Of a stretch of 64,000 nt of DNA, positions 1 through 64,000 are shown piece by piece; positions within the stretch are counted from its first letter, which is position 1, and every line of letters starts with the position of its first letter. The notes beneath the pieces are model-generated. The model was given only the letters and a program-made list of their open reading frames with translations. It ran no database searches and was not told where the DNA came from. Source of the DNA: Paenibacillus sp. FSL H8-0548 (lineage in GTDB: Bacteria; Bacillota; Bacilli; Paenibacillales; Paenibacillaceae); contig NZ_CP152049.1 in NCBI RefSeq assembly GCF_038630985.1, positions 3,057,501 to 3,121,500 on the forward strand, given 5' to 3'. Made by a program: the position numbers and the translations under genes.

Positions 1-405
1 GTATCTAAAATACAGCAGATAGAAAAGTTATTAAACAACGTTGCTGAAGTTACTGATCCATTTGAGTTAAGAGGGAAAGGGTGGGGAACTTTTGGCTCAC
101 AAACTTCACCAAATATTCTTTGGGCAAGTGTAGGAGGAGATTTGAATTCACTTACTGAATTACATCGAAAAATAGATGATAGTATGGACGGACTTTTCCC
201 GAGGGAAAATCGTGTATTTAGTCCTCATTTAACCATAGCTCGTCGCTATAAAGGGAAAGATCAGTTGAAAACTTCCATTGAGGATTACTTTCCAGATGCT
301 ATAGAATCAGTTATTAGTTGGTCAGTTAAAGAAATGAAATTATATGAAAGCAATCTTCAAAAAAAACCAATGTACAAATCTATCGCATCTTTTAAATTTG
401 TTTAA
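1..405 (+). CDS. 2'-5' RNA ligase / cyclic phosphodiesterase family protein, 5'-truncated
   Basis: The reading frame is open from the first base of the window, so this is the C-terminal part (134 residues) of a longer protein. It carries SPHLTIARR, the second H-x-T/S-x catalytic motif of the 2H phosphoesterase (LigT/ThpR) family; the first HxTx motif should lie upstream of the window. These enzymes hydrolyse or form 2',5' or cyclic phosphodiester ends on RNA. The gene is clearly AT-rich compared with xpt downstream, as are the two single genes at 15-17 kb, which may indicate recent acquisition. Substrate and start cannot be judged from this fragment. Confidence 0.75.
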   Translation, partial: VSKIQQIEKLLNNVAEVTDPFELRGKGWGTFGSQTSPNILWASVGGDLNSLTELHRKIDDSMDGLFPRENRVFSPHLTIARRYKGKDQLKTSIEDYFPDAIESVISWSVKEMKLYESNLQKKPMYKSIASFKFV

Positions 406-454
406 TATAATAATTATTGTTCAGTTTTGTGTTGACGATCCAAGGGGGAAATCT

Positions 455-629
455 ATGAGGACATATATAATTCTTGAAGAACGAGTCAACAAAATAAAAA
501 AAGTAATGCTATATGAAACGCATGAAGGAGTATATGTTTTTTTTATATGATACACACGAATGTGTTTTATCTCAGAAGCGTTTGGAGCCAAGGTATCCTG
601 GGATGCTAGTAGTGGAGCGGCAAGTATGA
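455..629 (+). pseudogene. small ORF, possibly broken by a frameshift in a T8 run
   Basis: An ATG at 455 follows a good ribosome binding site (AAGGGGGAAATCT) and encodes 31 residues ending ...KKVMLYETHEGVYVFFI with a stop at 548-550. The stop directly follows a run of eight T (537-544). Removing one T continues the frame as ...VYVFLYDTHECVLSQ... to a stop at 627-629, which reads more like a real protein (alternating hydrophobic and acidic residues). It could be a decayed small Paenibacillus protein, a sequencing error, or chance. No family is named with confidence. Confidence 0.25.
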
Positions 630-893
630 AGTTGCAACAACCACGATAGACGACGCATCGCTTAGATGGTCGAGCACGTAGATGAGTCATATTCTGCCTA
701 GATCTTATTAAGATTTATTCAGAAGGAGATCTCCGTGTAAACGACAAGGCAGAATCTTTATAATCACACGAAAAAACACACCTCCAATTGTTTTTGAGAA
801 CAAATAGTTAGTGTGCTTCATATGTGTATTGTGTTATCCAAGTGACCACTAAATCATTGACCCTGTGGATAAGCCATATTTCTTCAATAAGGA
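551..893. other. intergenic region without a supported gene
   Basis: No convincing reading frame lies between the small ORF and the tRNA. One inverted repeat is visible: ATTCTGCC at 691-698 and GGCAGAAT at 748-755, with AGATCT in both flanks of the loop (700-705 and 727-732). It is followed by CTTTATAATC, not by a T tract, so it is not a classical terminator. Nothing else stands out. Confidence 0.4.
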
Positions 894-977
894 TGCGGCC
901 GAGAGGACTCGAACCTCCACGGCTGTTACACCACTAGAACCTGAATCTAGCGCGTCTGCCAATTCCGCCACGGCCGC
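894..977 (-). tRNA. tRNA-Leu (anticodon CAG)
   Basis: The reverse complement folds as a class II tRNA of 84 nt. The acceptor stem is GCGGCCG with CGGCCGC and discriminator A. The D-arm contains GGCAGACGCGC, the anticodon stem CTAGA/TCTAG encloses loop TTCAGGT (anticodon CAG, reading CUG), a variable arm follows, and the T-arm contains GGTTCGAGTCC. CCA is not encoded. It is divergent from xpt, leaving only about 80 bp for the xpt promoter. Confidence 0.95.
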
Positions 978-1041
978 ATAATTTCTTTCAACAAAAAATA
1001 TATTATCATGAATAGGATGGGATAGTCAATATTATTTATAA

Positions 1042-1653
<612 letters not shown>

Positions 1654-1655
1654 AA

Positions 1656-1698
1656 TGCATTGACAATGCAGCCTGCATGTAACTATAATGCTTACATG
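1656..1698 (+). promoter_or_regulatory. sigma-A promoter overlapped by two perfect inverted repeats (Rrf2-family gene)
   Basis: TTGACA (1660-1665), an 18-bp spacer and TATAAT (1684-1689) form a near-consensus promoter for the gene at 1747. The -35 lies inside the perfect palindrome TGCATTG-A-CAATGCA (1656-1670). The -10 lies inside CATGTAA-N9-TTACATG (1676-1682 / 1692-1698). Repressor binding at either site would block RNA polymerase. Autoregulation by the encoded Rrf2 protein is the simplest inference. Confidence 0.75.
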
Positions 1699-1746
1699 AT
1701 TAGAAAAGCTTGATATATTTATTGAATTGGACAGGAGGTAATTACG

Positions 1747-2172
1747 TTGACTAGCAACCGATTTGCAGTGGCGGTTCACATATTGACGTTATTGGAGACG
1801 AATAAGACAGAACGGTTAACCTCAGACTGGATCGCTGGCAGCGTAAACACGAACCCTGTTGTTATCCGTAGAATTATGGGATTACTGAATAAGGCGGGAC
1901 TTGTCGCAACGAACGCCGGGGTAGCGGGCGCCACGCTGACAAGGCAGGCAAGCGAAATTACGCTTTTGGACATTTACAGTGCCGTTCACAATCAAGGGCA
2001 AGACGAGTTATTCGCTATACATGAGAAGCCTAATCCGGATTGCTCGGTTGGCCGTCACATTCAATCATCGCTTGAATCAGCCTTTAGCGAAGCGCAGAAG
2101 GCGATGGAGAATAAGCTCGCAGATATTACGCTTGAGCAAATTTCGCAGGATATTGTTAATAAAATGAACTGA
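1747..2172 (+). CDS. Rrf2-family transcriptional regulator, YwnA-like
   Basis: A 141-residue DNA-binding protein with an N-terminal winged helix-turn-helix (residues about 1-75) including SVNTNPVVIRRIMGLLNKAGL, then a dimerisation helix. It resembles B. subtilis YwnA closely (shared SVNTNPVV, FAIHEKPNPDCSVGRHIQ-like region, LLDIYSAV). It has a single cysteine (about residue 98, PDCSVG) and lacks the three-Cys cluster of IscR/NsrR, so it is not expected to hold an Fe-S cluster in that way. Start is TTG with AGGAGG 8-9 bases upstream. Its own promoter carries two palindromes that it may bind. The signal it senses is unknown. Confidence 0.88.
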   Translation: MTSNRFAVAVHILTLLETNKTERLTSDWIAGSVNTNPVVIRRIMGLLNKAGLVATNAGVAGATLTRQASEITLLDIYSAVHNQGQDELFAIHEKPNPDCSVGRHIQSSLESAFSEAQKAMENKLADITLEQISQDIVNKMN

Positions 2173-2187
2173 AGCAGCGTGAAGCTA

Positions 2188-2216
2188 AGAGAGGCCTATG
2201 AAGGCCTCTTTCTTCG
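2188..2216 (+). terminator. intrinsic terminator after the Rrf2-family gene
   Basis: Hairpin GAGGCCT (2191-2197) / AGGCCTC (2202-2208) with flanking AAGA/TCTT-type extension, followed by a T-rich tract. It sits 15 bases after the stop, and between two convergent genes, so it may also serve the minus-strand permease gene. Confidence 0.75.
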
Positions 2217-2218
2217 TT

Positions 2219-3052
2219 TTATCCTTTGGTTGCTCCAGCCGTTAGTCCTTCGATCAAAAAACGCTGCAGGAACAGAAATAATAAGGTTACGGGTACGGCG
2301 ACAAGGACAGCTCCTGATGCAAACATCGTAAATTCGGTGGAGTTGCGCTGGCTGACCATTTTGTAAAGTCCGACAGCTAAGGTCCGTTGTTCTTCCGTTC
2401 TTAGAATTAAATCCGCGAAAATAAAATCAACGAACGCTCCGTTAAAAATCATCAGACTGGCATAGGTGAGCATCGGCCGCGAGAGCGGTATAATGATGCT
2501 GAAAAAAACCTTTAAATGACTGGCGCCATCAATTCTGGCAGCATCCTCCAAGCTTTTTGGAATCGTATCGAAAAAGCCCTTGGCAACAAAGACATTCGTA
2601 ATGATGGCTCCCGTGCTGTACACCAGAATGAGCGCCCAATGCGAATTGAGCAGGCTCATCGCATTCAGTAGGACGAAGATTGCAATCATGGCCATAAAGC
2701 CTGGAAACATTTGCAGCACTAGAAACATTTTAAGTGTTGTCTTCCGACCGACAAAACGAAATCTTGAAATCGCATAGGATGCGAACAGAAGCAGAAAGGT
2801 TCCGATAAGCGTAGAAAATAATGCGACCTTGAGCGTATTTAAAAACCATATCGGATACTTCGTTTTCTCGAACAAATCGACATAATGCTGAAACGTAAAT
2901 TCACGTGGTATGAAGGTATCACTATAAAGGCTGTTCCCTGTTTTGAGTGAGGACAGAATAATCCACAAAGCAGGAAAAATGCTGATTACGGTCAGGACGC
3001 TTAAAATGAAGTAGCTTGCACGCAGCTTCCATTTGGACGAAGAAGTTTTCAC
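2219..3052 (-). CDS. maltodextrin-type ABC transporter permease (MalG/GanQ family)
   Basis: An inner-membrane subunit of a carbohydrate importer, 277 residues with six predicted membrane segments (first near residues 11-33). The cytoplasmic EAA loop, EDAARIDGASHLKVFFSIII, lies at residues about 169-188 and contacts the ATPase. Length and sequence fit MalG/GanQ (maltose or galacto-oligosaccharide systems). The GTG start overlaps the malF-like stop by 4 bp (GTGA), a mark of translational coupling. No ATPase gene is in the operon, so an MsmX-type shared ATPase is likely. Exact sugar cannot be read from the sequence. Confidence 0.9.
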   Translation of the reverse strand: MKTSSSKWKLRASYFILSVLTVISIFPALWIILSSLKTGNSLYSDTFIPREFTFQHYVDLFEKTKYPIWFLNTLKVALFSTLIGTFLLLFASYAISRFRFVGRKTTLKMFLVLQMFPGFMAMIAIFVLLNAMSLLNSHWALILVYSTGAIITNVFVAKGFFDTIPKSLEDAARIDGASHLKVFFSIIIPLSRPMLTYASLMIFNGAFVDFIFADLILRTEEQRTLAVGLYKMVSQRNSTEFTMFASGAVLVAVPVTLLFLFLQRFLIEGLTAGATKG

Positions 3053-4356
3053 TGGATCATGTCCTCCTCTTTGTAGGATCTTGTCCGTGTGTAGCTCCAG
3101 ATCGAGAATGTAGCTACGATAACGAAGATGAATATGCCGATCACGGATGCAAAGCTGAATTGCGACTGAAGGAGTGCCAGCTTATACAGCCATGTTACGA
3201 GCAGGTCGGTATGTCCTGCGAATTGATAATTGATATTGACAGGCTCTCCGTTCGTCAGTAAATAAATGACATTGAAATTGTTGATGTTGCCAGCAAATTG
3301 CATGATGAGAAGTGGTGCTGTGGAAAATAATACCATCGGCATCGTAATGTACCGGAACTTATGGATAGAGCCAGCACCATCGGCATCCGCTGCTTCATAC
3401 AGATCACGAGGAATGGTACTCAGTACACCAAAGGCAAGTATCATTGTGATGGGGATACCCATCCACATGTTGACGAGAATAACGGTGACCTTGGCCCAGA
3501 AGGGATCGGTCAGCCATGGAATTCCTTTTAAGCCAAAGAATTTCAAATAGCTGTTGACTGGACCAAACTGGTTGTTGAACATATTGCGCATGACAAGCAG
3601 TGACACCATATTCGGTATGGCAAAAGGAATGATTAGCGCTGTGCGCCAAAATTTTTTGAAGCGAATGGCTGGCTGATGAATGAGGATGGCAACGAGCACA
3701 CCACCGATATAAGTCGTTACGGTAGCCAAAATTGCCCATACGATCGTCCATTGCAGGACGCCGGTGAAAGTTGTGCTCCAGGCCTTGATGTTTATCATTT
3801 TCGAAAAATTGTCAAAGGCTACCCAGTCCACAAGATTGGCGGGAGGCAAGATGGGATCAGCGTAATTGGTAAAAGCGATAAGAATTGAGAAAATTAATGG
3901 CAATATGCTCAAAAAAACGATAGCAATAAAAGGCGGCAAAAGTACGAGGTAGGCAAAATGCTTCTGTTCAAGCATAACCAACGATTGTTTGAATGAATTG
4001 GGGCGCTTGCCCCGCGCTCTTTCTGCACTTACGATATGAGCGTCTCGAATATTGAGAATGTAGTAAGCGGCCATAAGCAGTGCAGCGAGCAGAGCGACCA
4101 AGCCTTTAATCATCATAAAGATCGAGTGGTCGCCTTCAACAAGCTTCGTCATTTTGCCTACCTTCACAAAGCCGCTCGGCGTATCGCCAAGCGTTATGAG
4201 GCCATGGATATAATCGTAGAGCTCAAATATAAAAAAATAGATGCCAAGCATGCCTGCCGCCAAAAACAGCAAGCCCTTTAGCCATTGCCGGTTGTATAGT
4301 TGACCAAGACCCATGAATAGGATGGACAGGATTGCGGCTTTGCTTTTGCTGCTCAT
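3049..4356 (-). CDS. maltodextrin-type ABC transporter permease (MalF/GanP family)
   Basis: Partner permease of the preceding MalG-like protein. It has the extended N-terminal region typical of the Gram-positive MalF/GanP group: two hydrophobic hairpins (SILFMGLGQLYNRQWLKGLL and a helix near residues 83-103) before the core six-helix domain. The EAA loop DLYEAADADGAGSIHKF is at residues about 319-335. I chose ATG 4356 because AGAGGAGAGG lies 10 bases upstream; the longer frame begins at ATG 4380 without a ribosome binding site. It follows the binding-protein gene after a hairpin that probably lowers its transcription. Confidence 0.9.
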   Translation of the reverse strand: MSSKSKAAILSILFMGLGQLYNRQWLKGLLFLAAGMLGIYFFIFELYDYIHGLITLGDTPSGFVKVGKMTKLVEGDHSIFMMIKGLVALLAALLMAAYYILNIRDAHIVSAERARGKRPNSFKQSLVMLEQKHFAYLVLLPPFIAIVFLSILPLIFSILIAFTNYADPILPPANLVDWVAFDNFSKMINIKAWSTTFTGVLQWTIVWAILATVTTYIGGVLVAILIHQPAIRFKKFWRTALIIPFAIPNMVSLLVMRNMFNNQFGPVNSYLKFFGLKGIPWLTDPFWAKVTVILVNMWMGIPITMILAFGVLSTIPRDLYEAADADGAGSIHKFRYITMPMVLFSTAPLLIMQFAGNINNFNVIYLLTNGEPVNINYQFAGHTDLLVTWLYKLALLQSQFSFASVIGIFIFVIVATFSIWSYTRTRSYKEEDMIQ

Positions 4357-4387
4357 GAGGTTATAACCTCTCCTCTTCAAAAGATAG

Positions 4388-4424
4388 GGACTTCACCCGG
4401 GCCGCTGATGGGAGGGTGAAGTCC
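4388..4424 (-). terminator. intercistronic hairpin / partial terminator between binding protein and permeases
   Basis: Perfect 11-bp arms GGACTTCACCC (4388-4398) and GGGTGAAGTCC (4414-4424) with a 15-base loop. On the minus strand the hairpin is followed by CTATCTTTT, a weak T tract. Such hairpins usually reduce read-through or protect the upstream mRNA 3' end, giving more binding protein than permease. Confidence 0.65.
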
Positions 4425-4456
4425 ATTATTGTTCGCTGCCAGTGGCTCGTCAGCGA

Positions 4457-5749
4457 TTATCTTGCTTTTAGACCGTCTTCAATCGTTTTGACCATGTTGT
4501 CGAGCGTAGTTTTAATATCGAGGCTTGGATTATCCCAAAGCGCCACGAAGGTTGCTTTCAAGGCCTCCCATACGAGATCGACGCCGGGAACGGACGACAT
4601 AGGTACGGAATTGCTGAACTGTTGGAAGAACCCGCTTGTGATGGGATCATTTTTGATGAGAGGATCCTCGCCTGCTTGCTTGTTAGTTGGAATCGCACCG
4701 GTCAGCTCATAGTTGAGCAGTTGATTTTCCTTGCTGCTTGCGAAGTTGGCAAACAATCGGGCAGCCACGGGATAAGCGCTATAAGAGTTGACATAGTAGG
4801 ATTTTACGCCAGAGAAGGAAATAGAATCATTGCCGTTAGGAAATTTCGGCAGCGGCGCCACGCCTAGATTCATACTGTCTTTAAATGCAGCGACCGACCA
4901 TGGTCCGTCTATATTGAGCGCAAGCTTGCCTTCCTTGAATAGCTGTGTTTTGACATCGTACGTGATGTCGCCGGCATTCATTGGCAGTATTTTTTTGAGT
5001 GTGCGCATATATTCGAATCCTTTAACGGTATCGCCCTTGTTCAGTCCGATATCGGAGGCGTTCGTATTGTTGTCGCCAAACATATAGCCGCCATAGCTGC
5101 CGATGAAGGGATATGTATAATAGCCGACGAACTCCCACATGATGGCGTATTTATTTTTATCAGGATCGTTAAACGTATCGGCAAAAGCTACGATTTCTTC
5201 CCAGGTTGTAGGAGGTTCGGGGAAAATATCTTTGTTATAGAACATCGCATACGTTTCTACTGATTTCGGATAGCCGTACAGAACGTTATCGAAGGACGAG
5301 GCAATGATCGCCGTTTCTAGGTTGTCAGCTTTCGTTTCCTCTTCAAAAACATCGTTAGGCAGAAGCAATCCCGCTTTAATGGCTAAACCGATCTGATCAT
5401 GAGGAAGGGTTAGAACATCGGCTGCTGTCTTGGAAGGGCCATCGGTCGTTAAACGGGCTCCTTGATCTCCACCTGCTACTACTTCTACAGTTACGGGAAC
5501 GCCATATTTTTCCTCAAACGCTTTTCCAACCTTTTGCATATAATCCTGCTGCTCTTGCGCCTCCCAAATGACGAGTTTTGCACCCGCTTCTGGCTTTAGC
5601 TCCTCGTCGTTCTCTACTGCTGCCAGGTCAGTGCCTTGATTTTTTCCTGCATTTTCATTCACATTCGATTTGCCTGCGTTGCAGGCGGCAAGCGCAAGCA
5701 CAAGGAAGGAACAGATAAGCGTAGTGACCCATTTTTTACTTTGCAACAT
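4457..5749 (-). CDS. extracellular sugar-binding lipoprotein (MalE/GanS-like)
   Basis: Substrate-binding component of the ABC importer, exported and lipid-anchored: positively charged N-terminus, hydrophobic stretch and lipobox LALAAC near residue 24 of the chosen start. The mature part is a family 1 solute-binding protein; motifs such as KLVIWEAQEQQ, GARLTTDGPSKTAADVL, GKLALNIDGPW and GVKSYYVNSYSAYP fit the maltodextrin/cyclodextrin-binding group. I chose ATG 5749 because AAGGGGTG lies 7 bases upstream; an in-frame ATG at 5785 lacks a binding site. It is the first gene of the operon and is preceded by a long leader with a terminator and a LacI/cre-like site. Confidence 0.9.
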   Translation of the reverse strand: MLQSKKWVTTLICSFLVLALAACNAGKSNVNENAGKNQGTDLAAVENDEELKPEAGAKLVIWEAQEQQDYMQKVGKAFEEKYGVPVTVEVVAGGDQGARLTTDGPSKTAADVLTLPHDQIGLAIKAGLLLPNDVFEEETKADNLETAIIASSFDNVLYGYPKSVETYAMFYNKDIFPEPPTTWEEIVAFADTFNDPDKNKYAIMWEFVGYYTYPFIGSYGGYMFGDNNTNASDIGLNKGDTVKGFEYMRTLKKILPMNAGDITYDVKTQLFKEGKLALNIDGPWSVAAFKDSMNLGVAPLPKFPNGNDSISFSGVKSYYVNSYSAYPVAARLFANFASSKENQLLNYELTGAIPTNKQAGEDPLIKNDPITSGFFQQFSNSVPMSSVPGVDLVWEALKATFVALWDNPSLDIKTTLDNMVKTIEDGLKAR

Positions 5750-5838
5750 TGTTGCACCCCTTTTGAATTTATTAAATGCATTCATGCCAATCTGAGCAAG
5801 GAACGATTAGAAGATCTCACCTCCAGAAGCGATGGAAA

Positions 5839-5903
5839 ACAAAAAAAGGCACAACCCCGGTTACACATAATGTGCTCGAGGTTGTACCTTTACAGGTAAC
5901 ATC
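5839..5903 (-). terminator. intrinsic terminator inside the malE leader, with a competing upstream hairpin
   Basis: On the minus strand a 12-bp stem (GGTACAACCTCG, 5886-5875, with CGGGGTTGTGCC, 5857-5846; two G-T wobbles) is followed by seven T (5845-5839). It lies between the promoter at 5953-5983 and the gene start at 5749. Just upstream, TGT(T)ACC (about 5903-5893) can pair with GGTACA (5886-5881), the 5' arm of the terminator, giving a possible antiterminator. The leader therefore looks like an attenuator; its ligand is unknown and the antiterminator is inference. Confidence 0.65.
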
Positions 5904-5952
5904 GCCTTTATATTGTGGTTTGAATTCCACGCATGTTGTATGATACGCCTTC

Positions 5953-5983
5953 ATTATATAGTGGCTTAAAAGCGCTTGCAAAT
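5953..5983 (-). promoter_or_regulatory. promoter with LacI-family/cre-like operator for the maltodextrin-type operon
   Basis: Minus-strand TATAAT (5958-5953) is preceded at 17 bp by TTGCAA. The -35 overlaps TTTGCAAGCGCTTTTA (5983-5968), whose centre AAGCGCTT is palindromic and matches the cre consensus with about two mismatches. It may bind CcpA or a local LacI-type MalR repressor encoded elsewhere. The predicted transcript starts near 5946, about 200 bases before the start codon. Confidence 0.6.
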
Positions 5984-6173
5984 ACCATTATCGATCAAAA
6001 TCATCCGAATATTAGAACAAATCGTCCGTTTACTCCGATTTTATGGATAAAGATGTCTATTTCTCTTATTTTGTAATTTTTGTTCTGATGGTTTCCAATG
6101 TTATTCTATTTCGTTAGCATATTTTCCAGTCTCTTCACAAACAATGATAGTAAAAGGTGAGGGAAGTGCAGCA

Positions 6174-7046
6174 ATGAAGAGCAGGAATGAATGTTTAGAG
6201 AGAAAATCTGGAGCAAACAGAAATAGCGTGAGGATCAAAGCCTGTAAGAAAGCGAGCTTTATTATGGTTATTACTGGTTTTATTTTAGCTATTGGAAGCT
6301 TTAGTGTCTCTAATGAGGTCTCGGCAGAGCCGCAAGTGAACCGAACGATTTCCATTGTTATTGATGATTTTGGCAATGGAATGAGCGGAACAGCAGAAAT
6401 GCTGAAGCTTCCTGTAAAAATAACGGTAGCTATCATGCCTTTTCTGCCAACAACGAAGCAGGATGCAGAGGAGGCCTACCGCTTAGGCCATGATGTCATT
6501 GTGCATATGCCGATGGAGCCTAATAAAGGAATGAAAAAGTGGCTAGGTCCAGGAGCATTGACGACAGATTTGAATGATGCTGAGGTTAGGAAGCGTGTGG
6601 AGGAGGCTATCAACGATGTGCCTCATGCGATTGGTATGAACAACCATATGGGCTCGAAGGTAACATCAGACGAGAGAATGATGCGAATCGTGCTTAGTGT
6701 GTGCAAGGAGCGGGGCTTGTTTTTCCTCGATAGCCGGACCTCCTACAAAACCGTTGTGCCAAAAATTGCAGCGGAGATTGGTGTTCCGATCGTTTCCAAC
6801 GATGTTTTTCTAGACGATGTCCATTCGGTGGAGCATATTACGAAGCAGATTGGCATGCTGCGCAAGCATTTGGAAGCACACGTGAGCTGCATCACCATAG
6901 GACATGTTGGACCAGGCGGTTTGAAGACAGCCGCCGTTCTCAAGCAGTCTATCCCTGTGATGCAGCAAAACGTGCAATTTGTGAAGCTGACAGCGCTGAT
7001 TAATGGAGGATTAATGAATGATCCACTTGTATTGCCTAATTCCTGA
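6174..7046 (+). CDS. divergent polysaccharide deacetylase family protein (YibQ-type)
   Basis: A secreted protein of about 290 residues belonging to the divergent polysaccharide deacetylase family (PF04748 type). After a signal/anchor segment (FIMVITGFILAIGSFSV) come the family landmarks: SIVIDDFGNG, VKITVAIMPFLP, GHDVIVHMPMEP, AIGMNNHMGSKVTSD, FFLDSRTS and CITIGHVGPGG. It probably acts on cell-envelope carbohydrate; catalytic activity of this family is poorly defined. I chose ATG 6174 (GGTGAGG about 11 bases upstream) over ATG 6144, which has no binding site. Its last 36 bases overlap the end of the convergent amidase gene. Confidence 0.88.
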   Translation: MKSRNECLERKSGANRNSVRIKACKKASFIMVITGFILAIGSFSVSNEVSAEPQVNRTISIVIDDFGNGMSGTAEMLKLPVKITVAIMPFLPTTKQDAEEAYRLGHDVIVHMPMEPNKGMKKWLGPGALTTDLNDAEVRKRVEEAINDVPHAIGMNNHMGSKVTSDERMMRIVLSVCKERGLFFLDSRTSYKTVVPKIAAEIGVPIVSNDVFLDDVHSVEHITKQIGMLRKHLEAHVSCITIGHVGPGGLKTAAVLKQSIPVMQQNVQFVKLTALINGGLMNDPLVLPNS

Positions 7047-7712
7047 AGCGATAGCCGCAGCAATCTCCTCTTGACGCAGCGGATCTGTCAGCATAGCGCG
7101 ATCGCTGCCGCTGCTAATAAAGCCCATCTCAACGATTACAGCTGGCTGCTCTACCCGTTTGAGCAAATAAAACGTCTTTCCTTCACGTGGAAGGAAGGCC
7201 GTTTTTTGTTGTCGGTTAAGCGCATCCTGAATGCAAAAGGCGAGAAGTGAGCTTTCTCCATTCGTTTGATGCAGAACAAGCGGTCCTTTTTTCGTTGGCT
7301 TCTTGGACCAATTGACATGCAGGCTAATCAGGAGCTCACTTTCAATTTCCTCCGTAAGCTGGCGTCGATGCGATAAATCCTTGCGATGTCTGGAACGCGT
7401 CATATGCCAGCGATTGTCTTCACTTAACGCATAATCTCCTGTTCGATTAAGTACGGCGGGAATGTTGTGACTGCGCAAAATCGTATAGAGCTTTCGGGCA
7501 ATCGCCAAATTAATGTCTTTCTCGAGAATATCGGATGAAGTGGCTCCGCCATCTACGCCGCCATGTCCAACGTCAATAATGACAACGGTGGATGGAAGCG
7601 CCCAGTCCTGATCGGTGCCTACGGGCAGCATAGGCCAAGCAGCAGCACTGGACGAGCTGATACAAGAAGCGATCAAACAGGCAAATAAGACTAATGTCAT
7701 TCTACGAAACAT
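7011..7712 (-). CDS. N-acetylmuramoyl-L-alanine amidase, CwlD-like
   Basis: Zinc amidase (Amidase_3 fold) cleaving the MurNAc-L-Ala bond of peptidoglycan. An N-terminal signal segment (residues about 5-25) exports it. Zinc ligands are H50 in IIDVGHGGVDGGA, E64 in DILEKDINLA and H132 in LLISLHVNW; the catalytic Glu is E195 in VIVEMGFIS. The length (233 residues) matches CwlD, which makes muramic-lactam in spore cortex. CwlD normally works with the deacetylase PdaA; the convergent neighbour here is a different deacetylase family, but the pairing of amidase and deacetylase is suggestive. Other CwlD-type sporulation or germination amidases are possible. Confidence 0.85.
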   Translation of the reverse strand: MFRRMTLVLFACLIASCISSSSAAAWPMLPVGTDQDWALPSTVVIIDVGHGGVDGGATSSDILEKDINLAIARKLYTILRSHNIPAVLNRTGDYALSEDNRWHMTRSRHRKDLSHRRQLTEEIESELLISLHVNWSKKPTKKGPLVLHQTNGESSLLAFCIQDALNRQQKTAFLPREGKTFYLLKRVEQPAVIVEMGFISSGSDRAMLTDPLRQEEIAAAIASGIRQYKWIIH

Positions 7713-7774
7713 GTTGACGATACCTCCAGCTTGCTTTTGTCATAAGGTTATCGTGGCTATTTGGAGGAAAACTC

Positions 7775-7822
7775 ATGCATGTTTACTTACGGATACTGCT
7801 GGGCAAACTGAAAACATCATAA
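7775..7822 (+). CDS. 15-residue ORF with a strong ribosome binding site
   Basis: ATG 7775 follows TTGGAGGAAAACTC and encodes MHVYLRILLGKLKTS before TAA, 25 bases upstream of the yqzE-like start. The Shine-Dalgarno is as good as any in the window. It may be a leader peptide coupled to yqzE or a chance ORF; no homologue is known to me. Confidence 0.25.
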   Translation: MHVYLRILLGKLKTS

Positions 7823-7847
7823 GAAAAGAATTTAAGGGGTGGGAGAT

Positions 7848-8036
7848 ATGGCGAATAGCGATGAATATGTAAAATATATGACGGAGCAATTAGTAACCTA
7901 TCTGGATACGCCAAGAGCAGAACGAAAGCAGACCAGATCGTCAGCCAAAGCGCTAAGAGAGCCTTGGCTGACACGTTGGTTCGGCTGGGGACCGGTCAGC
8001 GTCATCCTATGGTGGAGAGGCAGATCAGAGCGTTAG
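7848..8036 (+). CDS. yqzE: YqzE family protein
   Basis: A 62-residue protein of unknown function. Features match the YqzE family of Bacilli: N-terminal DEYVKYMTEQLVTYLDTP followed by a basic stretch (RAERKQTRS) and a C-terminal WLTRWFGWGP hydrophobic segment. ATG 7848 is chosen because AAGGGGTGGGAG ends just upstream; GTG 7839 is in frame but inside that site. In B. subtilis yqzE lies by the comG operon and near yqhG/yqhH; the nearby yqhGH genes here preserve part of that synteny. Its stop overlaps the convergent gene by 4 bp. Confidence 0.85.
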   Translation: MANSDEYVKYMTEQLVTYLDTPRAERKQTRSSAKALREPWLTRWFGWGPVSVILWWRGRSER

Positions 8037-8926
8037 CGGTAGAAGCTGCCAAGCTCAAGCAAGAGCAGAACTGGAATATAGCGGCGAATGGTGCTGTCCT
8101 CTTCCGCTTCTAAAGCGACATAAATATGACCGCTGCTCCATTTGTTATAGCCGACAACAGACCACACATAAAGCATCTGACCATCAAACAGCTCTGCTGC
8201 ATAGCGGAGCTGTTCTTTGCTGTTTATTTTCGTGAATAAGGAGCTATAGGAGTCTGAGCGCAATGGAAGCGGCTGCTCGGTCAGCCAAGGCAGCTTATCA
8301 TAAGGATTGAATGAGGGCAGAACGACTTGCTTCAAGAGACTGCTTTTCCCAGCTGTGTAAAGCTGTTCGGCTTTAGGTATTTTGATGGTGGAAGCTGCAA
8401 GCCAATCGTTAGCCTCTGCAGGCAGCGCTTCGCCGCTGGCGGCATCTGTATAAAATTCATGATGATCTGCGTTCACTTTCCAAGCAGCGAGCAGCGGGTG
8501 GACATACAGTGCTTCTATACCAGCAGCTGGTTCTGTTAGCTCAAGCTGCTTGAGCGAGCGTGAGAGCGTGTGATTATCGAATAGGGGGCGGGTTCCGGAA
8601 CCATATTCGCCTAGCTGATAACCGCCGGCTTCAACGGCATGAACGATGAGGTAACCGACCGTAGTGCTGCTGTGTTTAACGAGCACCAGCCAGCTATGAG
8701 TACCTGGACCAATGGGAGAAATATCGAGCGTTGATTGTTTCCATTTGGCAAAAGCCGGCTGTACGGCAAGCTCGTCCACCCAGCGCTGCGCTTGCTCCTG
8801 AAGCGGCTCGTAGACAGAGGTGGAAATCGCAACGGCGGCAGCAGAATGGGGCTGTATTCCGCCAGCATACAATACGACAGCAGTTAACACGCATGCTGCT
8901 GTAAACCTAATGAATTTTTTTGACAT
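8033..8926 (-). CDS. secreted protein of unknown function
   Basis: I do not recognise this 297-residue protein. It starts with a clear signal peptide (MSKKFIRFTAACVLTAVVL followed by YAGGIQPHSAAAVA), then a soluble region with alternating beta-like segments such as SWLVLVKHSSTTVGYLIVHA and HIYVALEAEED. No cysteine is seen in the mature part and no catalytic motif is evident. ATG 8926 follows GAGGTGATAAAT; the frame extends upstream to 8965 without a binding site. It sits where B. subtilis has yqzG-type genes, between yqzE and yqhG, but resemblance to YqzG is not visible. Confidence 0.7.
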   Translation of the reverse strand: MSKKFIRFTAACVLTAVVLYAGGIQPHSAAAVAISTSVYEPLQEQAQRWVDELAVQPAFAKWKQSTLDISPIGPGTHSWLVLVKHSSTTVGYLIVHAVEAGGYQLGEYGSGTRPLFDNHTLSRSLKQLELTEPAAGIEALYVHPLLAAWKVNADHHEFYTDAASGEALPAEANDWLAASTIKIPKAEQLYTAGKSSLLKQVVLPSFNPYDKLPWLTEQPLPLRSDSYSSLFTKINSKEQLRYAAELFDGQMLYVWSVVGYNKWSSGHIYVALEAEEDSTIRRYIPVLLLLELGSFYR

Positions 8927-8992
8927 ATTTATCACCTCATTGCTATTGTAAGGGACATGCTTCAAGAAGACTGTTACAACATGTCGTGTGAG

Positions 8993-9017
8993 AGCGGCCT
9001 TGCGGCCGCTTTTTTTT
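8993..9017 (+). terminator. plus-oriented intrinsic terminator
   Basis: AGCGGCC (8993-8999), loop TTGC, GGCCGCT (9004-9010) and eight T (9010-9017). Its T tract makes it active on the plus strand only, yet the flanking genes are both on the minus strand. The nearest plus-strand gene is yqzE, ending 960 bases upstream. Confidence 0.75.
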
Positions 9018-9049
9018 GACGTATTGGTGCGGATAACGTCTAAATGCTG

Positions 9050-10009
9050 TCATTCGATGCCTTCGAGATGGAAGAGGCCGCAGTTAATGGCGGACGCAGT
9101 CACACGTGGCTCGTATTGCCAACGTATCTCGGATTGGCGCTGAGTAAATTGTTCCTCGATGGCTGGTTTATTTTCTTCAAGTCCATTCTTGATTAGTGGC
9201 TCATAATAGCCTCTAATTCGCTCAAGCTCTTCCTCAAGTCTTGAGGAAGCACTCTCCGCCCAGCTGTAATCATAGCTGCGAAGCTTGCGCTCCAGTGCTT
9301 GCTCAACGATGGCAAGCGCCTTGTTAAAGGAGATTCCGTTTTTGGTGATGTGAATATTGGCTGGCAGACGAGGTGTGAGCTTGCGCTCCAGCAGCCGATC
9401 GTAAAAATGCTCGACACATTGCCCCGTTGCCAGTGAAATGCCATAGCAATGAATTTCTTCTCGCTTGCGGTCGCATGCGAATTCCACCCGCATATTGACG
9501 CCAAGCCATGTGGTATAAGGAGTAGACGAAAAAGGATTAGCGCTGCGTTTCTCCGTCTCTTGGAACATTTGAACGAAGCTGCCTTTCGCCTTTGCCGCAT
9601 CGAACAGCTGATCCAGCTTGCGGGCGCCAAAAAAAAGATCCTCGCGAGGCACGCGTGCGGGAGCAGCCAGGCTTCCATGCACGAACCCCAATGAGCGTCC
9701 TAGCGCTGCGTTTGCCGCGGCATCCTGCGCTGCGATTGCTGGGTCTGCTTCCTCTAGGCTGACTTCATTTTTTTTCAATTCCTCTGCCGCGTCATACTTG
9801 TTTTTGTCCGTAACGAATAGGTAGGTCATCGTCTCGGGCTCACCGCCAATGCGGTCCACGAAGCTCCAATAATAGGGGCGATTCGTCAGCTCGCGATCAG
9901 CAAGGGGAGACAACTTTACCGTGAAATGAGAGGGCGATTTTTCTAAAATTGAACATTCTGTTGCCTCTAAATAGCGGCTTACAAATTTGTGCACCTGCTT
10001 CTCGTTCAA
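9050..10009 (-). CDS. yqhG: YqhG family protein
   Basis: A 319-residue protein of unknown function matching the Bacillus YqhG family. Landmarks: KFVSRYLEATECSILEKSP at the N-terminus, LTNRPYYWSFVDRIGGEPE, VHGSLAAPARVPREDLFFGA, and a C-terminal coiled-coil-like stretch LEEELERIRGYYEPLI ending with QSEIRWQYEPRV. It starts with TTG overlapping the yqhH stop (TTGA, 4 bp), so the two are translationally coupled, as in B. subtilis. It may assist the helicase; this is inferred only from the fixed gene pairing. Confidence 0.88.
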   Translation of the reverse strand: MNEKQVHKFVSRYLEATECSILEKSPSHFTVKLSPLADRELTNRPYYWSFVDRIGGEPETMTYLFVTDKNKYDAAEELKKNEVSLEEADPAIAAQDAAANAALGRSLGFVHGSLAAPARVPREDLFFGARKLDQLFDAAKAKGSFVQMFQETEKRSANPFSSTPYTTWLGVNMRVEFACDRKREEIHCYGISLATGQCVEHFYDRLLERKLTPRLPANIHITKNGISFNKALAIVEQALERKLRSYDYSWAESASSRLEEELERIRGYYEPLIKNGLEENKPAIEEQFTQRQSEIRWQYEPRVTASAINCGLFHLEGIE

Positions 10010-11829
10010 GGCTGCACCTCCACGGTTTGTCCAAGCGTATCTAAATTGACAAGCAAATCCGGGCCTGTCGGCAGCGGATGGTCTCCAGTGAGCACCTCTT
10101 CGCGGATGCGGCTAAGCGAAGAGCCCAAATGATTAATCTTTTGCTTCAGATCGGTGTCGTTTCCAGATTCGAGCAGCATTTTTGCAAGCCTTTGTTCAAT
10201 GGAGCCGTCACCCTTCTCAAATCGCTCCAGAATATGATCCAGCTCTCCGATTACGAGCTCGAATAAATTGATTTTTTCATGCAACAAATTGACGATATGC
10301 TCCTCAATCGTACCGATTGTGCAAAGGTTGTATATTTTAACATCCTCCTTCTGCCCAAGTCGATGCACACGTCCAATTCGCTGCTCCACTCTCATTGGGT
10401 TCCATGGCAGATCGAAATTGATCATATGGTGGCAAAACTGCAGGTTTATGCCTTCCCCGCCAGCTTCCGTAGCAATTAATATTTGAGCGCGGCCGCGGAA
10501 TAAATCCATCATCCAGTCTTTTTTGCCGCGGTTCATTCCGCCTCGATAGGGAACGGCAATCATATCCTGTGCACGGAAAAACTGCAGCAAATATTCTTGT
10601 GTGGCTCGGTACTCTGTGAAAATGATGACCTTGTCATTCATTTCTTTGACGAGCTCCATCGCTTTTTCTGCTTTCGTATTTGCTTTAATATTTTTTATTT
10701 TTTCTACAAGCTCCCATATTTTAGGACGCATAGGCGAGTCCTCTGACGTTTTCTTGAACAAATTAACGAGAGTCAAAAATACAGCATCGCGGCTGCTGCA
10801 TACCTCGCGCTGAAGCGTGACAAGAGAGAGCATACTGGAGAGGTCACCGCCGCTTTCCTCATAACGCTCCTTGACGAAGCTGGTAACGGCGTCGTACAGC
10901 GCTTTTTCTTCCTCAGACAGCGTAAGCGGAATGTTTTTAACAAAACGTTTCGTGAAATGAATGCCGCCGTCACCTCTACGATTCCGAATCATGATGCCGG
11001 ACAGCGCTTCCTGCAGCTGGTCTTCGTTTTTGGGCATCCGCTTGTCGACGACAAAATTAGCAGCAAAATCGCTTTGACCGCCAAGCTGACCTGGCTTAAG
11101 CAGCGTTATTAAATTAAAAAGCTCATCCATATCGTTTTGAATAGGAGTAGCAGTGAGCAGCAAACAATATTTTTTGCGAAGTAAATTAGCAAACTGGTAG
11201 TTTGTCGTTTTCTTGTTTTTCAGCTTATGGGCTTCATCAATAATGATTAAATCATAGTCGGTTTCAAGCACCAGCTCGCGATGCGGCTCACGCTTGGCTG
11301 TGTCGATAGAGGCAACGACGACATCGTAGCCCCAAGTATGCGCCTTCTTCTGAGCAACAGCAGATATGCCAAACTTTTGATTAAGCTCTCTGACCCATTG
11401 CAGCACGAGAGAGGCAGGTACGAGAATTAAAACCCGCTTGACGAGTCCGCGAACCATATATTCCTTGAGCACAAGACCGGCTTCAATTGTTTTGCCGAGT
11501 CCTACTTCATCAGCTAAAATAGCTCGACCTCCCATTTCATGCACGACCTTGCGCGCGGTGCTGATTTGATGTGCCATAGGCTCGAAGGAAGGCAGTGATC
11601 GCAGACATAGCAATTGCTCAAAGCTTTCAATCTTTTTGGCATGCTCAGCCTCCAAGGCAAGCTGGAATAACGTCCAGTCATCCCAAGGTCCGCCTTTGGT
11701 CATTCGGCCTTGCAGCTCATCAAACCAAGAGCGGTCACATTGAAGGTCGACGAGTGGATGAAGTTTTCGTGTGGCGATGGCAGCACTGTTCTCGGCTGAC
11801 GCAGCTTGCGGCGATGTAGGGAATGTCAT
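10006..11829 (-). CDS. yqhH: SNF2-type helicase YqhH
   Basis: Cytoplasmic SNF2/Rad54-like ATPase of about 607 residues. Helicase motifs: Walker A ADEVGLGKTIEAG near residues 106-118, DEAH near 198-201, LLTATPIQND (motif III), and in the second RecA lobe IIFTEYRATQEYL, ATEAGGEGINLQFC and QRIGRVHRLGQ (motif VI). ATG 11829 follows AAGGAGC with an 8-base gap; the frame runs to 11853 without a site. Coupled to yqhG. In Bacilli yqhH usually neighbours gcvT; here a divergent nrdJ lies upstream instead. The cellular substrate is unknown. Confidence 0.92.
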   Translation of the reverse strand: MTFPTSPQAASAENSAAIATRKLHPLVDLQCDRSWFDELQGRMTKGGPWDDWTLFQLALEAEHAKKIESFEQLLCLRSLPSFEPMAHQISTARKVVHEMGGRAILADEVGLGKTIEAGLVLKEYMVRGLVKRVLILVPASLVLQWVRELNQKFGISAVAQKKAHTWGYDVVVASIDTAKREPHRELVLETDYDLIIIDEAHKLKNKKTTNYQFANLLRKKYCLLLTATPIQNDMDELFNLITLLKPGQLGGQSDFAANFVVDKRMPKNEDQLQEALSGIMIRNRRGDGGIHFTKRFVKNIPLTLSEEEKALYDAVTSFVKERYEESGGDLSSMLSLVTLQREVCSSRDAVFLTLVNLFKKTSEDSPMRPKIWELVEKIKNIKANTKAEKAMELVKEMNDKVIIFTEYRATQEYLLQFFRAQDMIAVPYRGGMNRGKKDWMMDLFRGRAQILIATEAGGEGINLQFCHHMINFDLPWNPMRVEQRIGRVHRLGQKEDVKIYNLCTIGTIEEHIVNLLHEKINLFELVIGELDHILERFEKGDGSIEQRLAKMLLESGNDTDLKQKINHLGSSLSRIREEVLTGDHPLPTGPDLLVNLDTLGQTVEVQP

Positions 11830-12012
11830 TATGTGCAGCTCCTTCCGTAGCAAAAGGGATAAGTTATAAACAGTATTGCCTTTTCATTCAATATTAATAA
11901 GAAGCTGAATAAAAAAGAGGTAGGACAAGCAAATGCATGAGAGTGGTCATGTAAGCGATGACGATCGCGAATTACAGCTGAAAACGAATGTGAATATCAA
12001 TATGTGGTATAG

Positions 12013-12042
12013 TATAATGATTTAACAACACAATATATTGTG
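12013..12042 (+). promoter_or_regulatory. promoter -10 and NrdR-box-like palindrome before nrdJ
   Basis: TATAAT at 12013-12018 is followed by the perfect palindrome CACAATATATTGTG at 12029-12042, about 4 bases past the expected transcription start. This matches the NrdR box core. A weaker second half-site (CAATATGTG around 11998-12006) lies about 30 bp upstream. NrdR would repress nrdJ when dATP/ATP is high. No good -35 hexamer is seen. Confidence 0.65.
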
Positions 12043-12099
12043 CTAATGACAACCGAGATTTTGTACATAGTATTGTAGCTTGGTTATTTTCAGGAAGAG

Positions 12100-14721
12100 G
12101 TGGCACTATTGGAAAAGCTAGTCGGGAGTAAGCTAGAGGGATTGAGTGAAAAAATATTTTTGGATCGCTATGCTTGGAAAAATGCAGATACGAGTAATAC
12201 CGTTGTCGGTGATGTCGTGCTCGTCCTGACGAAAGATGATCCCAAGTTTCCTGTAAAAGAGGTAGGGGAGGTTGTTTCTCGTGAAGGCAGCAAAGTTTCG
12301 GTAAAGCTTAGAAACGGCGAGCTGTTTGAGTCCAGTGTGGATAAGCTTACTCTGACGATTGAGAAAACACCTGAAGAAATGTGGGATCGCCTGGCAAGCG
12401 CGATGGCTTCTGTGGAATCCGAGCCCCTGAAGCAGAAGGAATGGCAGGAAAAATTCAGATATATTTTGGACGATTGGAAGCTCGTCCCGGGTGGACGAAT
12501 TGCTGCTGGTGCAGGTGCAAGTGAAGAGCTGACCTTGTTTAACTGCTATGTAGTACCATCGCCAAAGGATAGCCGCGGCGGCATTATGATTACGCTCACG
12601 GAAATGACGGAGATTATGGCGCGCGGCGGCGGCGTTGGGATGAACCTGTCATCGCTGCGGCCGAAGCGTGCGATTGTTGCAGGGGTAAACGGTTCTTCCA
12701 GCGGTGCGGTATCTTGGGGAGGATTGTTTAGCTATACGACAGGACTGATCGAGCAAGGTGGAAGCCGTAGAGGTGCATTGATGCTCATGCTCAACGATTG
12801 GCATCCCGATGTGCTTGAATTTATAACCGTTAAGCAGACCATGGGCCAAGTGACAAATGCTAATTTGTCTGTATGCGTAAGCAACGCTTTCATGAAGGCA
12901 GTCAAGGAAGATGCGGATTGGGAGCTCGTATTCCCTGATACGAAGGAAGAGGGCTACGACGAGCTATGGAACGGTGATTTGGCGGAGTGGAAGCAGCTAG
13001 GCAAGCGGGTCATCCATTACAAGACGGTTCGTGCTCGGGAAATCTGGCAGGCTATTATTGATTCCGCATGGAAATCTGCTGAGCCTGGCGTCGTCTTTAT
13101 GGAGCATTACAATCAAATGTCAAACAGCTGGTATTTCAATCCAATTATTAGCACAAATCCGTGCGGTGAGCAAGGTTTGCCTGCATGGGGGGTATGTAAT
13201 TTATCAGCTGTTAATTTATCGAAGTTTTATGATGAAAAAAATAATGATGTCGATTGGGAAGAGCTTGCGAAGGTAACGCGTTGGTCAGTAAGGTTTCTTG
13301 ATAATGTTATTGACAAGACTCCTTATCATTTTGAAGAAAATGAACGCAATCAGAAGCTGGAGCGCCGTATCGGACTCGGAACTATGGGTTTAGCAGAGCT
13401 TATGATCAAGCTTGGCGTAACCTATGGCAGCGCGGACTCATTAGTATTTTTAGATAAATTGTATGGATTTATTGCACGTGAATCTTATTTGGCATCGACT
13501 GAAATTGCTGCGGAGAAGGGCTCTTTCCAAGCCTTTGATGCTGAAAAATATGTGCAAAGCGGCTTTATGAAGCATATCATTGCGGAATTCCCTGAGATTG
13601 GGGAGGCTGTTGCTGCGCAAGGCATGCGAAATGTGACGGTCCTGACACAGGCGCCAACCGGAAGTACAGGTACGATGGTCGGAACCTCGACAGGGATCGA
13701 GCCTTACTTTGCATTCGAATATTTCCGTCAGAGCCGGCTTGGCTTTGATAAGCAGGATGTTCCTATTGCTGCACAGTGGAAAGAGGCACATCCGGGAGAG
13801 GACCTGCCTGAATATTTTGTAACCTCGATGAGCTTATCAGCCGAGGATCATATTCGTGTACAGGCGGCGATTCAGCGCTGGGTAGACAGCTCAATATCGA
13901 AAACAGCAAATTGTCCGGCAGACTTCACGGTAGAAGAAACAGGGCGGCTCTATGAGCTGGCATTCGAGCTTGGCTGCAAAGGCGTAACGATTTACCGGGA
14001 CGGCAGCCGCGATGTGCAGGTGCTGTCAACGAAGAAGGAAGAATCGGCTGAGCCTGCGGCTGAATTGCCTTTGGAACCAGAACAATCAGCTTCACAAGAT
14101 ATAGTTAGCGATGAGCATTTTGACGCTGATCTGGTCGAGGCCGCTGTACCTGCTGCTCTGGTGCAAGCAGAGCAGGGACTGGACAAACAATATAAAAGCA
14201 GGCCACAGGTGCTTCGTGGAGCAACCTATAAAGTAAATACACCATTTGGCATGGCCTATATTACGATCAATGATCTAAATGGTACGCCAGGTGAAATCTT
14301 CTTGAATGTCGGCAAGGCAGGCTCGGATGTATTTGCCATGGCTGAAGCGTTAGGACGGGTATGTTCATTGTTCCTGCGCTATGGCGATCACGGCAATAAG
14401 GTTAAGCTGCTTATCAAGCACTTGAAGGGGATTGGCGGCTCCGGTGCGATTGGCTTCGGGGTAAATCGCGTGGAATCAATTGCTGATGCGGTGGCGAAAT
14501 CGCTGGAGCTGCATCTTGCCAGCGCAATGGATCAGGGAATTGTGATCGATTCGTTAGCTGAGCATGCTACAGCAGCGGAAACTAACCAATCCTCCTATTC
14601 GCAAAATAAAAAGGTAAGCGCCGGCTCGCTAGATTTATGCCCTTCCTGCGGCTCAGCCGCATTGATCAATATTGAGGGCTGCAAGCAGTGTAGTAACTGC
14701 GGCTATAGCAAATGTAATTGA
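12100..14721 (+). CDS. nrdJ: adenosylcobalamin-dependent (class II) ribonucleotide reductase
   Basis: Makes deoxyribonucleotides using a B12-generated thiyl radical, without oxygen requirement. The active site reads NPCGEQ (N353, radical C355, E357); the redox pair is C149 (LFNCY) and C366 (GVCNLS), with the 11-residue 355-366 spacing typical of NrdJ. NLSSLRPKRA and GGSRRGALMLML belong to the barrel. The tail (about residues 690-873) has a C-terminal Cys cluster, LCPSCGS...CKQCSNCGYSKC, which would shuttle electrons or bind zinc. GTG 12100 is given as start, but AGGAAGAGG abuts it; TTG 12109 has better spacing. Its leader has a NrdR-box-like palindrome. Length 873 is normal for the long NrdJ form. 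Confidence 0.95.
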   Translation: MALLEKLVGSKLEGLSEKIFLDRYAWKNADTSNTVVGDVVLVLTKDDPKFPVKEVGEVVSREGSKVSVKLRNGELFESSVDKLTLTIEKTPEEMWDRLASAMASVESEPLKQKEWQEKFRYILDDWKLVPGGRIAAGAGASEELTLFNCYVVPSPKDSRGGIMITLTEMTEIMARGGGVGMNLSSLRPKRAIVAGVNGSSSGAVSWGGLFSYTTGLIEQGGSRRGALMLMLNDWHPDVLEFITVKQTMGQVTNANLSVCVSNAFMKAVKEDADWELVFPDTKEEGYDELWNGDLAEWKQLGKRVIHYKTVRAREIWQAIIDSAWKSAEPGVVFMEHYNQMSNSWYFNPIISTNPCGEQGLPAWGVCNLSAVNLSKFYDEKNNDVDWEELAKVTRWSVRFLDNVIDKTPYHFEENERNQKLERRIGLGTMGLAELMIKLGVTYGSADSLVFLDKLYGFIARESYLASTEIAAEKGSFQAFDAEKYVQSGFMKHIIAEFPEIGEAVAAQGMRNVTVLTQAPTGSTGTMVGTSTGIEPYFAFEYFRQSRLGFDKQDVPIAAQWKEAHPGEDLPEYFVTSMSLSAEDHIRVQAAIQRWVDSSISKTANCPADFTVEETGRLYELAFELGCKGVTIYRDGSRDVQVLSTKKEESAEPAAELPLEPEQSASQDIVSDEHFDADLVEAAVPAALVQAEQGLDKQYKSRPQVLRGATYKVNTPFGMAYITINDLNGTPGEIFLNVGKAGSDVFAMAEALGRVCSLFLRYGDHGNKVKLLIKHLKGIGGSGAIGFGVNRVESIADAVAKSLELHLASAMDQGIVIDSLAEHATAAETNQSSYSQNKKVSAGSLDLCPSCGSAALINIEGCKQCSNCGYSKCN

Positions 14722-14844
14722 TAATCCATTTCCTATTGTTATCATGGGTTGTTTTGTGACGCGACAAAGTATTTCAGATAAGTGACTAATGGGAGTTTTG
14801 ATGTAGATTCATGCTGTCAACTGAGCACTTGAACAAGAAACTTA

Positions 14845-14884
14845 AAAAACACGGCAACAGACATTTCGTTGCCGTGTTTTTTTA
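14845..14884 (+). terminator. intrinsic terminator after nrdJ
   Basis: AAACACGGCAAC (14847-14858) pairs with GTTGCCGTGTTT (14868-14879) across a short loop, followed by a long T run. Confidence 0.9.
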
Positions 14885-15269
14885 CTTTTCTATGGTTTGA
14901 AGGAGAAAATTCCCGAAATTATTATCGAAAAAAATGTCTCGCACCAAGATATATTGCTTGCAGCTAAATTCGCCACACAAACCATATTGTACAGCCGACG
15001 CCGAAGTTCTTTAACTTGAAAAGAATTGAGTCCTCTTTTATTTAAATTAACGTGGGAAAGACTACTCATATTCTTTAGTTCAATGACAGGAACGGAAAAT
15101 CACATTTGACAAATGTCCAGAGCGATTTTTTGTTTTAAATATTTTGAACCTCATCATAGTTATACTTCCACTCTAAGATTCCATCAAGCTTACAACTGCA
15201 ATTCTTAAACCTGTGATGTTTCATTATTGCTGGGTGCATGAACAAAGAGAAAACAGTTACGTTGGCACA
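14885..15269. other. intergenic region without a supported gene
   Basis: About 385 AT-rich bases with no ribosome-binding-site-led reading frame on either strand. I see no tRNA, clear promoter or terminator. It leads into the first of four cassette-like boundary elements. Confidence 0.4.
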
Positions 15270-15328
15270 AATAAGCTCCGTACTTTACTATGCGTGGGGC
15301 TTGTTATGCTAACGGGCGGTTTAGTTAG
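15270..15328 (+). repeat. cassette-like boundary element, copy 1
   Basis: A hairpin (AATAAGC, 15270-15276, with GCTTGTT, 15299-15305; further CTCC/GGGG pairing) is followed by ATGCTAACGGGCGGTTTAGT and TAG. CTAAC (15309-15313) and GTTAG (15324-15328) form an inverted pair. The order hairpin, TTAT-G, CTAACGGG recurs at 17.0 and 17.1 kb; a partial copy is at 15953. Confidence 0.5.
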
Positions 15329-15375
15329 ATGAAAAATGATAAAATAAGGTATCTAATCTTTTTGGAGGGAAACTT

Positions 15376-15936
15376 TTGGGAACAAATTTATATTTTGTAC
15401 GGCATGCTCATTCCATATATACCCCAGAAGAATTAACAAGACCGTTATCGGAACGCGGCTTTAGTGATGCTAAAAAAGTAAATGAAATATTACAAAAAGC
15501 GAATATTGATCATGTAATCTCCAGTCCGTACAAACGAGCATTTCAAACAGTCGAAGGCATTGCTAAATACATAGGTGAAGAAATTGTGATTGAAGAGGAT
15601 TTTAAAGAAAGAGTCCTGTCTGAAAGACCAGTAGACGATTTTAACTATGCCATTAAACGAGTGTGGGAAGATTATAATTTTTCGTTTGAAGGTGGAGAAT
15701 CGAATGAAAATGCCCAAAAGCGAGGGGTAAGAGTAACTTTACAGGTCTTGGAGAGGTTCAGTACTAAGAACATTGTTATAGGAACACATGGAAATATTAT
15801 GGTTTTAATTATGAATTATTTTGATAAAAAATACGATTTTAATTTTTGGAAGCAACTTGATATGCCAGACATATATAAATTGTCATTCGATGGAACTGAA
15901 TTGAAAGAGGTTATTAGGTTATGGGGAAGGGATTAA
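15376..15936 (+). CDS. histidine phosphatase family protein (phosphoglycerate mutase-like fold)
   Basis: A 186-residue cytoplasmic phosphatase-like protein. The RHAHS motif near residue 9 supplies the phosphorylated His; HVISSPYKRAFQTVEGIA contains the second catalytic Arg, and FEGGESNENAQKR and IGTHGNIM (second catalytic His) complete the site. The family hydrolyses diverse small phosphates, and the substrate is not predictable. TTG start with GGAGGG nearby. The gene is AT-rich relative to nrdJ and stands alone between two boundary elements, like the next gene, which suggests horizontal acquisition. Confidence 0.88.
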   Translation: MGTNLYFVRHAHSIYTPEELTRPLSERGFSDAKKVNEILQKANIDHVISSPYKRAFQTVEGIAKYIGEEIVIEEDFKERVLSERPVDDFNYAIKRVWEDYNFSFEGGESNENAQKRGVRVTLQVLERFSTKNIVIGTHGNIMVLIMNYFDKKYDFNFWKQLDMPDIYKLSFDGTELKEVIRLWGRD

Positions 15937-15952
15937 GAAAAAAACTCATTAA

Positions 15953-15973
15953 GTTGACGGGATAAATTAGTTA
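15953..15973 (+). repeat. cassette-like boundary element, copy 2 (partial)
   Basis: GTTGACGGG (15953-15961), five bases, then TTAGTTA (15967-15973), directly after the phosphatase stop. It matches the GCTAACGGG-N-TTAGTTA part of copy 1. A clear hairpin before it is not seen. Confidence 0.35.
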
Positions 15974-16089
15974 AACACAAAATGGAGCAGTTGCAGCCGG
16001 GCAGTATCCTCAAGAAACATTGGCGAGATTTTCGTTGCAATAACACTCTGAAATTTCTATTATAAGGGTATTACGTTGGGGGTGGGCTT

Positions 16090-16962
16090 GTGAAAACAAT
16101 AAAGGTTTATCATTATGACGCATTTAGTAATATTCCTAATATGGGAAATCCAGCAGGGGTAGTATTGGATGGTGAAAATCTTACTGAAGAGCAGATGCTA
16201 GAAGTGGCAGGAAAAGTAGGCTTTAATGAAACGGCTTTCCCACTTCAATCCGATATCGCTGATTTAAGAATTCGTTTTTTTACGCCGGGTCATGAGATAA
16301 ATCTTTGTGGTCACGCAACAATGGCAACTATCTATGCATTGAAAACAAAAGGTTTATTGGGTGGTAAAACTGATTTCACCATTGAAACAAAAGCAGGGGT
16401 TTTACCGATAAGAGTAATTTCAAACGAAGGACTTTACATAACAATGAGGCAAGCAACTCCTCAATTTCAGGAATTCAATGGTTCTCTTCAAGAATTAGCT
16501 ATTTCTATGGGGATTGATGAGGGTGACATAGAGACAGAATTACCAACTTTGTATGGCAGCACAGGAACATGGACATTATTGATTCCAATAAAAAGTCTTG
16601 CTGCTTTCAGACGAATGATACCAATTAATAAACTTTTTCCAAACATTCTGAAGGAAATGCCTAGAGCATCTCTTCATCCTTTTTGTTTAAAAACATACGA
16701 TTCCAAAGCACATATGCACGCTCGCCATTTTTCATCACCGTATTCTGGTACAATTGAAGACCCAGTTACTGGCACTGCCTCTGGTGTAATGGGAGCTTAT
16801 TATTCAAGATATATAAAGTCAGATTCTTTATTACATCTTTTGATAGAACAAGGTCAGGAAATCGGAAGGAGTGGCAGCGTGCAAGTAACAGTAACAAATG
16901 GCGATGTCATAGAAGTAACGGGAAATGCTGTTTATATAAAAGAATTTGAGGTTTCGATTTAA
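16090..16962 (+). CDS. PhzF family isomerase-like protein
   Basis: A 290-residue protein of the PhzF/diaminopimelate-epimerase-like fold. Landmarks: [19 protein letters not shown] at the N-terminus, GFNETAFP (catalytic Glu near residue 47), [16 protein letters not shown] and the C-terminal [17 protein letters not shown]. Family members are isomerases or epimerases of small metabolites; a phenazine cluster is not present, so the role is unknown. GTG 16090 follows GGGGGTGGG. Like the phosphatase gene it is AT-rich and lies alone between boundary elements. Confidence 0.88.
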
Positions 16963-16998
16963 CCGAATTGAACAAACGGGAAACGATAATACAACAAC

Positions 16999-17118
16999 AA
17001 TAAGGCTGCCGACAGGATATGAATCGGCGGTCTTATTGCGCTAACGGGGAACTTTTGATCAATAAACACCTGTTTACGAAGCTGCCAGCATGATTGGCGG
17101 CTTCATTATGTTAAGGGG
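16999..17118 (+). repeat. cassette-like boundary elements, copies 3 and 4 in tandem
   Basis: Copy 3 is a 14-bp stem with two wobbles (AATAAGGCTGCCGA, 16999-17012; TCGGCGGTCTTATT, 17024-17037), then GCGCTAACGGGG to 17049. Copy 4 is a 10-bp stem (GAAGCTGCCA, 17078-17087; TGGCGGCTTC, 17095-17104), then ATTATGTTAAGGGG to 17118. No gene lies between them, so the pair resembles an emptied cassette. Confidence 0.5.
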
Positions 17119-17420
17119 TGGATACTTTGAATATATAGTATCCCGTTAGAGGAAAAGTTAAGTGGGATCTCCTATGCAACGCGAAAGTGTCATCGCGACA
17201 TCATAGAATTTATATAACTATCAAGACTAATCCCTGCTAGATTAACGCTAAAATCAAATATACGAAGACTGGGATTTATATAGTTAAATTACCATATTTT
17301 ATCATTCGTTTCGTTCCAATATATAGTAATTACAGTATAGTCTTTAGTTCTTCTAGTAAAACGTCTTTCTGATACGCTGTATAATTAAGGCTGTGAAAGG
17401 AGAACTCATACGAAGGTTAA
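17119..17420 (+). promoter_or_regulatory. xylanase upstream region
   Basis: About 300 bases without a gene. TATAAT at 17380-17385 is a candidate -10, but no consensus -35 precedes it, so an activator may be needed. Nothing else is supported. Confidence 0.35.
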
Positions 17421-17435
17421 TTGTAAGCGCTTTAT
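17421..17435 (+). promoter_or_regulatory. cre site (CcpA) upstream of the xylanase
   Basis: TTGTAAGCGCTTTAT fits the cre consensus WTGNAANCGNWNNCW at all but one position. It lies about 30 bases before the start codon and downstream of the candidate -10 (17380-17385), where CcpA would block elongation. This predicts glucose repression of the xylanase. Confidence 0.65.
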
Positions 17436-17465
17436 AATAATGCAAATTTGGAGGGGGACATCACA

Positions 17466-20400
17466 ATGAATCGACGTTTCAAAAGAATATTGATGTTGCT
17501 GCTGGCAGCCGCATTATTCGTACCGCAAGTACTACTTGCACCAGTTGCGGCGGCTGATAGTTCCGGCAGTACGAATGGAAATTATGTTTTAAAAGTTGAA
17601 ACCACAGGCGGGCAACAGTATGACGGTGCGCAAATAGACACAGGGGCAAGCGGCTTAAACCTCGTTGCTGGCACAGCCTACACGTTCTCATACGACTTAT
17701 ACACACCCGACCAAGATGTGGCGGGCATTATTCTGCAAACTAACGGAAACTACAACTGGATTAAAGATACAGGAGCTTTAAGTGCGGCAAGCCCTGCTTG
17801 GACTTCATACACTGGGACATATACTTATCTAGTGGATAGTGGTACCAAGATTCAATTTGTTAAAAAGAGCGGAGCTGCGAACATAACGTACTACATCGAC
17901 AACTTTGTTGTTACAGACGCAACAAGCGGCGATGTTGTTTACACAGCAGGTTTTGAGGACCAAACGGTTGGTGGCTTTACACAAAGTGGAACGGCTACAT
18001 TATCTGCTGTAGCGACACCGCAGGCAGCAACCGATTATTTCCTAAAAGTTGAAACCAAAGGCGGGCAGCAGTATGACGGTGCGCAAATAGACACAGGGGC
18101 AAGCGGCTTAAACCTCGTTGCCGGCACAGCCTACACCTTCTCATATGACTTATACACACCCGACCAAGATGTGGCGGGCATTATTCTGCAAACTAACGGA
18201 AACTACAACTGGATTAAAGATACAGGAGCTTTAAGTGCGGCAAGCCCCGCTTGGGCTTCATATACTGCGACATATATTTATCTAGTGGATAGTGGTGCCC
18301 AGATTCAATTTGTTAAAAAGAGTGGAGCTGCGAACATAACGTACTACATCGATAACTTTGTTGTTACAGACGCGACAAGCGGCGATGTAGTTTACACAGC
18401 CGACTTTGACGACGAAACGGTTGGTGGCTTTACACAAAGTGGAACGGCTGCATTAACTAATGTTAATAGCATTGGTGCTTCAACTACCCCAACACCTACA
18501 CCTCCAGTTTCAGATCAGGTTGTTGTAGCCTATGATCTTCAAGAAGATGTGGGGCTTGTTGACCTAATGACGAATGGCGGAACCGATTATCTAACAAAGG
18601 CTGGCGGCCCTACACTTACACCGTTATCAAATGACGACGGCACAGTAGCCATTGAAATCTCTAACCGTGTCAACAGTTATGACGGCATTGATGTTAAAGT
18701 CGGCGCGTTAGGTTTAGCAAAAGATGCGGAGTATAGCGTTGAATTAGCCGGACATATTCCTGACGGCGTTACTGTTCCAAGCGGCGCGAAAATTGCTTTG
18801 GGTCTTGCGAGCGACCCGTATACTGAATTCCAATCCGTTGACGCAGCCACAGACTTCACATTGAGCTACGAAGGCGTTTGGGATTCGGGCGCGGGGCTTA
18901 GAATACAAGCCAGCGAGGGTATCGCTGCTTTTGTGATTGACAGCCTTATCATTACGGTTAAAGGCGGAATTAAAATGCCGCCGAAACCGTTGCCGACTGT
19001 TCCGGGCGTTCATGTATCATTAACGGCAAAAGGCGATAGCTGGTCAGGCGCAAACATTATTTTAGGTTTAGATCAGACACAATGGCCATTCTCCTCTAGT
19101 ACAGAGGGCGACGTTGTAGCTTTCACACCTGTTAAAGACGCGAAATATCACCTTACATTCAATGCTACTTCAACAGGCACGAACGGTTATCGTGTGCGTT
19201 GGATTACAGGTAACGATAACGGTGGTTATACAGGAGCAGATGCGGCTGTTGTAAGTGACGCAGCTCATTCATACGCAGCCGGAACAGTAGCGACAACACT
19301 TCCGGGTTCATTCACAAGTGGCGAAATTAAGGATAAAACGTTAGATTTTACTGTTGATTTTGTAATGAGCGGAAGCGAAGCTGCTGATGGGCTTATCGGT
19401 AACATTGCTATTCGAGGAACATCAGGCAGTAGCGATTTTACAATCAACAGCCTCAAAATTACAGACGACAACGGCAATGTTTTGGTTCAATGGTCAAACA
19501 CAGCCGCTCCGTTTGTTCCTGATGATTATGTATGGCCAGAATCTAAGTGGGATTTAACCCTTCCATCTCTTAAAGAGGCTTACAGCAAATATTTCTTAAT
19601 CGGTAATATTCTTGGTTGGGGTGGTAATGCTGCCATGACGCCTTGGGGTCAAGAAAACGACCAAACAGATCAGGCATTGAAAGACGCAAGCATTGTCTCT
19701 CAAACCGAAGCCATGTTTAAGGCTCAATATAACGTAGTTACGGCTGAAAACGTAATGAAGCCTGATAACATTTCTAAAGCAAAAGACACTTACGACTACA
19801 CTCCAGCCGATAAGTTAATCGCCTGGGCAACGGCTAACAAAATAGACGTTGTCGGGCATACACTTGTATGGCATCAACAATCCCCTGCGTGGTTAAATAA
19901 GGGTTCTGCCGCAAACCGCGAAAGCGCGAAAGCTAACCTTGAAAGCTACATCGCTAACGTAGCGGGGCATTTTAAAGATCAAGTAATTTCATGGGACGTT
20001 GTAAACGAAGCGTTTAGCGACACTACCTCAAACTTTGACGGTAGCGACTGGACAACAGGCTTGCGTAAAGATTCGCCTTGGTATATGGCTTATGCCAACG
20101 GCGCTGACGCAAGCAAAGGCGAAAGCGGCGCGGATTATATCTACGATGCGTTTGTAGCCGCTCGCTTGGCTGACCCCAACGCAGCACTTTATTACAACGA
20201 CTATAACGAAACCTATAAGTATGAACAAATCGCGCAAATGGCTGAAAGCCTTAACGCGAAGTGGGCGACCGATTCCAGAAACACCGATCAAGCCCGTAAG
20301 CTTGTAGAAGGCATTGGTATGCAATCACACTTCTGGGTTGGTCAAGACCCCGATGTTGATGTAACTGAAGTTGAAACGACAATCCAACGCTTCATTCAAG

Positions 20401-21914
20401 CGGACTTAAGAATCTCCGTTTCTGAGCTTGATATTCCTTTCGCGGCAAATAACAATTATCATCTTGACGAAGCGAGACAAGCGCAACAAGCAGAGTTGTA
20501 TGGCATATTATTTGGAATTTACAAAAAATATGCCGACAATATCGACCGCGTTACGTTCTGGGGCAAAGCCGATATACAAAGCTGGCGCGGTTCGGGCATG
20601 CCTCTGCTGTTCGACAACAGCTATAGACCTAAGGAGGCATTCTGGAAGGTTATAGGTTTAGGTGCACCAACTACTACTCCACCTCCTAGTAACGATGGCT
20701 ATGTGCCACCTGTATCGAGCGATCCTAAACCAAACGCAGACGGTAAAGTAATCATCGAGCCTAAAGTTGAGACTAAGAATGGCGTAACTACAGCTACCGT
20801 CTCGAACAACGATCTGACGAAAGCATTGGATGCAGCGCCAGTAAACGCTCAAGGCAAGAAACAAGTTATTGTAGAAATTCCGGCACAAGCGGGCTCGACT
20901 TCCTATGAAGTGCAATTGCCGACTTCGAGCTTGAAAGATTCGGATACGACCGTACTCTCCATCAAAACGGAGAACGGTACGATCGATCTTCCGGGTAACA
21001 TGTTCTCCAATACTGATGTTGGCAATGCCGACAAGGTGACGATTCGAATCGCCCAAGCTACTACGACAGGGCTCAGCGATGCGGTTCGTGAACAAATTGG
21101 CGATAGACCAGTTATTAACCTTGAAGTTTTGGTTGGTAACTCTGTAGTTGCTTGGAACAACTCTAATGCGCCTGTAACGGTAGCCATTCCTTACACACCG
21201 ACAGCGCAAGAGCTTAACAATACGGATCATATCGTCGTTTGGTACATCGATGGCGAAGGCAAGGTTACATCGATTCCGAACGGTCGATATGATGTGGCAA
21301 GCGGTACGGTTGCATTCCAAACCACCCACTTCAGCACATATGCAGTAGGCTCCGTATTCAAGACCTTCGGAGATCTGCAGAACGTGGCTTGGGCGAAGCA
21401 AGCGATTGAAGTAATGGCAGCGCGCGATGTCGTGAAAGGAAGCTCCGCGAACAGCTTCTCTCCTGCAGCTTCTATCAAGAGAGCGGACTTCATCGCACTT
21501 CTTATAAGAGCGCTTGAATTGCAAGGTACAGGCAAAAATGAAGCGATGTTCAGCGATGTTCAAAATACTGCTTATTATATTCATGAGCTGGTTATTGCGA
21601 AGGAACTGGGAATCATTACTGGCTATGGAGACAATACGTTCAAGCCAGACAGCGCGATCTCACGTCAAGAAATGATGGTGATGACGACACGCGCGCTGGC
21701 GGCAGCAGGCAAGAAATTCGAAGTTTTAGGCACTTTAGACGCATTTCCTGACGCGGCGAGTATTTCAGGTTTTGCAAAAGACAGCGCTGCGGCTCTGGTT
21801 AAATCCGGAATTGTGAACGGAAAGAACGGCAAGATTGCGCCGAACGATTCGCTCACACGAGCTGAAGCGGCAGTCATCCTATACCGCATCTGGAATCTAA
21901 TCACGGCTAAGTAA
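17466..21914 (+). CDS. modular GH10 endo-1,4-beta-xylanase with carbohydrate-binding modules and SLH anchor
   Basis: A 1482-residue exported enzyme attached to the cell surface. Order: signal peptide (residues 1-31); two near-identical 151-residue modules (about 42-329), probably CBM22-like; a third module (about 345-500) and a fourth (about 515-685); GH10 catalytic domain (about 695-1065); a beta-rich linker domain (about 1090-1295); three SLH repeats (about 1298-1482). The acid/base is E848 in SWDVVNEAF and the nucleophile E987 in SVSELDIPF; HTLVWHQQSPAW is also typical of GH10. ATG 17466 follows GGAGGGGG. A cre site precedes it and a terminator follows it, so it is monocistronic. Confidence 0.93.
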   Translation: MNRRFKRILMLLLAAALFVPQVLLAPVAAADSSGSTNGNYVLKVETTGGQQYDGAQIDTGASGLNLVAGTAYTFSYDLYTPDQDVAGIILQTNGNYNWIKDTGALSAASPAWTSYTGTYTYLVDSGTKIQFVKKSGAANITYYIDNFVVTDATSGDVVYTAGFEDQTVGGFTQSGTATLSAVATPQAATDYFLKVETKGGQQYDGAQIDTGASGLNLVAGTAYTFSYDLYTPDQDVAGIILQTNGNYNWIKDTGALSAASPAWASYTATYIYLVDSGAQIQFVKKSGAANITYYIDNFVVTDATSGDVVYTADFDDETVGGFTQSGTAALTNVNSIGASTTPTPTPPVSDQVVVAYDLQEDVGLVDLMTNGGTDYLTKAGGPTLTPLSNDDGTVAIEISNRVNSYDGIDVKVGALGLAKDAEYSVELAGHIPDGVTVPSGAKIALGLASDPYTEFQSVDAATDFTLSYEGVWDSGAGLRIQASEGIAAFVIDSLIITVKGGIKMPPKPLPTVPGVHVSLTAKGDSWSGANIILGLDQTQWPFSSSTEGDVVAFTPVKDAKYHLTFNATSTGTNGYRVRWITGNDNGGYTGADAAVVSDAAHSYAAGTVATTLPGSFTSGEIKDKTLDFTVDFVMSGSEAADGLIGNIAIRGTSGSSDFTINSLKITDDNGNVLVQWSNTAAPFVPDDYVWPESKWDLTLPSLKEAYSKYFLIGNILGWGGNAAMTPWGQENDQTDQALKDASIVSQTEAMFKAQYNVVTAENVMKPDNISKAKDTYDYTPADKLIAWATANKIDVVGHTLVWHQQSPAWLNKGSAANRESAKANLESYIANVAGHFKDQVISWDVVNEAFSDTTSNFDGSDWTTGLRKDSPWYMAYANGADASKGESGADYIYDAFVAARLADPNAALYYNDYNETYKYEQIAQMAESLNAKWATDSRNTDQARKLVEGIGMQSHFWVGQDPDVDVTEVETTIQRFIQADLRISVSELDIPFAANNNYHLDEARQAQQAELYGILFGIYKKYADNIDRVTFWGKADIQSWRGSGMPLLFDNSYRPKEAFWKVIGLGAPTTTPPPSNDGYVPPVSSDPKPNADGKVIIEPKVETKNGVTTATVSNNDLTKALDAAPVNAQGKKQVIVEIPAQAGSTSYEVQLPTSSLKDSDTTVLSIKTENGTIDLPGNMFSNTDVGNADKVTIRIAQATTTGLSDAVREQIGDRPVINLEVLVGNSVVAWNNSNAPVTVAIPYTPTAQELNNTDHIVVWYIDGEGKVTSIPNGRYDVASGTVAFQTTHFSTYAVGSVFKTFGDLQNVAWAKQAIEVMAARDVVKGSSANSFSPAASIKRADFIALLIRALELQGTGKNEAMFSDVQNTAYYIHELVIAKELGIITGYGDNTFKPDSAISRQEMMVMTTRALAAAGKKFEVLGTLDAFPDAASISGFAKDSAAALVKSGIVNGKNGKIAPNDSLTRAEAAVILYRIWNLITAK
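17591..18452 (+). repeat. 453-bp in-frame tandem duplication within the xylanase gene
   Basis: 17591-17999 and 18044-18452 are almost identical at the DNA level, including silent positions, with a period of 453 bp (151 codons). Only scattered substitutions separate them, so the duplication is recent or kept uniform by gene conversion. Confidence 0.9.
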
Positions 21915-21987
21915 GACGATCAAGTAGGAGGGGGGCATCTAGCCCCTTAAACAACCATTCTATTCCTATTTGAGATCCAAATGTATT

Positions 21988-22016
21988 GGGACAGTCCAGA
22001 GGGCTGTCCTTTTTTT
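21988..22016 (+). terminator. intrinsic terminator after the xylanase
   Basis: GGACAG (21989-21994) with CTGTCC (22004-22009), followed by seven T. Confidence 0.8.
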
Positions 22017-22169
22017 CGTTCAAGTTGCACTAGCAGGTTCACACAAAATGGCTCTTTGCGTTTTTTGGACAATAATTGTTATCATCTAAATTCCCCTTGT
22101 GCTGCTCCGCAAAAATAGGTCCTTTTTATTCATATTTCATAATCAATCGTTGAGACAGATTTTGTTCTA

Positions 22170-22222
22170 TGCCATTTCACATGAATTGTCGGTGTTATGC
22201 TGCGTGAAACGCCTCCTATAAT
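22170..22222 (+). promoter_or_regulatory. candidate promoter of the phytanoyl/Lpl operon
   Basis: TATAAT at 22217-22222 lacks a consensus -35. Upstream are TGCCATTTCA (22170-22179) and TGTTATG (22193-22199), a combination that recurs before the aldo/keto reductase gene (29677, 29701). The AraC-type regulator at 27264 could bind here. The rest of 22017-22295 holds nothing recognisable. Confidence 0.35.
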
Positions 22223-22295
22223 GTGACTAACGAGCAGCAATGGCAAATGTCGAGGCTGACTCGAAAGAATACAAACGATATTGGAGGCTATTATC

Positions 22296-23132
22296 ATGGA
22301 CAAATCTTGCTTGCAGTACTCATTGACAGAGGAAGAACGCCGTACCTTTGATGAAACGGGTTATCTTATTTTAAAAAATATCCTTTCAGAGGATCAGGTT
22401 GCGGAGTTAACCAAAGAAGTGGATGCGATCTATGAAGAAAAGCTGAACCTAGGACATGATCCCAAAAAAGCGATGTTCCATCCTAACTTTATACCGGATC
22501 ATAAGCTGTTTCTTGATTTGGTTGACTATGAGAAGGTGCTGCCAAAGGTATGGGGAATTTTAGGCTGGAATATTTATTTATACCATTGTCACATGATCGT
22601 AACGCCGCCGACAGGTCTTGAGAAGCATGACCGCACATTCGCTTGGCATCAGGACAGCGGCAGGATGAACCGAGAAATGGAATCCCATCCACGTCCGCGT
22701 GTTTCATTGAAGGTGGCTTACTTCCTATCGGATATTTCGGAAGCGGGCCGCGGTAATTTCTATATCGTACCGAACAGCCATTTGAAAGATGATGATATCA
22801 TCATTCCTGATGGCGAAGGGCAGCCGGAAGGCGCGATTCCTGTTCGTGTTAAGCCAGGTACTGCAGTGTTTTTTGATCGCAGATTGTGGCATGCGGCAAG
22901 TCCGAACTGGTCGGACATTACTCGTAAGGTGCTGTTCTATGGGTACGGTTACCGATGGGTACGTACAAAAGATGATATGACGGTCAGTGATCTATGGGAT
23001 GCCAGCTCGCCGATTCGCAAGCAGCTGCTGGGTGCTGGCAAAAATGCAGATAGCTACTATACGCCGACGGATGCAGACGTTCCGCTTCGTACTTGGTTGC
23101 AGGAACATGCCCCTGAACTAGCGAAATGGTAG
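22296..23132 (+). CDS. phytanoyl-CoA dioxygenase family protein
   Basis: A 278-residue Fe(II)/2-oxoglutarate oxygenase of the PhyH family. The metal triad is visible as H118 and D120 in WHQDSG and H199 in LWHAASPNW, with R210 (DITRKVLF) as the likely 2-oxoglutarate ligand. ATG 22296 follows TTGGAGGC with normal spacing. It opens a gene run with a UPF0303 protein, a sugar ABC transporter and its regulator, then two oxidoreductases on the same strand. This suggests oxidative modification of an imported plant-derived compound; the substrate is unknown. Confidence 0.88.
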   Translation: MDKSCLQYSLTEEERRTFDETGYLILKNILSEDQVAELTKEVDAIYEEKLNLGHDPKKAMFHPNFIPDHKLFLDLVDYEKVLPKVWGILGWNIYLYHCHMIVTPPTGLEKHDRTFAWHQDSGRMNREMESHPRPRVSLKVAYFLSDISEAGRGNFYIVPNSHLKDDDIIIPDGEGQPEGAIPVRVKPGTAVFFDRRLWHAASPNWSDITRKVLFYGYGYRWVRTKDDMTVSDLWDASSPIRKQLLGAGKNADSYYTPTDADVPLRTWLQEHAPELAKW

Positions 23133-23165
23133 TACCTAGCTTAAATGGAATAGGATGTGCTGTGT

Positions 23166-23633
23166 ATGCAAGAGCTTAACTTGCTGCTGGAACAGCTTTT
23201 ACTAGAGGAGAAGGCGCTCCAGTTCAGCCATTTTACGAATAAAATGGCATTTGAAATTGGAAGCCGAATCGTGGCGAAAGCAGAGGCAGAAGGGAAGTCG
23301 ATTTTAGTTGATATTCAAAGAAATGGACAGTGCCTCTTTCACTGCGCAATGGAAGGCAAAACCTTGAACAATGCACAGTGGATTAAACGCAAAAATAATG
23401 TCGTTCGTCAGTTTGGTCGCAGCTCGTATTATATGGCCACCTTGTTGAAGTCCAAAAACATGACTATGACAGAATGGGGTTTTCTTGATCCAAATGAATA
23501 TGCGGCAGTAGGGGGAGCCTTTCCTTTAATCATTAAGGATGTTGGTATCGTAGGAACGATCTCGGTTTCTGGATTGCCTCAAGAAGATGATCACCAAATG
23601 GTGACCTCGGTTCTTAAGGAATTTGTGAGCTGA
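23166..23633 (+). CDS. UPF0303/HbpS-like (GlcG fold) family protein
   Basis: A 155-residue cytoplasmic protein of the haem-degrading/UPF0303 family (YBR137W-like). Typical features: ALQFSHFTNKMAFEIGSRIV, SILVDIQRNGQCLFHCAM, NNAQWIKRKNNVVRQFGRSS and GGAFPLIIKDVGIVGTISVS. Members are often found with oxygenases and sugar transport genes; a defined reaction is lacking. ATG 23166 has AGGA 10 bases upstream; GTG 23157 is too close to it. It lies 33 bases after the dioxygenase and 36 before the permease, so probably the same operon. Confidence 0.82.
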   Translation: MQELNLLLEQLLLEEKALQFSHFTNKMAFEIGSRIVAKAEAEGKSILVDIQRNGQCLFHCAMEGKTLNNAQWIKRKNNVVRQFGRSSYYMATLLKSKNMTMTEWGFLDPNEYAAVGGAFPLIIKDVGIVGTISVSGLPQEDDHQMVTSVLKEFVS

Positions 23634-23669
23634 GGATGAACAGCATCCGATGAGAATAGAGGTGGAGTT

Positions 23670-24623
23670 TTGCAGCCAAGAAGCGCATTGATTCAGACCG
23701 ATAAAAAGCCTGCAGCTCGTTCTCGGCTGTGGATAATGATCAAACAGTATAAGTATATGTACGCACTTGCTGTGCCGGGTATCCTGTTCTTCATGTTATT
23801 TAAATTTGCTCCGATGTGGGGACTGCTTCTGGCCTTCAAGGATTACAACCCTTACAGCGGCTTCAGCGACAGTGAATGGGTCGGGGCGAAGCATTTTGTT
23901 GAATTATTTTCTGATTCTAATTTTTATATCATGCTGCGGAATACTTTTGCGATAAATATGTTTGGTTTACTGTTCATGTTCCCAGTCCCAATTCTGCTTG
24001 CCCTTATGCTGAACGAAGTTCGGCATGAGGGCTTTAAGAAGCTGAATCAATCGATTGTATATTTGCCCCATTTTCTATCATGGGTAGTGGTTGTCAGCAT
24101 GACCTTCTTCATGCTTTCCTCGGATGTTGGTATTGTCAATAAACTTCTGATCGAACTCGGACGCGAGCCTGTTACCTTTTTATCAGAGCCTAAATATTTC
24201 TGGGGCTTGATTACGCTTCAAAATATGTGGAAAGAGGCCGGCTGGGGAACGATCATTTTTTTAGCAGCCATGGCCGGTGTTGATCCGCAAAGGTATGAGG
24301 CTGCTGTAGTCGATGGAGCTAGCAGACTTCGGCAAATTTGGCATATCACACTGCCTGCAATCCGTCCGACGATTGTCATCCTGCTTATTTTAAGAATCGG
24401 CCAAATGGCAGACGTCGGCTTCGAGCAGGTGCTGCTAATGATTAATCCGCTTGTTGTTTCCGTTGGTGAAGTGTTTGATACTTACGCCTATACACACGGG
24501 ATTCTGAGCGGGCAGATCAGTGTCGGAATTACAGTTGGCATGTTTAAAGGGGTTGTGGGCTTGATACTGGTATTAGCTTCTAATTATATTGTTAAGAAAA
24601 TGGGTCAGGAAGGCATTTACTAG
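23670..24623 (+). CDS. LplB-like sugar ABC transporter permease
   Basis: A 317-residue inner-membrane permease of the LplB/YtcP-partner type common in Paenibacillus. Landmarks: MFKFAPMWGLLLAFKDYNPY-like first periplasmic region, LPHFLSWVVVVSM, and the EAA loop YEAAVVDGASRLRQIWHITL near residues 210-229. C-terminal VKKMGQEGIY is typical. TTG start with GGTGGAG upstream. It forms a transporter with the next two genes; no ATPase is encoded nearby. Confidence 0.92.
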   Translation: MQPRSALIQTDKKPAARSRLWIMIKQYKYMYALAVPGILFFMLFKFAPMWGLLLAFKDYNPYSGFSDSEWVGAKHFVELFSDSNFYIMLRNTFAINMFGLLFMFPVPILLALMLNEVRHEGFKKLNQSIVYLPHFLSWVVVVSMTFFMLSSDVGIVNKLLIELGREPVTFLSEPKYFWGLITLQNMWKEAGWGTIIFLAAMAGVDPQRYEAAVVDGASRLRQIWHITLPAIRPTIVILLILRIGQMADVGFEQVLLMINPLVVSVGEVFDTYAYTHGILSGQISVGITVGMFKGVVGLILVLASNYIVKKMGQEGIY

Positions 24624-24637
24624 AAAGGAGATGACTT

Positions 24638-25519
24638 ATGAGCTTTGTTGCAACGAAGAAGATGTCAGCCTTTGATTGGGTAATCTATACATTCCTGGCT
24701 TTGATTTCACTGCTCTGTCTATTTCCTTTCATTTATGTATTTAGTGTTTCCTTTACTGATCCTGAAGCATATGTTCCGCTTAAGTTTTATTTTTTTCCAG
24801 ATCAATGGTCTCTCGCCGCGTATAACTATTTACTGTCGACAAACAGCTTTTTATTCGCGCTGAAAAATACCGTTTTTATTACCGTCGTAGGCACGGTACT
24901 GAATATCATCGTTTCTTTCACATTAGCGTATACGCTTACAAAAAAATTAATGCCTGGACGCAACATCATGATGAGCGCAGTTATTTTCACATTAGTATTC
25001 AATGCTGGAATTGTACCGGGCTACATTCTGATCAAGCAGTTAGGACTTATTAATTCGCTTTGGAGCTTAATCTGGCCCAGCTTGACGAATGCATGGAGCT
25101 TAATTGTGATTAAAAGCTTTTTTGAATCACTGCCCTCCGAACTTGAAGATGCGGCTAAGATTGACGGCTGTTCAGATATCGGTGTATTTACGAGAATAGT
25201 GATTCCTTTATCGATGCCTGCAATAGCTGCCTTTACGCTTTTTTTCGCAGTAGCTTACTGGAATACCTATTTTAACGCCTTGATCTATTTATCAGATTCT
25301 AAGAAATGGACGCTGCAATTACTGATCAAGACGCTTGTTATTGATTCTGATTCCAATGCTGTCGGGCAGGCGGGTGCAGGCGGCGATGCACGAGCTGTAC
25401 CACAGGAAACCATACGAATGGCTTCTATCATGCTGGCTATGCTCCCTATTCTAGTTGTTTATCCGTTCCTGCAGAAACATTTTGCCAAGGGTGTCATGCT
25501 AGGTTCTGTGAAAGGTTAA
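24638..25519 (+). CDS. LplC/YtcP-like sugar ABC transporter permease
   Basis: Second permease of the transporter, 293 residues with six membrane segments. The EAA loop LEDAAKIDGCSDIGVFTRIV lies near residues 168-187, and the C-terminus PFLQKHFAKGVMLGSVKG is the hallmark end of the LplC/YtcP family. AAAGGAGATGACTT precedes the ATG. It starts 14 bases after the LplB-like stop. Confidence 0.93.
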   Translation: MSFVATKKMSAFDWVIYTFLALISLLCLFPFIYVFSVSFTDPEAYVPLKFYFFPDQWSLAAYNYLLSTNSFLFALKNTVFITVVGTVLNIIVSFTLAYTLTKKLMPGRNIMMSAVIFTLVFNAGIVPGYILIKQLGLINSLWSLIWPSLTNAWSLIVIKSFFESLPSELEDAAKIDGCSDIGVFTRIVIPLSMPAIAAFTLFFAVAYWNTYFNALIYLSDSKKWTLQLLIKTLVIDSDSNAVGQAGAGGDARAVPQETIRMASIMLAMLPILVVYPFLQKHFAKGVMLGSVKG

Positions 25520-25550
25520 ACCAAGCTATATATTAGAGGAGGAGCAGTGA

Positions 25551-27131
25551 ATGAATAATTTTAGGATAAAAAGGTTCTCTCTGTGGATTTCCTGTCTGCT
25601 AGTCGTGTCGATGCTGGCTGCATGTTCAAATAGTGGGGGTAATAGTAATAGTGGTAGTACTGAAAGCACTGGGAAGAATGAAGCGACGACTAAGCCGACT
25701 ACAACTGCGAAGACAGAGGAAGCAAAGCCGCTTACGGTTAAAATATTTGCGGGTCTTTATAATGATGCTCCGGATATGAACAATGCCTATTGGACCGAAT
25801 GGCAAAAGAGAACCAATTCTAAATTAGAAATGGAATGGGTTCCATCTGGTGACATCGACACGAAAATGGATTTGGTACTGGCTTCCGGTGATCTACCGGA
25901 AATACTCTCTTCACCAGATGCCAGCCGGCCGGCTTTGATCAATGCAGCGAAGAATGGCGCATTTTGGGATCTGACTCCTTTTCTAGGTGATTTCTCGGAA
26001 TATCCGAACTTGAAGAACAACTTGGCTGAGAATGCCCTCAAATATTTGTCTGTTGAAGGCAAGGTTTATGCGCTGCCGCGTTCTCGTTCAAGAGTGGATC
26101 TTGGTCTAAAGATTCGTAAGGACTGGCTGGATAAGCTGAATATCCCCGTTCCGACCACATTAGATGAATATGCTGCTGCGTTAAAACAAATCGTTAATGC
26201 GGATTTGGATGGGAATGGAAAAAAGGATACGCTCGGCATTATCGGTCAAGGTGTTGTAGTTGATGACGGGACGGTCTTGTTCGCTGCAGGCTTTGGTGCA
26301 TTGAACCCTACCTTTAATGATGAAGGGGGCATGATCGAGACTAGGCTGACGCCGCAATGGGACGATATGATAGCGTATTTCCGGCAAATGTATACAGATG
26401 GTGGCTTGCCTAAGGAATTCTCGGTTATGAAGAGAACTCAGAACGAAGAATTGTTCAGAACAGGTAAAGCAGCCTCCTATACGAACAGTATTTGGTGGGA
26501 CGATGAATGGGAAAAGGAAAATAGGAAGACGCAGCCAGATGCCAAAATACTTAATCTGTTATTGAAAGGACCGAATGGCGACGCAGCATTGGAACTGCAA
26601 ACAGGGGTATCAGGGGGATACTATATTTCGAAGAAGGTGCCAGAAGAAAGAGTGAAGCAGCTGCTTAAGTATTTAGATTTCACCGCGTCGCAGGAGATGA
26701 CCGACTTTGCTTATTACGGCATAGAAGGTGTGCACTACACGGTAGTCGACGGACAAAAGGTACTGACAGAGCAAGGCGTGAAGGAAGTGAACGTGACGAG
26801 TAAAGGTGCGGGCGTTCTCGCTTATTCGAAGTGGGGGAAGGTGATCAGCGCTTCGGGAACAAAGGAATTTAATGATGCGAAAATGAAAGAGGTTGAACAA
26901 TTTGATGAAGTAGGCAAGGTTAATCCAATGAAGGGTCTTGTATCTGCCACATGGCTGAATATTTGGCCGAAATATGAGAGTGAATGGAAGACGATGGAGG
27001 CCAAAGCCATTGTAGGTCAAATTACTTTAGAAGAATTTAAAGCATACACCGAAAAACTGAGAAATTTGCCGGAAATGAAAACAGCCTTCAAGGAATTTGC
27101 AGCAGCGTATGAATTATTCACAGAAAAATAG
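25551..27131 (+). CDS. LplA-like extracellular solute-binding lipoprotein
   Basis: A 526-residue lipoprotein that captures the transported compound. Signal peptide with lipobox MLAACSN (Cys near residue 25), then a Ser/Asn/Thr-rich tether (residues about 26-60). The mature protein has family features such as WTEWQKRTNSKLEMEWVP, VEGKVYALPRSRSRVDLGL and DLDGNGKKDTLGI, a calcium-site-like loop seen in LplA/YtcQ proteins. AGGAGGAGC precedes the ATG. It is followed by a terminator, so the regulator gene downstream is probably separately transcribed or reached by read-through. Confidence 0.92.
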   Translation: MNNFRIKRFSLWISCLLVVSMLAACSNSGGNSNSGSTESTGKNEATTKPTTTAKTEEAKPLTVKIFAGLYNDAPDMNNAYWTEWQKRTNSKLEMEWVPSGDIDTKMDLVLASGDLPEILSSPDASRPALINAAKNGAFWDLTPFLGDFSEYPNLKNNLAENALKYLSVEGKVYALPRSRSRVDLGLKIRKDWLDKLNIPVPTTLDEYAAALKQIVNADLDGNGKKDTLGIIGQGVVVDDGTVLFAAGFGALNPTFNDEGGMIETRLTPQWDDMIAYFRQMYTDGGLPKEFSVMKRTQNEELFRTGKAASYTNSIWWDDEWEKENRKTQPDAKILNLLLKGPNGDAALELQTGVSGGYYISKKVPEERVKQLLKYLDFTASQEMTDFAYYGIEGVHYTVVDGQKVLTEQGVKEVNVTSKGAGVLAYSKWGKVISASGTKEFNDAKMKEVEQFDEVGKVNPMKGLVSATWLNIWPKYESEWKTMEAKAIVGQITLEEFKAYTEKLRNLPEMKTAFKEFAAAYELFTEK

Positions 27132-27136
27132 TGGTT

Positions 27137-27178
27137 GTGGTTGCCGGAGCTGTAGTATTCCGGTGACCACAATTTTTG
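27137..27178 (+). terminator. intrinsic terminator after the LplA-like gene
   Basis: GTGGTTGCCGGA (27137-27148) and TCCGGTGACCAC (27159-27170) form a 12-bp stem with two G-T wobbles, followed by AATTTTTG. Confidence 0.8.
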
Positions 27179-27263
27179 TATGTACGATCATATCGCAATG
27201 ACAGTTATTACTTGCTATACTTAAGCCAGTAAGTTACCAATATCGGTCGGGGGTTGTGGACCA

Positions 27264-29588
27264 ATGAGAAGATGGTTAAAGGTCTTGTACAAAACTTTTT
27301 TCTCGATGTTGCCGCAAACAAATTATTTAAGAAGGCTTATTTGGTTTGGATGCCTGACAGTGTCCATTCCGATCCTTATTGCTGGAAGCGCTTACTATCA
27401 TTTTTCAGTCGTTAAATTGACGAATCAATTCAAAGAAGATAATAAAGGTGCCTTGACCTTAGTGAAGGATCGCATGGAAAATATTTTGGGGAATATCGAA
27501 CAGGAATCACTTGAAATATCAATCAGTCCTACGATGAAGGAGAATATTGGAAAAAGGGGCTTTGGCAATGAATGGCTGCAGCAAATGGCAATTCTAGATA
27601 TGTTTCAGGTTCACAAAAATTCCTACAGCTTAATTGATGATATCGTTTTTTATGAAGGACTTTCTGATGTAGTGATCACGAACAATTACGGCTATGTGCG
27701 ATTCGATAATTACAGAGACAGCCAAGATATTGATGTCGCTTTGAATGTGCTGGCGCCTGCTTCTTGGAGCTATCTTCCTGACGCGAGTAAAAGCGGATAT
27801 ATCTCTTACATAAGAAGAATTCCAGACATACCGGCAGATCAACCGCAAAGTGTGCTGATTATTCAAGTAAAGGAAGAAATGCTGAAGAAAAATGCGTTGA
27901 CCTATTCAACCTATTCCAAAAACCAATCGCTTTTTATTCTGGACTCCAATAACAATACGATTTTACAGGCGGCGAGCGATGAACGCTCGGATCCTTGGAG
28001 TGAGGAAACGATAGATTTGAAAAAGATCATCAATAGTGAGGAAAGCTCAGGCCAATTAGTGCTACAAGCTGGAGATGGCCTATCTTATATAGCCGCATTT
28101 CAAAAAACGCTGCTTGGAAGAACCTACATTACATTGCATCCCGAAGGTGACTTATTGGAGCAGGTTGGCTGGATTCGCTGGATGACTGTTTTCCTAGTTA
28201 TCGTCTTTACTATCCTTGGTATGCTGCTTACTTATTTGTCATCAAAGCTGGTATATAATCCCATCGAGAATTTAATTAAATACGGAGAGCATTTGCAAGG
28301 AGGGCGTTCAATTAAACAGAAAGAAAACGAAATTGAATTTTTAAAATCTTGTCTTGATTATTTGAATGAACAGGCCCGCGCGCTTGAAAGCTATATGAAT
28401 AAAACAAAGCCTAATTTAAGAGATATGCTTCTAAAGAAGCTATTAAAGGGCTTTGCCGGAAGAGGTAGCTCACTCCTCAAGGAATGCGAGGAATATCAGA
28501 TTCCAACGAGAGGCTCTTTTATTGTACTGATTACGATCGTAGATAATTTATTTAAAGAGAAACGGTTTATGCCGAGTGAAGCCTCTATTGTGCTGTTTGC
28601 CGTAGTCAATGTGATGAAAGAATTGCTGGCGAAATCGGTATTGCATGGCTACGTGGTTGAGGATAACGAAAGAGAAAGTATGACGATCCTTTATTTTCAC
28701 GAGGCAACACCTAGGGAACAGGTTTTGGAAATGACACGCGTCTTTGCTGAGGAAATTCAGGCTGCCATGAGCCACTATTTATCTTTTTCCGTAGCTAGCG
28801 GAATTGGGGGGATTTATAAGGAAATTAATCAAATATCTGATTCCTATAGAGAAGCCCAGGGGGCGCTGCGATATCGGATCTTCAATGATGCTGAGTCCAT
28901 TTTATTTTTTGATGAGATCGAGCGATCACAGACGCAATCCCTCTTCTTTTATCCTCGTGAGCATGAGAAGGCCGTTATCTCAGCTTTACTCCAAGGAGAA
29001 CAGATGGATGCAGAGAAGGGGCTGGAGCAATTTGCCAAGACCGTGAAAATTTCTGAATCCTACAATACGATCTATCAGTGCTACCATATGCTTCTCTCGT
29101 CGATTATTCAATCCCTCGAGAAGGAAGGTCCGGGAGTAATCGATTCACTGGAGGACAATTGGTTTGATCAATTAAAGGCACGACAAACTGCCCGTGAAAT
29201 TTATGAATGGTTTATTGAATTCATATTTCCTTTATATCAGGACATTACCGAGGACTTTAGGAAAAAAAATGTGAAGATCGCCATTCAAAAGGTGTGCAAG
29301 CATATCAACGAAAATGCCGGCATGAATCACTCTCTAAGCGATTACGCAGACATGATCGGCATGAGCCCGTCTTATTTGAGCCGAATGTTTAAAAAGGAGA
29401 GGGGCGTTCCGTTCGTAGAATATTTAATGGAATTCAAAGTGGAGAAGGCGAAGCAGTCTCTGCAGGATACGGATCTAAGCGTAACGGAAATTGCAGAAAT
29501 TGTTGGATACTCTGAACGGAATTTGAACCGTACCTTTCAACGCTTTGTCGGAATGTCACCCAAACAATACCGAATGTCCCGTCGTTAG
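27264..29588 (+). CDS. membrane-bound AraC-family regulator with extracellular sensor domain
   Basis: A 774-residue protein of the YtdP/MalT-like 'one-component' type frequent beside LplABC transporters. The N-terminus has a membrane helix (residues about 26-48), an extracellular dCache-like sensor (about 50-300), a second helix (WMTVFLVIVFTILGMLLTYL, about 308-327), a cytoplasmic linker, and a C-terminal AraC DNA-binding domain (about 670-774) with SDYADMIGMSPSYLSRMFKK and VTEIAEIVGYSERNLNRTFQ helix-turn-helices. It probably senses sugar or binding protein outside and activates the flanking genes. ATG 27264 follows GGTCGGGGG. Confidence 0.92.
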   Translation: MRRWLKVLYKTFFSMLPQTNYLRRLIWFGCLTVSIPILIAGSAYYHFSVVKLTNQFKEDNKGALTLVKDRMENILGNIEQESLEISISPTMKENIGKRGFGNEWLQQMAILDMFQVHKNSYSLIDDIVFYEGLSDVVITNNYGYVRFDNYRDSQDIDVALNVLAPASWSYLPDASKSGYISYIRRIPDIPADQPQSVLIIQVKEEMLKKNALTYSTYSKNQSLFILDSNNNTILQAASDERSDPWSEETIDLKKIINSEESSGQLVLQAGDGLSYIAAFQKTLLGRTYITLHPEGDLLEQVGWIRWMTVFLVIVFTILGMLLTYLSSKLVYNPIENLIKYGEHLQGGRSIKQKENEIEFLKSCLDYLNEQARALESYMNKTKPNLRDMLLKKLLKGFAGRGSSLLKECEEYQIPTRGSFIVLITIVDNLFKEKRFMPSEASIVLFAVVNVMKELLAKSVLHGYVVEDNERESMTILYFHEATPREQVLEMTRVFAEEIQAAMSHYLSFSVASGIGGIYKEINQISDSYREAQGALRYRIFNDAESILFFDEIERSQTQSLFFYPREHEKAVISALLQGEQMDAEKGLEQFAKTVKISESYNTIYQCYHMLLSSIIQSLEKEGPGVIDSLEDNWFDQLKARQTAREIYEWFIEFIFPLYQDITEDFRKKNVKIAIQKVCKHINENAGMNHSLSDYADMIGMSPSYLSRMFKKERGVPFVEYLMEFKVEKAKQSLQDTDLSVTEIAEIVGYSERNLNRTFQRFVGMSPKQYRMSRR

Positions 29589-29632
29589 CCCTCTGAGAAA
29601 GAATGGACAATATTTGTCTTTTTACCCGCGCC

Positions 29633-29759
29633 TGTGTCACTTCAATCGCCGTTTTAACCAATAGTAAACACATCTGTGCCACTTCATTTAGGACAAAAAA
29701 TGTTATGTGGTTTTTACTGGGAATTTTCGGTTTAATACATGAAGTAGCGCCTGTATAAT
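29633..29759 (+). promoter_or_regulatory. promoter region with repeated TGYCACTTCA sites
   Basis: TGTCACTTCA (29635-29644) and TGCCACTTCA (29677-29686) are direct repeats exactly 42 bp apart; TGTTATG follows at 29701-29707 and TATAAT at 29754-29759. A related TGCCATTTCA is found before the operon at 22296. They are candidate AraC-regulator half-sites; this is inference. Confidence 0.35.
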
Positions 29760-29834
29760 GATCTTATCTTGGAGCGAGGAAGAGGCGCTTGGCCAAGCTG
29801 CGCAATATTAAATCATGGAATGGAGGCAGGTTAA

Positions 29835-30806
29835 ATGAACTATCGTACATTGGGGAAAACAGGGGTGCAGGTGTCTAACATTTGTTTTGGAGCGATGTCC
29901 TTTGGCGGTATTGCTGACGAGGATACATCTAAGGCGATGTTTAATCGCTGCCGAGAAGTAGGCATAAACTTTTTTGATACTGCTGATGTGTATACAGGCG
30001 GACGTTCAGAAGAAATATTGGGTAAGCTTATTGCGGATTGCCGCAATGATATCGTGCTAACCTCAAAATTTTGTTTGCCGACGGGTAAAGAAGTGAATGC
30101 CAGAGGGATGTCTCGCAGACATATGAAACTTTCTGTGGAAGAGAGTCTGAAGCGTCTGGGAACGGATTGGATCGATGTATACTTCGTTCATCATTTTGAC
30201 TCGGAGACAGCGATTGAGGAAACACTTAGAGGCTTGGACGATTTGCAGAAGCAGGGCAAAATTTTGTATCCTGCAGTAAGCAATTGGGCTGCTTGGCAGA
30301 TCGCCAAGGCGCTGGGCATATCGAGTAAAGAAGGCTTAGCCCGCTTTGAGTGTATTCAGCCTATGTACAATCTGGTGAAACGCCAGTCCGAGGTTGAAAT
30401 TTTGCCGCTTGCGGAATCGGAGAAGCTCGGTGTCATAAGCTATAGCCCGCTTGCTGCGGGTTTGCTAACTGGAAAATACAATGCTGGCGCGAAGCTTTCG
30501 CAGGGCAGATTTATCGAGCATGAGGGAACTCAGCAGCGTTATGCGGAGCAAATCTACTCGGAGGTTGCCGAGCGCTTTAACAAACATGCTAGCGAACGAG
30601 GAGAAAATCCTGCATCGCTTGCCATTGCATGGGTTATGGCTAATCCTGCGATTACAGCGCCGATTATCGGTGCACGAAATATGGAGCAGCTGGAGCCGCT
30701 GCTTGCTGCGCTTAATATTGAGATGACACAGGAATGGCGTCAGGAAATATCTGCATTGTCGATCACGCCACCTCCGGCTACCGATCGAACGGAGGAAGTA
30801 GTATAA
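29835..30806 (+). CDS. aldo/keto reductase
   Basis: A 323-residue NADPH-dependent oxidoreductase with a TIM-barrel fold. The catalytic tetrad is readable: D48 in FFDTADVY, Y53, K78 in LTSKF and His in YFVHHFD near residue 120. The NADP-binding C-terminal part includes SYSPLAAGLLTGKY and APIIGARNMEQL. AGGAGG-type site (TGGAGGCAGG) precedes the ATG. It is followed at 18 bases by a hydroxyacid dehydrogenase, so the two are co-transcribed and may act in sequence on a carbonyl or hydroxyacid from the imported compound. Confidence 0.92.
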   Translation: MNYRTLGKTGVQVSNICFGAMSFGGIADEDTSKAMFNRCREVGINFFDTADVYTGGRSEEILGKLIADCRNDIVLTSKFCLPTGKEVNARGMSRRHMKLSVEESLKRLGTDWIDVYFVHHFDSETAIEETLRGLDDLQKQGKILYPAVSNWAAWQIAKALGISSKEGLARFECIQPMYNLVKRQSEVEILPLAESEKLGVISYSPLAAGLLTGKYNAGAKLSQGRFIEHEGTQQRYAEQIYSEVAERFNKHASERGENPASLAIAWVMANPAITAPIIGARNMEQLEPLLAALNIEMTQEWRQEISALSITPPPATDRTEEVV

Positions 30807-30824
30807 ATGGAAGGAGCTTATTAG

Positions 30825-31781
30825 ATGAACGTGGTAGTACTGGATGGATATACGCTGAATCCTGGAGATTTGAGCTGGGATGCTTGGAAGAGCTTGAGCG
30901 AAATTAAGGTTTATGATCGTACAGCAACGATAGATATCGTTCATCGTTCAGTAGAGGCTGAGATCGTGTTAACGAACAAAACGCCTCTTTCACGAGCAAC
31001 AATAGAGAGCTTGCCTAAGCTCAAGTATATTGGAGTGTTAGCAACCGGATACAATATAGTAGACCTACAAGCTGCTGCCGATCAGGGTATTGTGGTTACG
31101 AATATTCCATCCTATGGAACTCACTCTGTTGCCCAATTTGTCTTCGCTTTGCTGTTAGAGCTATGTCACCGTGTTCAAAAGCACAGTGATGCGGTTTATG
31201 ATGGCGAGTGGGAGCGAAGCTCGGATTTTTGCTTCACAAAATACCCGTTAATGGAACTGTCAGGAAAGACGATGGGACTGATTGGACTTGGGAAAATCGG
31301 TCTGCAAACCGCGAGAATCGCTCATGCTTTCGGAATGCGTGTTGTGGCAGTCGGCAGCGGCCGTCACATACCTTCTCCAGTAGAGGGAGTAGAATTTGTT
31401 ACGCTTAAGGAGCTGTTAAAGCAGTCAGATGTTGTCAGTATGCATTGTCCGCTGACACCCGATACGAAGCATATGATTAACGAGTCTGCGATCAGTCTTA
31501 TGAAGCGATCGGCTTTCTTAATCAATACTTCACGCGGCGGTTTGATAGAGGAAAATGCGCTGGCTGAAGCGCTTCGTCTCGGCAATCTAGCTGGTGCGGC
31601 GCTGGATGTACTAAGCACGGAGCCTCCGCAGAACAATCAGCCGTTGCTTCATGCGAGCAATTGTATGATTACTCCGCATATTGCCTGGGCTACGAAGGAG
31701 GCGCGTAGTCGGCTAATGAATACGGCTCTCGATAATGTACGCAGCTTCTTACAAGGAAAGGTTGTAAATGAAGTGAAATAA
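30825..31781 (+). CDS. D-2-hydroxyacid dehydrogenase (glycerate/hydroxypyruvate reductase-like)
   Basis: A 318-residue NAD(P)-dependent dehydrogenase. Rossmann motif GLIGLGKIGLQTARIA near residues 149-164; substrate Arg in INTSRGGLIEENAL near 235; Glu around 264; catalytic His in MITPHIAWATKEAR near 282. The N-terminal LKYIGVLATGYNIVDLQAA is typical of glycerate dehydrogenases. It reduces 2-keto acids to D-2-hydroxy acids or the reverse. Last gene of the run, with a strong terminator after it. Confidence 0.92.
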   Translation: MNVVVLDGYTLNPGDLSWDAWKSLSEIKVYDRTATIDIVHRSVEAEIVLTNKTPLSRATIESLPKLKYIGVLATGYNIVDLQAAADQGIVVTNIPSYGTHSVAQFVFALLLELCHRVQKHSDAVYDGEWERSSDFCFTKYPLMELSGKTMGLIGLGKIGLQTARIAHAFGMRVVAVGSGRHIPSPVEGVEFVTLKELLKQSDVVSMHCPLTPDTKHMINESAISLMKRSAFLINTSRGGLIEENALAEALRLGNLAGAALDVLSTEPPQNNQPLLHASNCMITPHIAWATKEARSRLMNTALDNVRSFLQGKVVNEVK

Positions 31782-31829
31782 AACATGACCATGCCGGCAA
31801 TACTGCAGGCATGGTCATGTTTTATTATT
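31780..31829 (+). terminator. strong intrinsic terminator after the dehydrogenase
   Basis: AAACATGACCATGCC (31781-31795) and GGCATGGTCATGTTT (31808-31822) form a perfect 15-bp stem followed by TATTATTAT. It overlaps the stop codon and could act in both directions. Confidence 0.9.
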
Positions 31830-31840
31830 ATGATTCACCG

Positions 31841-31903
31841 TTGACATCTTAGAAAACAATGTGCTAAATTGGATTCATGAATGATAAATCAAAAAAAATT
31901 GAT
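31841..31903 (+). promoter_or_regulatory. ars promoter and ArsR operator 1
   Basis: TTGACA (31841-31846), 18-bp spacer, TAAATT (31865-31870). The inverted repeat ATCAA-N6-TTGAT (31888-31903) lies just after the expected transcription start. The same repeat recurs at 32295. ArsR released by arsenite would free this site. Confidence 0.8.
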
Positions 31904-31960
31904 TAATGATAGTCCGACTGGCTAAGCTGATCTTAATGATAATGAAAGTAGGTGACATAG

Positions 31961-32278
31961 ATGATCCCGAATGTTTCTTTCAAAGCGTACGAAGCGAAAT
32001 TTAAAGCACTTGCCGATGAGAAACGTCTCCAGATTCTATATGAATTGGTACAGCGCGGAAATACTTGTGTCTGTGACCTTGTGGAAATTATCGAAATGCC
32101 TCAGTCCAAGCTATCGTACCATTTGAAAATATTGCTGGACGCAAATTTGCTTGTAAAAGAAACACGCGGAACATGGAGCTATTACGAAATCAACACAGAA
32201 GAAGTGACTCAGCTATTGTCAGAGAAGCTATGCTGTATTTTTAGGCCAAATACGAATGCCAGCAATGAATGCTGTTAA
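31961..32278 (+). CDS. arsR: ArsR-family arsenite-responsive repressor
   Basis: A 105-residue winged-helix repressor. The arsenite-binding loop is TCVCDL (Cys near residues 36 and 38) at the start of the DNA-recognition region, followed by MPQSKLSYHLKILLDANLLV and the wing RGTWSYYEI. Extra cysteines occur near the C-terminus (LCC, ECC). It should repress its own operon through the ATCAA-N6-TTGAT sites. ATG 31961 follows GTAGGTGAC. Confidence 0.93.
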   Translation: MIPNVSFKAYEAKFKALADEKRLQILYELVQRGNTCVCDLVEIIEMPQSKLSYHLKILLDANLLVKETRGTWSYYEINTEEVTQLLSEKLCCIFRPNTNASNECC

Positions 32279-32294
32279 TTTTTTTGAACAATTA

Positions 32295-32310
32295 ATCAAA
32301 AAAAGTTGAT
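32295..32310 (+). promoter_or_regulatory. second ArsR operator, between arsR and the flavoprotein gene
   Basis: ATCAA-N6-TTGAT, the same spacing as operator 1, lies 17 bases after arsR and 18 before the next start codon. ArsR bound here would act as a road-block or control an internal promoter. Confidence 0.7.
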
Positions 32311-32328
32311 TTAATAGGAGGAGTTTCA

Positions 32329-33699
32329 ATGATCAAAAGAATGAAAAAAATTGATATTACTCATATCAAAAGTCAAACCAGCTGCTGTGAAACGTCTGCT
32401 AGTGAGAATAAGCAGTTGCCAGTTGCCATTATCGGTGCGGGACCTGTCGGTTTAGCTGCAGCCGCGCATCTCGTTTCCAGCGGAGAGTCATTTGTGCTAT
32501 TCGATGCAGGAGAAGCTGTAGGTGCAAACATTATGAAATGGGCACATGTAAGGTTGTTTTCTCCATGGGAGTTCAATGTAAATAAGGCAGCAAAACAATT
32601 ATTACAATCCAGTGGCTGGATTGCTCCAGACGATGCTGCAATTCCTACAGGCAGAGAATTAGTTGAAGCCTATTTAAAGCCTCTGGCTGAATTGCCAGAG
32701 ATGAAACCTTACATTCATGTAAATGCCAAAGTAACTGCCGTTAGCCGTAAAGGCATTAATAAAGTTAAGTCCCAGGGGCGTGAACAACTTCCATTCGAGA
32801 TTCATGTTAATAAAAATGAAGAACGATATGTATTTGAGGCAAAGGCGGTTATTGATGCTTCTGGAACCTGGTCTAATCCGAGTCCAGTTCATTCTGCGGG
32901 TGTGTTTACAGCAGATGAGCAAGCTCTTCATAACCAGATTTATTATGGAATACCAGATATTCTAGGCAATCACAAAGAGCGCTATAGTGGAAAAAAAGTT
33001 CTTGTCGTTGGAAGCGGGCATTCTGCAATAAATACGCTTTTGGAGCTAGGGTCACTTAAGGAGCAGATAAAAGAGACTGAAATTTTGTGGGTGCTGAGAA
33101 AATCAACACTTGAAGATGTTTATGGAGGGAGGGACTTAGATCAACTTCCTGCAAGAGGAGAACTTGGCATACGAATTCAAAAATTAGTTGAATTAGGCTC
33201 AATCAAAGTCATGACCTCATTCCATATCGAGGAGTTGAGGAAGAATGGAGAGAAGGTACACGTCTTTGGCTCAAATGGGAGTTCTATTGAAGGGGTCGAT
33301 GAAATTATTTCAAACACGGGTTCCCGTCCGGAGCTATCTTTTTTGCGCGAAGTTAGAGTGACCATAGATCCAAGTATAGAAAGTGTGCTGGGGTTAGCAC
33401 CGCTAATTGATCCTAATGTCCATAGCTGCGGCACAGTTAGACCACATGGTGAAAGGGAGCTTAGGCAGCCAGAAAAGGATTTTTATATCGTAGGGTCAAA
33501 AAGCTATGGGAGAGCGCCAACATTTTTGATGGCAACAGGATATGAGCAAGTAAGGTCGGTTGTTGCCGCTTTAATGGGGGATATGGAATCAGCAGAAAGA
33601 GTTGAGCTGGAGCTGCCCGAAACAGGAGTATGCAGTACTAGGGCCGGGCAATCTGTAAATAATCAAGAGACAAGTGTTTCATGCTGCTCACCTGTGTAG
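32329..33699 (+). CDS. FAD/NAD(P)-binding flavoprotein of the ars operon
   Basis: A 456-residue flavin oxidoreductase, of the group regularly found between arsR and arsB/acr3 genes in Firmicutes. The FAD motif VAIIGAGPVGLAAAAHL lies near residues 32-48, and the NAD(P) motif VLVVGSGHSAINTLLEL near 225-241. Cysteine pairs sit at both ends (TSCCETS near residue 18; SCCSPV at the C-terminus, plus GVCS), plausible As(III) ligands. It may oxidise or otherwise process arsenicals; the reaction is unproven. AGGAGGAG precedes the ATG; an ArsR operator lies in the gap before it. Confidence 0.85.
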   Translation: MIKRMKKIDITHIKSQTSCCETSASENKQLPVAIIGAGPVGLAAAAHLVSSGESFVLFDAGEAVGANIMKWAHVRLFSPWEFNVNKAAKQLLQSSGWIAPDDAAIPTGRELVEAYLKPLAELPEMKPYIHVNAKVTAVSRKGINKVKSQGREQLPFEIHVNKNEERYVFEAKAVIDASGTWSNPSPVHSAGVFTADEQALHNQIYYGIPDILGNHKERYSGKKVLVVGSGHSAINTLLELGSLKEQIKETEILWVLRKSTLEDVYGGRDLDQLPARGELGIRIQKLVELGSIKVMTSFHIEELRKNGEKVHVFGSNGSSIEGVDEIISNTGSRPELSFLREVRVTIDPSIESVLGLAPLIDPNVHSCGTVRPHGERELRQPEKDFYIVGSKSYGRAPTFLMATGYEQVRSVVAALMGDMESAERVELELPETGVCSTRAGQSVNNQETSVSCCSPV

Positions 33700-33708
33700 G
33701 AGGAACTT

Positions 33709-35001
33709 ATGATATACATTGCTATCGCTATATTTTTGATCACTTTAACCTTTGTCATTTGGCAACCGAAAGGACTTAATATTGGATGGTCAGCATCAGG
33801 AGGGGCTGTTTTAGCGCTCATTTTTCAAGTTGTATCGCTTAGTGATGTTGTAACGGTTACAGGTATCGTCTGGAATGCCACATTAGCTTTTGTAGCAGTC
33901 ATCTTAATCTCATTGATATTAGACGATATTGGATTTTTTGAATGGTCAGCCCTGCATATGGCACGTATGGCAAAAGGGAATGGCAGATTGATGTTTGTAT
34001 ACGTCATATTGCTTGGAGCAGCTGTTGCTGCATTTTTTGCTAATGATGGCGCTGCTCTAATCTTGACTCCGATTGTCCTAGCGATGGTCAGAGCATTAAA
34101 ATTTCCGGATAAAATGATTTTACCGTTTGTTATGGCTAGCGGATTTATATCGGATTCAGCTTCACTGCCATTGGTCGTAAGCAATTTGGTAAACATCGTA
34201 TCTGCTGACTTCTTTGGCATTGATTTTGCAACGTACGCAAGCAGAATGGTTGTGACAAGCCTATTCTCCTTAGGGGCAAGTTTATTAGTTTTATTCTTGC
34301 TCTTTAGAAAAGATATACCAGCGAATTACAATAGCTCAGAGCTCAAAAAACCAGTGGATGCGATTAAAGATAAAAAGCTGTTTCGATTGTCTTGGGTGAT
34401 CCTTGCTGTCCTTCTAGTTGCGTATCTGATCAGTGGTTTCATTAAGATACCCGTTTCAATCCTTGCAGGAGCAGCAGCTATCGTCTTTATTTTACTCGCA
34501 CGATCAAGCAAGGCTATTAATACTAAAAAAATTATAAAAGGCGCACCTTGGTCTGTCGTTGTTTTTTCTATCGGGATGTATGTAGTTGTTTATGGTTTGA
34601 AAAACGTAGGCCTGACAGATGCTTTGGGAACGGTCATAGCATACATTGCAGGTCAGGGATTGTTCATTGCAACGATTGGAATGGGATTGCTAGCAGCCAT
34701 TCTTTCCTCGTTAATGAACAATATGCCGACGGTTATGATTAACGCTCTTGCCATTCAAGGTACGGAAACAGAAGGGGTAATCAAGGAAGCACTCATTTAT
34801 GCGAATGTCATTGGCAGTGATTTAGGTCCGAAAATTACGCCGATTGGTTCTCTAGCTACGTTATTGTGGCTGCATGTACTTTCTCAAAAAGGCGTTAAAA
34901 TTACGTGGGGCTATTATTTTCGAATAGGTATCATGCTTACTGTTCCTACGCTGCTTATTACTCTAGTTGGCTTATATCTATGGTTAAGCTTTATTTCATA
35001 A
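33709..35001 (+). CDS. arsB: arsenite efflux permease ArsB
   Basis: A 430-residue membrane protein with about 12 hydrophobic segments that expels arsenite. Sequence follows ArsB of Gram-positive bacteria: [38 protein letters not shown], and [20 protein letters not shown] near the C-terminus. No arsA is present, so it would act as a secondary transporter. It starts 9 bases after the flavoprotein stop. Confidence 0.95.
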
Positions 35002-35025
35002 CAACAAATAGGAAGAGGTTTAACA

Positions 35026-35448
35026 ATGAATAAAAAATTAGTGTATTTTCTATGTACAGGAAACTCTTGCCGGAGCCAAATGGCAGATGGGTATTTAAAC
35101 GCACTCGGAAGCGATAAATATGAAGTGAAAAGTGCGGGCTTAGAAGCACATGGATTAAACCCCCGCGCTGTTGCCATCATGAAAGAGGCTGGGATCGATA
35201 TTTCTAATCATACCTCTGATGTGATTGACCCTGATATTTTGAGCAAAGCGGATTATATCATTACGTTATGTTCTCACGCTGACGATAACTGCCCCGTTGT
35301 TCGCAACGATAAAGCAGAACGTTGGCATTGGGGCTTTGACGACCCTGCGAAAGCGACAGGAACAGAAGACGAAGTGAGGGATAAGTTTCGTGAAGTACGT
35401 GATTCCATCAAGCAGCGCATCGAACAATTTTTGAAGGAAGGCTGGTGA
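35026..35448 (+). CDS. arsC: thioredoxin-coupled arsenate reductase
   Basis: Reduces arsenate to arsenite for export by ArsB. At 140 residues it matches the low-molecular-weight phosphatase-type ArsC of Bacilli and Staphylococcus. P-loop CTGNSCRS carries the nucleophile C10; C82 and C89 in [11 protein letters not shown] complete the disulfide cascade. It is the last gene of the operon; GGAAGAGG precedes the ATG. Confidence 0.96.
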
Positions 35449-35451
35449 AAT

Positions 35452-35505
35452 TGCCTCCTGTATCAGGCCTCGTATGGAAATTTTATAATCCTAATACAGG
35501 AGGCA
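35452..35505. terminator. stem-loop between convergent arsC and fadH-like genes
   Basis: TGCCTCCTGTAT (35452-35463) and ATACAGGAGGCA (35494-35505) are a perfect 12-bp inverted repeat with a 30-base loop. There is no clear T tract on either side, so terminator function is plausible only from its position. Confidence 0.5.
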
Positions 35506-35539
35506 TAAGCATTACTTGAAATTTCACTTCTTCAACTCG

Positions 35540-36397
35540 CTAATCTTTTCCCTTGCGTGTCAGCTCAGCTAATGCGTCCCATTGCGAGCTAGTTAGCTCG
35601 GACAAGCCGTTGAATTGACCAGCACCCTGCAGCCATTCCCCGCCGTCAATGGTTACAACTTCACCATTCATATAGGCTGCATATTCAGAAACGAGAAAGG
35701 CGGCTAGGTTGGCCAACTCATCCTTATCGCCAACCCGCTTTATAGGGATGCGGTTGATCATTTTCTCTTCAAGCTCTGGTGTCGGAGAGAGGCGTGACCA
35801 TGCGCCTTCTGTCGGGAATGGGCCAGGTGCAATAGCGACCTGCCTGATGCCATATTTACCCCATTCAGCTGCAAGTGATCTCGTTAAAGCTAATACTCCT
35901 GCTTTAGCTGCTGCCGAGGGTACGACGTAGCCTGAGCCAGTTGAAGCATAAGTCGTCACAATATTAAGCATCGTACCTGTTCTCCCTTGTGCAATCCATC
36001 GCTTACCTACCTCTAGCATCGTATAAAAGGTGCCATGAAGAACGATGTTCAGAATCGTATCCACTGCTCTTGGAGAGAGACGCTCCGTAGGACTTATGAA
36101 ATTTCCAGCTGCATTGTTGACGAGGATATCGATATGCCCAAAATGATGCTCAACTGCATCAATAAGGTCATGGACTTGCGAAGGGTCGCGAACGTCACAG
36201 CATTTGTAATAAACGGGGTTCGTTTCAGTACCCATTTCATCAGCAGCTTTTTTAAGGACGTTCTCCCGCCTGCTTGCAATTGCCAGACTCGCGCCTAGAG
36301 CAAGAAACTTCTCTCCCATAGCACGACCTAGACCTGTTGCTCCTCCAGTGATAAGGATAACCTTGCCTTTCAATAAATCAGTAGAAAAAGGACTCAT
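35540..36397 (-). CDS. fadH: 2,4-dienoyl-CoA reductase-like short-chain dehydrogenase
   Basis: A 285-residue NADPH-dependent SDR. The coenzyme motif is LITGGATGLGRAMG near residues 15-28, with NNAAGNF at about 93-99. The usual catalytic Tyr of YxxxK is replaced: the sequence reads VVPSAAAKAGVLALTRSL, as in FadH/DECR-type 2,4-dienoyl-CoA reductases, where this change is normal. IAPGPFPTEGAWSRL and DGGEWLQG also fit FadH. It would reduce conjugated dienoyl-CoAs in unsaturated fatty-acid oxidation. It stands alone and converges with arsC. Confidence 0.85.
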   Translation of the reverse strand: MSPFSTDLLKGKVILITGGATGLGRAMGEKFLALGASLAIASRRENVLKKAADEMGTETNPVYYKCCDVRDPSQVHDLIDAVEHHFGHIDILVNNAAGNFISPTERLSPRAVDTILNIVLHGTFYTMLEVGKRWIAQGRTGTMLNIVTTYASTGSGYVVPSAAAKAGVLALTRSLAAEWGKYGIRQVAIAPGPFPTEGAWSRLSPTPELEEKMINRIPIKRVGDKDELANLAAFLVSEYAAYMNGEVVTIDGGEWLQGAGQFNGLSELTSSQWDALAELTRKGKD

Positions 36398-36551
36398 ACT
36401 TGACCAGCCTCCTTTTCTCTTATGGAATTACTTGATTCATCTTATCGGCAAGGGCGGCCCAGTATGTGCAAAATCGAGAATAAAAACCAGCTGAGCTGTG
36501 ATATAGGGGCAATAAAGCTGGCTTTAGCGAGGGAGTGTCATACAAGGATGA

Positions 36552-37547
36552 TCATGCCTGAACATAATGTCCAATAAAGGCAGTCACCTTCTGCTCATAG
36601 CTCGTTTTGTCAACGAGATAAGCCATTCCGTGGCCAGCACCATCGACAATGAAGATTTCTTTGTCCGCTTTGCAGGCTTCATATAGCCTCCACACCATTT
36701 CAGTAGGCACGAAGGAATCGTCTGAGCCGTGGATGAAGAGGGTAGGCAGCTTGTTTTTCTCCAATTGTTTAAGTGCGGATGCTTCTTGGAAGTGATAACC
36801 AGCCTTTATCCAAGTCAGCAAGCTAGTGGTCTGCATAATAGGAAAGGCAGGCAGCTTGTAGATTCGTTTCAATTGATAGCGAAGCTGATCATAAACAGAG
36901 GTATAGCCGCAATCCTCCACAATAGCCTTTACTTGCTTCGGAACGTCCTCGCCGCTCACCATCATGACCGTTGCTCCGCCCATAGAAATGCCATGCAGAA
37001 CGATTTGTGCAGAATCACCAATGACCTCAATAACTTTATGAATCCACAGCAAGTAATCCTTCCGATCCGCCCACCCAAAGCCAATATAATTTCCTTCGCT
37101 CCTGCCATGACCGCGATCATCGGGCATCAGCACATTGTAGCCAAGCTCTTCATAATAAAATTGCGCAAAGCTGCCCATATCTTTTCCTTGGGATGAATAG
37201 CCATGGGCGAGAATGACGGTTTTGGTTGTTGGTACATGAGCTGCGAGGTAATAACCAACAAGCGCTAATCCATCATCTGTCGTGAGCTGCCAAGTATCGT
37301 ATACGTGGCTCTCGACCCATGTAATGCCTGTAGTTTCAACCGGAGTAGGCTGCACGTCATTCGTAACTTTTACCGTAGTTGGCTCATCTTCATCCTTGCT
37401 GCTAATCTCAGCCAAATCACTATTGTCACTCAAAAACGCCTTGGAATTTCGCTTGATCGCAACATTGTAGAAATAGTAGCTCAGGGCAATAAGTATTCCT
37501 AGCAGCACGAAAACTAAGCCCCCTGTTATTACAAATGGCAACTTCAT
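36552..37547 (-). CDS. membrane-anchored alpha/beta hydrolase
   Basis: A 331-residue hydrolase with an N-terminal membrane helix (FVITGGLVFVLLGILIALSY, residues about 4-23) and the catalytic domain outside the cell. Motifs: ILAHGYSSQGKDM (oxyanion region), nucleophile elbow HGISMGGATVMM, an Asp in LFIHGSDDSFVP and His in DGAGHGMAY. ATG 37547 has GAGGGG upstream; the frame opens at 37589 without one. Related to YkrD/bem46-like hydrolases; the substrate is unknown. Confidence 0.88.
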   Translation of the reverse strand: MKLPFVITGGLVFVLLGILIALSYYFYNVAIKRNSKAFLSDNSDLAEISSKDEDEPTTVKVTNDVQPTPVETTGITWVESHVYDTWQLTTDDGLALVGYYLAAHVPTTKTVILAHGYSSQGKDMGSFAQFYYEELGYNVLMPDDRGHGRSEGNYIGFGWADRKDYLLWIHKVIEVIGDSAQIVLHGISMGGATVMMVSGEDVPKQVKAIVEDCGYTSVYDQLRYQLKRIYKLPAFPIMQTTSLLTWIKAGYHFQEASALKQLEKNKLPTLFIHGSDDSFVPTEMVWRLYEACKADKEIFIVDGAGHGMAYLVDKTSYEQKVTAFIGHYVQA

Positions 37548-37774
37548 AATGAATAACCCCTCAAATTTCATTTTTCCAATAAGAAGCATTTCCTTTTAAA
37601 ATAGCAGTGTTCTCAGCAAGAAGCAATTTTTATAGCGTTGAAGCTATTTAATTGTAAGGAATGAAGCTGAAATGCTCCATGATTTACAAATAATAAAACT
37701 GCTGGTAACGTTGGCAAAACAATTTCTCGTTATGCTTGTCTGTGAGTGGATCTTATTAATGAGGAGTGGAAAAG

Positions 37775-39412
37775 TTGAACAAAACGATCGATCGAAAAAC
37801 GTTTCTTTCTTATTTGGGTACGGGAGCAGCTGCACTTGCAACAGCCTCGGCGGGGTTAGGCGTATTGAATGGGAAGGCATCTGCGATGTCTTCAACTGCT
37901 GATCATTTGTTTGGATTTAACACGAATCGTGTAAGCGGCTATTTTGAGCCCATAGAGCCCTCTAAGGAAGATCTGCTCCTCCTGCCAAAAAACTTCAAAT
38001 ATGATGTCGTAGCTGCTTTTGACGATGTTATTAACGGGGAGGGAGAGAAATTTGGCTCGGGCTGTGATTACAATGCCTATTTCCCGCTTGAGGGATCGAA
38101 TGTCCGTGGATTACTGGTCAATAACCATGAATACAGCACGATTTTCTCCATTGGTGCGGTAAAGGATGGGAAGATGACGGCTGATCAGCTGCATAAAAAT
38201 TTATATTATCAAGGCATGTCAGTTATAGAGGTGTATCGTGATGAAGCGGGAACATGGAAGATGGACACCGCCTCGAAGCATGCACGCCGAATTAATGGAT
38301 ATACAAAGTTTGTGCTTACAGGCCCAGCGAAGGGCGGGGCAGCACTGGGCGGTGCTGCCACAGCAGTCGGAACGTTCGCGAATTGTTCAGGAGGCGTGAC
38401 GCTGTGGAATACGGTGCTGTCCTGTGAAGAAAATTTTGCAGAGACGGCTGCTGCATCCAAGCTTCCAGAAACACATTATGGCTGGGTTATCGAGATCGAT
38501 CCGTTCGACAAGACATATCTGAAGAAGCATACGGCATTAGGCCGCTTCAACCACGAGAATACAGCGATGGGTCTAGCACCGGATGGGCGAGTGGTTGTCT
38601 ATATGGGGGATGACAAGAAGGATGCCTGTGTGTACAAATTCGTAAGTAAAGGCAAGTACGATAAGCTTAAGGGGCGAGCCAATTCTTCCTTGCTGGAGGA
38701 AGGCACGTTATATGTTGCCAATCTGAAAAGCGGGAAATGGGTACCGGTTACGCTGGAGGAAGTGACCAAAGCGATTAAGGAGAAGCCTGATTTGCAAAAG
38801 AAATTTAAAACGCAAGGCGACGTAGTGACCTATTGTCAGGAAGCGGCTTTGCTTGTAGGCGGAACGCCAACGGATCGTCCAGAGGACATTGAAATATCAC
38901 CGTTTGATAATACCATCTTCATTTGCCATACGAACAATGATAATCACGGCAATATTCACGGCCATATTACGCGGATCTTTGAAGTGAATAATGATTTAGG
39001 CTCTCTCGAATTTGATTTTGAAATATTTGCTGCTGGCGGGCGTCAGTCTGGTTTCAGCTCGCCAGATAACTTAGCCTTCGATTCCAATGGCGATCTGTGG
39101 GTCGTCACCGATATTTCCAGCAGCAGCCAAAATAAAGGCGTACATAAGCCCTTTATGAATAACGGCTTGTTTGTTATTCCGACGAGCGGTCCAGACAAAG
39201 CAAATGCGCTGCAATTCGCATCGGCTCCTGTGGAAAGCGAGCTGACAGGGCCATACTTTACACCTGATGAACAAACCTTGTTTTTATCTGTACAGCATCC
39301 CGGAGAGAACACGACAGATTTAAGCAAGCCAACCAGCAGGTGGCCGCACCGAACAGGAGACAGTAAAGCGAGATGTGCAGTCGTTGCCATTAGCGGCTTT
39401 AAACTTGGGTAA
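37775..39412 (+). CDS. phoX: PhoX-type alkaline phosphatase
   Basis: A 545-residue exported protein of the PhoX (DUF839) family, monomeric phosphatases that use Ca and Fe. The N-terminus IDRKTFLSYLGTGAAALATA resembles a Tat signal with an RK pair in place of RR. Landmarks include GSGCDYNAYFP, VNNHEYSTIF, NCSGGVTLWNTVLSCEENF, TALGRFNHENTAM and SPDNLAFDSNGDLWVV. Stop is followed by a hairpin and then tatA-tatC, which would export it folded. TTG 37775 has GAGGAG 8 bases upstream; GTG 37766 is inside the site. No convincing Pho box was found. Confidence 0.9.
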   Translation: MNKTIDRKTFLSYLGTGAAALATASAGLGVLNGKASAMSSTADHLFGFNTNRVSGYFEPIEPSKEDLLLLPKNFKYDVVAAFDDVINGEGEKFGSGCDYNAYFPLEGSNVRGLLVNNHEYSTIFSIGAVKDGKMTADQLHKNLYYQGMSVIEVYRDEAGTWKMDTASKHARRINGYTKFVLTGPAKGGAALGGAATAVGTFANCSGGVTLWNTVLSCEENFAETAAASKLPETHYGWVIEIDPFDKTYLKKHTALGRFNHENTAMGLAPDGRVVVYMGDDKKDACVYKFVSKGKYDKLKGRANSSLLEEGTLYVANLKSGKWVPVTLEEVTKAIKEKPDLQKKFKTQGDVVTYCQEAALLVGGTPTDRPEDIEISPFDNTIFICHTNNDNHGNIHGHITRIFEVNNDLGSLEFDFEIFAAGGRQSGFSSPDNLAFDSNGDLWVVTDISSSSQNKGVHKPFMNNGLFVIPTSGPDKANALQFASAPVESELTGPYFTPDEQTLFLSVQHPGENTTDLSKPTSRWPHRTGDSKARCAVVAISGFKLG

Positions 39413-39435
39413 TATAGAATAAGGTGACTACGACA

Positions 39436-39464
39436 GCAGCCGCAGACTAGCTGTCTGCGGCTGC
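39436..39464 (+). other. perfect stem-loop between phoX and tatA
   Basis: GCAGCCGCAGAC (39436-39447), loop TAGCT, GTCTGCGGCTGC (39453-39464). It is a 12-bp GC-rich stem without a T tract, 24 bases after phoX. It may protect the phoX mRNA 3' end or reduce expression of the translocase genes. Confidence 0.7.
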
Positions 39465-39490
39465 CATTCAATGATGAAGGAGCTGTCATT

Positions 39491-39706
39491 ATGCCATTTG
39501 GCAATATTGGTATTGGGGGATTAGTGTTAATTCTTATTATTGCACTTATCATCTTCGGCCCGTCTAAGCTTCCAGAGCTTGGTCGTGCATTTGGAAGAAC
39601 ATTAAGCGAATTTAAAGGGGCTACTCGCGGCCTTATCAATGGTGAGGACGAAGAGAAGCGTAAGGAAGAGGAGTCGTCGAGGGTATCTGCATCGACTGTG
39701 AAGTAG
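39491..39706 (+). CDS. tatA: Tat translocase subunit TatA
   Basis: A 71-residue TatA/E-type protein: short N-terminal membrane helix ([19 protein letters not shown]), the [14 protein letters not shown] hinge, an amphipathic helix and a charged tail. It forms the pore of the twin-arginine export pathway. AAGGAGCTGTCATT precedes the ATG. Position between phoX and tatC mirrors the phoD-tatAd-tatCd module of B. subtilis. Confidence 0.95.
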
Positions 39707-39707
39707 G

Positions 39708-40445
39708 ATGAGCGATCCGAACGATCAAAGCTTGCTGGGACATTTGGAGGAAATGCGCACAAGAATTATTCGGGTATTAGCTGCGTTTCTTGTTGCTATG
39801 GCAGCTGCGTTCATTTATGTGAGGGACATTTATCAATGGCTGGTCAGAGATTTGGATCAAAAGCTTGTGCTGCTTGGACCATCCGATGTGATTTGGGTCT
39901 ATATGATGATTGCAGGTGTCATCGCCATTGTAGTTACGCTCCCAATCGCGGCCTATCAAGCGTGGAAGTTCGTCACGCCAGCTGTGCCGAAGGAAGCGCA
40001 AAGGGCTGCACTGTTGTTTATACCGAGCATCAGTATGCTGTTTCTGCTAGGCATTTGCTTCGGCTATTTCATTTTGTTTCCGATGGTGCTTCACTTTATG
40101 AACCAAATAGCGGCAGCCGAGTTTGCTGCTATGTATACGGCTCAAAAGTATTTTACGTTCATGATTCATATGACGGTGCCCTTCGGACTTCTATTTGAAA
40201 TGCCGGCGATCGTCATGTTTCTGACGAAGCTAGGCATTCTTAATCCGGTGCGGCTGGCCAAAGCTCGTAAGCTCGCGTATTTTATACTCGCGCTCGTAGC
40301 GATTACGATCACTCCGCCTGATATTTTATCAGACATTATCGTTATCGTTCCGCTATTTCTGCTATATGAAATCAGTATATCCATCTCGAAGTTTGTTTAC
40401 CGCAAGCAGCTGAGGCTGGCAAGTGAAGAGGGCATGGCTGCTTAA
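39708..40445 (+). CDS. tatC: Tat translocase subunit TatC
   Basis: A 245-residue six-helix membrane protein that recognises Tat signal peptides. HLEEMRTRIIRVLAAF at the N-terminus contains the conserved Glu/Arg pair; FVTPAVPKEAQRAALLF, FGLLFEMPAIVMFLTKLG and ITITPPDILSD are signature segments. The ATG lies one base after the tatA stop, so the two are translationally coupled. Confidence 0.96.
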   Translation: MSDPNDQSLLGHLEEMRTRIIRVLAAFLVAMAAAFIYVRDIYQWLVRDLDQKLVLLGPSDVIWVYMMIAGVIAIVVTLPIAAYQAWKFVTPAVPKEAQRAALLFIPSISMLFLLGICFGYFILFPMVLHFMNQIAAAEFAAMYTAQKYFTFMIHMTVPFGLLFEMPAIVMFLTKLGILNPVRLAKARKLAYFILALVAITITPPDILSDIIVIVPLFLLYEISISISKFVYRKQLRLASEEGMAA

Positions 40446-40478
40446 CAGTAGGATTACTCTCAAGTGAACGAGTGTTAT

Positions 40479-40520
40479 AAAGAAACAAGGCTTTCTTGAA
40501 AGAGAAAGTCCTGTTTCTTT
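40479..40520 (+). terminator. stem-loop terminator after tatC
   Basis: AAAGAAACA (40479-40487) pairs with TGTTTCTTT (40512-40520), and CTTTCT with AGAAAG inside it. It may stop both tatC and the convergent gene. Confidence 0.65.
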
Positions 40521-40612
40521 GCCCTATTTATACCTATTCCCAAAATTATCCGGCCTTTTTTCACTTGATAATCGTGCATATATGTTATAAATCGGCAGCT
40601 TCTCTTTCGAGG

Positions 40613-41806
40613 TTAGCTGCCCGGCAGTATTAAACCAGTCCCCATAAAAACCTGATCAACACTCATATTAGCGGTTGTCGCTGTGTCACCGCCTATTTTG
40701 AAAACATTGGAGCCTGATCCTAGACTTGCTGCTCCGCTCCATCTGAGAGTCCCATCCACGTATAAGTCATAAGTGTAGTTAGATTTAACGACAACTCGAT
40801 AATTGTGATAGATGGTAGTATTCAGCGTAAAGCTTTTCGTCGGACTGGATGCTTTGTTTTGTGCTGTGCCGGATGTTCCATAAGTTAAATAAAGGCTAAT
40901 CTGATAGTTTGCGTTCCGAGCGGTAATTTCATTGAGTGTGCCCGCGGCGTTTACTTTAGCCCTCACCTCAAACGTAAACGCTTCTGAAGGGGTGCTGATA
41001 TGGTTCTTGGTAATATAACTGTAGCTTCCAGTGGTTGTTCCAGTATCAATGATATTGACATCGTTATTATATTGGACAAAGCTTCCGTTTCCAGTGGTAG
41101 ACCATCCGCTGCTGTAGTTGCTCATATTGTCGCTAAATATATTCCATGGCGTATTCAGGACCGTCCTTGCGTAAGCGATCTGTCCGTCCAGCCTTGGACC
41201 TTGCTCATAAAACATGTACATCGTGTCTCCGATCGTGATGAAGTTTGGTGAAGCGGCTCTTCCTCGATCTATGGTTGTATCGGAATCATATAATACGCCT
41301 AGATGATTTTGCAGATTAAAGTTTGCTCCGACCTCTGTGATATGAATATTGCCCGAGGAGGCGTGGTAGGCAACGTAATAGTTTCCATTCCAAGGGAAGA
41401 AGGTTGGGCCTGAAAGGTTAGTGCCTTCTTCAGAATTGGGCGAAATAAGCGGAGCTTGCTGAGTGGTCCAATTCAGACCATCATTAGACCAAGCAAGATA
41501 GATATGTCTTGTATTATTAGTTTGATTCCCCATTAAAAGCATGATATATTTGTTGTTTTTAGATGGGATTGTATATTTGAACACTTTGGCGTAAGAGGTT
41601 TCCGTTAAACCGGTGAAATTACTTGTACTTAAAGCAACTTTATTATAGGTGAAATTGATTCCATCTGTAGAGGTTGCGATACGCATGGTCGTGTTTTCTC
41701 CATGGTAATACATATAATATTTATTTTCGATATCATTCCAGAACATATACGGGGAGGAAACATGTGTTACATTATAGTAGGGTGACCAGTAAACGCATAT
41801 GGACAC
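40613..41806 (-). CDS. GH43-like beta-propeller glycosidase with lectin-like C-terminal domain; doubtful start
   Basis: A 397-residue protein. The N-terminal part (about 1-235) has repeated blades of a GH43/GH32-type five-bladed propeller: SSPYMFWNDIENKYYMYYHG, RIATSTDGINF, YLAWSNDGLNWTTQ, GPTFFPWNGNYYVAYHASSG and RAASPNFITIGDTMYMFYEQ. The C-terminal part (about 236-397) is beta-rich and lectin-like. There is no signal peptide. GTG 41806 immediately abuts AAAGGAGA, which is too close. An ATG at 41798 has ideal spacing but its frame stops after eight codons; losing one T would join it to this frame (M-R-Y-W-S-P). A small N-terminal frameshift is therefore possible. Its promoter shares operator and cre layout with the ABC transporter at 44661. 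Confidence 0.7.
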   Translation of the reverse strand: MSICVYWSPYYNVTHVSSPYMFWNDIENKYYMYYHGENTTMRIATSTDGINFTYNKVALSTSNFTGLTETSYAKVFKYTIPSKNNKYIMLLMGNQTNNTRHIYLAWSNDGLNWTTQQAPLISPNSEEGTNLSGPTFFPWNGNYYVAYHASSGNIHITEVGANFNLQNHLGVLYDSDTTIDRGRAASPNFITIGDTMYMFYEQGPRLDGQIAYARTVLNTPWNIFSDNMSNYSSGWSTTGNGSFVQYNNDVNIIDTGTTTGSYSYITKNHISTPSEAFTFEVRAKVNAAGTLNEITARNANYQISLYLTYGTSGTAQNKASSPTKSFTLNTTIYHNYRVVVKSNYTYDLYVDGTLRWSGAASLGSGSNVFKIGGDTATTANMSVDQVFMGTGLILPGS

Positions 41807-41817
41807 TCTCCTTTAAT

Positions 41818-41888
41818 TGTAATCGCTTTCAATTCTAGTATAAACGAGTAAATAGTTAGGGTTAATGACCTAATGTATAGAAAAGGTT
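41818..41888 (-). promoter_or_regulatory. promoter of the GH43-like gene: regulator site, -10 and cre
   Basis: On the minus strand: AACCTTTTCT-N2-ACATTAGGTCATTA (41888-41863), 20 bases, -10 TATACT (41842-41837), then a full match to the cre consensus, TTGAAAGCGATTACA (41832-41818). No -35 consensus exists; the first site replaces it, as expected for an activator. The 26-bp site recurs at 44551-44576 with the same 20-bp distance to the -10. Confidence 0.75.
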
Positions 41889-41966
41889 TGAAATGTACTG
41901 ATTCGTACGTTGATCGAAACCTGTTTTTGAAAGGCATCTTGATTTGGATAGGTGGGGATTCTGGCT

Positions 41967-43730
41967 TTGAAAGCAAAAAAGTTGTTTTTATCACTGCGGA
42001 TGAAGTTTGTTATTCTTTTTTTTCTACTCATTACAATTCCCTTTTTCTTTATCGGCTTTATTACTTACAAGCAATATTCTAGCAATGTAGAGGAGGATGC
42101 TATCGCTTATACGGAGCAGATTATCGATCAAATTACGATTAATTTGGATCGCTATATGAAGGATATGGACCGATTAACCTTAGCGCCGTATTACGATAAT
42201 AATGTCATTGGAATTCTAAGGGCGCACTTATCGGAAAGCACGATGGGGGCTTTTGTAAAAACAGAAGAAACGGCGAAAATGAACCTTATGATTTCGTCTC
42301 TTGCTATTGATCGAAGTGAGCTGCAAAGCATTGCGATATTCGCTAATGACGGCACGATATTCAGCAATTTACAAGGAAGCATCGCCCAGCATTGGGAGTA
42401 TTCAGCGAATATATGGATGAAAGACGTTATTGCAGCGGATGGTGACTTAGTCATAATCCCGCCGCATGATGTCAGCTATTATATTGGTAAAAATAGAGAG
42501 GTCGTTTCGATTGCTAGAGTAGTAAGGGCAGCCGTTACCAATGAGCATCTCGGCATTGTGAAGATTGATTTGTCTGAGCTGGGCTTTGAAAAAATTCTGG
42601 GCTCCGCAAGCTTTAGTCGGAATAGTCATATCTATGTCTCGGATCGTGAAGACCGGCTTTTGTATCCGCTCCATGGCAGGGATGATTTGATTGCAGCAGG
42701 GCCAAAGATAACGATTGACGGGGAAACCTTTATTACAGCAACCAAGCAATCGGGCTACACAGGCATGCAGGTAACGGTGCTTATCCCGCAGGATGATATG
42801 AAGGCAGGCGCGCGTCAATTAACTCGCTCTACACTTATCATTTCACTAATGGCTATTCTACTCGCCTATTTTGCAGCAGGAGTTGCTTCTGGAAGACTGC
42901 TCAAGCCGATCCGACATTTGCAAACGAAGATGAAAAAGGTGCAAAAAGGAGATTTTCGTGAACGGGCGGTCGTGTCTACCTATGATGAAATTGGTCAGCT
43001 TACTTTTGGCTTTAATGTAATGGTCACAGAAATTGAAAGATTGGTGAAAGAGGTTTATGAGAGTAAGCTCCGAGAAAGTGAAGCGGAATTTTATGCCCTG
43101 CAGAGTCAGATGAATCCGCATTTTATATATAATACGTTGGAATCTATTAATTCACTTGCTTTGCAATCCAATCAATTCGAGGTATCGGATGTGGTTGTCA
43201 ATTTAGGTCGGCTTCTGAGGTATACGGTAGATCGAAAGGACAAGTATGTTTTTGTAAAGGATGAAGTTTCATTTGTGCAGGCGTATCTTGAAATTCAATC
43301 GACTCGATTAGGCATTAAGCTTGAAACGGAATTTCATATCGAAATTGGGCATGATTACTTGCTGATTCCGAAGCTTATCCTCCAGCCGTTAATTGAAAAT
43401 GTGATTGAACACGCCCTTACGGATGAACCGGTTACATTGAAGATAAAGACAAGAATAGATCAGGACGACCTGCTTATTCTGATTGAAGATGATGGTGCTG
43501 GCATGACTGCTGCTCGTATGGACTATGTTGAGAAGCATATGTATGCCGAGCAGGATGAAACGATCAAGCAGCGATTTGGTGAAAAGAAGAAGGAATTTGC
43601 GCTGCGCAACGTGCATCGGCGCTTGTATTTGCTGTATGGAGAAGGCTATGGTCTGTTTATTCAAAAGACTCATCATCAGGGGCTTCAATTATTGCTGCGC
43701 ATTCCATTACGCTACGAAGAGGAGAACTAA
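41967..43730 (+). CDS. YesM-type sensor histidine kinase
   Basis: A membrane kinase of about 587 residues. Layout: membrane helix (FVILFFLLITIPFFFIGF), extracellular dCache-type sensor (about 40-280), second helix (LIISLMAILLAYFAAGVASG), HAMP (LLKPIRHLQTKMKKVQKGDF), His kinase domain with FYALQSQMNPHFIYNTLESI containing the phospho-acceptor His, and an HATPase region with LILQPLIENVIEHAL and IEDDGAGMTAAR. TTG 41967 has GGTGGGG about 10 bases upstream; GTG 41952 overlaps that site. It pairs with the regulator starting 4 bases after it and is divergent from the GH43-like gene. Confidence 0.93.
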   Translation: MKAKKLFLSLRMKFVILFFLLITIPFFFIGFITYKQYSSNVEEDAIAYTEQIIDQITINLDRYMKDMDRLTLAPYYDNNVIGILRAHLSESTMGAFVKTEETAKMNLMISSLAIDRSELQSIAIFANDGTIFSNLQGSIAQHWEYSANIWMKDVIAADGDLVIIPPHDVSYYIGKNREVVSIARVVRAAVTNEHLGIVKIDLSELGFEKILGSASFSRNSHIYVSDREDRLLYPLHGRDDLIAAGPKITIDGETFITATKQSGYTGMQVTVLIPQDDMKAGARQLTRSTLIISLMAILLAYFAAGVASGRLLKPIRHLQTKMKKVQKGDFRERAVVSTYDEIGQLTFGFNVMVTEIERLVKEVYESKLRESEAEFYALQSQMNPHFIYNTLESINSLALQSNQFEVSDVVVNLGRLLRYTVDRKDKYVFVKDEVSFVQAYLEIQSTRLGIKLETEFHIEIGHDYLLIPKLILQPLIENVIEHALTDEPVTLKIKTRIDQDDLLILIEDDGAGMTAARMDYVEKHMYAEQDETIKQRFGEKKKEFALRNVHRRLYLLYGEGYGLFIQKTHHQGLQLLLRIPLRYEEEN

Positions 43731-43733
43731 ACT

Positions 43734-44516
43734 ATGCTTCAAATTTTACTTGTTGAGGATGAAATCAACCTTCGCTCACGCTTTAGCAAGCTGCTGGAGG
43801 ATGTGATTGGCGGCTGTAAGGTAGTAGGCGAGGCATCGAATGGACTAGAGGCGTTGGAGTGGCTGAAAACAAATGTAACGGACATCGTCATTACGGATAT
43901 TCGGATGAAGGATATGAATGGAATCGAGCTCATGAAGCGTTTAAAGGAACAGAGTCCTTCGATGCCAGTAGTAATCATTAGCGGTTATAACGATTTCATC
44001 TATGTTAGGGAAGCACTGCGATACGAGGTAGCTGATTATTTGCTTAAACCTCTGGATCGAGTTGAGTTGACGCAGGTGATCCAAAAGCTGACGAATAAGC
44101 TCAAAGGAAACCAAACTTTAACTATAGAGCGGCGTTCGGTTGTGGAGAATCCAGCTTCTAATGCTGCAAGCCCAGCGGCTGCAGATGAGGTGAAGGAGCG
44201 TCAAATCATTCGTAAAATTAAGGAGATTATTGCGCTGCGGCTGGAACAGGATATCTCCCTTCAATACATAGCAGATCAAGTAAATCTGAATCATCGTTAT
44301 TTATCCGTGTTGTTTAAGACGGAAACAGGTGTAAATCTATCGGATTATGTAACACAATGCCGTATGGAGAAAGCCAAAGGCTTGTTAAAGCATACGCAGC
44401 TTAAAATTCAAGATATTTCGCGGCTGGCGGGATACCCCAATACGAAATATTTTATGTCGGTATTTAAACAGGTGGTTGGATTTACTCCTACCGAATACCG
44501 CGATCATCAGCAATAA
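43734..44516 (+). CDS. YesN-type response regulator with AraC DNA-binding domain
   Basis: A 260-residue regulator. The receiver domain (1-120) has the acidic pocket E8-D9-E10 and phosphoacceptor D55 in IVITDIRMKDMNG, with the conserved Lys in DYLLKPLD. The AraC domain (about 165-260) has the two helix-turn-helices LQYIADQVNLNHRYLSVLFK and IQDISRLAGYPNTKYFMSVF. It is the best candidate to bind the shared 26-bp sites at 41863 and 44551, one on each side of the two-component genes. GAGGAG precedes the ATG. Confidence 0.94.
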   Translation: MLQILLVEDEINLRSRFSKLLEDVIGGCKVVGEASNGLEALEWLKTNVTDIVITDIRMKDMNGIELMKRLKEQSPSMPVVIISGYNDFIYVREALRYEVADYLLKPLDRVELTQVIQKLTNKLKGNQTLTIERRSVVENPASNAASPAAADEVKERQIIRKIKEIIALRLEQDISLQYIADQVNLNHRYLSVLFKTETGVNLSDYVTQCRMEKAKGLLKHTQLKIQDISRLAGYPNTKYFMSVFKQVVGFTPTEYRDHQQ

Positions 44517-44550
44517 AGTTTGGAGATTTGTCAGTAATCAATACAATTCG

Positions 44551-44623
44551 AACCTTTTCTGAACATTAGGTCATTATAAGGATCTTTTCTATTTTATATA
44601 ATCAGATTATGAAAACGCTTTAA
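44551..44623 (+). promoter_or_regulatory. promoter of the ABC transporter operon: regulator site, -10 and cre
   Basis: AACCTTTTCT-N2-ACATTAGGTCATTA (44551-44576), 20 bases, TATAAT (44597-44602), then ATGAAAACGCTTTAA (44609-44623), a cre match with one deviation. The arrangement duplicates that of the GH43-like gene promoter. Confidence 0.75.
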
Positions 44624-44660
44624 AAGGTGGATTCAAAAAAGCTAAAAAGGGGATTCGGCT

Positions 44661-45998
44661 ATGAAAAAGGGCGCAACGCTTATGATGTCACTGCTGCTTA
44701 TTATCGCACTAATTGCGGGCTGCAGCAGTAATAAAACGGAGAGCGGTAATGGGGAGAATCAGGCCACAGCAGCTCCAGACTCAGCAACAAAGGCTCCAGA
44801 TCCGACCAAAGAACGGCAAAAGGCGGTCTCATTAAAATTTAGTATTTGGGGGAATGACAATCATAAACAGATGTACGAGGATATGATTGTTCAGTTTAAA
44901 GAAAAGAATCCCAATATCAATGTAGAGATTATGGTCATTCCATTTGCCGATTATCAGCAAAAGCTTACGATTATGCAAGCCTCGAGAACAGCACCGGATA
45001 TTGCCTGGTTAGCTGAGCGGATGATTCCACAGTTTATATCAACAGATGCTTTGTTGGATGTTTCCGCTTTGAAATCAGATGCAGATTATAATTTTGCTGA
45101 TATTTTCCCATCCGCCTTAGATCTGCTCATTAAAGATGGCAGCAATTACGGCATTCCTTTTTCCACACCGCCCTCTATGATTTACTACAACAAAACCTTG
45201 TTTGAAGCAAAAGGTCTAGCAACTCCAACAGAGCTATACAAACAGGGCAAGTGGACATATGACGAATATCTGAAAGCTGCAAAAGCGCTTACGGATTCCT
45301 CAGCGGGTATTTATGGCACTAATTTTGTTCGGAATGGCTGGGAGAATTGGCCGGATGCTCTGCAAACGCTCTTTAATGCCTATGGGGCTGAACTAATTAA
45401 TAAAGAAGGTACAGAATTTACACTGGATTCGAGTCAAGGCGAACAAGCGCTGCAATTGTACTCGGATATGATTTTTAAAGACGGCGTTCATCCGAAGCCA
45501 GGTGATCAAACGACATTTGACTCTGGAAAAATAGCGATGCAAAAAGAGCTTTTCAGCTATATGGGGAAAGCGAAAGCGGTTACAGATTTTGAGTGGGATA
45601 TTGCACCTTTGCCTGCTGGACCGAATGGTTTGGGAACAACACTCGGATATGCTGCTGTTACGATAACCAAAGATTCAAAATATCCTGATGAAGCTTTGGA
45701 ATTTCTGAAATTCATTACAAGTCCAGAGAATATGGCGATTACTTCACAATATTTTGTGCCAAGTCGCAAGAGTGTGCTGGAGTCAGACAGCTTCCTTAAT
45801 CAAGGACCTTCTGCAGAAAGCATGAAGCTGGCGGTTATTGATCAAATGGCTGCAGCACAAACTTTGCCAAGCTTTCAGGATTGGGCAAAAATCGATTCCA
45901 GTATGAAAACCGTTCTAGATTATTTGTACTCCAAATCTGCAACGGTACAGGAGGTTCTGAAGAAAGCTGATGAATCGATTACCCCTTTGTTAAAGTAA
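44661..45998 (+). CDS. family 1 extracellular sugar-binding lipoprotein
   Basis: A 445-residue lipoprotein: signal peptide with lipobox LIAGCSSN (Cys near residue 21), a polar tether to about residue 50, then a solute-binding domain with KFSIWGNDNHKQMYEDMIVQ, TAPDIAWLAERMIPQF, IPFSTPPSMIYYNKTLFEAK and MQKELFSYMGKAKAVTDFEW. It delivers a sugar or oligosaccharide to the permeases at 46094 and 47040. Given the shared operator with the GH43-like gene, the ligand may be a product of that enzyme. Confidence 0.93.
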   Translation: MKKGATLMMSLLLIIALIAGCSSNKTESGNGENQATAAPDSATKAPDPTKERQKAVSLKFSIWGNDNHKQMYEDMIVQFKEKNPNINVEIMVIPFADYQQKLTIMQASRTAPDIAWLAERMIPQFISTDALLDVSALKSDADYNFADIFPSALDLLIKDGSNYGIPFSTPPSMIYYNKTLFEAKGLATPTELYKQGKWTYDEYLKAAKALTDSSAGIYGTNFVRNGWENWPDALQTLFNAYGAELINKEGTEFTLDSSQGEQALQLYSDMIFKDGVHPKPGDQTTFDSGKIAMQKELFSYMGKAKAVTDFEWDIAPLPAGPNGLGTTLGYAAVTITKDSKYPDEALEFLKFITSPENMAITSQYFVPSRKSVLESDSFLNQGPSAESMKLAVIDQMAAAQTLPSFQDWAKIDSSMKTVLDYLYSKSATVQEVLKKADESITPLLK

Positions 45999-46012
45999 AG
46001 AGCTAAGCAGCT

Positions 46013-46050
46013 AAAATCCTCGCTGAGCGGAATAGCTTAGCGAGGATTTT
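46013..46050 (+). terminator. intercistronic hairpin / partial terminator
   Basis: AAAATCCTCGCT (46013-46024) and AGCGAGGATTTT (46039-46050), a perfect 12-bp stem ending in TTTTATAT. It sits between the binding-protein gene and the permeases, like the hairpin in the maltodextrin-type operon. Confidence 0.75.
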
Positions 46051-46093
46051 ATATAAAAAGAGAATCAGCATGTTAAAGAGAGGATGCGTTGCC

Positions 46094-47050
46094 GTGAGTA
46101 CTTTAGACGTAAAGCATGCTCAAGCAGAGGAAATTAGGGTAAAGGCGAGGTTTGGAAAAAGTAAGAAAAGCCGCCTGCATCATAAAGAAAATTGGTTTGC
46201 TTGGCTCTTTATTTCACCGATGGTTTTAGGTTATATGCTGTTTTTATTTGTCCCTATTATGGGTGCTTTTTTCATGAGTTTTACGGATTATTCCTTGCTT
46301 CATGACTCATCCTTCGTAGGCTTGGATAATTATAAAATTGCATTTAGCGAGGACCCGCTTTTTTGGAAGTCTGTGGGGCAAACGCTCTATTTCTCAGCTG
46401 GTTTGATTCCATTAAATCTTTGTCTTGCTTTAGGGCTGGCACTGCTCCTTAATCGAAAAATACCAGGAATCGGTTTGTTTCGTACCGCGATATTTACGCC
46501 TGTCGTTACATCAATTGTAGTATGGGCAATTGCTTGGAAATATATTTTTGCAACGGATTATGGCCTTATCAATGAATTATTAAAGCTGCTTCACATTGAG
46601 GGACCCGCGTGGCTCTATAATTTTCAATTGGCCATGCCTGTAGTCATCATCGTAAGCGTATTAAAAAATGTAGGCTTGAACATGGTTATTTTTCTTGCTG
46701 CGCTGCAGGATGTGCCAAAGATGTATTATGAAGCCGCGAAAATCGACGGTGCCTCAAAATACAAAATGTTCACTAACGTTACGATGCCGATGATTTCACC
46801 TTCACTCTTCCTAGCCATGATTCTAACCCTTATCGGCTCATTGAAGGTATTCTCACAAATTCAAGTCATGACTGATGGTGGTCCGGGTACGAGCACTTAC
46901 GTGCTTGTGTATTATATCTACCAGCAGGCATTTAAAATATTTGATTTTGGATATGCGTCTGCCATAGCCTTTATACTGTTCTTTCTGGTGCTGGTATTAA
47001 CCATCGTACAATGGAATTTAAGAAAAAGGTGGGTGCATCATGAAGAATAA
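46094..47050 (+). CDS. sugar ABC transporter permease (MalF/UgpA type)
   Basis: An inner-membrane permease of about 318 residues with a basic N-terminal tail and six membrane segments (first: WLFISPMVLGYMLFLFVPIM). The EAA loop YYEAAKIDGASKYKMFTNVT is near residues 215-234. GTG 46094 has AGAGAGG 10 bases upstream; ATG 46070 in frame has a poorer site (AAGAGAA). Its end overlaps the next permease gene by 11 bases. Confidence 0.92.
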   Translation: MSTLDVKHAQAEEIRVKARFGKSKKSRLHHKENWFAWLFISPMVLGYMLFLFVPIMGAFFMSFTDYSLLHDSSFVGLDNYKIAFSEDPLFWKSVGQTLYFSAGLIPLNLCLALGLALLLNRKIPGIGLFRTAIFTPVVTSIVVWAIAWKYIFATDYGLINELLKLLHIEGPAWLYNFQLAMPVVIIVSVLKNVGLNMVIFLAALQDVPKMYYEAAKIDGASKYKMFTNVTMPMISPSLFLAMILTLIGSLKVFSQIQVMTDGGPGTSTYVLVYYIYQQAFKIFDFGYASAIAFILFFLVLVLTIVQWNLRKRWVHHEE

Positions 47051-47882
47051 ACAGCGGACTCTCCTTAAAAATCTGCCTATTTATTTGGTATTATCCTTCG
47101 TCTCTATACTTGTCATCTTTCCGTTTTTCTGGATGGTCACTACGGCCCTTAAGGAGCAGACGAAGATTTTTATGTTTCCACCGCAATGGTGGCCGGATCC
47201 GTTCGTATGGTCCAACTTCTCGGCTGTGTTCGAAAGTCAGCCGGAGTTTCCGCTTTATTTCTTCAATAGTGCCTATATCGCAGTGCTTGTTACAGCGGGA
47301 ACTTGTATCTTTGCAGCTCTAGCTGGCTACGCATTTGCTAAGCTTCACTTTGCTTTAAGACATATCGTATTTCTTATTCTGTTAACCGGAATGATGATCC
47401 CAACAGAGGTTACAGCCATTCCGATGTTTATATGGTTCACGAAGCTTCATTTAACAGATACACACTTTCCACTTATTGTGCCTCCGATGCTCGGAGCGGG
47501 AGGAATGTTCGGGGTTTTCCTGCTTCGCCAATTTTTTATCACTGTGCCTAATGAGCTGGATGAAGCGGCAAAAATCGATGGCTGCTCGCCATGGACAACA
47601 TTCTGGCGCATCATGCTGCCGTTATCAGGGCCAACCCTAGCTACATTAGCTATTTTCACCTTTTTGCATAGCTGGGACAACTATTTTGATCCACTTATTT
47701 TTATAAGTTCTAATCATTTGTTTACACTGCCCGTTGGTCTTAAGCTATTCACGGATACAGCCGGGACCGAATGGCAATTGCTCATGGCGGCTTCGGTTAT
47801 GGCAACCGTTCCTTTGCTCATCGTCTTCTTCTTTGCCCAGAAAAAATTTATTGAAGGTGTGGCACTAACGGGATTGAAATAA
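47040..47882 (+). CDS. sugar ABC transporter permease (MalG/UgpE type)
   Basis: A 280-residue partner permease. EAA loop LDEAAKIDGCSPWTTFWRIM near residues 177-196; FFAQKKFIEGVALTGLK at the C-terminus is typical of the group. AAAGGTGGG precedes the ATG inside the upstream gene, indicating translational coupling. No ATPase gene follows. Confidence 0.94.
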   Translation: MKNKQRTLLKNLPIYLVLSFVSILVIFPFFWMVTTALKEQTKIFMFPPQWWPDPFVWSNFSAVFESQPEFPLYFFNSAYIAVLVTAGTCIFAALAGYAFAKLHFALRHIVFLILLTGMMIPTEVTAIPMFIWFTKLHLTDTHFPLIVPPMLGAGGMFGVFLLRQFFITVPNELDEAAKIDGCSPWTTFWRIMLPLSGPTLATLAIFTFLHSWDNYFDPLIFISSNHLFTLPVGLKLFTDTAGTEWQLLMAASVMATVPLLIVFFFAQKKFIEGVALTGLK

Positions 47883-47907
47883 GAACTAGAAAGGAGCTTA
47901 ATCTCTA

Positions 47908-49263
47908 ATGACAATTCAAGTAACATCTACTATAGAAGCCGATGTCGTTGTAGTCGGAGCAGGGCCGGCAGGCATACATGCAGCTTTAGCAGCAGGACGC
48001 GGAGGTGCGAAGACCGTACTGGTCGAACGCTATGGATTTGCTGGAGGAATGTCTACAGCAGCGTTAGTCTATCCGTGGATGACCTTCCATACAACAGACG
48101 GAAAGCAGGTGATCAAGGGGACTGGTCAGGAAATGGTAGACCGGTTAGCCGCCCTGAATGCGTCTCCTGGACATGTCCGTGATACCTGCGGCTTCGTGCA
48201 TACGATTACTCCCTTTCATCCCGAGGTTTATAAAGTACTTGCCGTTGATATGCTGAAGGAAGCCGGAGTTCGTTTACTGTTTCATAGTTTTGTTGATTCG
48301 GTTTCAGTGAAGGACGATCATATTAATGGGGTGACGTTGACGACCAAATCAGGGCGGATTGAGATTAAAGGCCGCATCTTTATTGATACCTCAGGCGATG
48401 CTGATTTAGCGTACTTATCTGGTGCGCCTGTGCTTCAAGGTCGTGATGGTGATCATTTGACGCAGCCGATGACGATGAAGTTTCGCATGCGGGGCGTTGA
48501 TTTAGCTAAAGTGAAAGCGTATATTATCGAGCACCCGGATGAATTTTATCATAAAACTCCGTTTGATGAGCTTCCAGGTTTATATTTGTCTGCGGTTCAA
48601 GGGTTTTATAAGCATTGGAAGGAAGCTGACCTGCCGATTAAGCGGGATCAAGTATTGTTCTTTAGCGGGCCTGAGGCAGATGAGGTACTCGTGAATATGA
48701 CACGTATCCAAGGCTTGGACGGAACCAATGTTGAGGATCTGACATTAGCGGAGGAATTAGGACGCAAGCAGGTACTAGTGGTCGCAGATTTTATGGAAAA
48801 ATCGTTACCGGGCTTTGAAGGAGCGTCCATTTCACAGGTAGGCGCGCAGATTGGGATTCGTGAGAGCCGCAGAATTGAAGGGCAGTATATTCTTGCGATG
48901 CAGGATGTGGTAGAGGGTAAACGTTTTGAGGACGTAATTGCTCGAAGCGGGTATCCCATTGATGTACATGCTCCATCTGGAAATAATGTCGTCGTTTCAT
49001 GGATCGAAGGGGATGGCGCTTATGATATTCCTTACCGCTGCCTGCTTCCGCAAAAAATCGATAATTTAATTATGGGCGGACGCTGCATCTCAACCTCCCA
49101 TGAAGCACTCGGTACAACAAGATTGTCTCCTAGCTGCATGGCAACAGGACAGGCAGCTGGAACAGCCGCGGCGCTTGCAGTAAAGCATAATACGTCGCCG
49201 CAAAAAGTATCCATTCATGAACTGCAAGAGCTGCTGCGTCAGAATGGTGCACTGTTAGATTGA
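47908..49263 (+). CDS. FAD-dependent oxidoreductase
   Basis: A 451-residue cytoplasmic flavoprotein of the PF12831 type often linked to sugar ABC operons. The dinucleotide fold is DVVVVGAGPAGIHAALAAGR near residues 12-31, followed by VERYGFAGGMSTAALV. Family segments include FIDTSGDADLAYLSGAP, IGIRESRRIEGQYIL and MGGRCISTSHEALGTTRLS. It lies 25 bases after the permease, with AGAAAGGAGC before the ATG, so it is in the operon and may oxidise the imported compound or a derivative. The exact substrate is unknown. Confidence 0.9.
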   Translation: MTIQVTSTIEADVVVVGAGPAGIHAALAAGRGGAKTVLVERYGFAGGMSTAALVYPWMTFHTTDGKQVIKGTGQEMVDRLAALNASPGHVRDTCGFVHTITPFHPEVYKVLAVDMLKEAGVRLLFHSFVDSVSVKDDHINGVTLTTKSGRIEIKGRIFIDTSGDADLAYLSGAPVLQGRDGDHLTQPMTMKFRMRGVDLAKVKAYIIEHPDEFYHKTPFDELPGLYLSAVQGFYKHWKEADLPIKRDQVLFFSGPEADEVLVNMTRIQGLDGTNVEDLTLAEELGRKQVLVVADFMEKSLPGFEGASISQVGAQIGIRESRRIEGQYILAMQDVVEGKRFEDVIARSGYPIDVHAPSGNNVVVSWIEGDGAYDIPYRCLLPQKIDNLIMGGRCISTSHEALGTTRLSPSCMATGQAAGTAAALAVKHNTSPQKVSIHELQELLRQNGALLD

Positions 49264-49319
49264 TGGATTGATGAGATACCATTCGGATTCTACATGACAG
49301 GCTGGTTATTGGAAAAAAA

Positions 49320-49371
49320 TAGTATATACTAACGATATAAAGCAATCATCCGGTTGATGAGGGGTTAGTAT
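49320..49371 (+). promoter_or_regulatory. palindrome and inverted repeat before the amidase gene
   Basis: TAGTATATACTA (49320-49331) is a perfect palindrome containing TATACT, a possible -10. ATACTAAC (49326-49333) is also complementary to GTTAGTAT (49364-49371), which lies between the Shine-Dalgarno GAGGGG and the ATG at 49375. It may be an operator or a translation-control hairpin. Confidence 0.35.
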
Positions 49372-49374
49372 AGC

Positions 49375-50826
49375 ATGGAAATTGTAGAAGCAACCATTTC
49401 GTCCACTCAAGAAGCGTTAGAAGCGGGTGAGCTTACATCCCATAAGCTCGTTCTGGCCTATTTTGACCGAATTGCCTCTCATGATAAAGCTGGATTAACG
49501 ATCAATTCGGTGCTTGAGCTAAATCCTGATGCTCTATTTATTGCTTCTGCACTTGATAGCGAACGAGCGGCTCAAGGCTCAAGGGGCCCGCTGCATGGTA
49601 TTCCTATTTTGCTAAAGGATAATATTAATACCGGTGATCTGATGCACACGAGTGCAGGTTCGCTGGCGCTTGCGAACTCTTATGCGGGCGAGGATGCTTT
49701 TATCGTCAAGAGACTTCGGGAAGCGGGAGCCGTTATTTTAGGCAAGGTAAATATGACGGAGTTTGCCAACTTTATGACCGAGGGCATGCCATCTGGTTAT
49801 AGCTCGCGCGGCGGACAGGTTCTCAATCCCTATAATATATCTGCACCGACGGGTGGATCGAGCGCAGGCTCGGGTGTTGCTGTGGCATGTAATTTTTGCA
49901 TGGCCTCCATCGGCACAGAAACGTCGGGCTCCATTCTAAATCCGGGCAATTTAAGCTCGACCGTAGGCATTAAACCAACGGTAGGTCTAGTTAGCCGCAC
50001 GGGCATATTGCCGCTATCCAACAGCCAGGATACGGCAGGCCCAATGGCAAGAACGGTGACAGATGCTGTACATGTACTGAATGCGATTGTTGCACATGAT
50101 AGTGATGATGCAGCTATGGGAGCGGGATATTGGCGAAAACAGAAGGATTATAGCGTGTTTCTTGACCCTAGAGGACTTGAGGGAGCCCGAATTGGTATTC
50201 CGAGAGATTATTTTTTTGAGGAATTGACGGACGAGCAGCTTGAGATTTTTAATGTGGCAGTGGAGCTTATGAGGAAGCACGGAGCGATTATTGTGGACCC
50301 GGCAGATGTGAGAACCGTTCGTGAGATCGTATATTCCTCTGTCGTGCTCAATGAATTCAAAGCTTCATTAAATGCATACTTAGCTAAGCTTCCGCCGAGT
50401 ACGAGTATTCGCACGCTCAAGGATATCATTGCTTTCAATAACGAGCATCCAATAGAAACGCTGAAGTACGGACAAAAAACACTGTTGAACGCCGAATTAA
50501 CGACATCGGGCACACTAACCGAGCTGCCCTACCTTCGCGATCGCAGCACTGATTTGCGATTGTGCAAGGATGAGGGCTTAGATGCGACGATGAAGGAGCA
50601 CCGCCTGGATGCGCTGCTCTTTCCAGCTGACTTTGGCGCAAGAATTACTTCCCGTGCAGGCTATCCTTCGATTGTCGTACCCGCAGGCTATACAGGCAAG
50701 GGCGTGCCGTTTGGCGTTGCCTTCGCAGCGAAAGCGTACGAGGAGCCAACACTGATTAAGCTTGCCTATGCCTATGAGCAGCTCAGTATGGTCCGCAGAC
50801 CCCCTTCCTTAAAAAGCTTCATATAG
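49375..50826 (+). CDS. amidase-signature family amidase
   Basis: A 483-residue amide hydrolase with the Ser-cisSer-Lys triad: K81 in PILLKDNINTG, cis-Ser S162 in PTGGSSAGSG and nucleophile S186 in TETSGSILNP; the 24-residue Ser-Ser distance matches the family. No signal peptide is visible, so cytoplasmic. The absence of gatA/gatC neighbours and the sequence make a role in Gln-tRNA amidation unlikely; it probably hydrolyses a small amide. It is followed by a terminator and stands alone. Confidence 0.92.
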   Translation: MEIVEATISSTQEALEAGELTSHKLVLAYFDRIASHDKAGLTINSVLELNPDALFIASALDSERAAQGSRGPLHGIPILLKDNINTGDLMHTSAGSLALANSYAGEDAFIVKRLREAGAVILGKVNMTEFANFMTEGMPSGYSSRGGQVLNPYNISAPTGGSSAGSGVAVACNFCMASIGTETSGSILNPGNLSSTVGIKPTVGLVSRTGILPLSNSQDTAGPMARTVTDAVHVLNAIVAHDSDDAAMGAGYWRKQKDYSVFLDPRGLEGARIGIPRDYFFEELTDEQLEIFNVAVELMRKHGAIIVDPADVRTVREIVYSSVVLNEFKASLNAYLAKLPPSTSIRTLKDIIAFNNEHPIETLKYGQKTLLNAELTTSGTLTELPYLRDRSTDLRLCKDEGLDATMKEHRLDALLFPADFGARITSRAGYPSIVVPAGYTGKGVPFGVAFAAKAYEEPTLIKLAYAYEQLSMVRRPPSLKSFI

Positions 50827-50839
50827 CGGGCAATTACAG

Positions 50840-50880
50840 CAAAAAACCTTCTCGGCTTTAATAAGCGGGAAGGTTTTTTG
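50840..50880. terminator. bidirectional terminator between amidase and yrzA-like genes
   Basis: AAAAAACCTTC (50841-50851) and GAAGGTTTTTT (50869-50879) form a stem flanked by A and T runs on both sides, suited to terminate both convergent genes. Confidence 0.9.
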
Positions 50881-50889
50881 CTGATCCAG

Positions 50890-51099
50890 CTATTTCTTTG
50901 CTTTAAAATGAATAACTGCGCTGTACAGCATTTTTTCGATTTTCGGATTAAATACAGCATGATGACTGACGTGGAAAACCTCCAGCAGCAAACCTTTATT
51001 ATTATCGATTTGCTGGTCGATCTTTTGCTCCAACGTTTTCAAATCATACGCTTCAAAAAATTCTATTTTGTTATCGATCAAATCTAATCGAAAGTCCAT
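50890..51099 (-). CDS. DUF2536 (YrzA-like) small protein
   Basis: A 69-residue protein resembling B. subtilis YrzA: FRLDLIDNKIEFFEAYDLKT, then a helix (LEQKIDQQIDNNKGLLLEVF), HVSHHAVF and a YSAVIHFK strand. Function unknown. TAGGGGATATTTT precedes the ATG. Confidence 0.85.
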   Translation of the reverse strand: MDFRLDLIDNKIEFFEAYDLKTLEQKIDQQIDNNKGLLLEVFHVSHHAVFNPKIEKMLYSAVIHFKAKK

Positions 51100-51167
51100 A
51101 AAATATCCCCTAATAATAGATTAATTGATATATAAGTTGAACTAGAAATTTGCGTTTTGGGCGCTGT

Positions 51168-51287
51168 GCGAGAAGATCATTCTTACGATCGCTGTTGCAG
51201 CCAGATTCTTTGATTTCCTAAGACATTTAAAGGTAAGAATATGGCTGCAAAGGCGAACACTTCGTTTCTCCAGAACGATCTTCTCGC
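51168..51287. repeat. two-tier palindromic intergenic repeat
   Basis: The outer arms GCGAGAAGATC (51168-51178) and GATCTTCTCGC (51277-51287) are a perfect 11-bp inverted repeat. The inner arms at 51195-51210 and 51235-51250 (TTGCAGCCAGATTCTT with AAGAATATGGCTGCAA) pair at 15 of 16 positions around a 24-base loop. Weaker symmetry continues outward (GAACTAGAAA near 51139; TTTCAAGTTC near 51306). I recall similar sequences dispersed in Paenibacillus genomes, but cannot verify it here. No reading frame lies in it. It could be a MITE-like/REP element or a structured RNA. Confidence 0.75.
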
Positions 51288-51344
51288 TTCGCTAAATCTT
51301 CAATTTTTCAAGTTCAAGTTATATAAATCTATTATACAGAGATA

Positions 51345-52718
51345 TTATCTTTTCCACAAAACTTCGATTTCCTCAAGCGATTTCCCTTTCGTTTCGGGTA
51401 CAAGTCGCCAAGTGAAGAAGAAGGCAATCAGAGCCATGGCGCCATATAGCCAAAACGTCGTTGCTGGACCAGCGGTGTTGAGCAGCGGTGGAAACGTCTG
51501 AGAGACAACGTAGTCTGCTGCCCAAAGGGCCATCGAAGCGATTGCTGTCGCTTTGCCGCGAATCCGATTTGGGAATATTTCTGACATGAGCACCCATACG
51601 ACAGGGCCAAAAGATACGGCAAACGATGCGACATACAGCAATACAAATACAAGTACAAACGGGCCGTCAGTATGTCCGGAATGGAAGGCGATTCCGATAA
51701 CCAGCAGCGATATTGCCATGGATGCTGAACCAAAGAGCAATAATGCTTTACGTCCAACCTTATCAATCAGCCACAATGCGATGATGGTGAACAAGAGGTT
51801 GATGAAACCGACAAGTATGGTTTGAACTAATGCAGCATTCGTACCAGCGCCCGTTGCTTTAAATATCTCAGGAGCATAATACATAACTGCATTGATGCCA
51901 GTTACCTGCTGAAGGATGGCGAGCCCAACACCTACAATTAATACGATTCGCAAGCTTGGTTTAAACAGCTGACGGATGGATCCATTTTCGTTCGCAAAGG
52001 AGTTTTTAATATCGATCACTTCTTGTTTAGCTAATTTCTCGCCATGGATCTTTAAGAGAATAGGCAGTGCAGCAGCAGCTTGTCCTTGCTTAATTAGCCA
52101 TCTTGGGCTTTCAGGGACGAAGAACAACAGAACAAGGAAGAGTACACCGGGAACAGCGCCAACTCCGAACATCCAGCGCCAAGCCGTCTCGATGCCCCAA
52201 GCCTCATTTCCTGAATTCGATATCCATAGATTTACGAAATAAGTAAGAAAGATGCCGCTAACGACAGCGAGCTGATTGAGAGCCACTAAGCGACCGCGAT
52301 ATTTGGCGGGAGCAATCTCTGCGTTATATAACGGGCAGAGGGTGGAAGTAATCCCAATCCCTATTCCACCAATAATTCTGGCAATAACAAAGCCAGAGAA
52401 GGTGTCCGGAATGGCGGAGCCTATTGAGCTAATGATGAAGAGGATAGCTGCAGCAATGAGCACTCTTTTGCGTCCAAAGCGATCACTGAGCACTCCAGAC
52501 ATAGCTGCACCTACTATACAGCCGATAATTAAACTTGAAACAGCCCAGCCGACCTGCAGCTTCGATAAATCGAAGCGATCCTCCATAAAACCTACAGCAC
52601 CCGATACGACAGCCGTATCGAAGCCGAAAAGTAAGCCGCCTAGGGCGGATACGATAGAAACAAGTGTTACAAATTTCATGCTTACTCGATCATTATTGCT
52701 CGCAACAACATTTCCCAT
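51345..52718 (-). CDS. sugar porter family MFS symporter (xylose/arabinose type)
   Basis: A 457-residue proton symporter with 12 membrane helices. Sugar-porter signatures: GFDTAVVSGAVGF in helix 1, SDRFGRKRVLIAA, AEIAPAKYRGRLVALNQLA, PESPRWLIKQGQ, GINAVMYYAPEIF and the C-terminal VPETKGKSLEEIEVLWKR. It resembles AraE/XylE/XylT. ATG 52718 follows AAAGGAG; the frame extends to 52748 without a site. Its position downstream of a binding-protein/kinase/regulator trio suggests that this sensor controls it, perhaps in response to xylose. Confidence 0.92.
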   Translation of the reverse strand: MGNVVASNNDRVSMKFVTLVSIVSALGGLLFGFDTAVVSGAVGFMEDRFDLSKLQVGWAVSSLIIGCIVGAAMSGVLSDRFGRKRVLIAAAILFIISSIGSAIPDTFSGFVIARIIGGIGIGITSTLCPLYNAEIAPAKYRGRLVALNQLAVVSGIFLTYFVNLWISNSGNEAWGIETAWRWMFGVGAVPGVLFLVLLFFVPESPRWLIKQGQAAAALPILLKIHGEKLAKQEVIDIKNSFANENGSIRQLFKPSLRIVLIVGVGLAILQQVTGINAVMYYAPEIFKATGAGTNAALVQTILVGFINLLFTIIALWLIDKVGRKALLLFGSASMAISLLVIGIAFHSGHTDGPFVLVFVLLYVASFAVSFGPVVWVLMSEIFPNRIRGKATAIASMALWAADYVVSQTFPPLLNTAGPATTFWLYGAMALIAFFFTWRLVPETKGKSLEEIEVLWKR

Positions 52719-52768
52719 CTGCGTTTTTCTCCTTTCTGACAAACCCAACCTTCACTAAAACGAATTTC

Positions 52769-52774
52769 ATTATA
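52769..52774 (-). promoter_or_regulatory. extended -10 of the sugar symporter gene
   Basis: Minus-strand TGATATAAT has a TATAAT hexamer at 52774-52769, about 50 bases before the start codon; no -35 consensus lies 16-18 bp upstream. An activator such as the AraC-type regulator encoded at 52955 would compensate. A small palindrome TCCATG-A-CATGGA followed by CTTTTTT (about 52923-52904, minus) may be the regulator gene's weak terminator. Confidence 0.5.
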
Positions 52775-52954
52775 TCACGCAAATTGGGTAGATCTGAGCA
52801 GAGAAGACTTCAATAATTCGTGTTGTTGCTGCATTTATTTCGGACAATAAGCCGATAGCGCTCAAATTTAGACTGACTAGCATTTTATTGAGCCTTGAAG
52901 CACAAAAAAGTCCATGTCATGGAGCAGCTGCCACGGTATTTATTGGTTGTAGCC

Positions 52955-54289
52955 TTATTCTCGGTAATCGGACGGAGGAACGCCAGTTACTTTTTTGAAG
53001 ACACGGCTAAAATAATTGGGGTCCTTGTAGCCAACCTCGAAGCAGACCTCCTTTAAGCTCAGCTTTCCCGAAGCCATTAACGATTTTGCTTTATCAATAC
53101 GAAGAGCGGTGACATAATCAATGAATGTTGTACCCATTTGCTGCTTGAAAATTTTACTGAAATAATGAGGATTAAGGTGTACGGAATCGGCTACTTCCTC
53201 GAGCGACAGCTCCTCGGCGAATTTGCTTTGGATATAATGTTTTGCTCGGTCCATAACGCTATGGGTTTGCTGCTCACGCTGCTCACGAATACGCTGCATG
53301 GCAGAAAGCACATAGGCTTCGGGTATCGTATTCATGACTTGCGACGACTCAAGCAGTTCCTCTTGTGAGGCACGCTTTCCTTGCTTTAACTCATCGAACC
53401 GGCATACCACTCCATTATGATCATCATAATTAGAAGCGAATACGGCTTCAAAATAAGATTTTCGCAGTCCTTCCGCACCCGAGTAGGTTTGGCCGATACC
53501 GACTGAAATTTTAGAATCGAAGAGACGAGCGGCCATTCCATATAGCTCTTCTCCGAAGGCCGTTGCCCTCTCTTTCCACAAATGATCGTCTTGCAATGAT
53601 TCTTTATGGATGTAGATCGCCATATGACGATCAATTAACGAGCTTACGATGCTGTTTGCTTCATAGTTTTTCGCAAATCCACTTATTTTATCATAAATTT
53701 TTTGCTGGCTGGCAATGCTGAGCTGTTCGGGAAACGCGATTACGATCGCACACGCCTCCTCCAGTGAAAAGCTGAGCCACTCGGATAACTGCTCGATATC
53801 GGTCGATGTGATATGATCGATCATGAACATCATTGCCAGCTCATTTTCTACGATCGGAATCAACTGGGAGAGCTTATGGCGCAGCTCCAGCTCGGTCGAG
53901 CGTTTCTTTTTCTCAGCATCGAGCTCTGAAATAAGCATCTGCAGCGTCTGAATCACTTGCTCACGCTTTGCCGGCTTGACCAAATATTCCTTTACGCCAA
54001 GAGCGAGTGCTTCCTTCGCATAGGCAAAATAATCGTATGCCGTTATCATGACAAACTTTGTTTCTGGCATGGAGCGCTTGATTTCACGTATAGCCTCGAG
54101 GCCCTGAATACCGGGCATATTCACATCCATCAATACGATATGGGGTCGATGCTCCTCAGCATGCTCGATAGCCAAACGTCCGTTTTCAGCGTGGACAATA
54201 TGAAATGTTTTTGGAAGCAGCCGTTCGATAATTAATTCTAGCCCCTCGCGCTCAAGCGCTTCGTCATCGGCGATCAATAGTCGGTACAT
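52955..54289 (-). CDS. YesN-like response regulator with AraC DNA-binding domain
   Basis: A 444-residue regulator. Receiver domain (1-120): D12-D13 pocket in IADDEALEREG, phosphoacceptor D55 in IVLMDVNMPGIQG, Lys in EYLVKPAK. A central domain of unknown fold (about 130-330) is followed by the AraC domain (about 345-444): LEEVADSVHLNPHYFSKIFK and LKEVCFEVGYKDPNYFSRVF. ATG 54289 has AAGGTGAG upstream and overlaps the kinase gene by 26 bases. It should act on the sugar-symporter promoter downstream and on its own operon. Confidence 0.93.
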   Translation of the reverse strand: MYRLLIADDEALEREGLELIIERLLPKTFHIVHAENGRLAIEHAEEHRPHIVLMDVNMPGIQGLEAIREIKRSMPETKFVMITAYDYFAYAKEALALGVKEYLVKPAKREQVIQTLQMLISELDAEKKKRSTELELRHKLSQLIPIVENELAMMFMIDHITSTDIEQLSEWLSFSLEEACAIVIAFPEQLSIASQQKIYDKISGFAKNYEANSIVSSLIDRHMAIYIHKESLQDDHLWKERATAFGEELYGMAARLFDSKISVGIGQTYSGAEGLRKSYFEAVFASNYDDHNGVVCRFDELKQGKRASQEELLESSQVMNTIPEAYVLSAMQRIREQREQQTHSVMDRAKHYIQSKFAEELSLEEVADSVHLNPHYFSKIFKQQMGTTFIDYVTALRIDKAKSLMASGKLSLKEVCFEVGYKDPNYFSRVFKKVTGVPPSDYRE

Positions 54290-55715
54290 TTTTGTGCTCA
54301 CCTTCCTCTCCAAGCGGGATGCTTATCGTTATTTTTGTTCCTTGGCCCGCAGAGCTATCAATTTCTACCAGCCCTATTTGACCGTAAAACAGCTGCAGGC
54401 GCTTAAATACATTTTTTGTACCTAAGCCTGTAGATTGTTTATGATTAGAAACTAAGTCAAGCCGGAGCAAGGCCGCTCGAACCTCTTCAGACATCCCGAT
54501 GCCATTGTCCATCAGAATGATGCGCACGTAATTAGCATCCTGTTTAATCTGCATGCGAATCTTCGCACCGCTCTCCATATGCTCAATGCCATGCACGAAA
54601 GCATTCTCTACAAGCGGTTGAAGCGTTAATGCCGGAATTTGCTGCTGTAGCGCAAGTGGATCAAAATCCAGCTCAAAGCGTACGCGGTCGCGAAAGCGGG
54701 CTTGTTGAATAATAACATATTCCTTCACATGCTCAACCTCATCGTGCAGGGAGACGGGATGTTCTAGATTGCGTAAATTGTACCTGAGCAGATTAGACAT
54801 TGATACGATCAAATCACTCGTTTTCTCGGCTCCTTCAAGGAGTGCGAGCTTGGAGAGCGCATTTAGTGTATTAAATAAAAAGTGAGGATTAATTTGGCTT
54901 TGCAGCGCCTGTAGCTCCAGCTCTTTAACAAGCCGATCTTTCTCTAAGCTTTCTTTATCCTTCTCAATGAGTAAGAACAGATCGCTTGACATTTGCTCAA
55001 AGGCATTGGATAAAATGCCCAGCTCATCCGCGGCTAATTGCGGATGAGCGCTTTGCTGCAAATTCCCTTTGGATATTTGCCGTGCTCTTGAGACAAGCCT
55101 GCTCACAGGCAGCGTAATGCTGCGAGATATCCATATCGCCAGTAAAATACTCATTAACGTATTCGTTATAAATACAGCGGCTCCTAAATAATACATCCGA
55201 TTATGTTCAGCTTGAACTTGTTTGTTGATCGGCTCATAAATACTTAGTTCCATGTCAACGAGCTGCTGACTGTCTTCCCGAATGAAGCTGGCTGTTTTCT
55301 CAGCTTTCTCGTAATGAACAAACGAGGCATTTGAGGAATAAGCAGCTGTCATATCGAATGCGGCTTGCGTCTGCTCCAAAAATGTATCCAGCATTTGACT
55401 GTAGCTTGTAATAACGGAGGAGGGCAGAGAAGCAGCAGCTAGCTCAACAAATTGTTGTTGGTGCTCTTCTACTTGGTTTCTGCTCAATGAGAACAGCTCG
55501 CCTTGCTTCTCATCGGGATTAAGCAAATAGCTGTTAAGTGCTATTAAGCTGGTATCTGCGCTCTGTGTTGACTGCTTGTACAAAAGGAGGCGATCCAGCA
55601 TTTGATTGTAGCTTTGCTGCACCATCTTTCCGCTTTGAAATAAAAAAAAGGTGACCATATTGACCGATAGCACGAGAAGGGGGATGAAAATAAGCAGTTT
55701 AGTACGAATAGTCAT
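54264..55715 (-). CDS. LytS/YesM-type sensor histidine kinase
   Basis: A 483-residue membrane kinase: N-terminal helix (LLIFIPLLVLSVNMVTFFLF), helical extracellular domain (about 28-170) that could contact a partner protein, second helix (about 174-195), HAMP, phospho-acceptor His in LQSQINPHFLFNTLNALSKL and the ATP lid region LTLQPLVENAFVHGI, DNGIGMSEE, STGLGTKNVFKRLQ. It starts within the stop of the binding-protein gene (ATGA overlap). The extracellular domain is a helical bundle-like stretch, consistent with sensing through the upstream binding protein. Confidence 0.93.
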   Translation of the reverse strand: MTIRTKLLIFIPLLVLSVNMVTFFLFQSGKMVQQSYNQMLDRLLLYKQSTQSADTSLIALNSYLLNPDEKQGELFSLSRNQVEEHQQQFVELAAASLPSSVITSYSQMLDTFLEQTQAAFDMTAAYSSNASFVHYEKAEKTASFIREDSQQLVDMELSIYEPINKQVQAEHNRMYYLGAAVFITNTLMSILLAIWISRSITLPVSRLVSRARQISKGNLQQSAHPQLAADELGILSNAFEQMSSDLFLLIEKDKESLEKDRLVKELELQALQSQINPHFLFNTLNALSKLALLEGAEKTSDLIVSMSNLLRYNLRNLEHPVSLHDEVEHVKEYVIIQQARFRDRVRFELDFDPLALQQQIPALTLQPLVENAFVHGIEHMESGAKIRMQIKQDANYVRIILMDNGIGMSEEVRAALLRLDLVSNHKQSTGLGTKNVFKRLQLFYGQIGLVEIDSSAGQGTKITISIPLGEEGEHKNVPTIDRR

Positions 55716-56713
55716 GAGTCTGCATCTCCCATTGATCGTTTTAATTCATCGGAGCCAAGCAGCGTCACTTTCGTGAAAAAATGTTCAGGGAGCTGTTTAC
55801 CAAGAAAATAATCGTTCAGCTGTGAAATCGCAGCGTATCCCATATCATAGGGCTGCTGTACGATCGTCGAATGGATGGCTCCGCTGCGAACCCGCTCAAC
55901 GGTTTCCTCCAAGGCATCAAATGCAAAGATTTGCAGTCCGCTTCGCCGTAATCGTTGTGCGGCTTCCGAAATACCGATACCGTCTAAAGCGCTTAATCCA
56001 ACCATGAAATTAATTTGCGGATTTTGAATAAGCAGCTTCTCCGTTTCTCCCGCAGCTTGAAGACGAGAGATATTCGAGGAGCGAACATCGACGAGAGTCA
56101 TCTCAGGGAGCTGACTCAAGACGGAACGAAAGCCTGCCAATCTGAGCTGTTGATTCGGTGATTGCTCGTTGCCGATTAATACAGCGACGTCTCCACGATT
56201 TCTAGCTGCTTTGGCAACTAACTCGCCCATGGCAACGCCAGCATCAAAATTATTAGTTCCTACATAAGAGAGACGGCGACTGCCTTGTTCATCCGTATCG
56301 ATCGTCAGGACAGCAATGCCTTCTTCAATTGCCTCGTCAATCAGAGCTATATATTTTGGGTCGTTGATACCTTGCACTAGCACAGCGTCCGCTTTGGCTG
56401 CAATCGCCTTCTCAAGGAGCTGGCTCTGTTCTGATGAATTAATGCGGAGCGGACCGACGTACTCAAGCTGCATCCCGTATTTGAGCGCTGCCTCTATGGC
56501 CCCTTCCTCGATGGAACGCCAATAAGGATTGTCCAGCTCTTGGGAGATGAGCACGATATGTTTAGTGGTAGCTTCGCTCTCGGTCCCCGGATCTGAATGA
56601 GCAGGCTGAAGTAAAGTACGGATATTTATGGTGGATTGTAAAAAGCTTGCCAATAGACAAGCAAAAATTATAAACAGTATGGCAATTCCGATATTCCATT
56701 TTCGATTGGACAT
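55712..56713 (-). CDS. membrane-anchored sugar-binding sensor protein (XylFII-like, RbsB fold)
   Basis: A 333-residue periplasmic-binding-protein type 1 (RbsB-like) domain held by an uncleaved N-terminal helix (IGIAILFIIFACLLASFL, residues about 8-25) with no lipobox. Typical segments: HIVLISQELDNPYWRSIEEG, AAKADAVLVQGINDPKYIAL, YVGTNNFDAGVAMGELVA and a final domain FAFDALEETVERVRSG with VQQPYDMGYAA. There are no transporter genes in its operon, only kinase and regulator, so it is likely a sensor, as XylFII is for LytS/YesN in clostridia. The ligand is probably a pentose, by analogy and from the symporter nearby. Confidence 0.88.
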   Translation of the reverse strand: MSNRKWNIGIAILFIIFACLLASFLQSTINIRTLLQPAHSDPGTESEATTKHIVLISQELDNPYWRSIEEGAIEAALKYGMQLEYVGPLRINSSEQSQLLEKAIAAKADAVLVQGINDPKYIALIDEAIEEGIAVLTIDTDEQGSRRLSYVGTNNFDAGVAMGELVAKAARNRGDVAVLIGNEQSPNQQLRLAGFRSVLSQLPEMTLVDVRSSNISRLQAAGETEKLLIQNPQINFMVGLSALDGIGISEAAQRLRRSGLQIFAFDALEETVERVRSGAIHSTIVQQPYDMGYAAISQLNDYFLGKQLPEHFFTKVTLLGSDELKRSMGDADS

Positions 56714-56869
56714 GCTAAAGCTCCTTCATAACATCCATTTCTATTCGATTATTATACAAGAGAGTTGGTACAATCAAAAGTCAGCATCGGATTTTCAAAA
56801 GTTCATGCTATACAAAACTAAAAACAATTACTATAATTTAGGAAATAATGGATGAGAGTGAGGTTCAAA

Positions 56870-58594
56870 ATGGAGCATCAAGCAGGGGCTGCAGGGCGGG
56901 AAGAAATTAAGCTTACTGGGAATCATGAAAGTATAGCGCAGCGGATATGGAGATATAAGCTGCACTATATCATCGTAATTCCAGCTATGTTATTGCTTAT
57001 TATTTTCAAAATCATACCTTTTGTAAGTGGGATATGGATATCTTTAGTCGATTATAAAGTTTTCACAGGCTTGTTTAACAGTCAATGGGTGGGCTTTGAT
57101 CATTTTACCCGATTATTCGCTGATCCAATCTTTCGCAAGGTGCTTGTGAATACGCTGCTTATCAAAGTCATGTATATATTCATATGCGGGGCTGCAGCGT
57201 TTCTAATCGCGCTTGCATTAGGCAGTATACGGTCAAAGCTGGTAAGAGGATTGTTTTCATCGCTGTTTCTTATCCCATTTTTTATTCCGTCTGTTGTATT
57301 TGCATTTATTTTTCTGTATATGCTCTCACCAAGCACTTCTCCCTTTCTCACGACAGAGACACTTATTTGGGCTGATCCCGATGTATTCCGTCCGATGCTC
57401 GTTTTCGTTGAAGTGCTGAAGACCTGTGGCATCCCCATTATGATTGCCCTTGCTGCTATTTCTGCCAAGCATGCGGCAGTGGAGAGACAGGCCAGCGAGA
57501 GCACGAAAAGTAAATTGAGTTATATGCAAATGAATGTGCTTCCCGCTCTAAGAGCAGTAGCCGCTTTTATGATTTTACAGCTCTCTACCTTGCTGTCTAC
57601 CGATTTCGAGCTTATTCGGAGCTTAGTGAATCCATTGGTCTATGAAGTAGGAGACACACTCGAACATTACAGCTTTCGAATCAGCTTTATGATGATGGAA
57701 GTGAGTCAATCAGCGGCTATTGGGCTGGTTCAATTTGGTATTCAGCTCTTTTTTACGGTAATTGCATATTTCATTGTGAAAGGAAATTTTCTGAAAGATT
57801 TATTTAACGGATATGCTAGTCCTTCAGCTATAAAAGCAGAGAACGGTGGAAAGAGCATCTTTGGAATCGCGATAGCATGTTTATATGCAATTGTCGTTAT
57901 TGTCCCATTGTATATGCTATTTGTATATCCGTTTGCAGGGGGGATTGAATCAATAGGGTCGTTTTTCTCCTTTTGGAATGTTGTCTCCTATATAGTCATT
58001 GATTTGCTTGCTGTTTTTATGTTTATGTTCATTACCGTTACTCTGGCCTATCCATTAACGGTCAAGAGATTGCCGGGACGCAGCGTATACAAGCTTCTGT
58101 TGATTCTCATCATTACGATGGGGGGAGGACTTATCAGCGAGTATTTGTTCGCCCGTAATCTTAATATGGTGAATACCATATTCCCGCAATTCTTGTTTGG
58201 ATTTTTTAATTTAACGGCCGTATTTGTTCTGAAAAGTATCTTTAATGCAAGATATGCGGATTTAAAGGAGCAGGCGGAAGCCGGAGGAAGGGGAGAGCTC
58301 CATACCTTTATTACCCTCTTTATCCCAAAAATATGGAAGCCGCTGTTAGCGCTTGGCGCACTGCAATTTGTAGTCTTATGGAATTCTTATTATCCTTCAT
58401 TAATCTATCTCGCCAATGTGGAAAACTACTCTCCAGTTATGCAATTTGCGCAGCAAGCCTCGTCAGGAGAAGGCAACATTAGGGTGATACTGCAATTTGG
58501 CGCATGGCTAAGTCTGCCGTCGATTGTTATTTTTCTTTTATTCCGAAAATGGCTGACCTCTGAGGTTTTTGTCAGCTCGATAAGAAAACTGTAA
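56870..58594 (+). CDS. fused two-domain sugar ABC permease (LplB-like plus LplC-like halves)
   Basis: A 574-residue membrane protein joining two permease domains that are usually separate. The first half (about 20-300) follows LplB: VIPAMLLLIIFKIIPFVSGI, SQWVGFDHFTRLF and LFLIPFFIPSVVFAF. The second (about 320-574) follows LplC: RNLNMVNTIFPQFLFGFFNL, LWNSYYPSLIYLANVENYSP and a WLTSEVFVSSIRKL end. EAA loops are degenerate: RQASESTKSKL lacks the invariant Gly in half one, while EQAEAGGRGEL keeps it in half two. No binding protein or ATPase adjoins. ATG 56870 follows GTGAGG; ATG 56852 is also possible. Divergent from the sensor trio. Confidence 0.82.
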   Translation: MEHQAGAAGREEIKLTGNHESIAQRIWRYKLHYIIVIPAMLLLIIFKIIPFVSGIWISLVDYKVFTGLFNSQWVGFDHFTRLFADPIFRKVLVNTLLIKVMYIFICGAAAFLIALALGSIRSKLVRGLFSSLFLIPFFIPSVVFAFIFLYMLSPSTSPFLTTETLIWADPDVFRPMLVFVEVLKTCGIPIMIALAAISAKHAAVERQASESTKSKLSYMQMNVLPALRAVAAFMILQLSTLLSTDFELIRSLVNPLVYEVGDTLEHYSFRISFMMMEVSQSAAIGLVQFGIQLFFTVIAYFIVKGNFLKDLFNGYASPSAIKAENGGKSIFGIAIACLYAIVVIVPLYMLFVYPFAGGIESIGSFFSFWNVVSYIVIDLLAVFMFMFITVTLAYPLTVKRLPGRSVYKLLLILIITMGGGLISEYLFARNLNMVNTIFPQFLFGFFNLTAVFVLKSIFNARYADLKEQAEAGGRGELHTFITLFIPKIWKPLLALGALQFVVLWNSYYPSLIYLANVENYSPVMQFAQQASSGEGNIRVILQFGAWLSLPSIVIFLLFRKWLTSEVFVSSIRKL

Positions 58595-58629
58595 ATGTGT
58601 GTACTATTCTCGAAAAAGGAGCTGTCTTG

Positions 58630-60006
58630 TTGAATCCCTATGAAACAGATCAATCTCTAGTCCATAAGAATGAGGGGCGCTATTTTGCGATAGCGCTGAT
58701 TTTCAGCATTATGGTTTATTTTTGTTTGTTGTTTTCCCTTGTCTTTATTATCGTAATTCCGATATTGTTTTTACTGCCGCTGCTTGCGCAAGGAATTATG
58801 CTCGCCAGCATTCGGGTGAATGGCGTTAGAATAACGCCGAGACAATTTCCTGAAGTGTTTGCAGTCGTGCAGGAGCAATGCAGCAAAATGGGCTTTGCCG
58901 TCGTCCCGGATGTGTATGTAATGGAATCCAGCGGCATTTTAAATGCGTTTGCTTCGCGATTTTTTGGCAGAAACATGGTTGTGCTTTATTCGGATTTGTT
59001 CGAGCTTATTCAGAAGGGTGGAGAAAAGGAGCTGACCTTTGTCATTACGCATGAGCTCGCCCACATCAAACGAAACCATCTAACTAAGCAGCTGCTAATT
59101 ATTCCAGCCTTATGGCTGCCTTTTATTGGGGAAGCGTATTCTCGTGCTTGTGAGTATACCTGTGACCGCATGGCTGTCTATTTTACGAATGATGTTGATG
59201 CAGCAATGGATGGCTTAACGATATTGGCGATAGGCAAATCGCTCTATAAGCGTGTTGATCGAGAGGAGTATCTCTTGCAAGCCAGCTATGAGAAAGGTTT
59301 TTTTGTATGGCTGGCTGAGAGGCTGTCAACGCATCCTTCTCTACCTAAACGTATATATGCCATTCAGCAGTTTTCTGGCATTCCTTCTAATATTGTATTT
59401 AAAACAACGAGAAAAGGTATTGTTATTGCGATCGTGTCTGTACTCGTGGTTGGAACCTTATCCATCGGATGGTTGGTTTCCATCTCTGCAAGTACATTAG
59501 TGACCATGATAAAGGAGGCTTCATCAGGAGAGGATTTGCTTGGCGCAGCATCAGAAGGGAAGCTAACTGAGGTGCAATCGCTGCTCGATTCAGGCGCAAA
59601 TCCGGATACGGCAGATGAGGAAGGATGGACCTCACTGATGTGGGCTGCTCAATTAAATAATACGGAGATTGGCAGAGCGCTGCTCGAAGCAGGAGCGAAT
59701 CCCAATCTAGTTGAGACAAGTTATGAAGAGACAGCGCTCACTGTAGCTTTGTATAATAACAGTTTGGAAATGGTCATGCTGCTTCTGGAGGAGGGGGTAA
59801 ACCCCGATTTGCAGGACAGCACCGGATGGACTCCGCTAATGACTGCAGCGAGCAACGGCGATATGGAAGCGACAAGATTGCTGCTGAAGGCAGGCGCTAA
59901 TCCTATGAAATACGATGATAATGGATATACGGCCGGGGATTATGCTTTGGATTACGGGTTTGAGGATATTGCGGCATTACTTCTAAAAATAGGTGATAAT
60001 ATATAA
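58630..60006 (+). CDS. M48-family membrane metalloprotease with C-terminal ankyrin repeats
   Basis: A 458-residue protein. Two N-terminal membrane helices (about 18-58) precede a HtpX/Ste24-like zinc protease domain: HELAH near residues 141-145 and the third ligand Glu in SRACEYTCDRMA near 175. After another helix (about 262-290) come three to four ankyrin repeats (about 310-458): EGWTSLMWAAQLNNTEIGRA, ETALTVALYNNSLEMVMLLL and TGWTPLMTAASNGDMEATRL. The combination is unusual; ankyrins may select substrates. TTG 58630 has AAAAGGAG 8 bases upstream. It lies 35 bases after the fused permease and may share its transcript. Confidence 0.85.
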   Translation: MNPYETDQSLVHKNEGRYFAIALIFSIMVYFCLLFSLVFIIVIPILFLLPLLAQGIMLASIRVNGVRITPRQFPEVFAVVQEQCSKMGFAVVPDVYVMESSGILNAFASRFFGRNMVVLYSDLFELIQKGGEKELTFVITHELAHIKRNHLTKQLLIIPALWLPFIGEAYSRACEYTCDRMAVYFTNDVDAAMDGLTILAIGKSLYKRVDREEYLLQASYEKGFFVWLAERLSTHPSLPKRIYAIQQFSGIPSNIVFKTTRKGIVIAIVSVLVVGTLSIGWLVSISASTLVTMIKEASSGEDLLGAASEGKLTEVQSLLDSGANPDTADEEGWTSLMWAAQLNNTEIGRALLEAGANPNLVETSYEETALTVALYNNSLEMVMLLLEEGVNPDLQDSTGWTPLMTAASNGDMEATRLLLKAGANPMKYDDNGYTAGDYALDYGFEDIAALLLKIGDNI

Positions 60007-60013
60007 AAAAAAA

Positions 60014-60039
60014 AGAAGCTTGAGCAATCAAGCTTCTTT
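60014..60039. terminator. bidirectional terminator
   Basis: AGAAGCTTGA (60014-60023), loop GCAA, TCAAGCTTCT (60028-60037). On the minus strand it is followed by ten T, so it is the terminator of the tRNA-Thr/tRNA-Pro unit; on the plus strand it follows the protease gene. Confidence 0.9.
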
Positions 60040-60073
60040 CATCTATGTAACAAGCTCTTCATTTGATTAACGG

Positions 60074-60150
60074 TGGTCGGGACGACACGATTTGAACATG
60101 CGACCCCCTGGTCCCAAACCAGGTGCTCTACCAAGCTGAGCTACGTCCCG
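60074..60150 (-). tRNA. tRNA-Pro (anticodon TGG)
   Basis: Reverse complement begins CGGGACGTAGCTCAGCTTGG; anticodon stem CCTGG/CCAGG encloses TTTGGGA (anticodon TGG). T-arm contains GTTCAAATC, acceptor 3' strand CGTCCCG, and ACCA is encoded (60077-60074). Confidence 0.96.
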
Positions 60151-60161
60151 CTAAAAAAAAG

Positions 60162-60237
<76 letters not shown>

Positions 60238-60265
60238 ACGTGTTTTTCGTTTTGCACAAGATGTA

Positions 60266-60294
60266 TTATTACATAGAATAATATTAGATTGCAA
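60266..60294 (-). promoter_or_regulatory. candidate promoter of the tRNA-Thr/tRNA-Pro unit
   Basis: TTGCAA (60294-60289), 17-bp spacer, TAATAA (60271-60266) on the minus strand, about 30 bases before tRNA-Thr. Confidence 0.5.
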
Positions 60295-60342
60295 GAGTTT
60301 TTTTGAAAAAATAGAAGAAAAATAAAAAGGGGATTTTTGGAA

Positions 60343-60380
60343 GAAAAAGAAGCCTCCCTGCATGATGCTGAGGGGGCTTC
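60343..60380 (-). terminator. terminator of the CNNM/CorC-type gene
   Basis: Minus-strand stem GAAGCCCCCT (60380-60371) with AGGGAGGCTTC (60359-60349), one bulged base, then a T-rich tract from 60348. Confidence 0.8.
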
Positions 60381-60397
60381 TTCTTTGTTTTACTTCG

Positions 60398-61717
60398 TTA
60401 TGCGATTTCGCCTTCAACTTCTTCTTCATTACGCTGAATGAGCATTTCGACTTTGCGAATTCGGTTTTTACTAGTTTCACGTATGATGAATTTATAATTT
60501 TCGTAAAAGTGCTCTTTGCCGGGCTTCGGATCTGTCACCTGGCTGTAAAGCCAGCCGCCAACCGTATCGACATCTTCTTCTTCGAAGTTCATACCGGTTA
60601 AGTCGCTAAGCTCAGTAAGCGATACTTTTCCGTCAAGAAGGTAGCAATGCTCGTCAAGCTGTTCAATTTCTTTGCGCTCGTCGGCATCGAACTCATCTCG
60701 AATTTCTCCCACGATTTCCTCTAAAATGTCTTCAATCGTAATTAGACCGGAGGTACCGCCGTATTCATCCACCAGGATGGCGATATGAACTCGCTCGAGC
60801 TGCATCCGTTTTAATAGCATTTTTACAGGTGTAACCTCGGAAACGCTTAGAACGGGATGAACTAGCTTTTTGAAATCAAGTTCACGATCCGTCTCATATT
60901 CTAAGAAAAGCTGTTTCGTGTTGATCATGCCGACAATATTGTCCTTGCTCTCAAGTGCAACTGGGAAGCGTGTATATTGTTCCTTGCGAATAATTTCCAT
61001 ATTTTCAGTTAACGATTTGTTTGTATATAAACAGATCATGTCGGTGCGAGGCACCATAATTTCTTTGGCAAGCAGCTCGTCAAAGGCGAAGATGCGGCTT
61101 ACATAGCCATACTCTGTATTGTTAATTTTTCCACTCTGATAGCTCTCATTAAGAATGATTTGAATTTCTTCTTCCGAATGCGCTTCTTCATGCTCCGTAG
61201 CAGGTTTTAATCCGAACAAGCGAACCAAGGTATTGGCTGATCCGTTGAGGAACCAAATGAATGGAAACAAAATTTTGTAAAATAGAATAATCGGTTTAGC
61301 TGTTAAAAAACTGATGAATTCTGCTTTTTGGATCGCCCACGTTTTTGGTGCGAGCTCACCGACAACGACATGCAGAAAAGTCACCGAAATAAAGGCAATG
61401 AAAAAGGATAGAATATGACTAATATCATCATTAATTTCTAACTGTTTAAACAAGGGTAAAAGCATTTTTTCTACTGTTGGTTCTCCCAGCCAGCCCAGCC
61501 CGAGCGCTGTAATGGTAATACCTAATTGGCAGGCTGACAAGTAGGCATCCAGATTACTCGTGACCTGTTGAACGGCAAGCGCGTTCTTCCGGCCCTCAAG
61601 AACTAACTGATCGATCCGACTGGAGCGAAGTCTAATGATGGAGAACTCCGTTGCGACGAAAAAAGCAGTTAATAAAATTAGAAGAGCAATCATGAATAAA
61701 TTGAATCCTATACCCAT
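60398..61717 (-). CDS. CNNM/CorC (hemolysin C-like) membrane protein with CBS domains
   Basis: A 439-residue membrane protein of the YhdP/YugS (DUF21-CBS-CorC) family, linked to Mg2+ or cobalt handling. DUF21 domain with about four membrane segments (1-200), starting FNLFMIALLILLTAFFVATE; two CBS motifs (about 215-340) including EIMVPRTDMICLY and HIAILVDEYGGTSGLITIED; C-terminal CorC_HlyC domain (about 355-435) with VDTVGGWLYSQ. The start site (GAGAAACGGAA) is weak. Monocistronic, followed by its terminator and the tRNAs. Confidence 0.93.
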   Translation of the reverse strand: MGIGFNLFMIALLILLTAFFVATEFSIIRLRSSRIDQLVLEGRKNALAVQQVTSNLDAYLSACQLGITITALGLGWLGEPTVEKMLLPLFKQLEINDDISHILSFFIAFISVTFLHVVVGELAPKTWAIQKAEFISFLTAKPIILFYKILFPFIWFLNGSANTLVRLFGLKPATEHEEAHSEEEIQIILNESYQSGKINNTEYGYVSRIFAFDELLAKEIMVPRTDMICLYTNKSLTENMEIIRKEQYTRFPVALESKDNIVGMINTKQLFLEYETDRELDFKKLVHPVLSVSEVTPVKMLLKRMQLERVHIAILVDEYGGTSGLITIEDILEEIVGEIRDEFDADERKEIEQLDEHCYLLDGKVSLTELSDLTGMNFEEEDVDTVGGWLYSQVTDPKPGKEHFYENYKFIIRETSKNRIRKVEMLIQRNEEEVEGEIA

Positions 61718-61969
61718 TTCCGTTTCTCACTACCCTTTTTTTATTATATTTTTTATTCTTATGATCTACTATAACGAATCATAACAGGATATGACAACTC
61801 TCATATCCAACGGTAAACGCCTTCTATCTGCATTTAAAGTGATTCTATAAGCTGGAAAAGCTAGTTCTCATTGATTATCGAGCCTTTACAAGCGTCAAAC
61901 TCCGGCATATGATGAGTTCATATGAACTACAACATAGCATGTACGACGAAACTGCGAGGAGGAAGGGAT

Positions 61970-62740
61970 ATGGAGTCCTTTACGATTACTCGAAAAGAGA
62001 TGGCGTGCCTGCTGCTTGCCTTGGACGGCAAGCATGGTCAGAAGCCGCTTCAGGTACTGCAAGCCGCATGGACCAAAACACATCAGGGCGATTTGGAAAA
62101 AGGGTCGGGATTGCCTGCGTTTTTATCCACGCTGCTGCCTCCAATTATTGAGAAGCTAATTAAAGGCAATGAGCTCAAAGGCTTCTCACTTCATGATATA
62201 GCTGCGCTCGGCAAGCTGATTGAATATTCAAATCTATCGATAACTTCGATGCAGAATTGGGTAAAGCGTGATTTCAAGCTTTATTTTGATTGTCCAAAGG
62301 CAGGTAAAAAATATTCGCTTAATCAAGCGGCGTTATTGTTCATTATTGATGATTTAAAGTCAAATTTAGATTTTGAATCTATACGCAAGCTGTTTGAGAT
62401 TATTTTTAAGAAGCCGGAGGACATGGCAGATGATCTTATTGGTCCAATTGAACTATATGCAGCATACACAAGTATGTTTGAGGAATTGGATGCTAATAAC
62501 GATCAATTGCTTGATATTTCCGGTCATTTGAAGGAGCATCCGCATCAGGATCAACTGACTGAGCATGTGATTCGCTCCTCAGCGAATCAATTTGCCAGCC
62601 GACTGCCCAATTTATCGGAGAAGCAATGGGAAGCGGTTCGTAATATTTTACTCGTTGCGGTTATATCGATTCAGACGTCTTACTTTCATTCGTTGGCCAG
62701 GCGTTATTGCAACGCGACTTTATTTCTAAATCCGGAGTAA
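61970..62740 (+). CDS. DUF1836 family protein
   Basis: A 256-residue cytoplasmic protein of unknown function. DUF1836 landmarks: FTITRKEMACLLLALDGKHG, LPAFLSTLLPPIIEKLIKGN, GFSLHDIAALGKLIEYSNLS, SMQNWVKRDFKLYF, KKYSLNQAALLFIIDDLKS and LDFESIRKLFEIIF. The central part resembles MerR-like helix-turn-helix segments, so a regulatory role is possible. ATG 61970 follows AGGAGGAAGGG; the frame opens at 61922 without a site. Its stop is followed directly by the promoter of the riboswitch transcript. Confidence 0.88.
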   Translation: MESFTITRKEMACLLLALDGKHGQKPLQVLQAAWTKTHQGDLEKGSGLPAFLSTLLPPIIEKLIKGNELKGFSLHDIAALGKLIEYSNLSITSMQNWVKRDFKLYFDCPKAGKKYSLNQAALLFIIDDLKSNLDFESIRKLFEIIFKKPEDMADDLIGPIELYAAYTSMFEELDANNDQLLDISGHLKEHPHQDQLTEHVIRSSANQFASRLPNLSEKQWEAVRNILLVAVISIQTSYFHSLARRYCNATLFLNPE

Positions 62741-62756
62741 ATTAGGTCTAATGGTA

Positions 62757-62785
62757 TGTACAAGCTCTCTGAAATAACCTATACT
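62757..62785 (+). promoter_or_regulatory. promoter of the c-di-GMP riboswitch / chemotaxis receptor transcript
   Basis: TGTACA (62757-62762), 17-bp spacer, TATACT (62780-62785). Transcription would begin near 62792, just before the aptamer. Confidence 0.6.
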
Positions 62786-62807
62786 GGGGAGTGTTGTAAA
62801 TAAACAG

Positions 62808-62906
62808 ACATAGACAAACTGAAAAGGCAAGCTAATTGAAAGATTAGTACGCAAAGTTATGGGCCTAAGGTGTTCACACTACGGCGGCCAGACCGCCGGA
62901 AGGATA
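62808..62906 (+). ncRNA. c-di-GMP-I (GEMM) riboswitch aptamer
   Basis: Core features of the GEMM-I class are in order: GGCAA (62826-62830), the P1b stem CTAAT-TGAAAG-ATTAG with its GAAA tetraloop, CGCAAAG (62850-62856), the receptor-side GGGCCTAAGG (62861-62870), and a second stem CGGCGG-CCAGA-CCGCCG (62882-62898). A terminator and a chemotaxis receptor follow, a known target class of this riboswitch. Boundaries are approximate. Confidence 0.82.
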
Positions 62907-62919
62907 TAAGCGATATTGA

Positions 62920-62954
62920 AGCTGTCCGCCTCCTGTGGCTGGATAGCTTTTTTG
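62920..62954 (+). terminator. riboswitch expression-platform terminator
   Basis: AGCTGTCC (62920-62927) and GGATAGCT (62941-62948) with inner GCC/GGC pairing, then six T (62948-62953). It is 30 bases before the start codon, so c-di-GMP should control read-through into the receptor gene. Confidence 0.85.
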
Positions 62955-62985
62955 CTTATTTCAGGAAACAGAGGAGAGAGAAAAC

Positions 62986-64000
62986 ATGTTTCTTAAAGTG
63001 TGGATGGAGAGAATTGCAAAGATTTCAAAGAGGCTGAATACTAAGAAAATAACGACCAGGCTGCTCATTATTTGTGCAATCATTACTATTTTTAATTTAG
63101 GTTCCGGTATTTTTATTTACGTACAGAATCTCTCAGTAGCCAGCTCCATTGAAAATTCAGAAGAGCTGTCAAAAGCAGAACGTAATTATCAAAGCATTTC
63201 AAACCAACTGCTGAAGACGATGCTGCTTATGGTCGATGCCATCGAGAATGGACAAAGCGATGCGGAAGCCGTAATGAAAGATTTGGAAGGCTTGCCTCCA
63301 AAGATCGATGAATTAGAGAAACAGCTTATTGAAATGGACAAAGACTATCCCCCTGTCACTGAAGATGGTCCTAGATATGCGAATCAAGTTGGAGTTATCC
63401 GGCTTGCACTAGACAATCTTAAACAGACGAGTACAGATGTTACTGGTTTAACGATAGAAGAAAAATCGCTGCGGGTCAGTAATTTGATCGGCGTCTACAC
63501 GATTATCCTTAACTATTCCAATGATATGATGACTGATCGATTAACCCGCGATGCGGGTATAACACAAACAGCGCTTAACAATGACGTATCAAGTGCCAAC
63601 ATGATTGTACTGATCAACGTTATCTTACTTGCGATTTTGCCGGCGCTTATGATTTTTGCCGTCACGAGATCGATTAAGACGGGACTTTCCGGCATTACAA
63701 GAAGAATTCATGCTTACGGTGACAATAACTTTACAACTCAGGAAAAGCTCGTTCGTTCTGATGAGTTTGGAGATATCGATGTTGCATTGGCAGCAATGGG
63801 CGATAATTTACGGGAAACCATTAAGGCTACATTAACGGTCAGCGAATCTGTACTGCAAGTTTCACGCAATATGGACACGATGATTGGCAGCAATCGTAAA
63901 GCTTCCGAGGATGTGAAGGGTCAGGTTGATCTTGGCAGAGAAGCACTGCTCTCACAGTATGATGATGCATCATCAATCTCAGCAGTAACCGAGCAAATTT
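62986..64000 (+). CDS. methyl-accepting chemotaxis protein, 3'-truncated by the window
   Basis: The first 338 residues of a membrane receptor. Basic start (MFLKVWMERIAKISKRLNTK), helix 1 (LLIICAIITIFNLGSGIFIY, about 26-45), a helical four-helix-bundle-type extracellular domain (about 50-205), helix 2 (MIVLINVILLAILPALMIFA), HAMP (about 226-280, ending DEFGDIDVALAAMGDNLRET), and the start of the cytoplasmic signalling domain (SSISAVTEQI at the edge). Frame stays open to the last base. ATG 62986 follows GAGGAGAGAG. Controlled by the upstream c-di-GMP riboswitch, linking receptor level to the motile/sessile decision. Confidence 0.92.
   Translation, partial: MFLKVWMERIAKISKRLNTKKITTRLLIICAIITIFNLGSGIFIYVQNLSVASSIENSEELSKAERNYQSISNQLLKTMLLMVDAIENGQSDAEAVMKDLEGLPPKIDELEKQLIEMDKDYPPVTEDGPRYANQVGVIRLALDNLKQTSTDVTGLTIEEKSLRVSNLIGVYTIILNYSNDMMTDRLTRDAGITQTALNNDVSSANMIVLINVILLAILPALMIFAVTRSIKTGLSGITRRIHAYGDNNFTTQEKLVRSDEFGDIDVALAAMGDNLRETIKATLTVSESVLQVSRNMDTMIGSNRKASEDVKGQVDLGREALLSQYDDASSISAVTEQI

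Follow-up and report, generated by a model that had tools for sequence, protein, structure and literature searches.

A probable decayed cassette array in Paenibacillus, part of a proposed Bacillales recombination system with its own Xer-like recombinase

We analysed a stretch of 64,000 nucleotides (the window) from the 7.35-Mb genome of Paenibacillus sp. FSL H8-0548. Comparison with other genomes suggests that positions 15248-17132 likely hold the small and decayed remains of a cassette array, which would belong to a site-specific recombination system of Bacillales with its own Xer-like recombinase. This reading is drawn from the sites themselves, the layout of the arrays, the apparently separate mobility of genes and terminators, the position of the breakpoints, and the position of the recombinase gene together with its co-occurrence with the elements. 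A preliminary description, made from the letters of the window, had proposed a distinct site-specific cassette system, and the cross-genome comparison supports this proposal well.

Results

Boundaries and genes of the window

Boundary sequences are present where the preliminary description had placed them (15270-17118), but they are two strong and two degenerate boundaries and not four alike (Table 1). The strong ones lie at 16967-17124; those at 15270 and 15953 are degenerate. They were scored with a covariance model (CM R1) derived from 19 complete elements found in other genomes, and E-values of such models are rough. Neither degenerate boundary is taken as significant. An element HMM (nhmmer) found two tandem elements with one core in common, at 16968-17048 (E 1.8e-9) and 17035-17124 (E 2.9e-8), and the boundaries at 15270 and 15953 were absent from its matches at 8 bits or more. 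The hairpins described for the boundaries were confirmed by folding as single-stranded DNA for the strong pair, where 0 of 200 shuffles equalled either fold, but not for the degenerate pair. The short motif CTAACGGG alone is no evidence, as it occurs with at most one mismatch 25 times in the window versus 25.8 times expected. After the last core site, the next gene in the list of open reading frames does not start before 17448.

Table 1. Features of the putative cassette remnant, in positions of the window
Feature	Position	Strand	Evidence
Degenerate boundary element	15248..15327	+	CM R1 17.7 bits, E 0.034; weak hairpin, z -0.36 (fold of 15262-15306)
3' core site GCTAACGGGCGGTTTAGTT of first boundary	15308-15326	+	Core pattern matched nowhere else in the genome
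Putative cassette gene 1 (branch 1 histidine phosphatase of 186 aa)	15376..15936	+	ORF; PF00300, E 6e-23
Degenerate 5'-type core site (ATTAAGTTGACGGG..TTAGTT)	15948..15973	+	CM R1 12.6 bits, E 0.74; otherwise by eye
Decayed terminator hairpin, second boundary	15983..16015	+	By eye like GGAGCAG..GCAGCTGCTCC hairpins; fold lost, z +1.2 (fold of 15984-16020)
Putative cassette gene 2 (PhzF-family isomerase of 290 aa)	16090..16962	+	ORF; PF02567; TIGR00654, E 1.3e-81, over cut-off
5'-type core site, 7-nt spacer GGGAAAC	16967..16994	+	Opens CM R1 match 16967-17060 (36 bits, E 5.3e-7)
Terminator hairpin 1	16998..17038	+	z -5.59 (fold of 16996-17040)
Core site common to both tandem hairpin units (GCTAACGGGGAAC)	17035..17066	+	End of HMM match 1, start of match 2
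Terminator hairpin 2	17078..17104	+	z -3.38 (fold of 17060-17115)
Degenerate last core site (GTTAAGGGGTGG)	17105..17132	+	End of nhmmer match 17035-17124

In the window genome the covariance model gave 12 element matches at E ≤0.02 and 17 at E ≤1, with clusters elsewhere at 2218588-2230714, 3262765-3263990 and 6037025-6038444. Rfam families matched the window nowhere at gathering level, and relaxing the limit to E 10 added chance matches only. Seven loci that hold elements or the recombinase likewise gave none at gathering level.

Each of the two intervals holds one gene, as first described: a histidine phosphatase gene (PF00300) and then a PhzF-type gene (PF02567). Their GC contents are 34.0% and 37.2%, compared with 48.6% for the upstream gene, 46.9% for the downstream gene and 44.2% for the whole window. 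The flanking spacers are likewise AT-rich (34.9% and 32.2% GC). We examined the PhzF loci of the 30 best of 63 matching genomes (29 of them outside the window) and 29 other histidine phosphatase loci from the best 30 of 101 matching genomes. A PhzF homologue of another genus (L377, 76% identical) lies directly behind a full element, and a second one (L387, 75%) behind a core-like site of 9.9 bits. Two histidine phosphatase homologues (L368 and L372, ~45% identity) stand directly behind an element match, and a third locus (L348) has a weak match of 12.7 bits just downstream. No element match at 9 bits was found in the remaining loci of both families. Members of these families are cassettes in some genomes and more often stand outside arrays. 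We infer that both window genes arrived by cassette recombination.

Architecture of the element

Each boundary is a terminator hairpin between two dif-like core sites. The full element runs from the 5' core through the hairpin, often followed by T, to the 3' core, and the core-to-core length is ~57-72 bp in 28 complete elements. Around a spacer of 6 or 7 nt, each core site has an inverted repeat and reads approximately ATTAAGCTAAC-GGGCAG-GTTAGTTGAAT. The consensus of 417 distinct elements is aTTaagCTAAC-GGGaaAC-gaTAgtt for the 5' core and agcTAAC-GGGCAG-g.Tagtt for the 3' core. Among the 5' cores that could be parsed, 220 of 239 had a 7-nt spacer, and among the 3' cores that could be parsed, 105 of 112 had one of 6 nt; the others of the 417 elements were unparsed. 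Gene units start with GGGCAG-GTTAG and end with AAGCTAAC. Terminator units start with GGGACAC- or GGGAAAC-GATAG, contain the hairpin and likewise end with CTAAC.

The attC cores of integrons are not exactly matched, as had been noted before: between the attC consensus RYYYAAC/GTTRRRY and AGCTAAC-GGGCAG-G.TAGTT, the AAC and the GTTAG start agree, but the outer positions do not. Two elements were folded whole as single strands. The complete element of locus L051 formed both stems in an attC-like two-stem shape (z -2.98), and the window element formed its hairpin only. In Vibrio, hairpins are genome-specific. Genome-specific hairpins were not found here, since the mean identity was 0.59-0.65 within seven genomes versus 0.58-0.61 between genomes.

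Distribution and arrays

The pattern GCTAACGGGN(2-10)TTAGTT occurred in 66 of 148 family genomes, at 132 places versus 20 for the reversed pattern (hand count). Because the reversed pattern also matches, some of the single pattern matches are due to chance. A stricter pattern returned 110 stretches of GTDB contigs, from Paenibacillus, Bacillus, Neobacillus, Peribacillus, Lederbergia, Fictibacillus, Sporosarcina, Brevibacillus, Aneurinibacillus and relatives. The search with a covariance model, which the preliminary description had suggested, found elements in 91 of 146 Paenibacillaceae-family genomes at E ≤0.01. For this count the filters were tighter and no more than 28 candidates were scored in each genome, and the training elements came partly from the same species. 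In a phylum-wide draw at E ≤0.001, the element was found in 6 of 398 Bacillota genomes, which were the window's own genome, four of the same family and one of the same class. The HMM gave 1253 matches of at least 10 bits versus 0 in the reversed sequence of the same loci; these loci were mostly chosen by motif or first model and include training elements, so the comparison speaks for specificity and not for frequency. The element models were trained partly on genomes that were then searched.

Tens of elements form arrays in each of two genomes (G040 and G077). In 400 kb from four genomes there were 128 element matches, a few of which repeat, on the opposite strand, a place already counted. Eight array regions of five genomes were picked as one-strand arrays, with loci taken mostly by motif or model match, so that their statistics describe a chosen sample. 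In these regions 183 of 184 elements of at least 20 bits have one orientation, and the median interval between elements is 982 bp. Exactly one called gene was found in 86 of 150 intervals shorter than 4 kb (two genes in 32, three to five in 26, none in 6). The genes, called by a simple script, were co-oriented in 210 of 245 cases and opposed in 35, and in 8 of the 184 elements the overlap with a called gene exceeded 30 bp.

Gene units and terminator units in different surroundings

The ends of BLASTN alignments cluster at elements. We counted 1856 ends away from locus edges, with loci of near-identical DNA set aside and some pairs lying within one genome. An element lay no more than 10 bp away in both sequences for 412 of these ends and in one sequence for another 364, against a background of 4.0% of bases at such a distance. 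Neither the alignment ends nor the unit pairs described below are statistically independent.

A unit of 1150 bp is 95-99% identical across five loci of four genera, and one of 1050 bp is 94-98% identical across six loci of three genera. In both, identity extends from the CTAAC of the upstream 3' core to the GCTAACGG of the downstream 5' core. The flanking hairpins differ among the loci, except that L021 and L159 have the same upstream one.

We compared 32 pairs of homologous gene units (at least 80% identity), which came from 38 of 336 units and are not independent. The upstream hairpin differed in 29 pairs and the downstream hairpin in 31. At both ends of these units, identity dropped to baseline within CTAACGGG. 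Upstream it was 0.45 versus a baseline of 0.46 through the base before CTAAC, and it reached 0.86 versus 0.40 just behind the spacer. At the downstream end it stayed above baseline through the G of GCTAAC (0.68 versus 0.49) and was back at baseline in the spacer (0.55 versus 0.53, 0.45 versus 0.43). Among 407 terminator units, pairs of at least 94% identity, some of them within one genome, had unlike neighbours on both sides in 53 of 57 cases. The two comparisons suggest that genes and terminators mostly move each on their own, and that the breakpoints of both are confined to the same few bases. The hairpin would sometimes move with the gene, since, of 64 element-bounded alignments, 15 include the upstream element from its very first bases and 8 pass through the downstream one.

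Precise presence or absence of gene plus boundary in close relatives, as envisaged at the outset, was not seen. The upstream gene of the window was matched in 37 of 40 relatives. Over ~1.2-1.5 kb beyond this gene, no shared gene order was visible by eye in 29 relative loci, and these loci contained two weak element matches only (L318, 15.6 bits; L325, 12.6 bits) in a scan that is insensitive to degenerate boundaries and also misses the window's own first boundary in L309. Among the fetched loci, none of 20 collinear insertion/deletion candidates lay at a site, and no pair of occupied and empty loci was found.

The array-associated recombinase

Several genomes have genes of tyrosine recombinases (~285 aa) at arrays or close to them. 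One copy (L181:18156-18998) stands behind a 5' core at the end of the array of G040. The array had been described as lacking an integrase, which fits the window genome (no match to the recombinase at E ≤1e-40) but not the system, which has a dedicated recombinase elsewhere. Relatives of at least 70% identity were found in 22 of 146 family genomes, and all 22 contain elements (Fisher p 1.6e-5, both surveys taken as the same 146 genomes); a 23rd match of 33% identity was set aside. Elements without the recombinase occur in 69 family genomes, the window genome among them, and the window copy can therefore be regarded as a remnant. The absence of the recombinase from element-bearing genomes must be explained by loss, divergence or action in trans.

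We fetched 30 recombinase loci and dropped 8 that were truncated, duplicate or the 33% match. A 5' core (E <0.02) was found at most 220 bp upstream in 17 of the 22 copies with a readable start region, and a 3' core (E <0.1) downstream in 9 of 22. The cores on its two sides suggest that the gene occupies the position otherwise taken by the hairpin. Many of the copies are broken.

The Paenibacillaceae recombinase lies inside the element and reads in array direction. On the Bacillaceae side, the upstream core is inverted relative to the gene in 9 of 12 copies (by eye), so these copies would read against the array direction; no core was seen by eye upstream of the copies in L281, L283 and L300. 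Among 19 genomes of other Bacillales chosen for holding the core, 7 contain the recombinase subfamily at 47-54% identity (E <1e-57), one Aneurinibacillus genome has a partial copy of 92% identity, and 11 gave only matches of ~33%, as general Xer enzymes would. In PLSDB, relatives were found on 8 plasmids, all below 60% identity; 3 are annotated as tyrosine-type recombinase/integrase and 5 have no annotation.

The recombinase carries a PF00589 domain (E 2.7e-35), and its best PDB matches are the XerC-like 4a8e and XerD 1a0p. It scored 195 bits on the XerC model, 195 on XerA and 194 on XerD, all under their own cut-offs (335, 220 and 330), and 90.8 bits on the IntI model TIGR02249 (cut-off 265). 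R138, H229, R232, H255 and Y264 (R, H-x-x-R, H, Y) are invariant in 19 aligned copies, and we take them to be the catalytic positions of the tyrosine recombinase family. By family models the array-associated enzyme is thus a Xer-like tyrosine recombinase.

No protein over the TIGR02249 cut-off was found in the 146 family genomes. The top match to this model (L142, 126.8 bits) has fur-like and phosphopentomutase genes as neighbours and by eye resembles XerD. A further family of Paenibacillaceae recombinases, of 380-440 aa, comes close to IntI, its best single stretch reaching 122.2 bits (cut-off 265). This family was dropped as a candidate for the array recombinase, because six fetched loci, of which five belong to it, contained no core site and because two genomes that encode it (G039 and G132) have no elements.

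Discussion

We propose that an array is a chain of units linked to one another by short core sites. The Xer-like recombinase of ~285 aa, itself placed between core sites, would most likely bind both arms of each site, with strand exchange near the junction of CTAAC and GGG. A gene unit or a terminator unit would be excised and then rejoined at another site. We infer that the recombinase acts on the core sites, with its exact cleavage position at this junction and circular intermediates. The moving unit would mostly be the gene between its cores, without the hairpin, and the terminators would insulate neighbouring genes. With a dif-type core and a Xer-like enzyme, recombination on duplex sites is the simplest reading. 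The breakpoints at one core border, together with the movement of gene units between sites of different spacer length, suggest that exchange of a single strand pair may be enough, as it is in integrons.

One explanation that the data already disfavour is that of intrinsic terminators of the ordinary kind, a motif present by chance and two genes native to the genome. It would account for terminator-like hairpins, for a motif that alone is not enriched in the window and for the position of most homologues of both window genes outside arrays. It is hardly tenable in view of the specificity across the phylum (6 of 398 genomes), the 1253 HMM matches against 0 reversed ones in motif-chosen loci, and the alignment breakpoints that cluster at elements. 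The recombinase copy could also be an autonomous mobile element whose short hairpin forms are MITE-like derivatives inserted among passive genes, since recombinase and hairpin are flanked by cores of the same kinds and near-identical hairpin units occur between unrelated genes. Such insertion among resident genes would not yield tens of co-oriented unrelated single genes, however, and one gene unit recurs at 95-99% identity in four genera with different neighbours and with breakpoints in both flanking cores, which makes this explanation quite unlikely. The arms of a pdif site are 11 bp long, and Xer enzymes are general in bacteria. Modules of the pdif type moved by the housekeeping XerC/XerD would agree with the two arms and 6-bp spacer within ~28 bp (a pdif site in the accessible parts of PMC10132070 and PMC13141974), with small single-gene modules and with two unit types that tend to alternate. 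The same parts of these papers describe modules bounded by inverse sites, whereas the Bacillales sites are direct repeats on one strand. In addition, a dedicated recombinase lies within the elements and accompanies them where present, and almost none of the 398 Bacillota genomes drawn contain the element, though Xer enzymes are general. We consider pdif modules very unlikely.

It is unlikely, too, that the elements are attC sites of a true integron, in integrase-less clusters (CALIN) with IntI supplied elsewhere. This explanation draws on the single orientation, the mostly single genes per interval, the variable hairpin between two simple sites, the attC-like fold of L051 and the few CALIN in different Firmicutes genera that IntegronFinder 2.0 reports (PMC9024848, in the accessible part). 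It is opposed by the lack of a protein over the IntI cut-off in any of 146 family genomes, and by the recombinase itself, which reached 90.8 of 265 bits on IntI and did better on XerC, XerA and XerD (194-195 bits). The Paenibacillaceae recombinase also reads in array direction from within the element. An integron cassette moves with its whole attC, but the downstream hairpin differed in 31 of 32 pairs here, though 8 of 64 alignments pass through it.

The proposed Bacillales system shares with integrons the long co-oriented arrays of mostly single genes, a dedicated tyrosine recombinase, recombinase-less remnants, and a boundary of two simple sites with a variable foldable hairpin. In contrast to integrons, its recombinase is Xer-like, not IntI by score, and lies within the array unit; its unit is mostly the gene alone, without the hairpin, and terminator units would move separately. 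With the pdif (dif) modules of Acinetobacter plasmids, as far as the accessible parts of the sources describe them, it shares a two-arm core, with a 6-bp spacer in most parsable 3' cores, modules shuffled one by one and alternating unit types. Unlike them, its sites are direct and not inverted, with a spacer of 6 or 7 nt by unit type, and it has its own recombinase, hairpin terminators and mainly chromosomal arrays of tens of units. Integrons and pdif modules are each set apart because each fails at least one defining feature. We think it reasonably likely that these arrays are a third, independently evolved gene-cassette platform beside the two, with an array-borne recombinase derived from Xer.

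Two features go with the third-platform reading. Single genes and single terminators would be separate interchangeable units, on Bacillales chromosomes and plasmids. The crossover would take place at one core border, and partner sites with different spacers would be tolerated.

According to the accessible part of PMC9024848, complete integrons occur extremely rarely in Firmicutes, a phylum that PMC8618304, likewise in its accessible part, lists among those with integrons. Among the matches listed, in 12 of 16 places of PMC9024848, no Bacillales genus is named with CALIN. Some of the CALIN that IntegronFinder 2.0 reports in Firmicutes are possibly the same loci as these arrays. In the titles and abstract starts of open-licence PMC articles, no description of such a system in Bacillales was found among the matches listed. 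If our reading is true, a good part of Bacillales has its own integron equivalent, in which a chromosome carries tens of genes in arrays and units are common to several genera. It would offer a non-IntI comparator for how cassette systems arise, in which genes and terminators are seen moving as separate parts. It might also explain the scattered single genes of GNAT, NUDIX or phosphatase type in these genomes.

A minor observation concerns the leader of the recombinase gene. As a conserved RNA it showed 6 consensus pairs, 2 of them with compensatory changes, which is a weak signal. The Shine-Dalgarno stretch often pairs with an upstream CCTCYC, and such pairing might conceivably limit the expression of the recombinase by read-through.

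Sequences replacing the hairpin unit at core sites

In the cassette arrays, the dif-like core site (two arms around a spacer of 6 or 7 nt) usually has a hairpin unit on its 5' side. At 21 distinct sites, of which 9 were read, this terminator unit was replaced by a sequence with a terminal hairpin and CATGGATG or similar, directly 5' of GCTAACGGG. In L006, L047, L048 and L050, roughly 200 bp of conserved sequence (GGCAACAACCAGAAAAGGATTAATCTACCCC..) stand in front of it. An Rfam search with this unit gave no match. The unit may be the end of a core-targeting transposon, comparable to the IS1202-family elements, whose targets are pdif sites, the dif-type sites bounding modules on Acinetobacter plasmids (PMC10132070).

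Tandem AATAAAGTATTAGACTG repeats were also observed 5' of the core, and at 5 of 6 sites they stopped about 13-15 bp short of it. Their layout resembles that of transposon ends with repeated transposase-binding sites. Another conserved unit, GGACAAGAAC..ACCGATTAG..CTAATCGGT..TTCATTAA, took the place of the hairpin unit at 11 distinct sites (9 read).

Features near core sites and the recombinase gene
Feature	Location	Position
Hairpin + CATGGATG-type unit	L006, L047, L048, L050 and others	directly 5' of GCTAACGGG
Tandem AATAAAGTATTAGACTG repeats	L029, L054, L085, L093, L125	shortly 5' of core
GGACAAGAAC..TTCATTAA unit	L045, L065, L087, L098, L101, L117	directly 5' of core
Inverted CTAACGGG copy	window, - strand	17142-17149
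Plasmid region with the recombinase copy and neighbouring genes	L405	6127-14048

The inverted CTAACGGG copy lies slightly past the last core of the window. One predicted viral contig (IMG/VR IMGVR_UViG_2744054793_000013) contained the exact GGGCAG-type core site pattern.

Tyrosine recombinases

Paenibacillaceae also encode a family of tyrosine recombinases of 380-440 aa with an extra N-terminal region (including L143-L147). The IntI (integron integrase) model matched them in two stretches, with at most 122 bits, and their ends, with an SPLD motif, are IntI-like. No core site was found near their genes in the five loci read.

The leaders 5' of the Xer-like recombinase gene (L209-L236) share a conserved putative hairpin, AAAACCTCYCC..GGGAGGTTTT, that would mask the gene's Shine-Dalgarno sequence. 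A copy of the recombinase is carried by a Sporosarcina psychrophila plasmid (L405). Nearby, to one side of it, are NUDIX, merA, merR, IS110 transposase and M1 peptidase genes; to the other is a GNAT gene.
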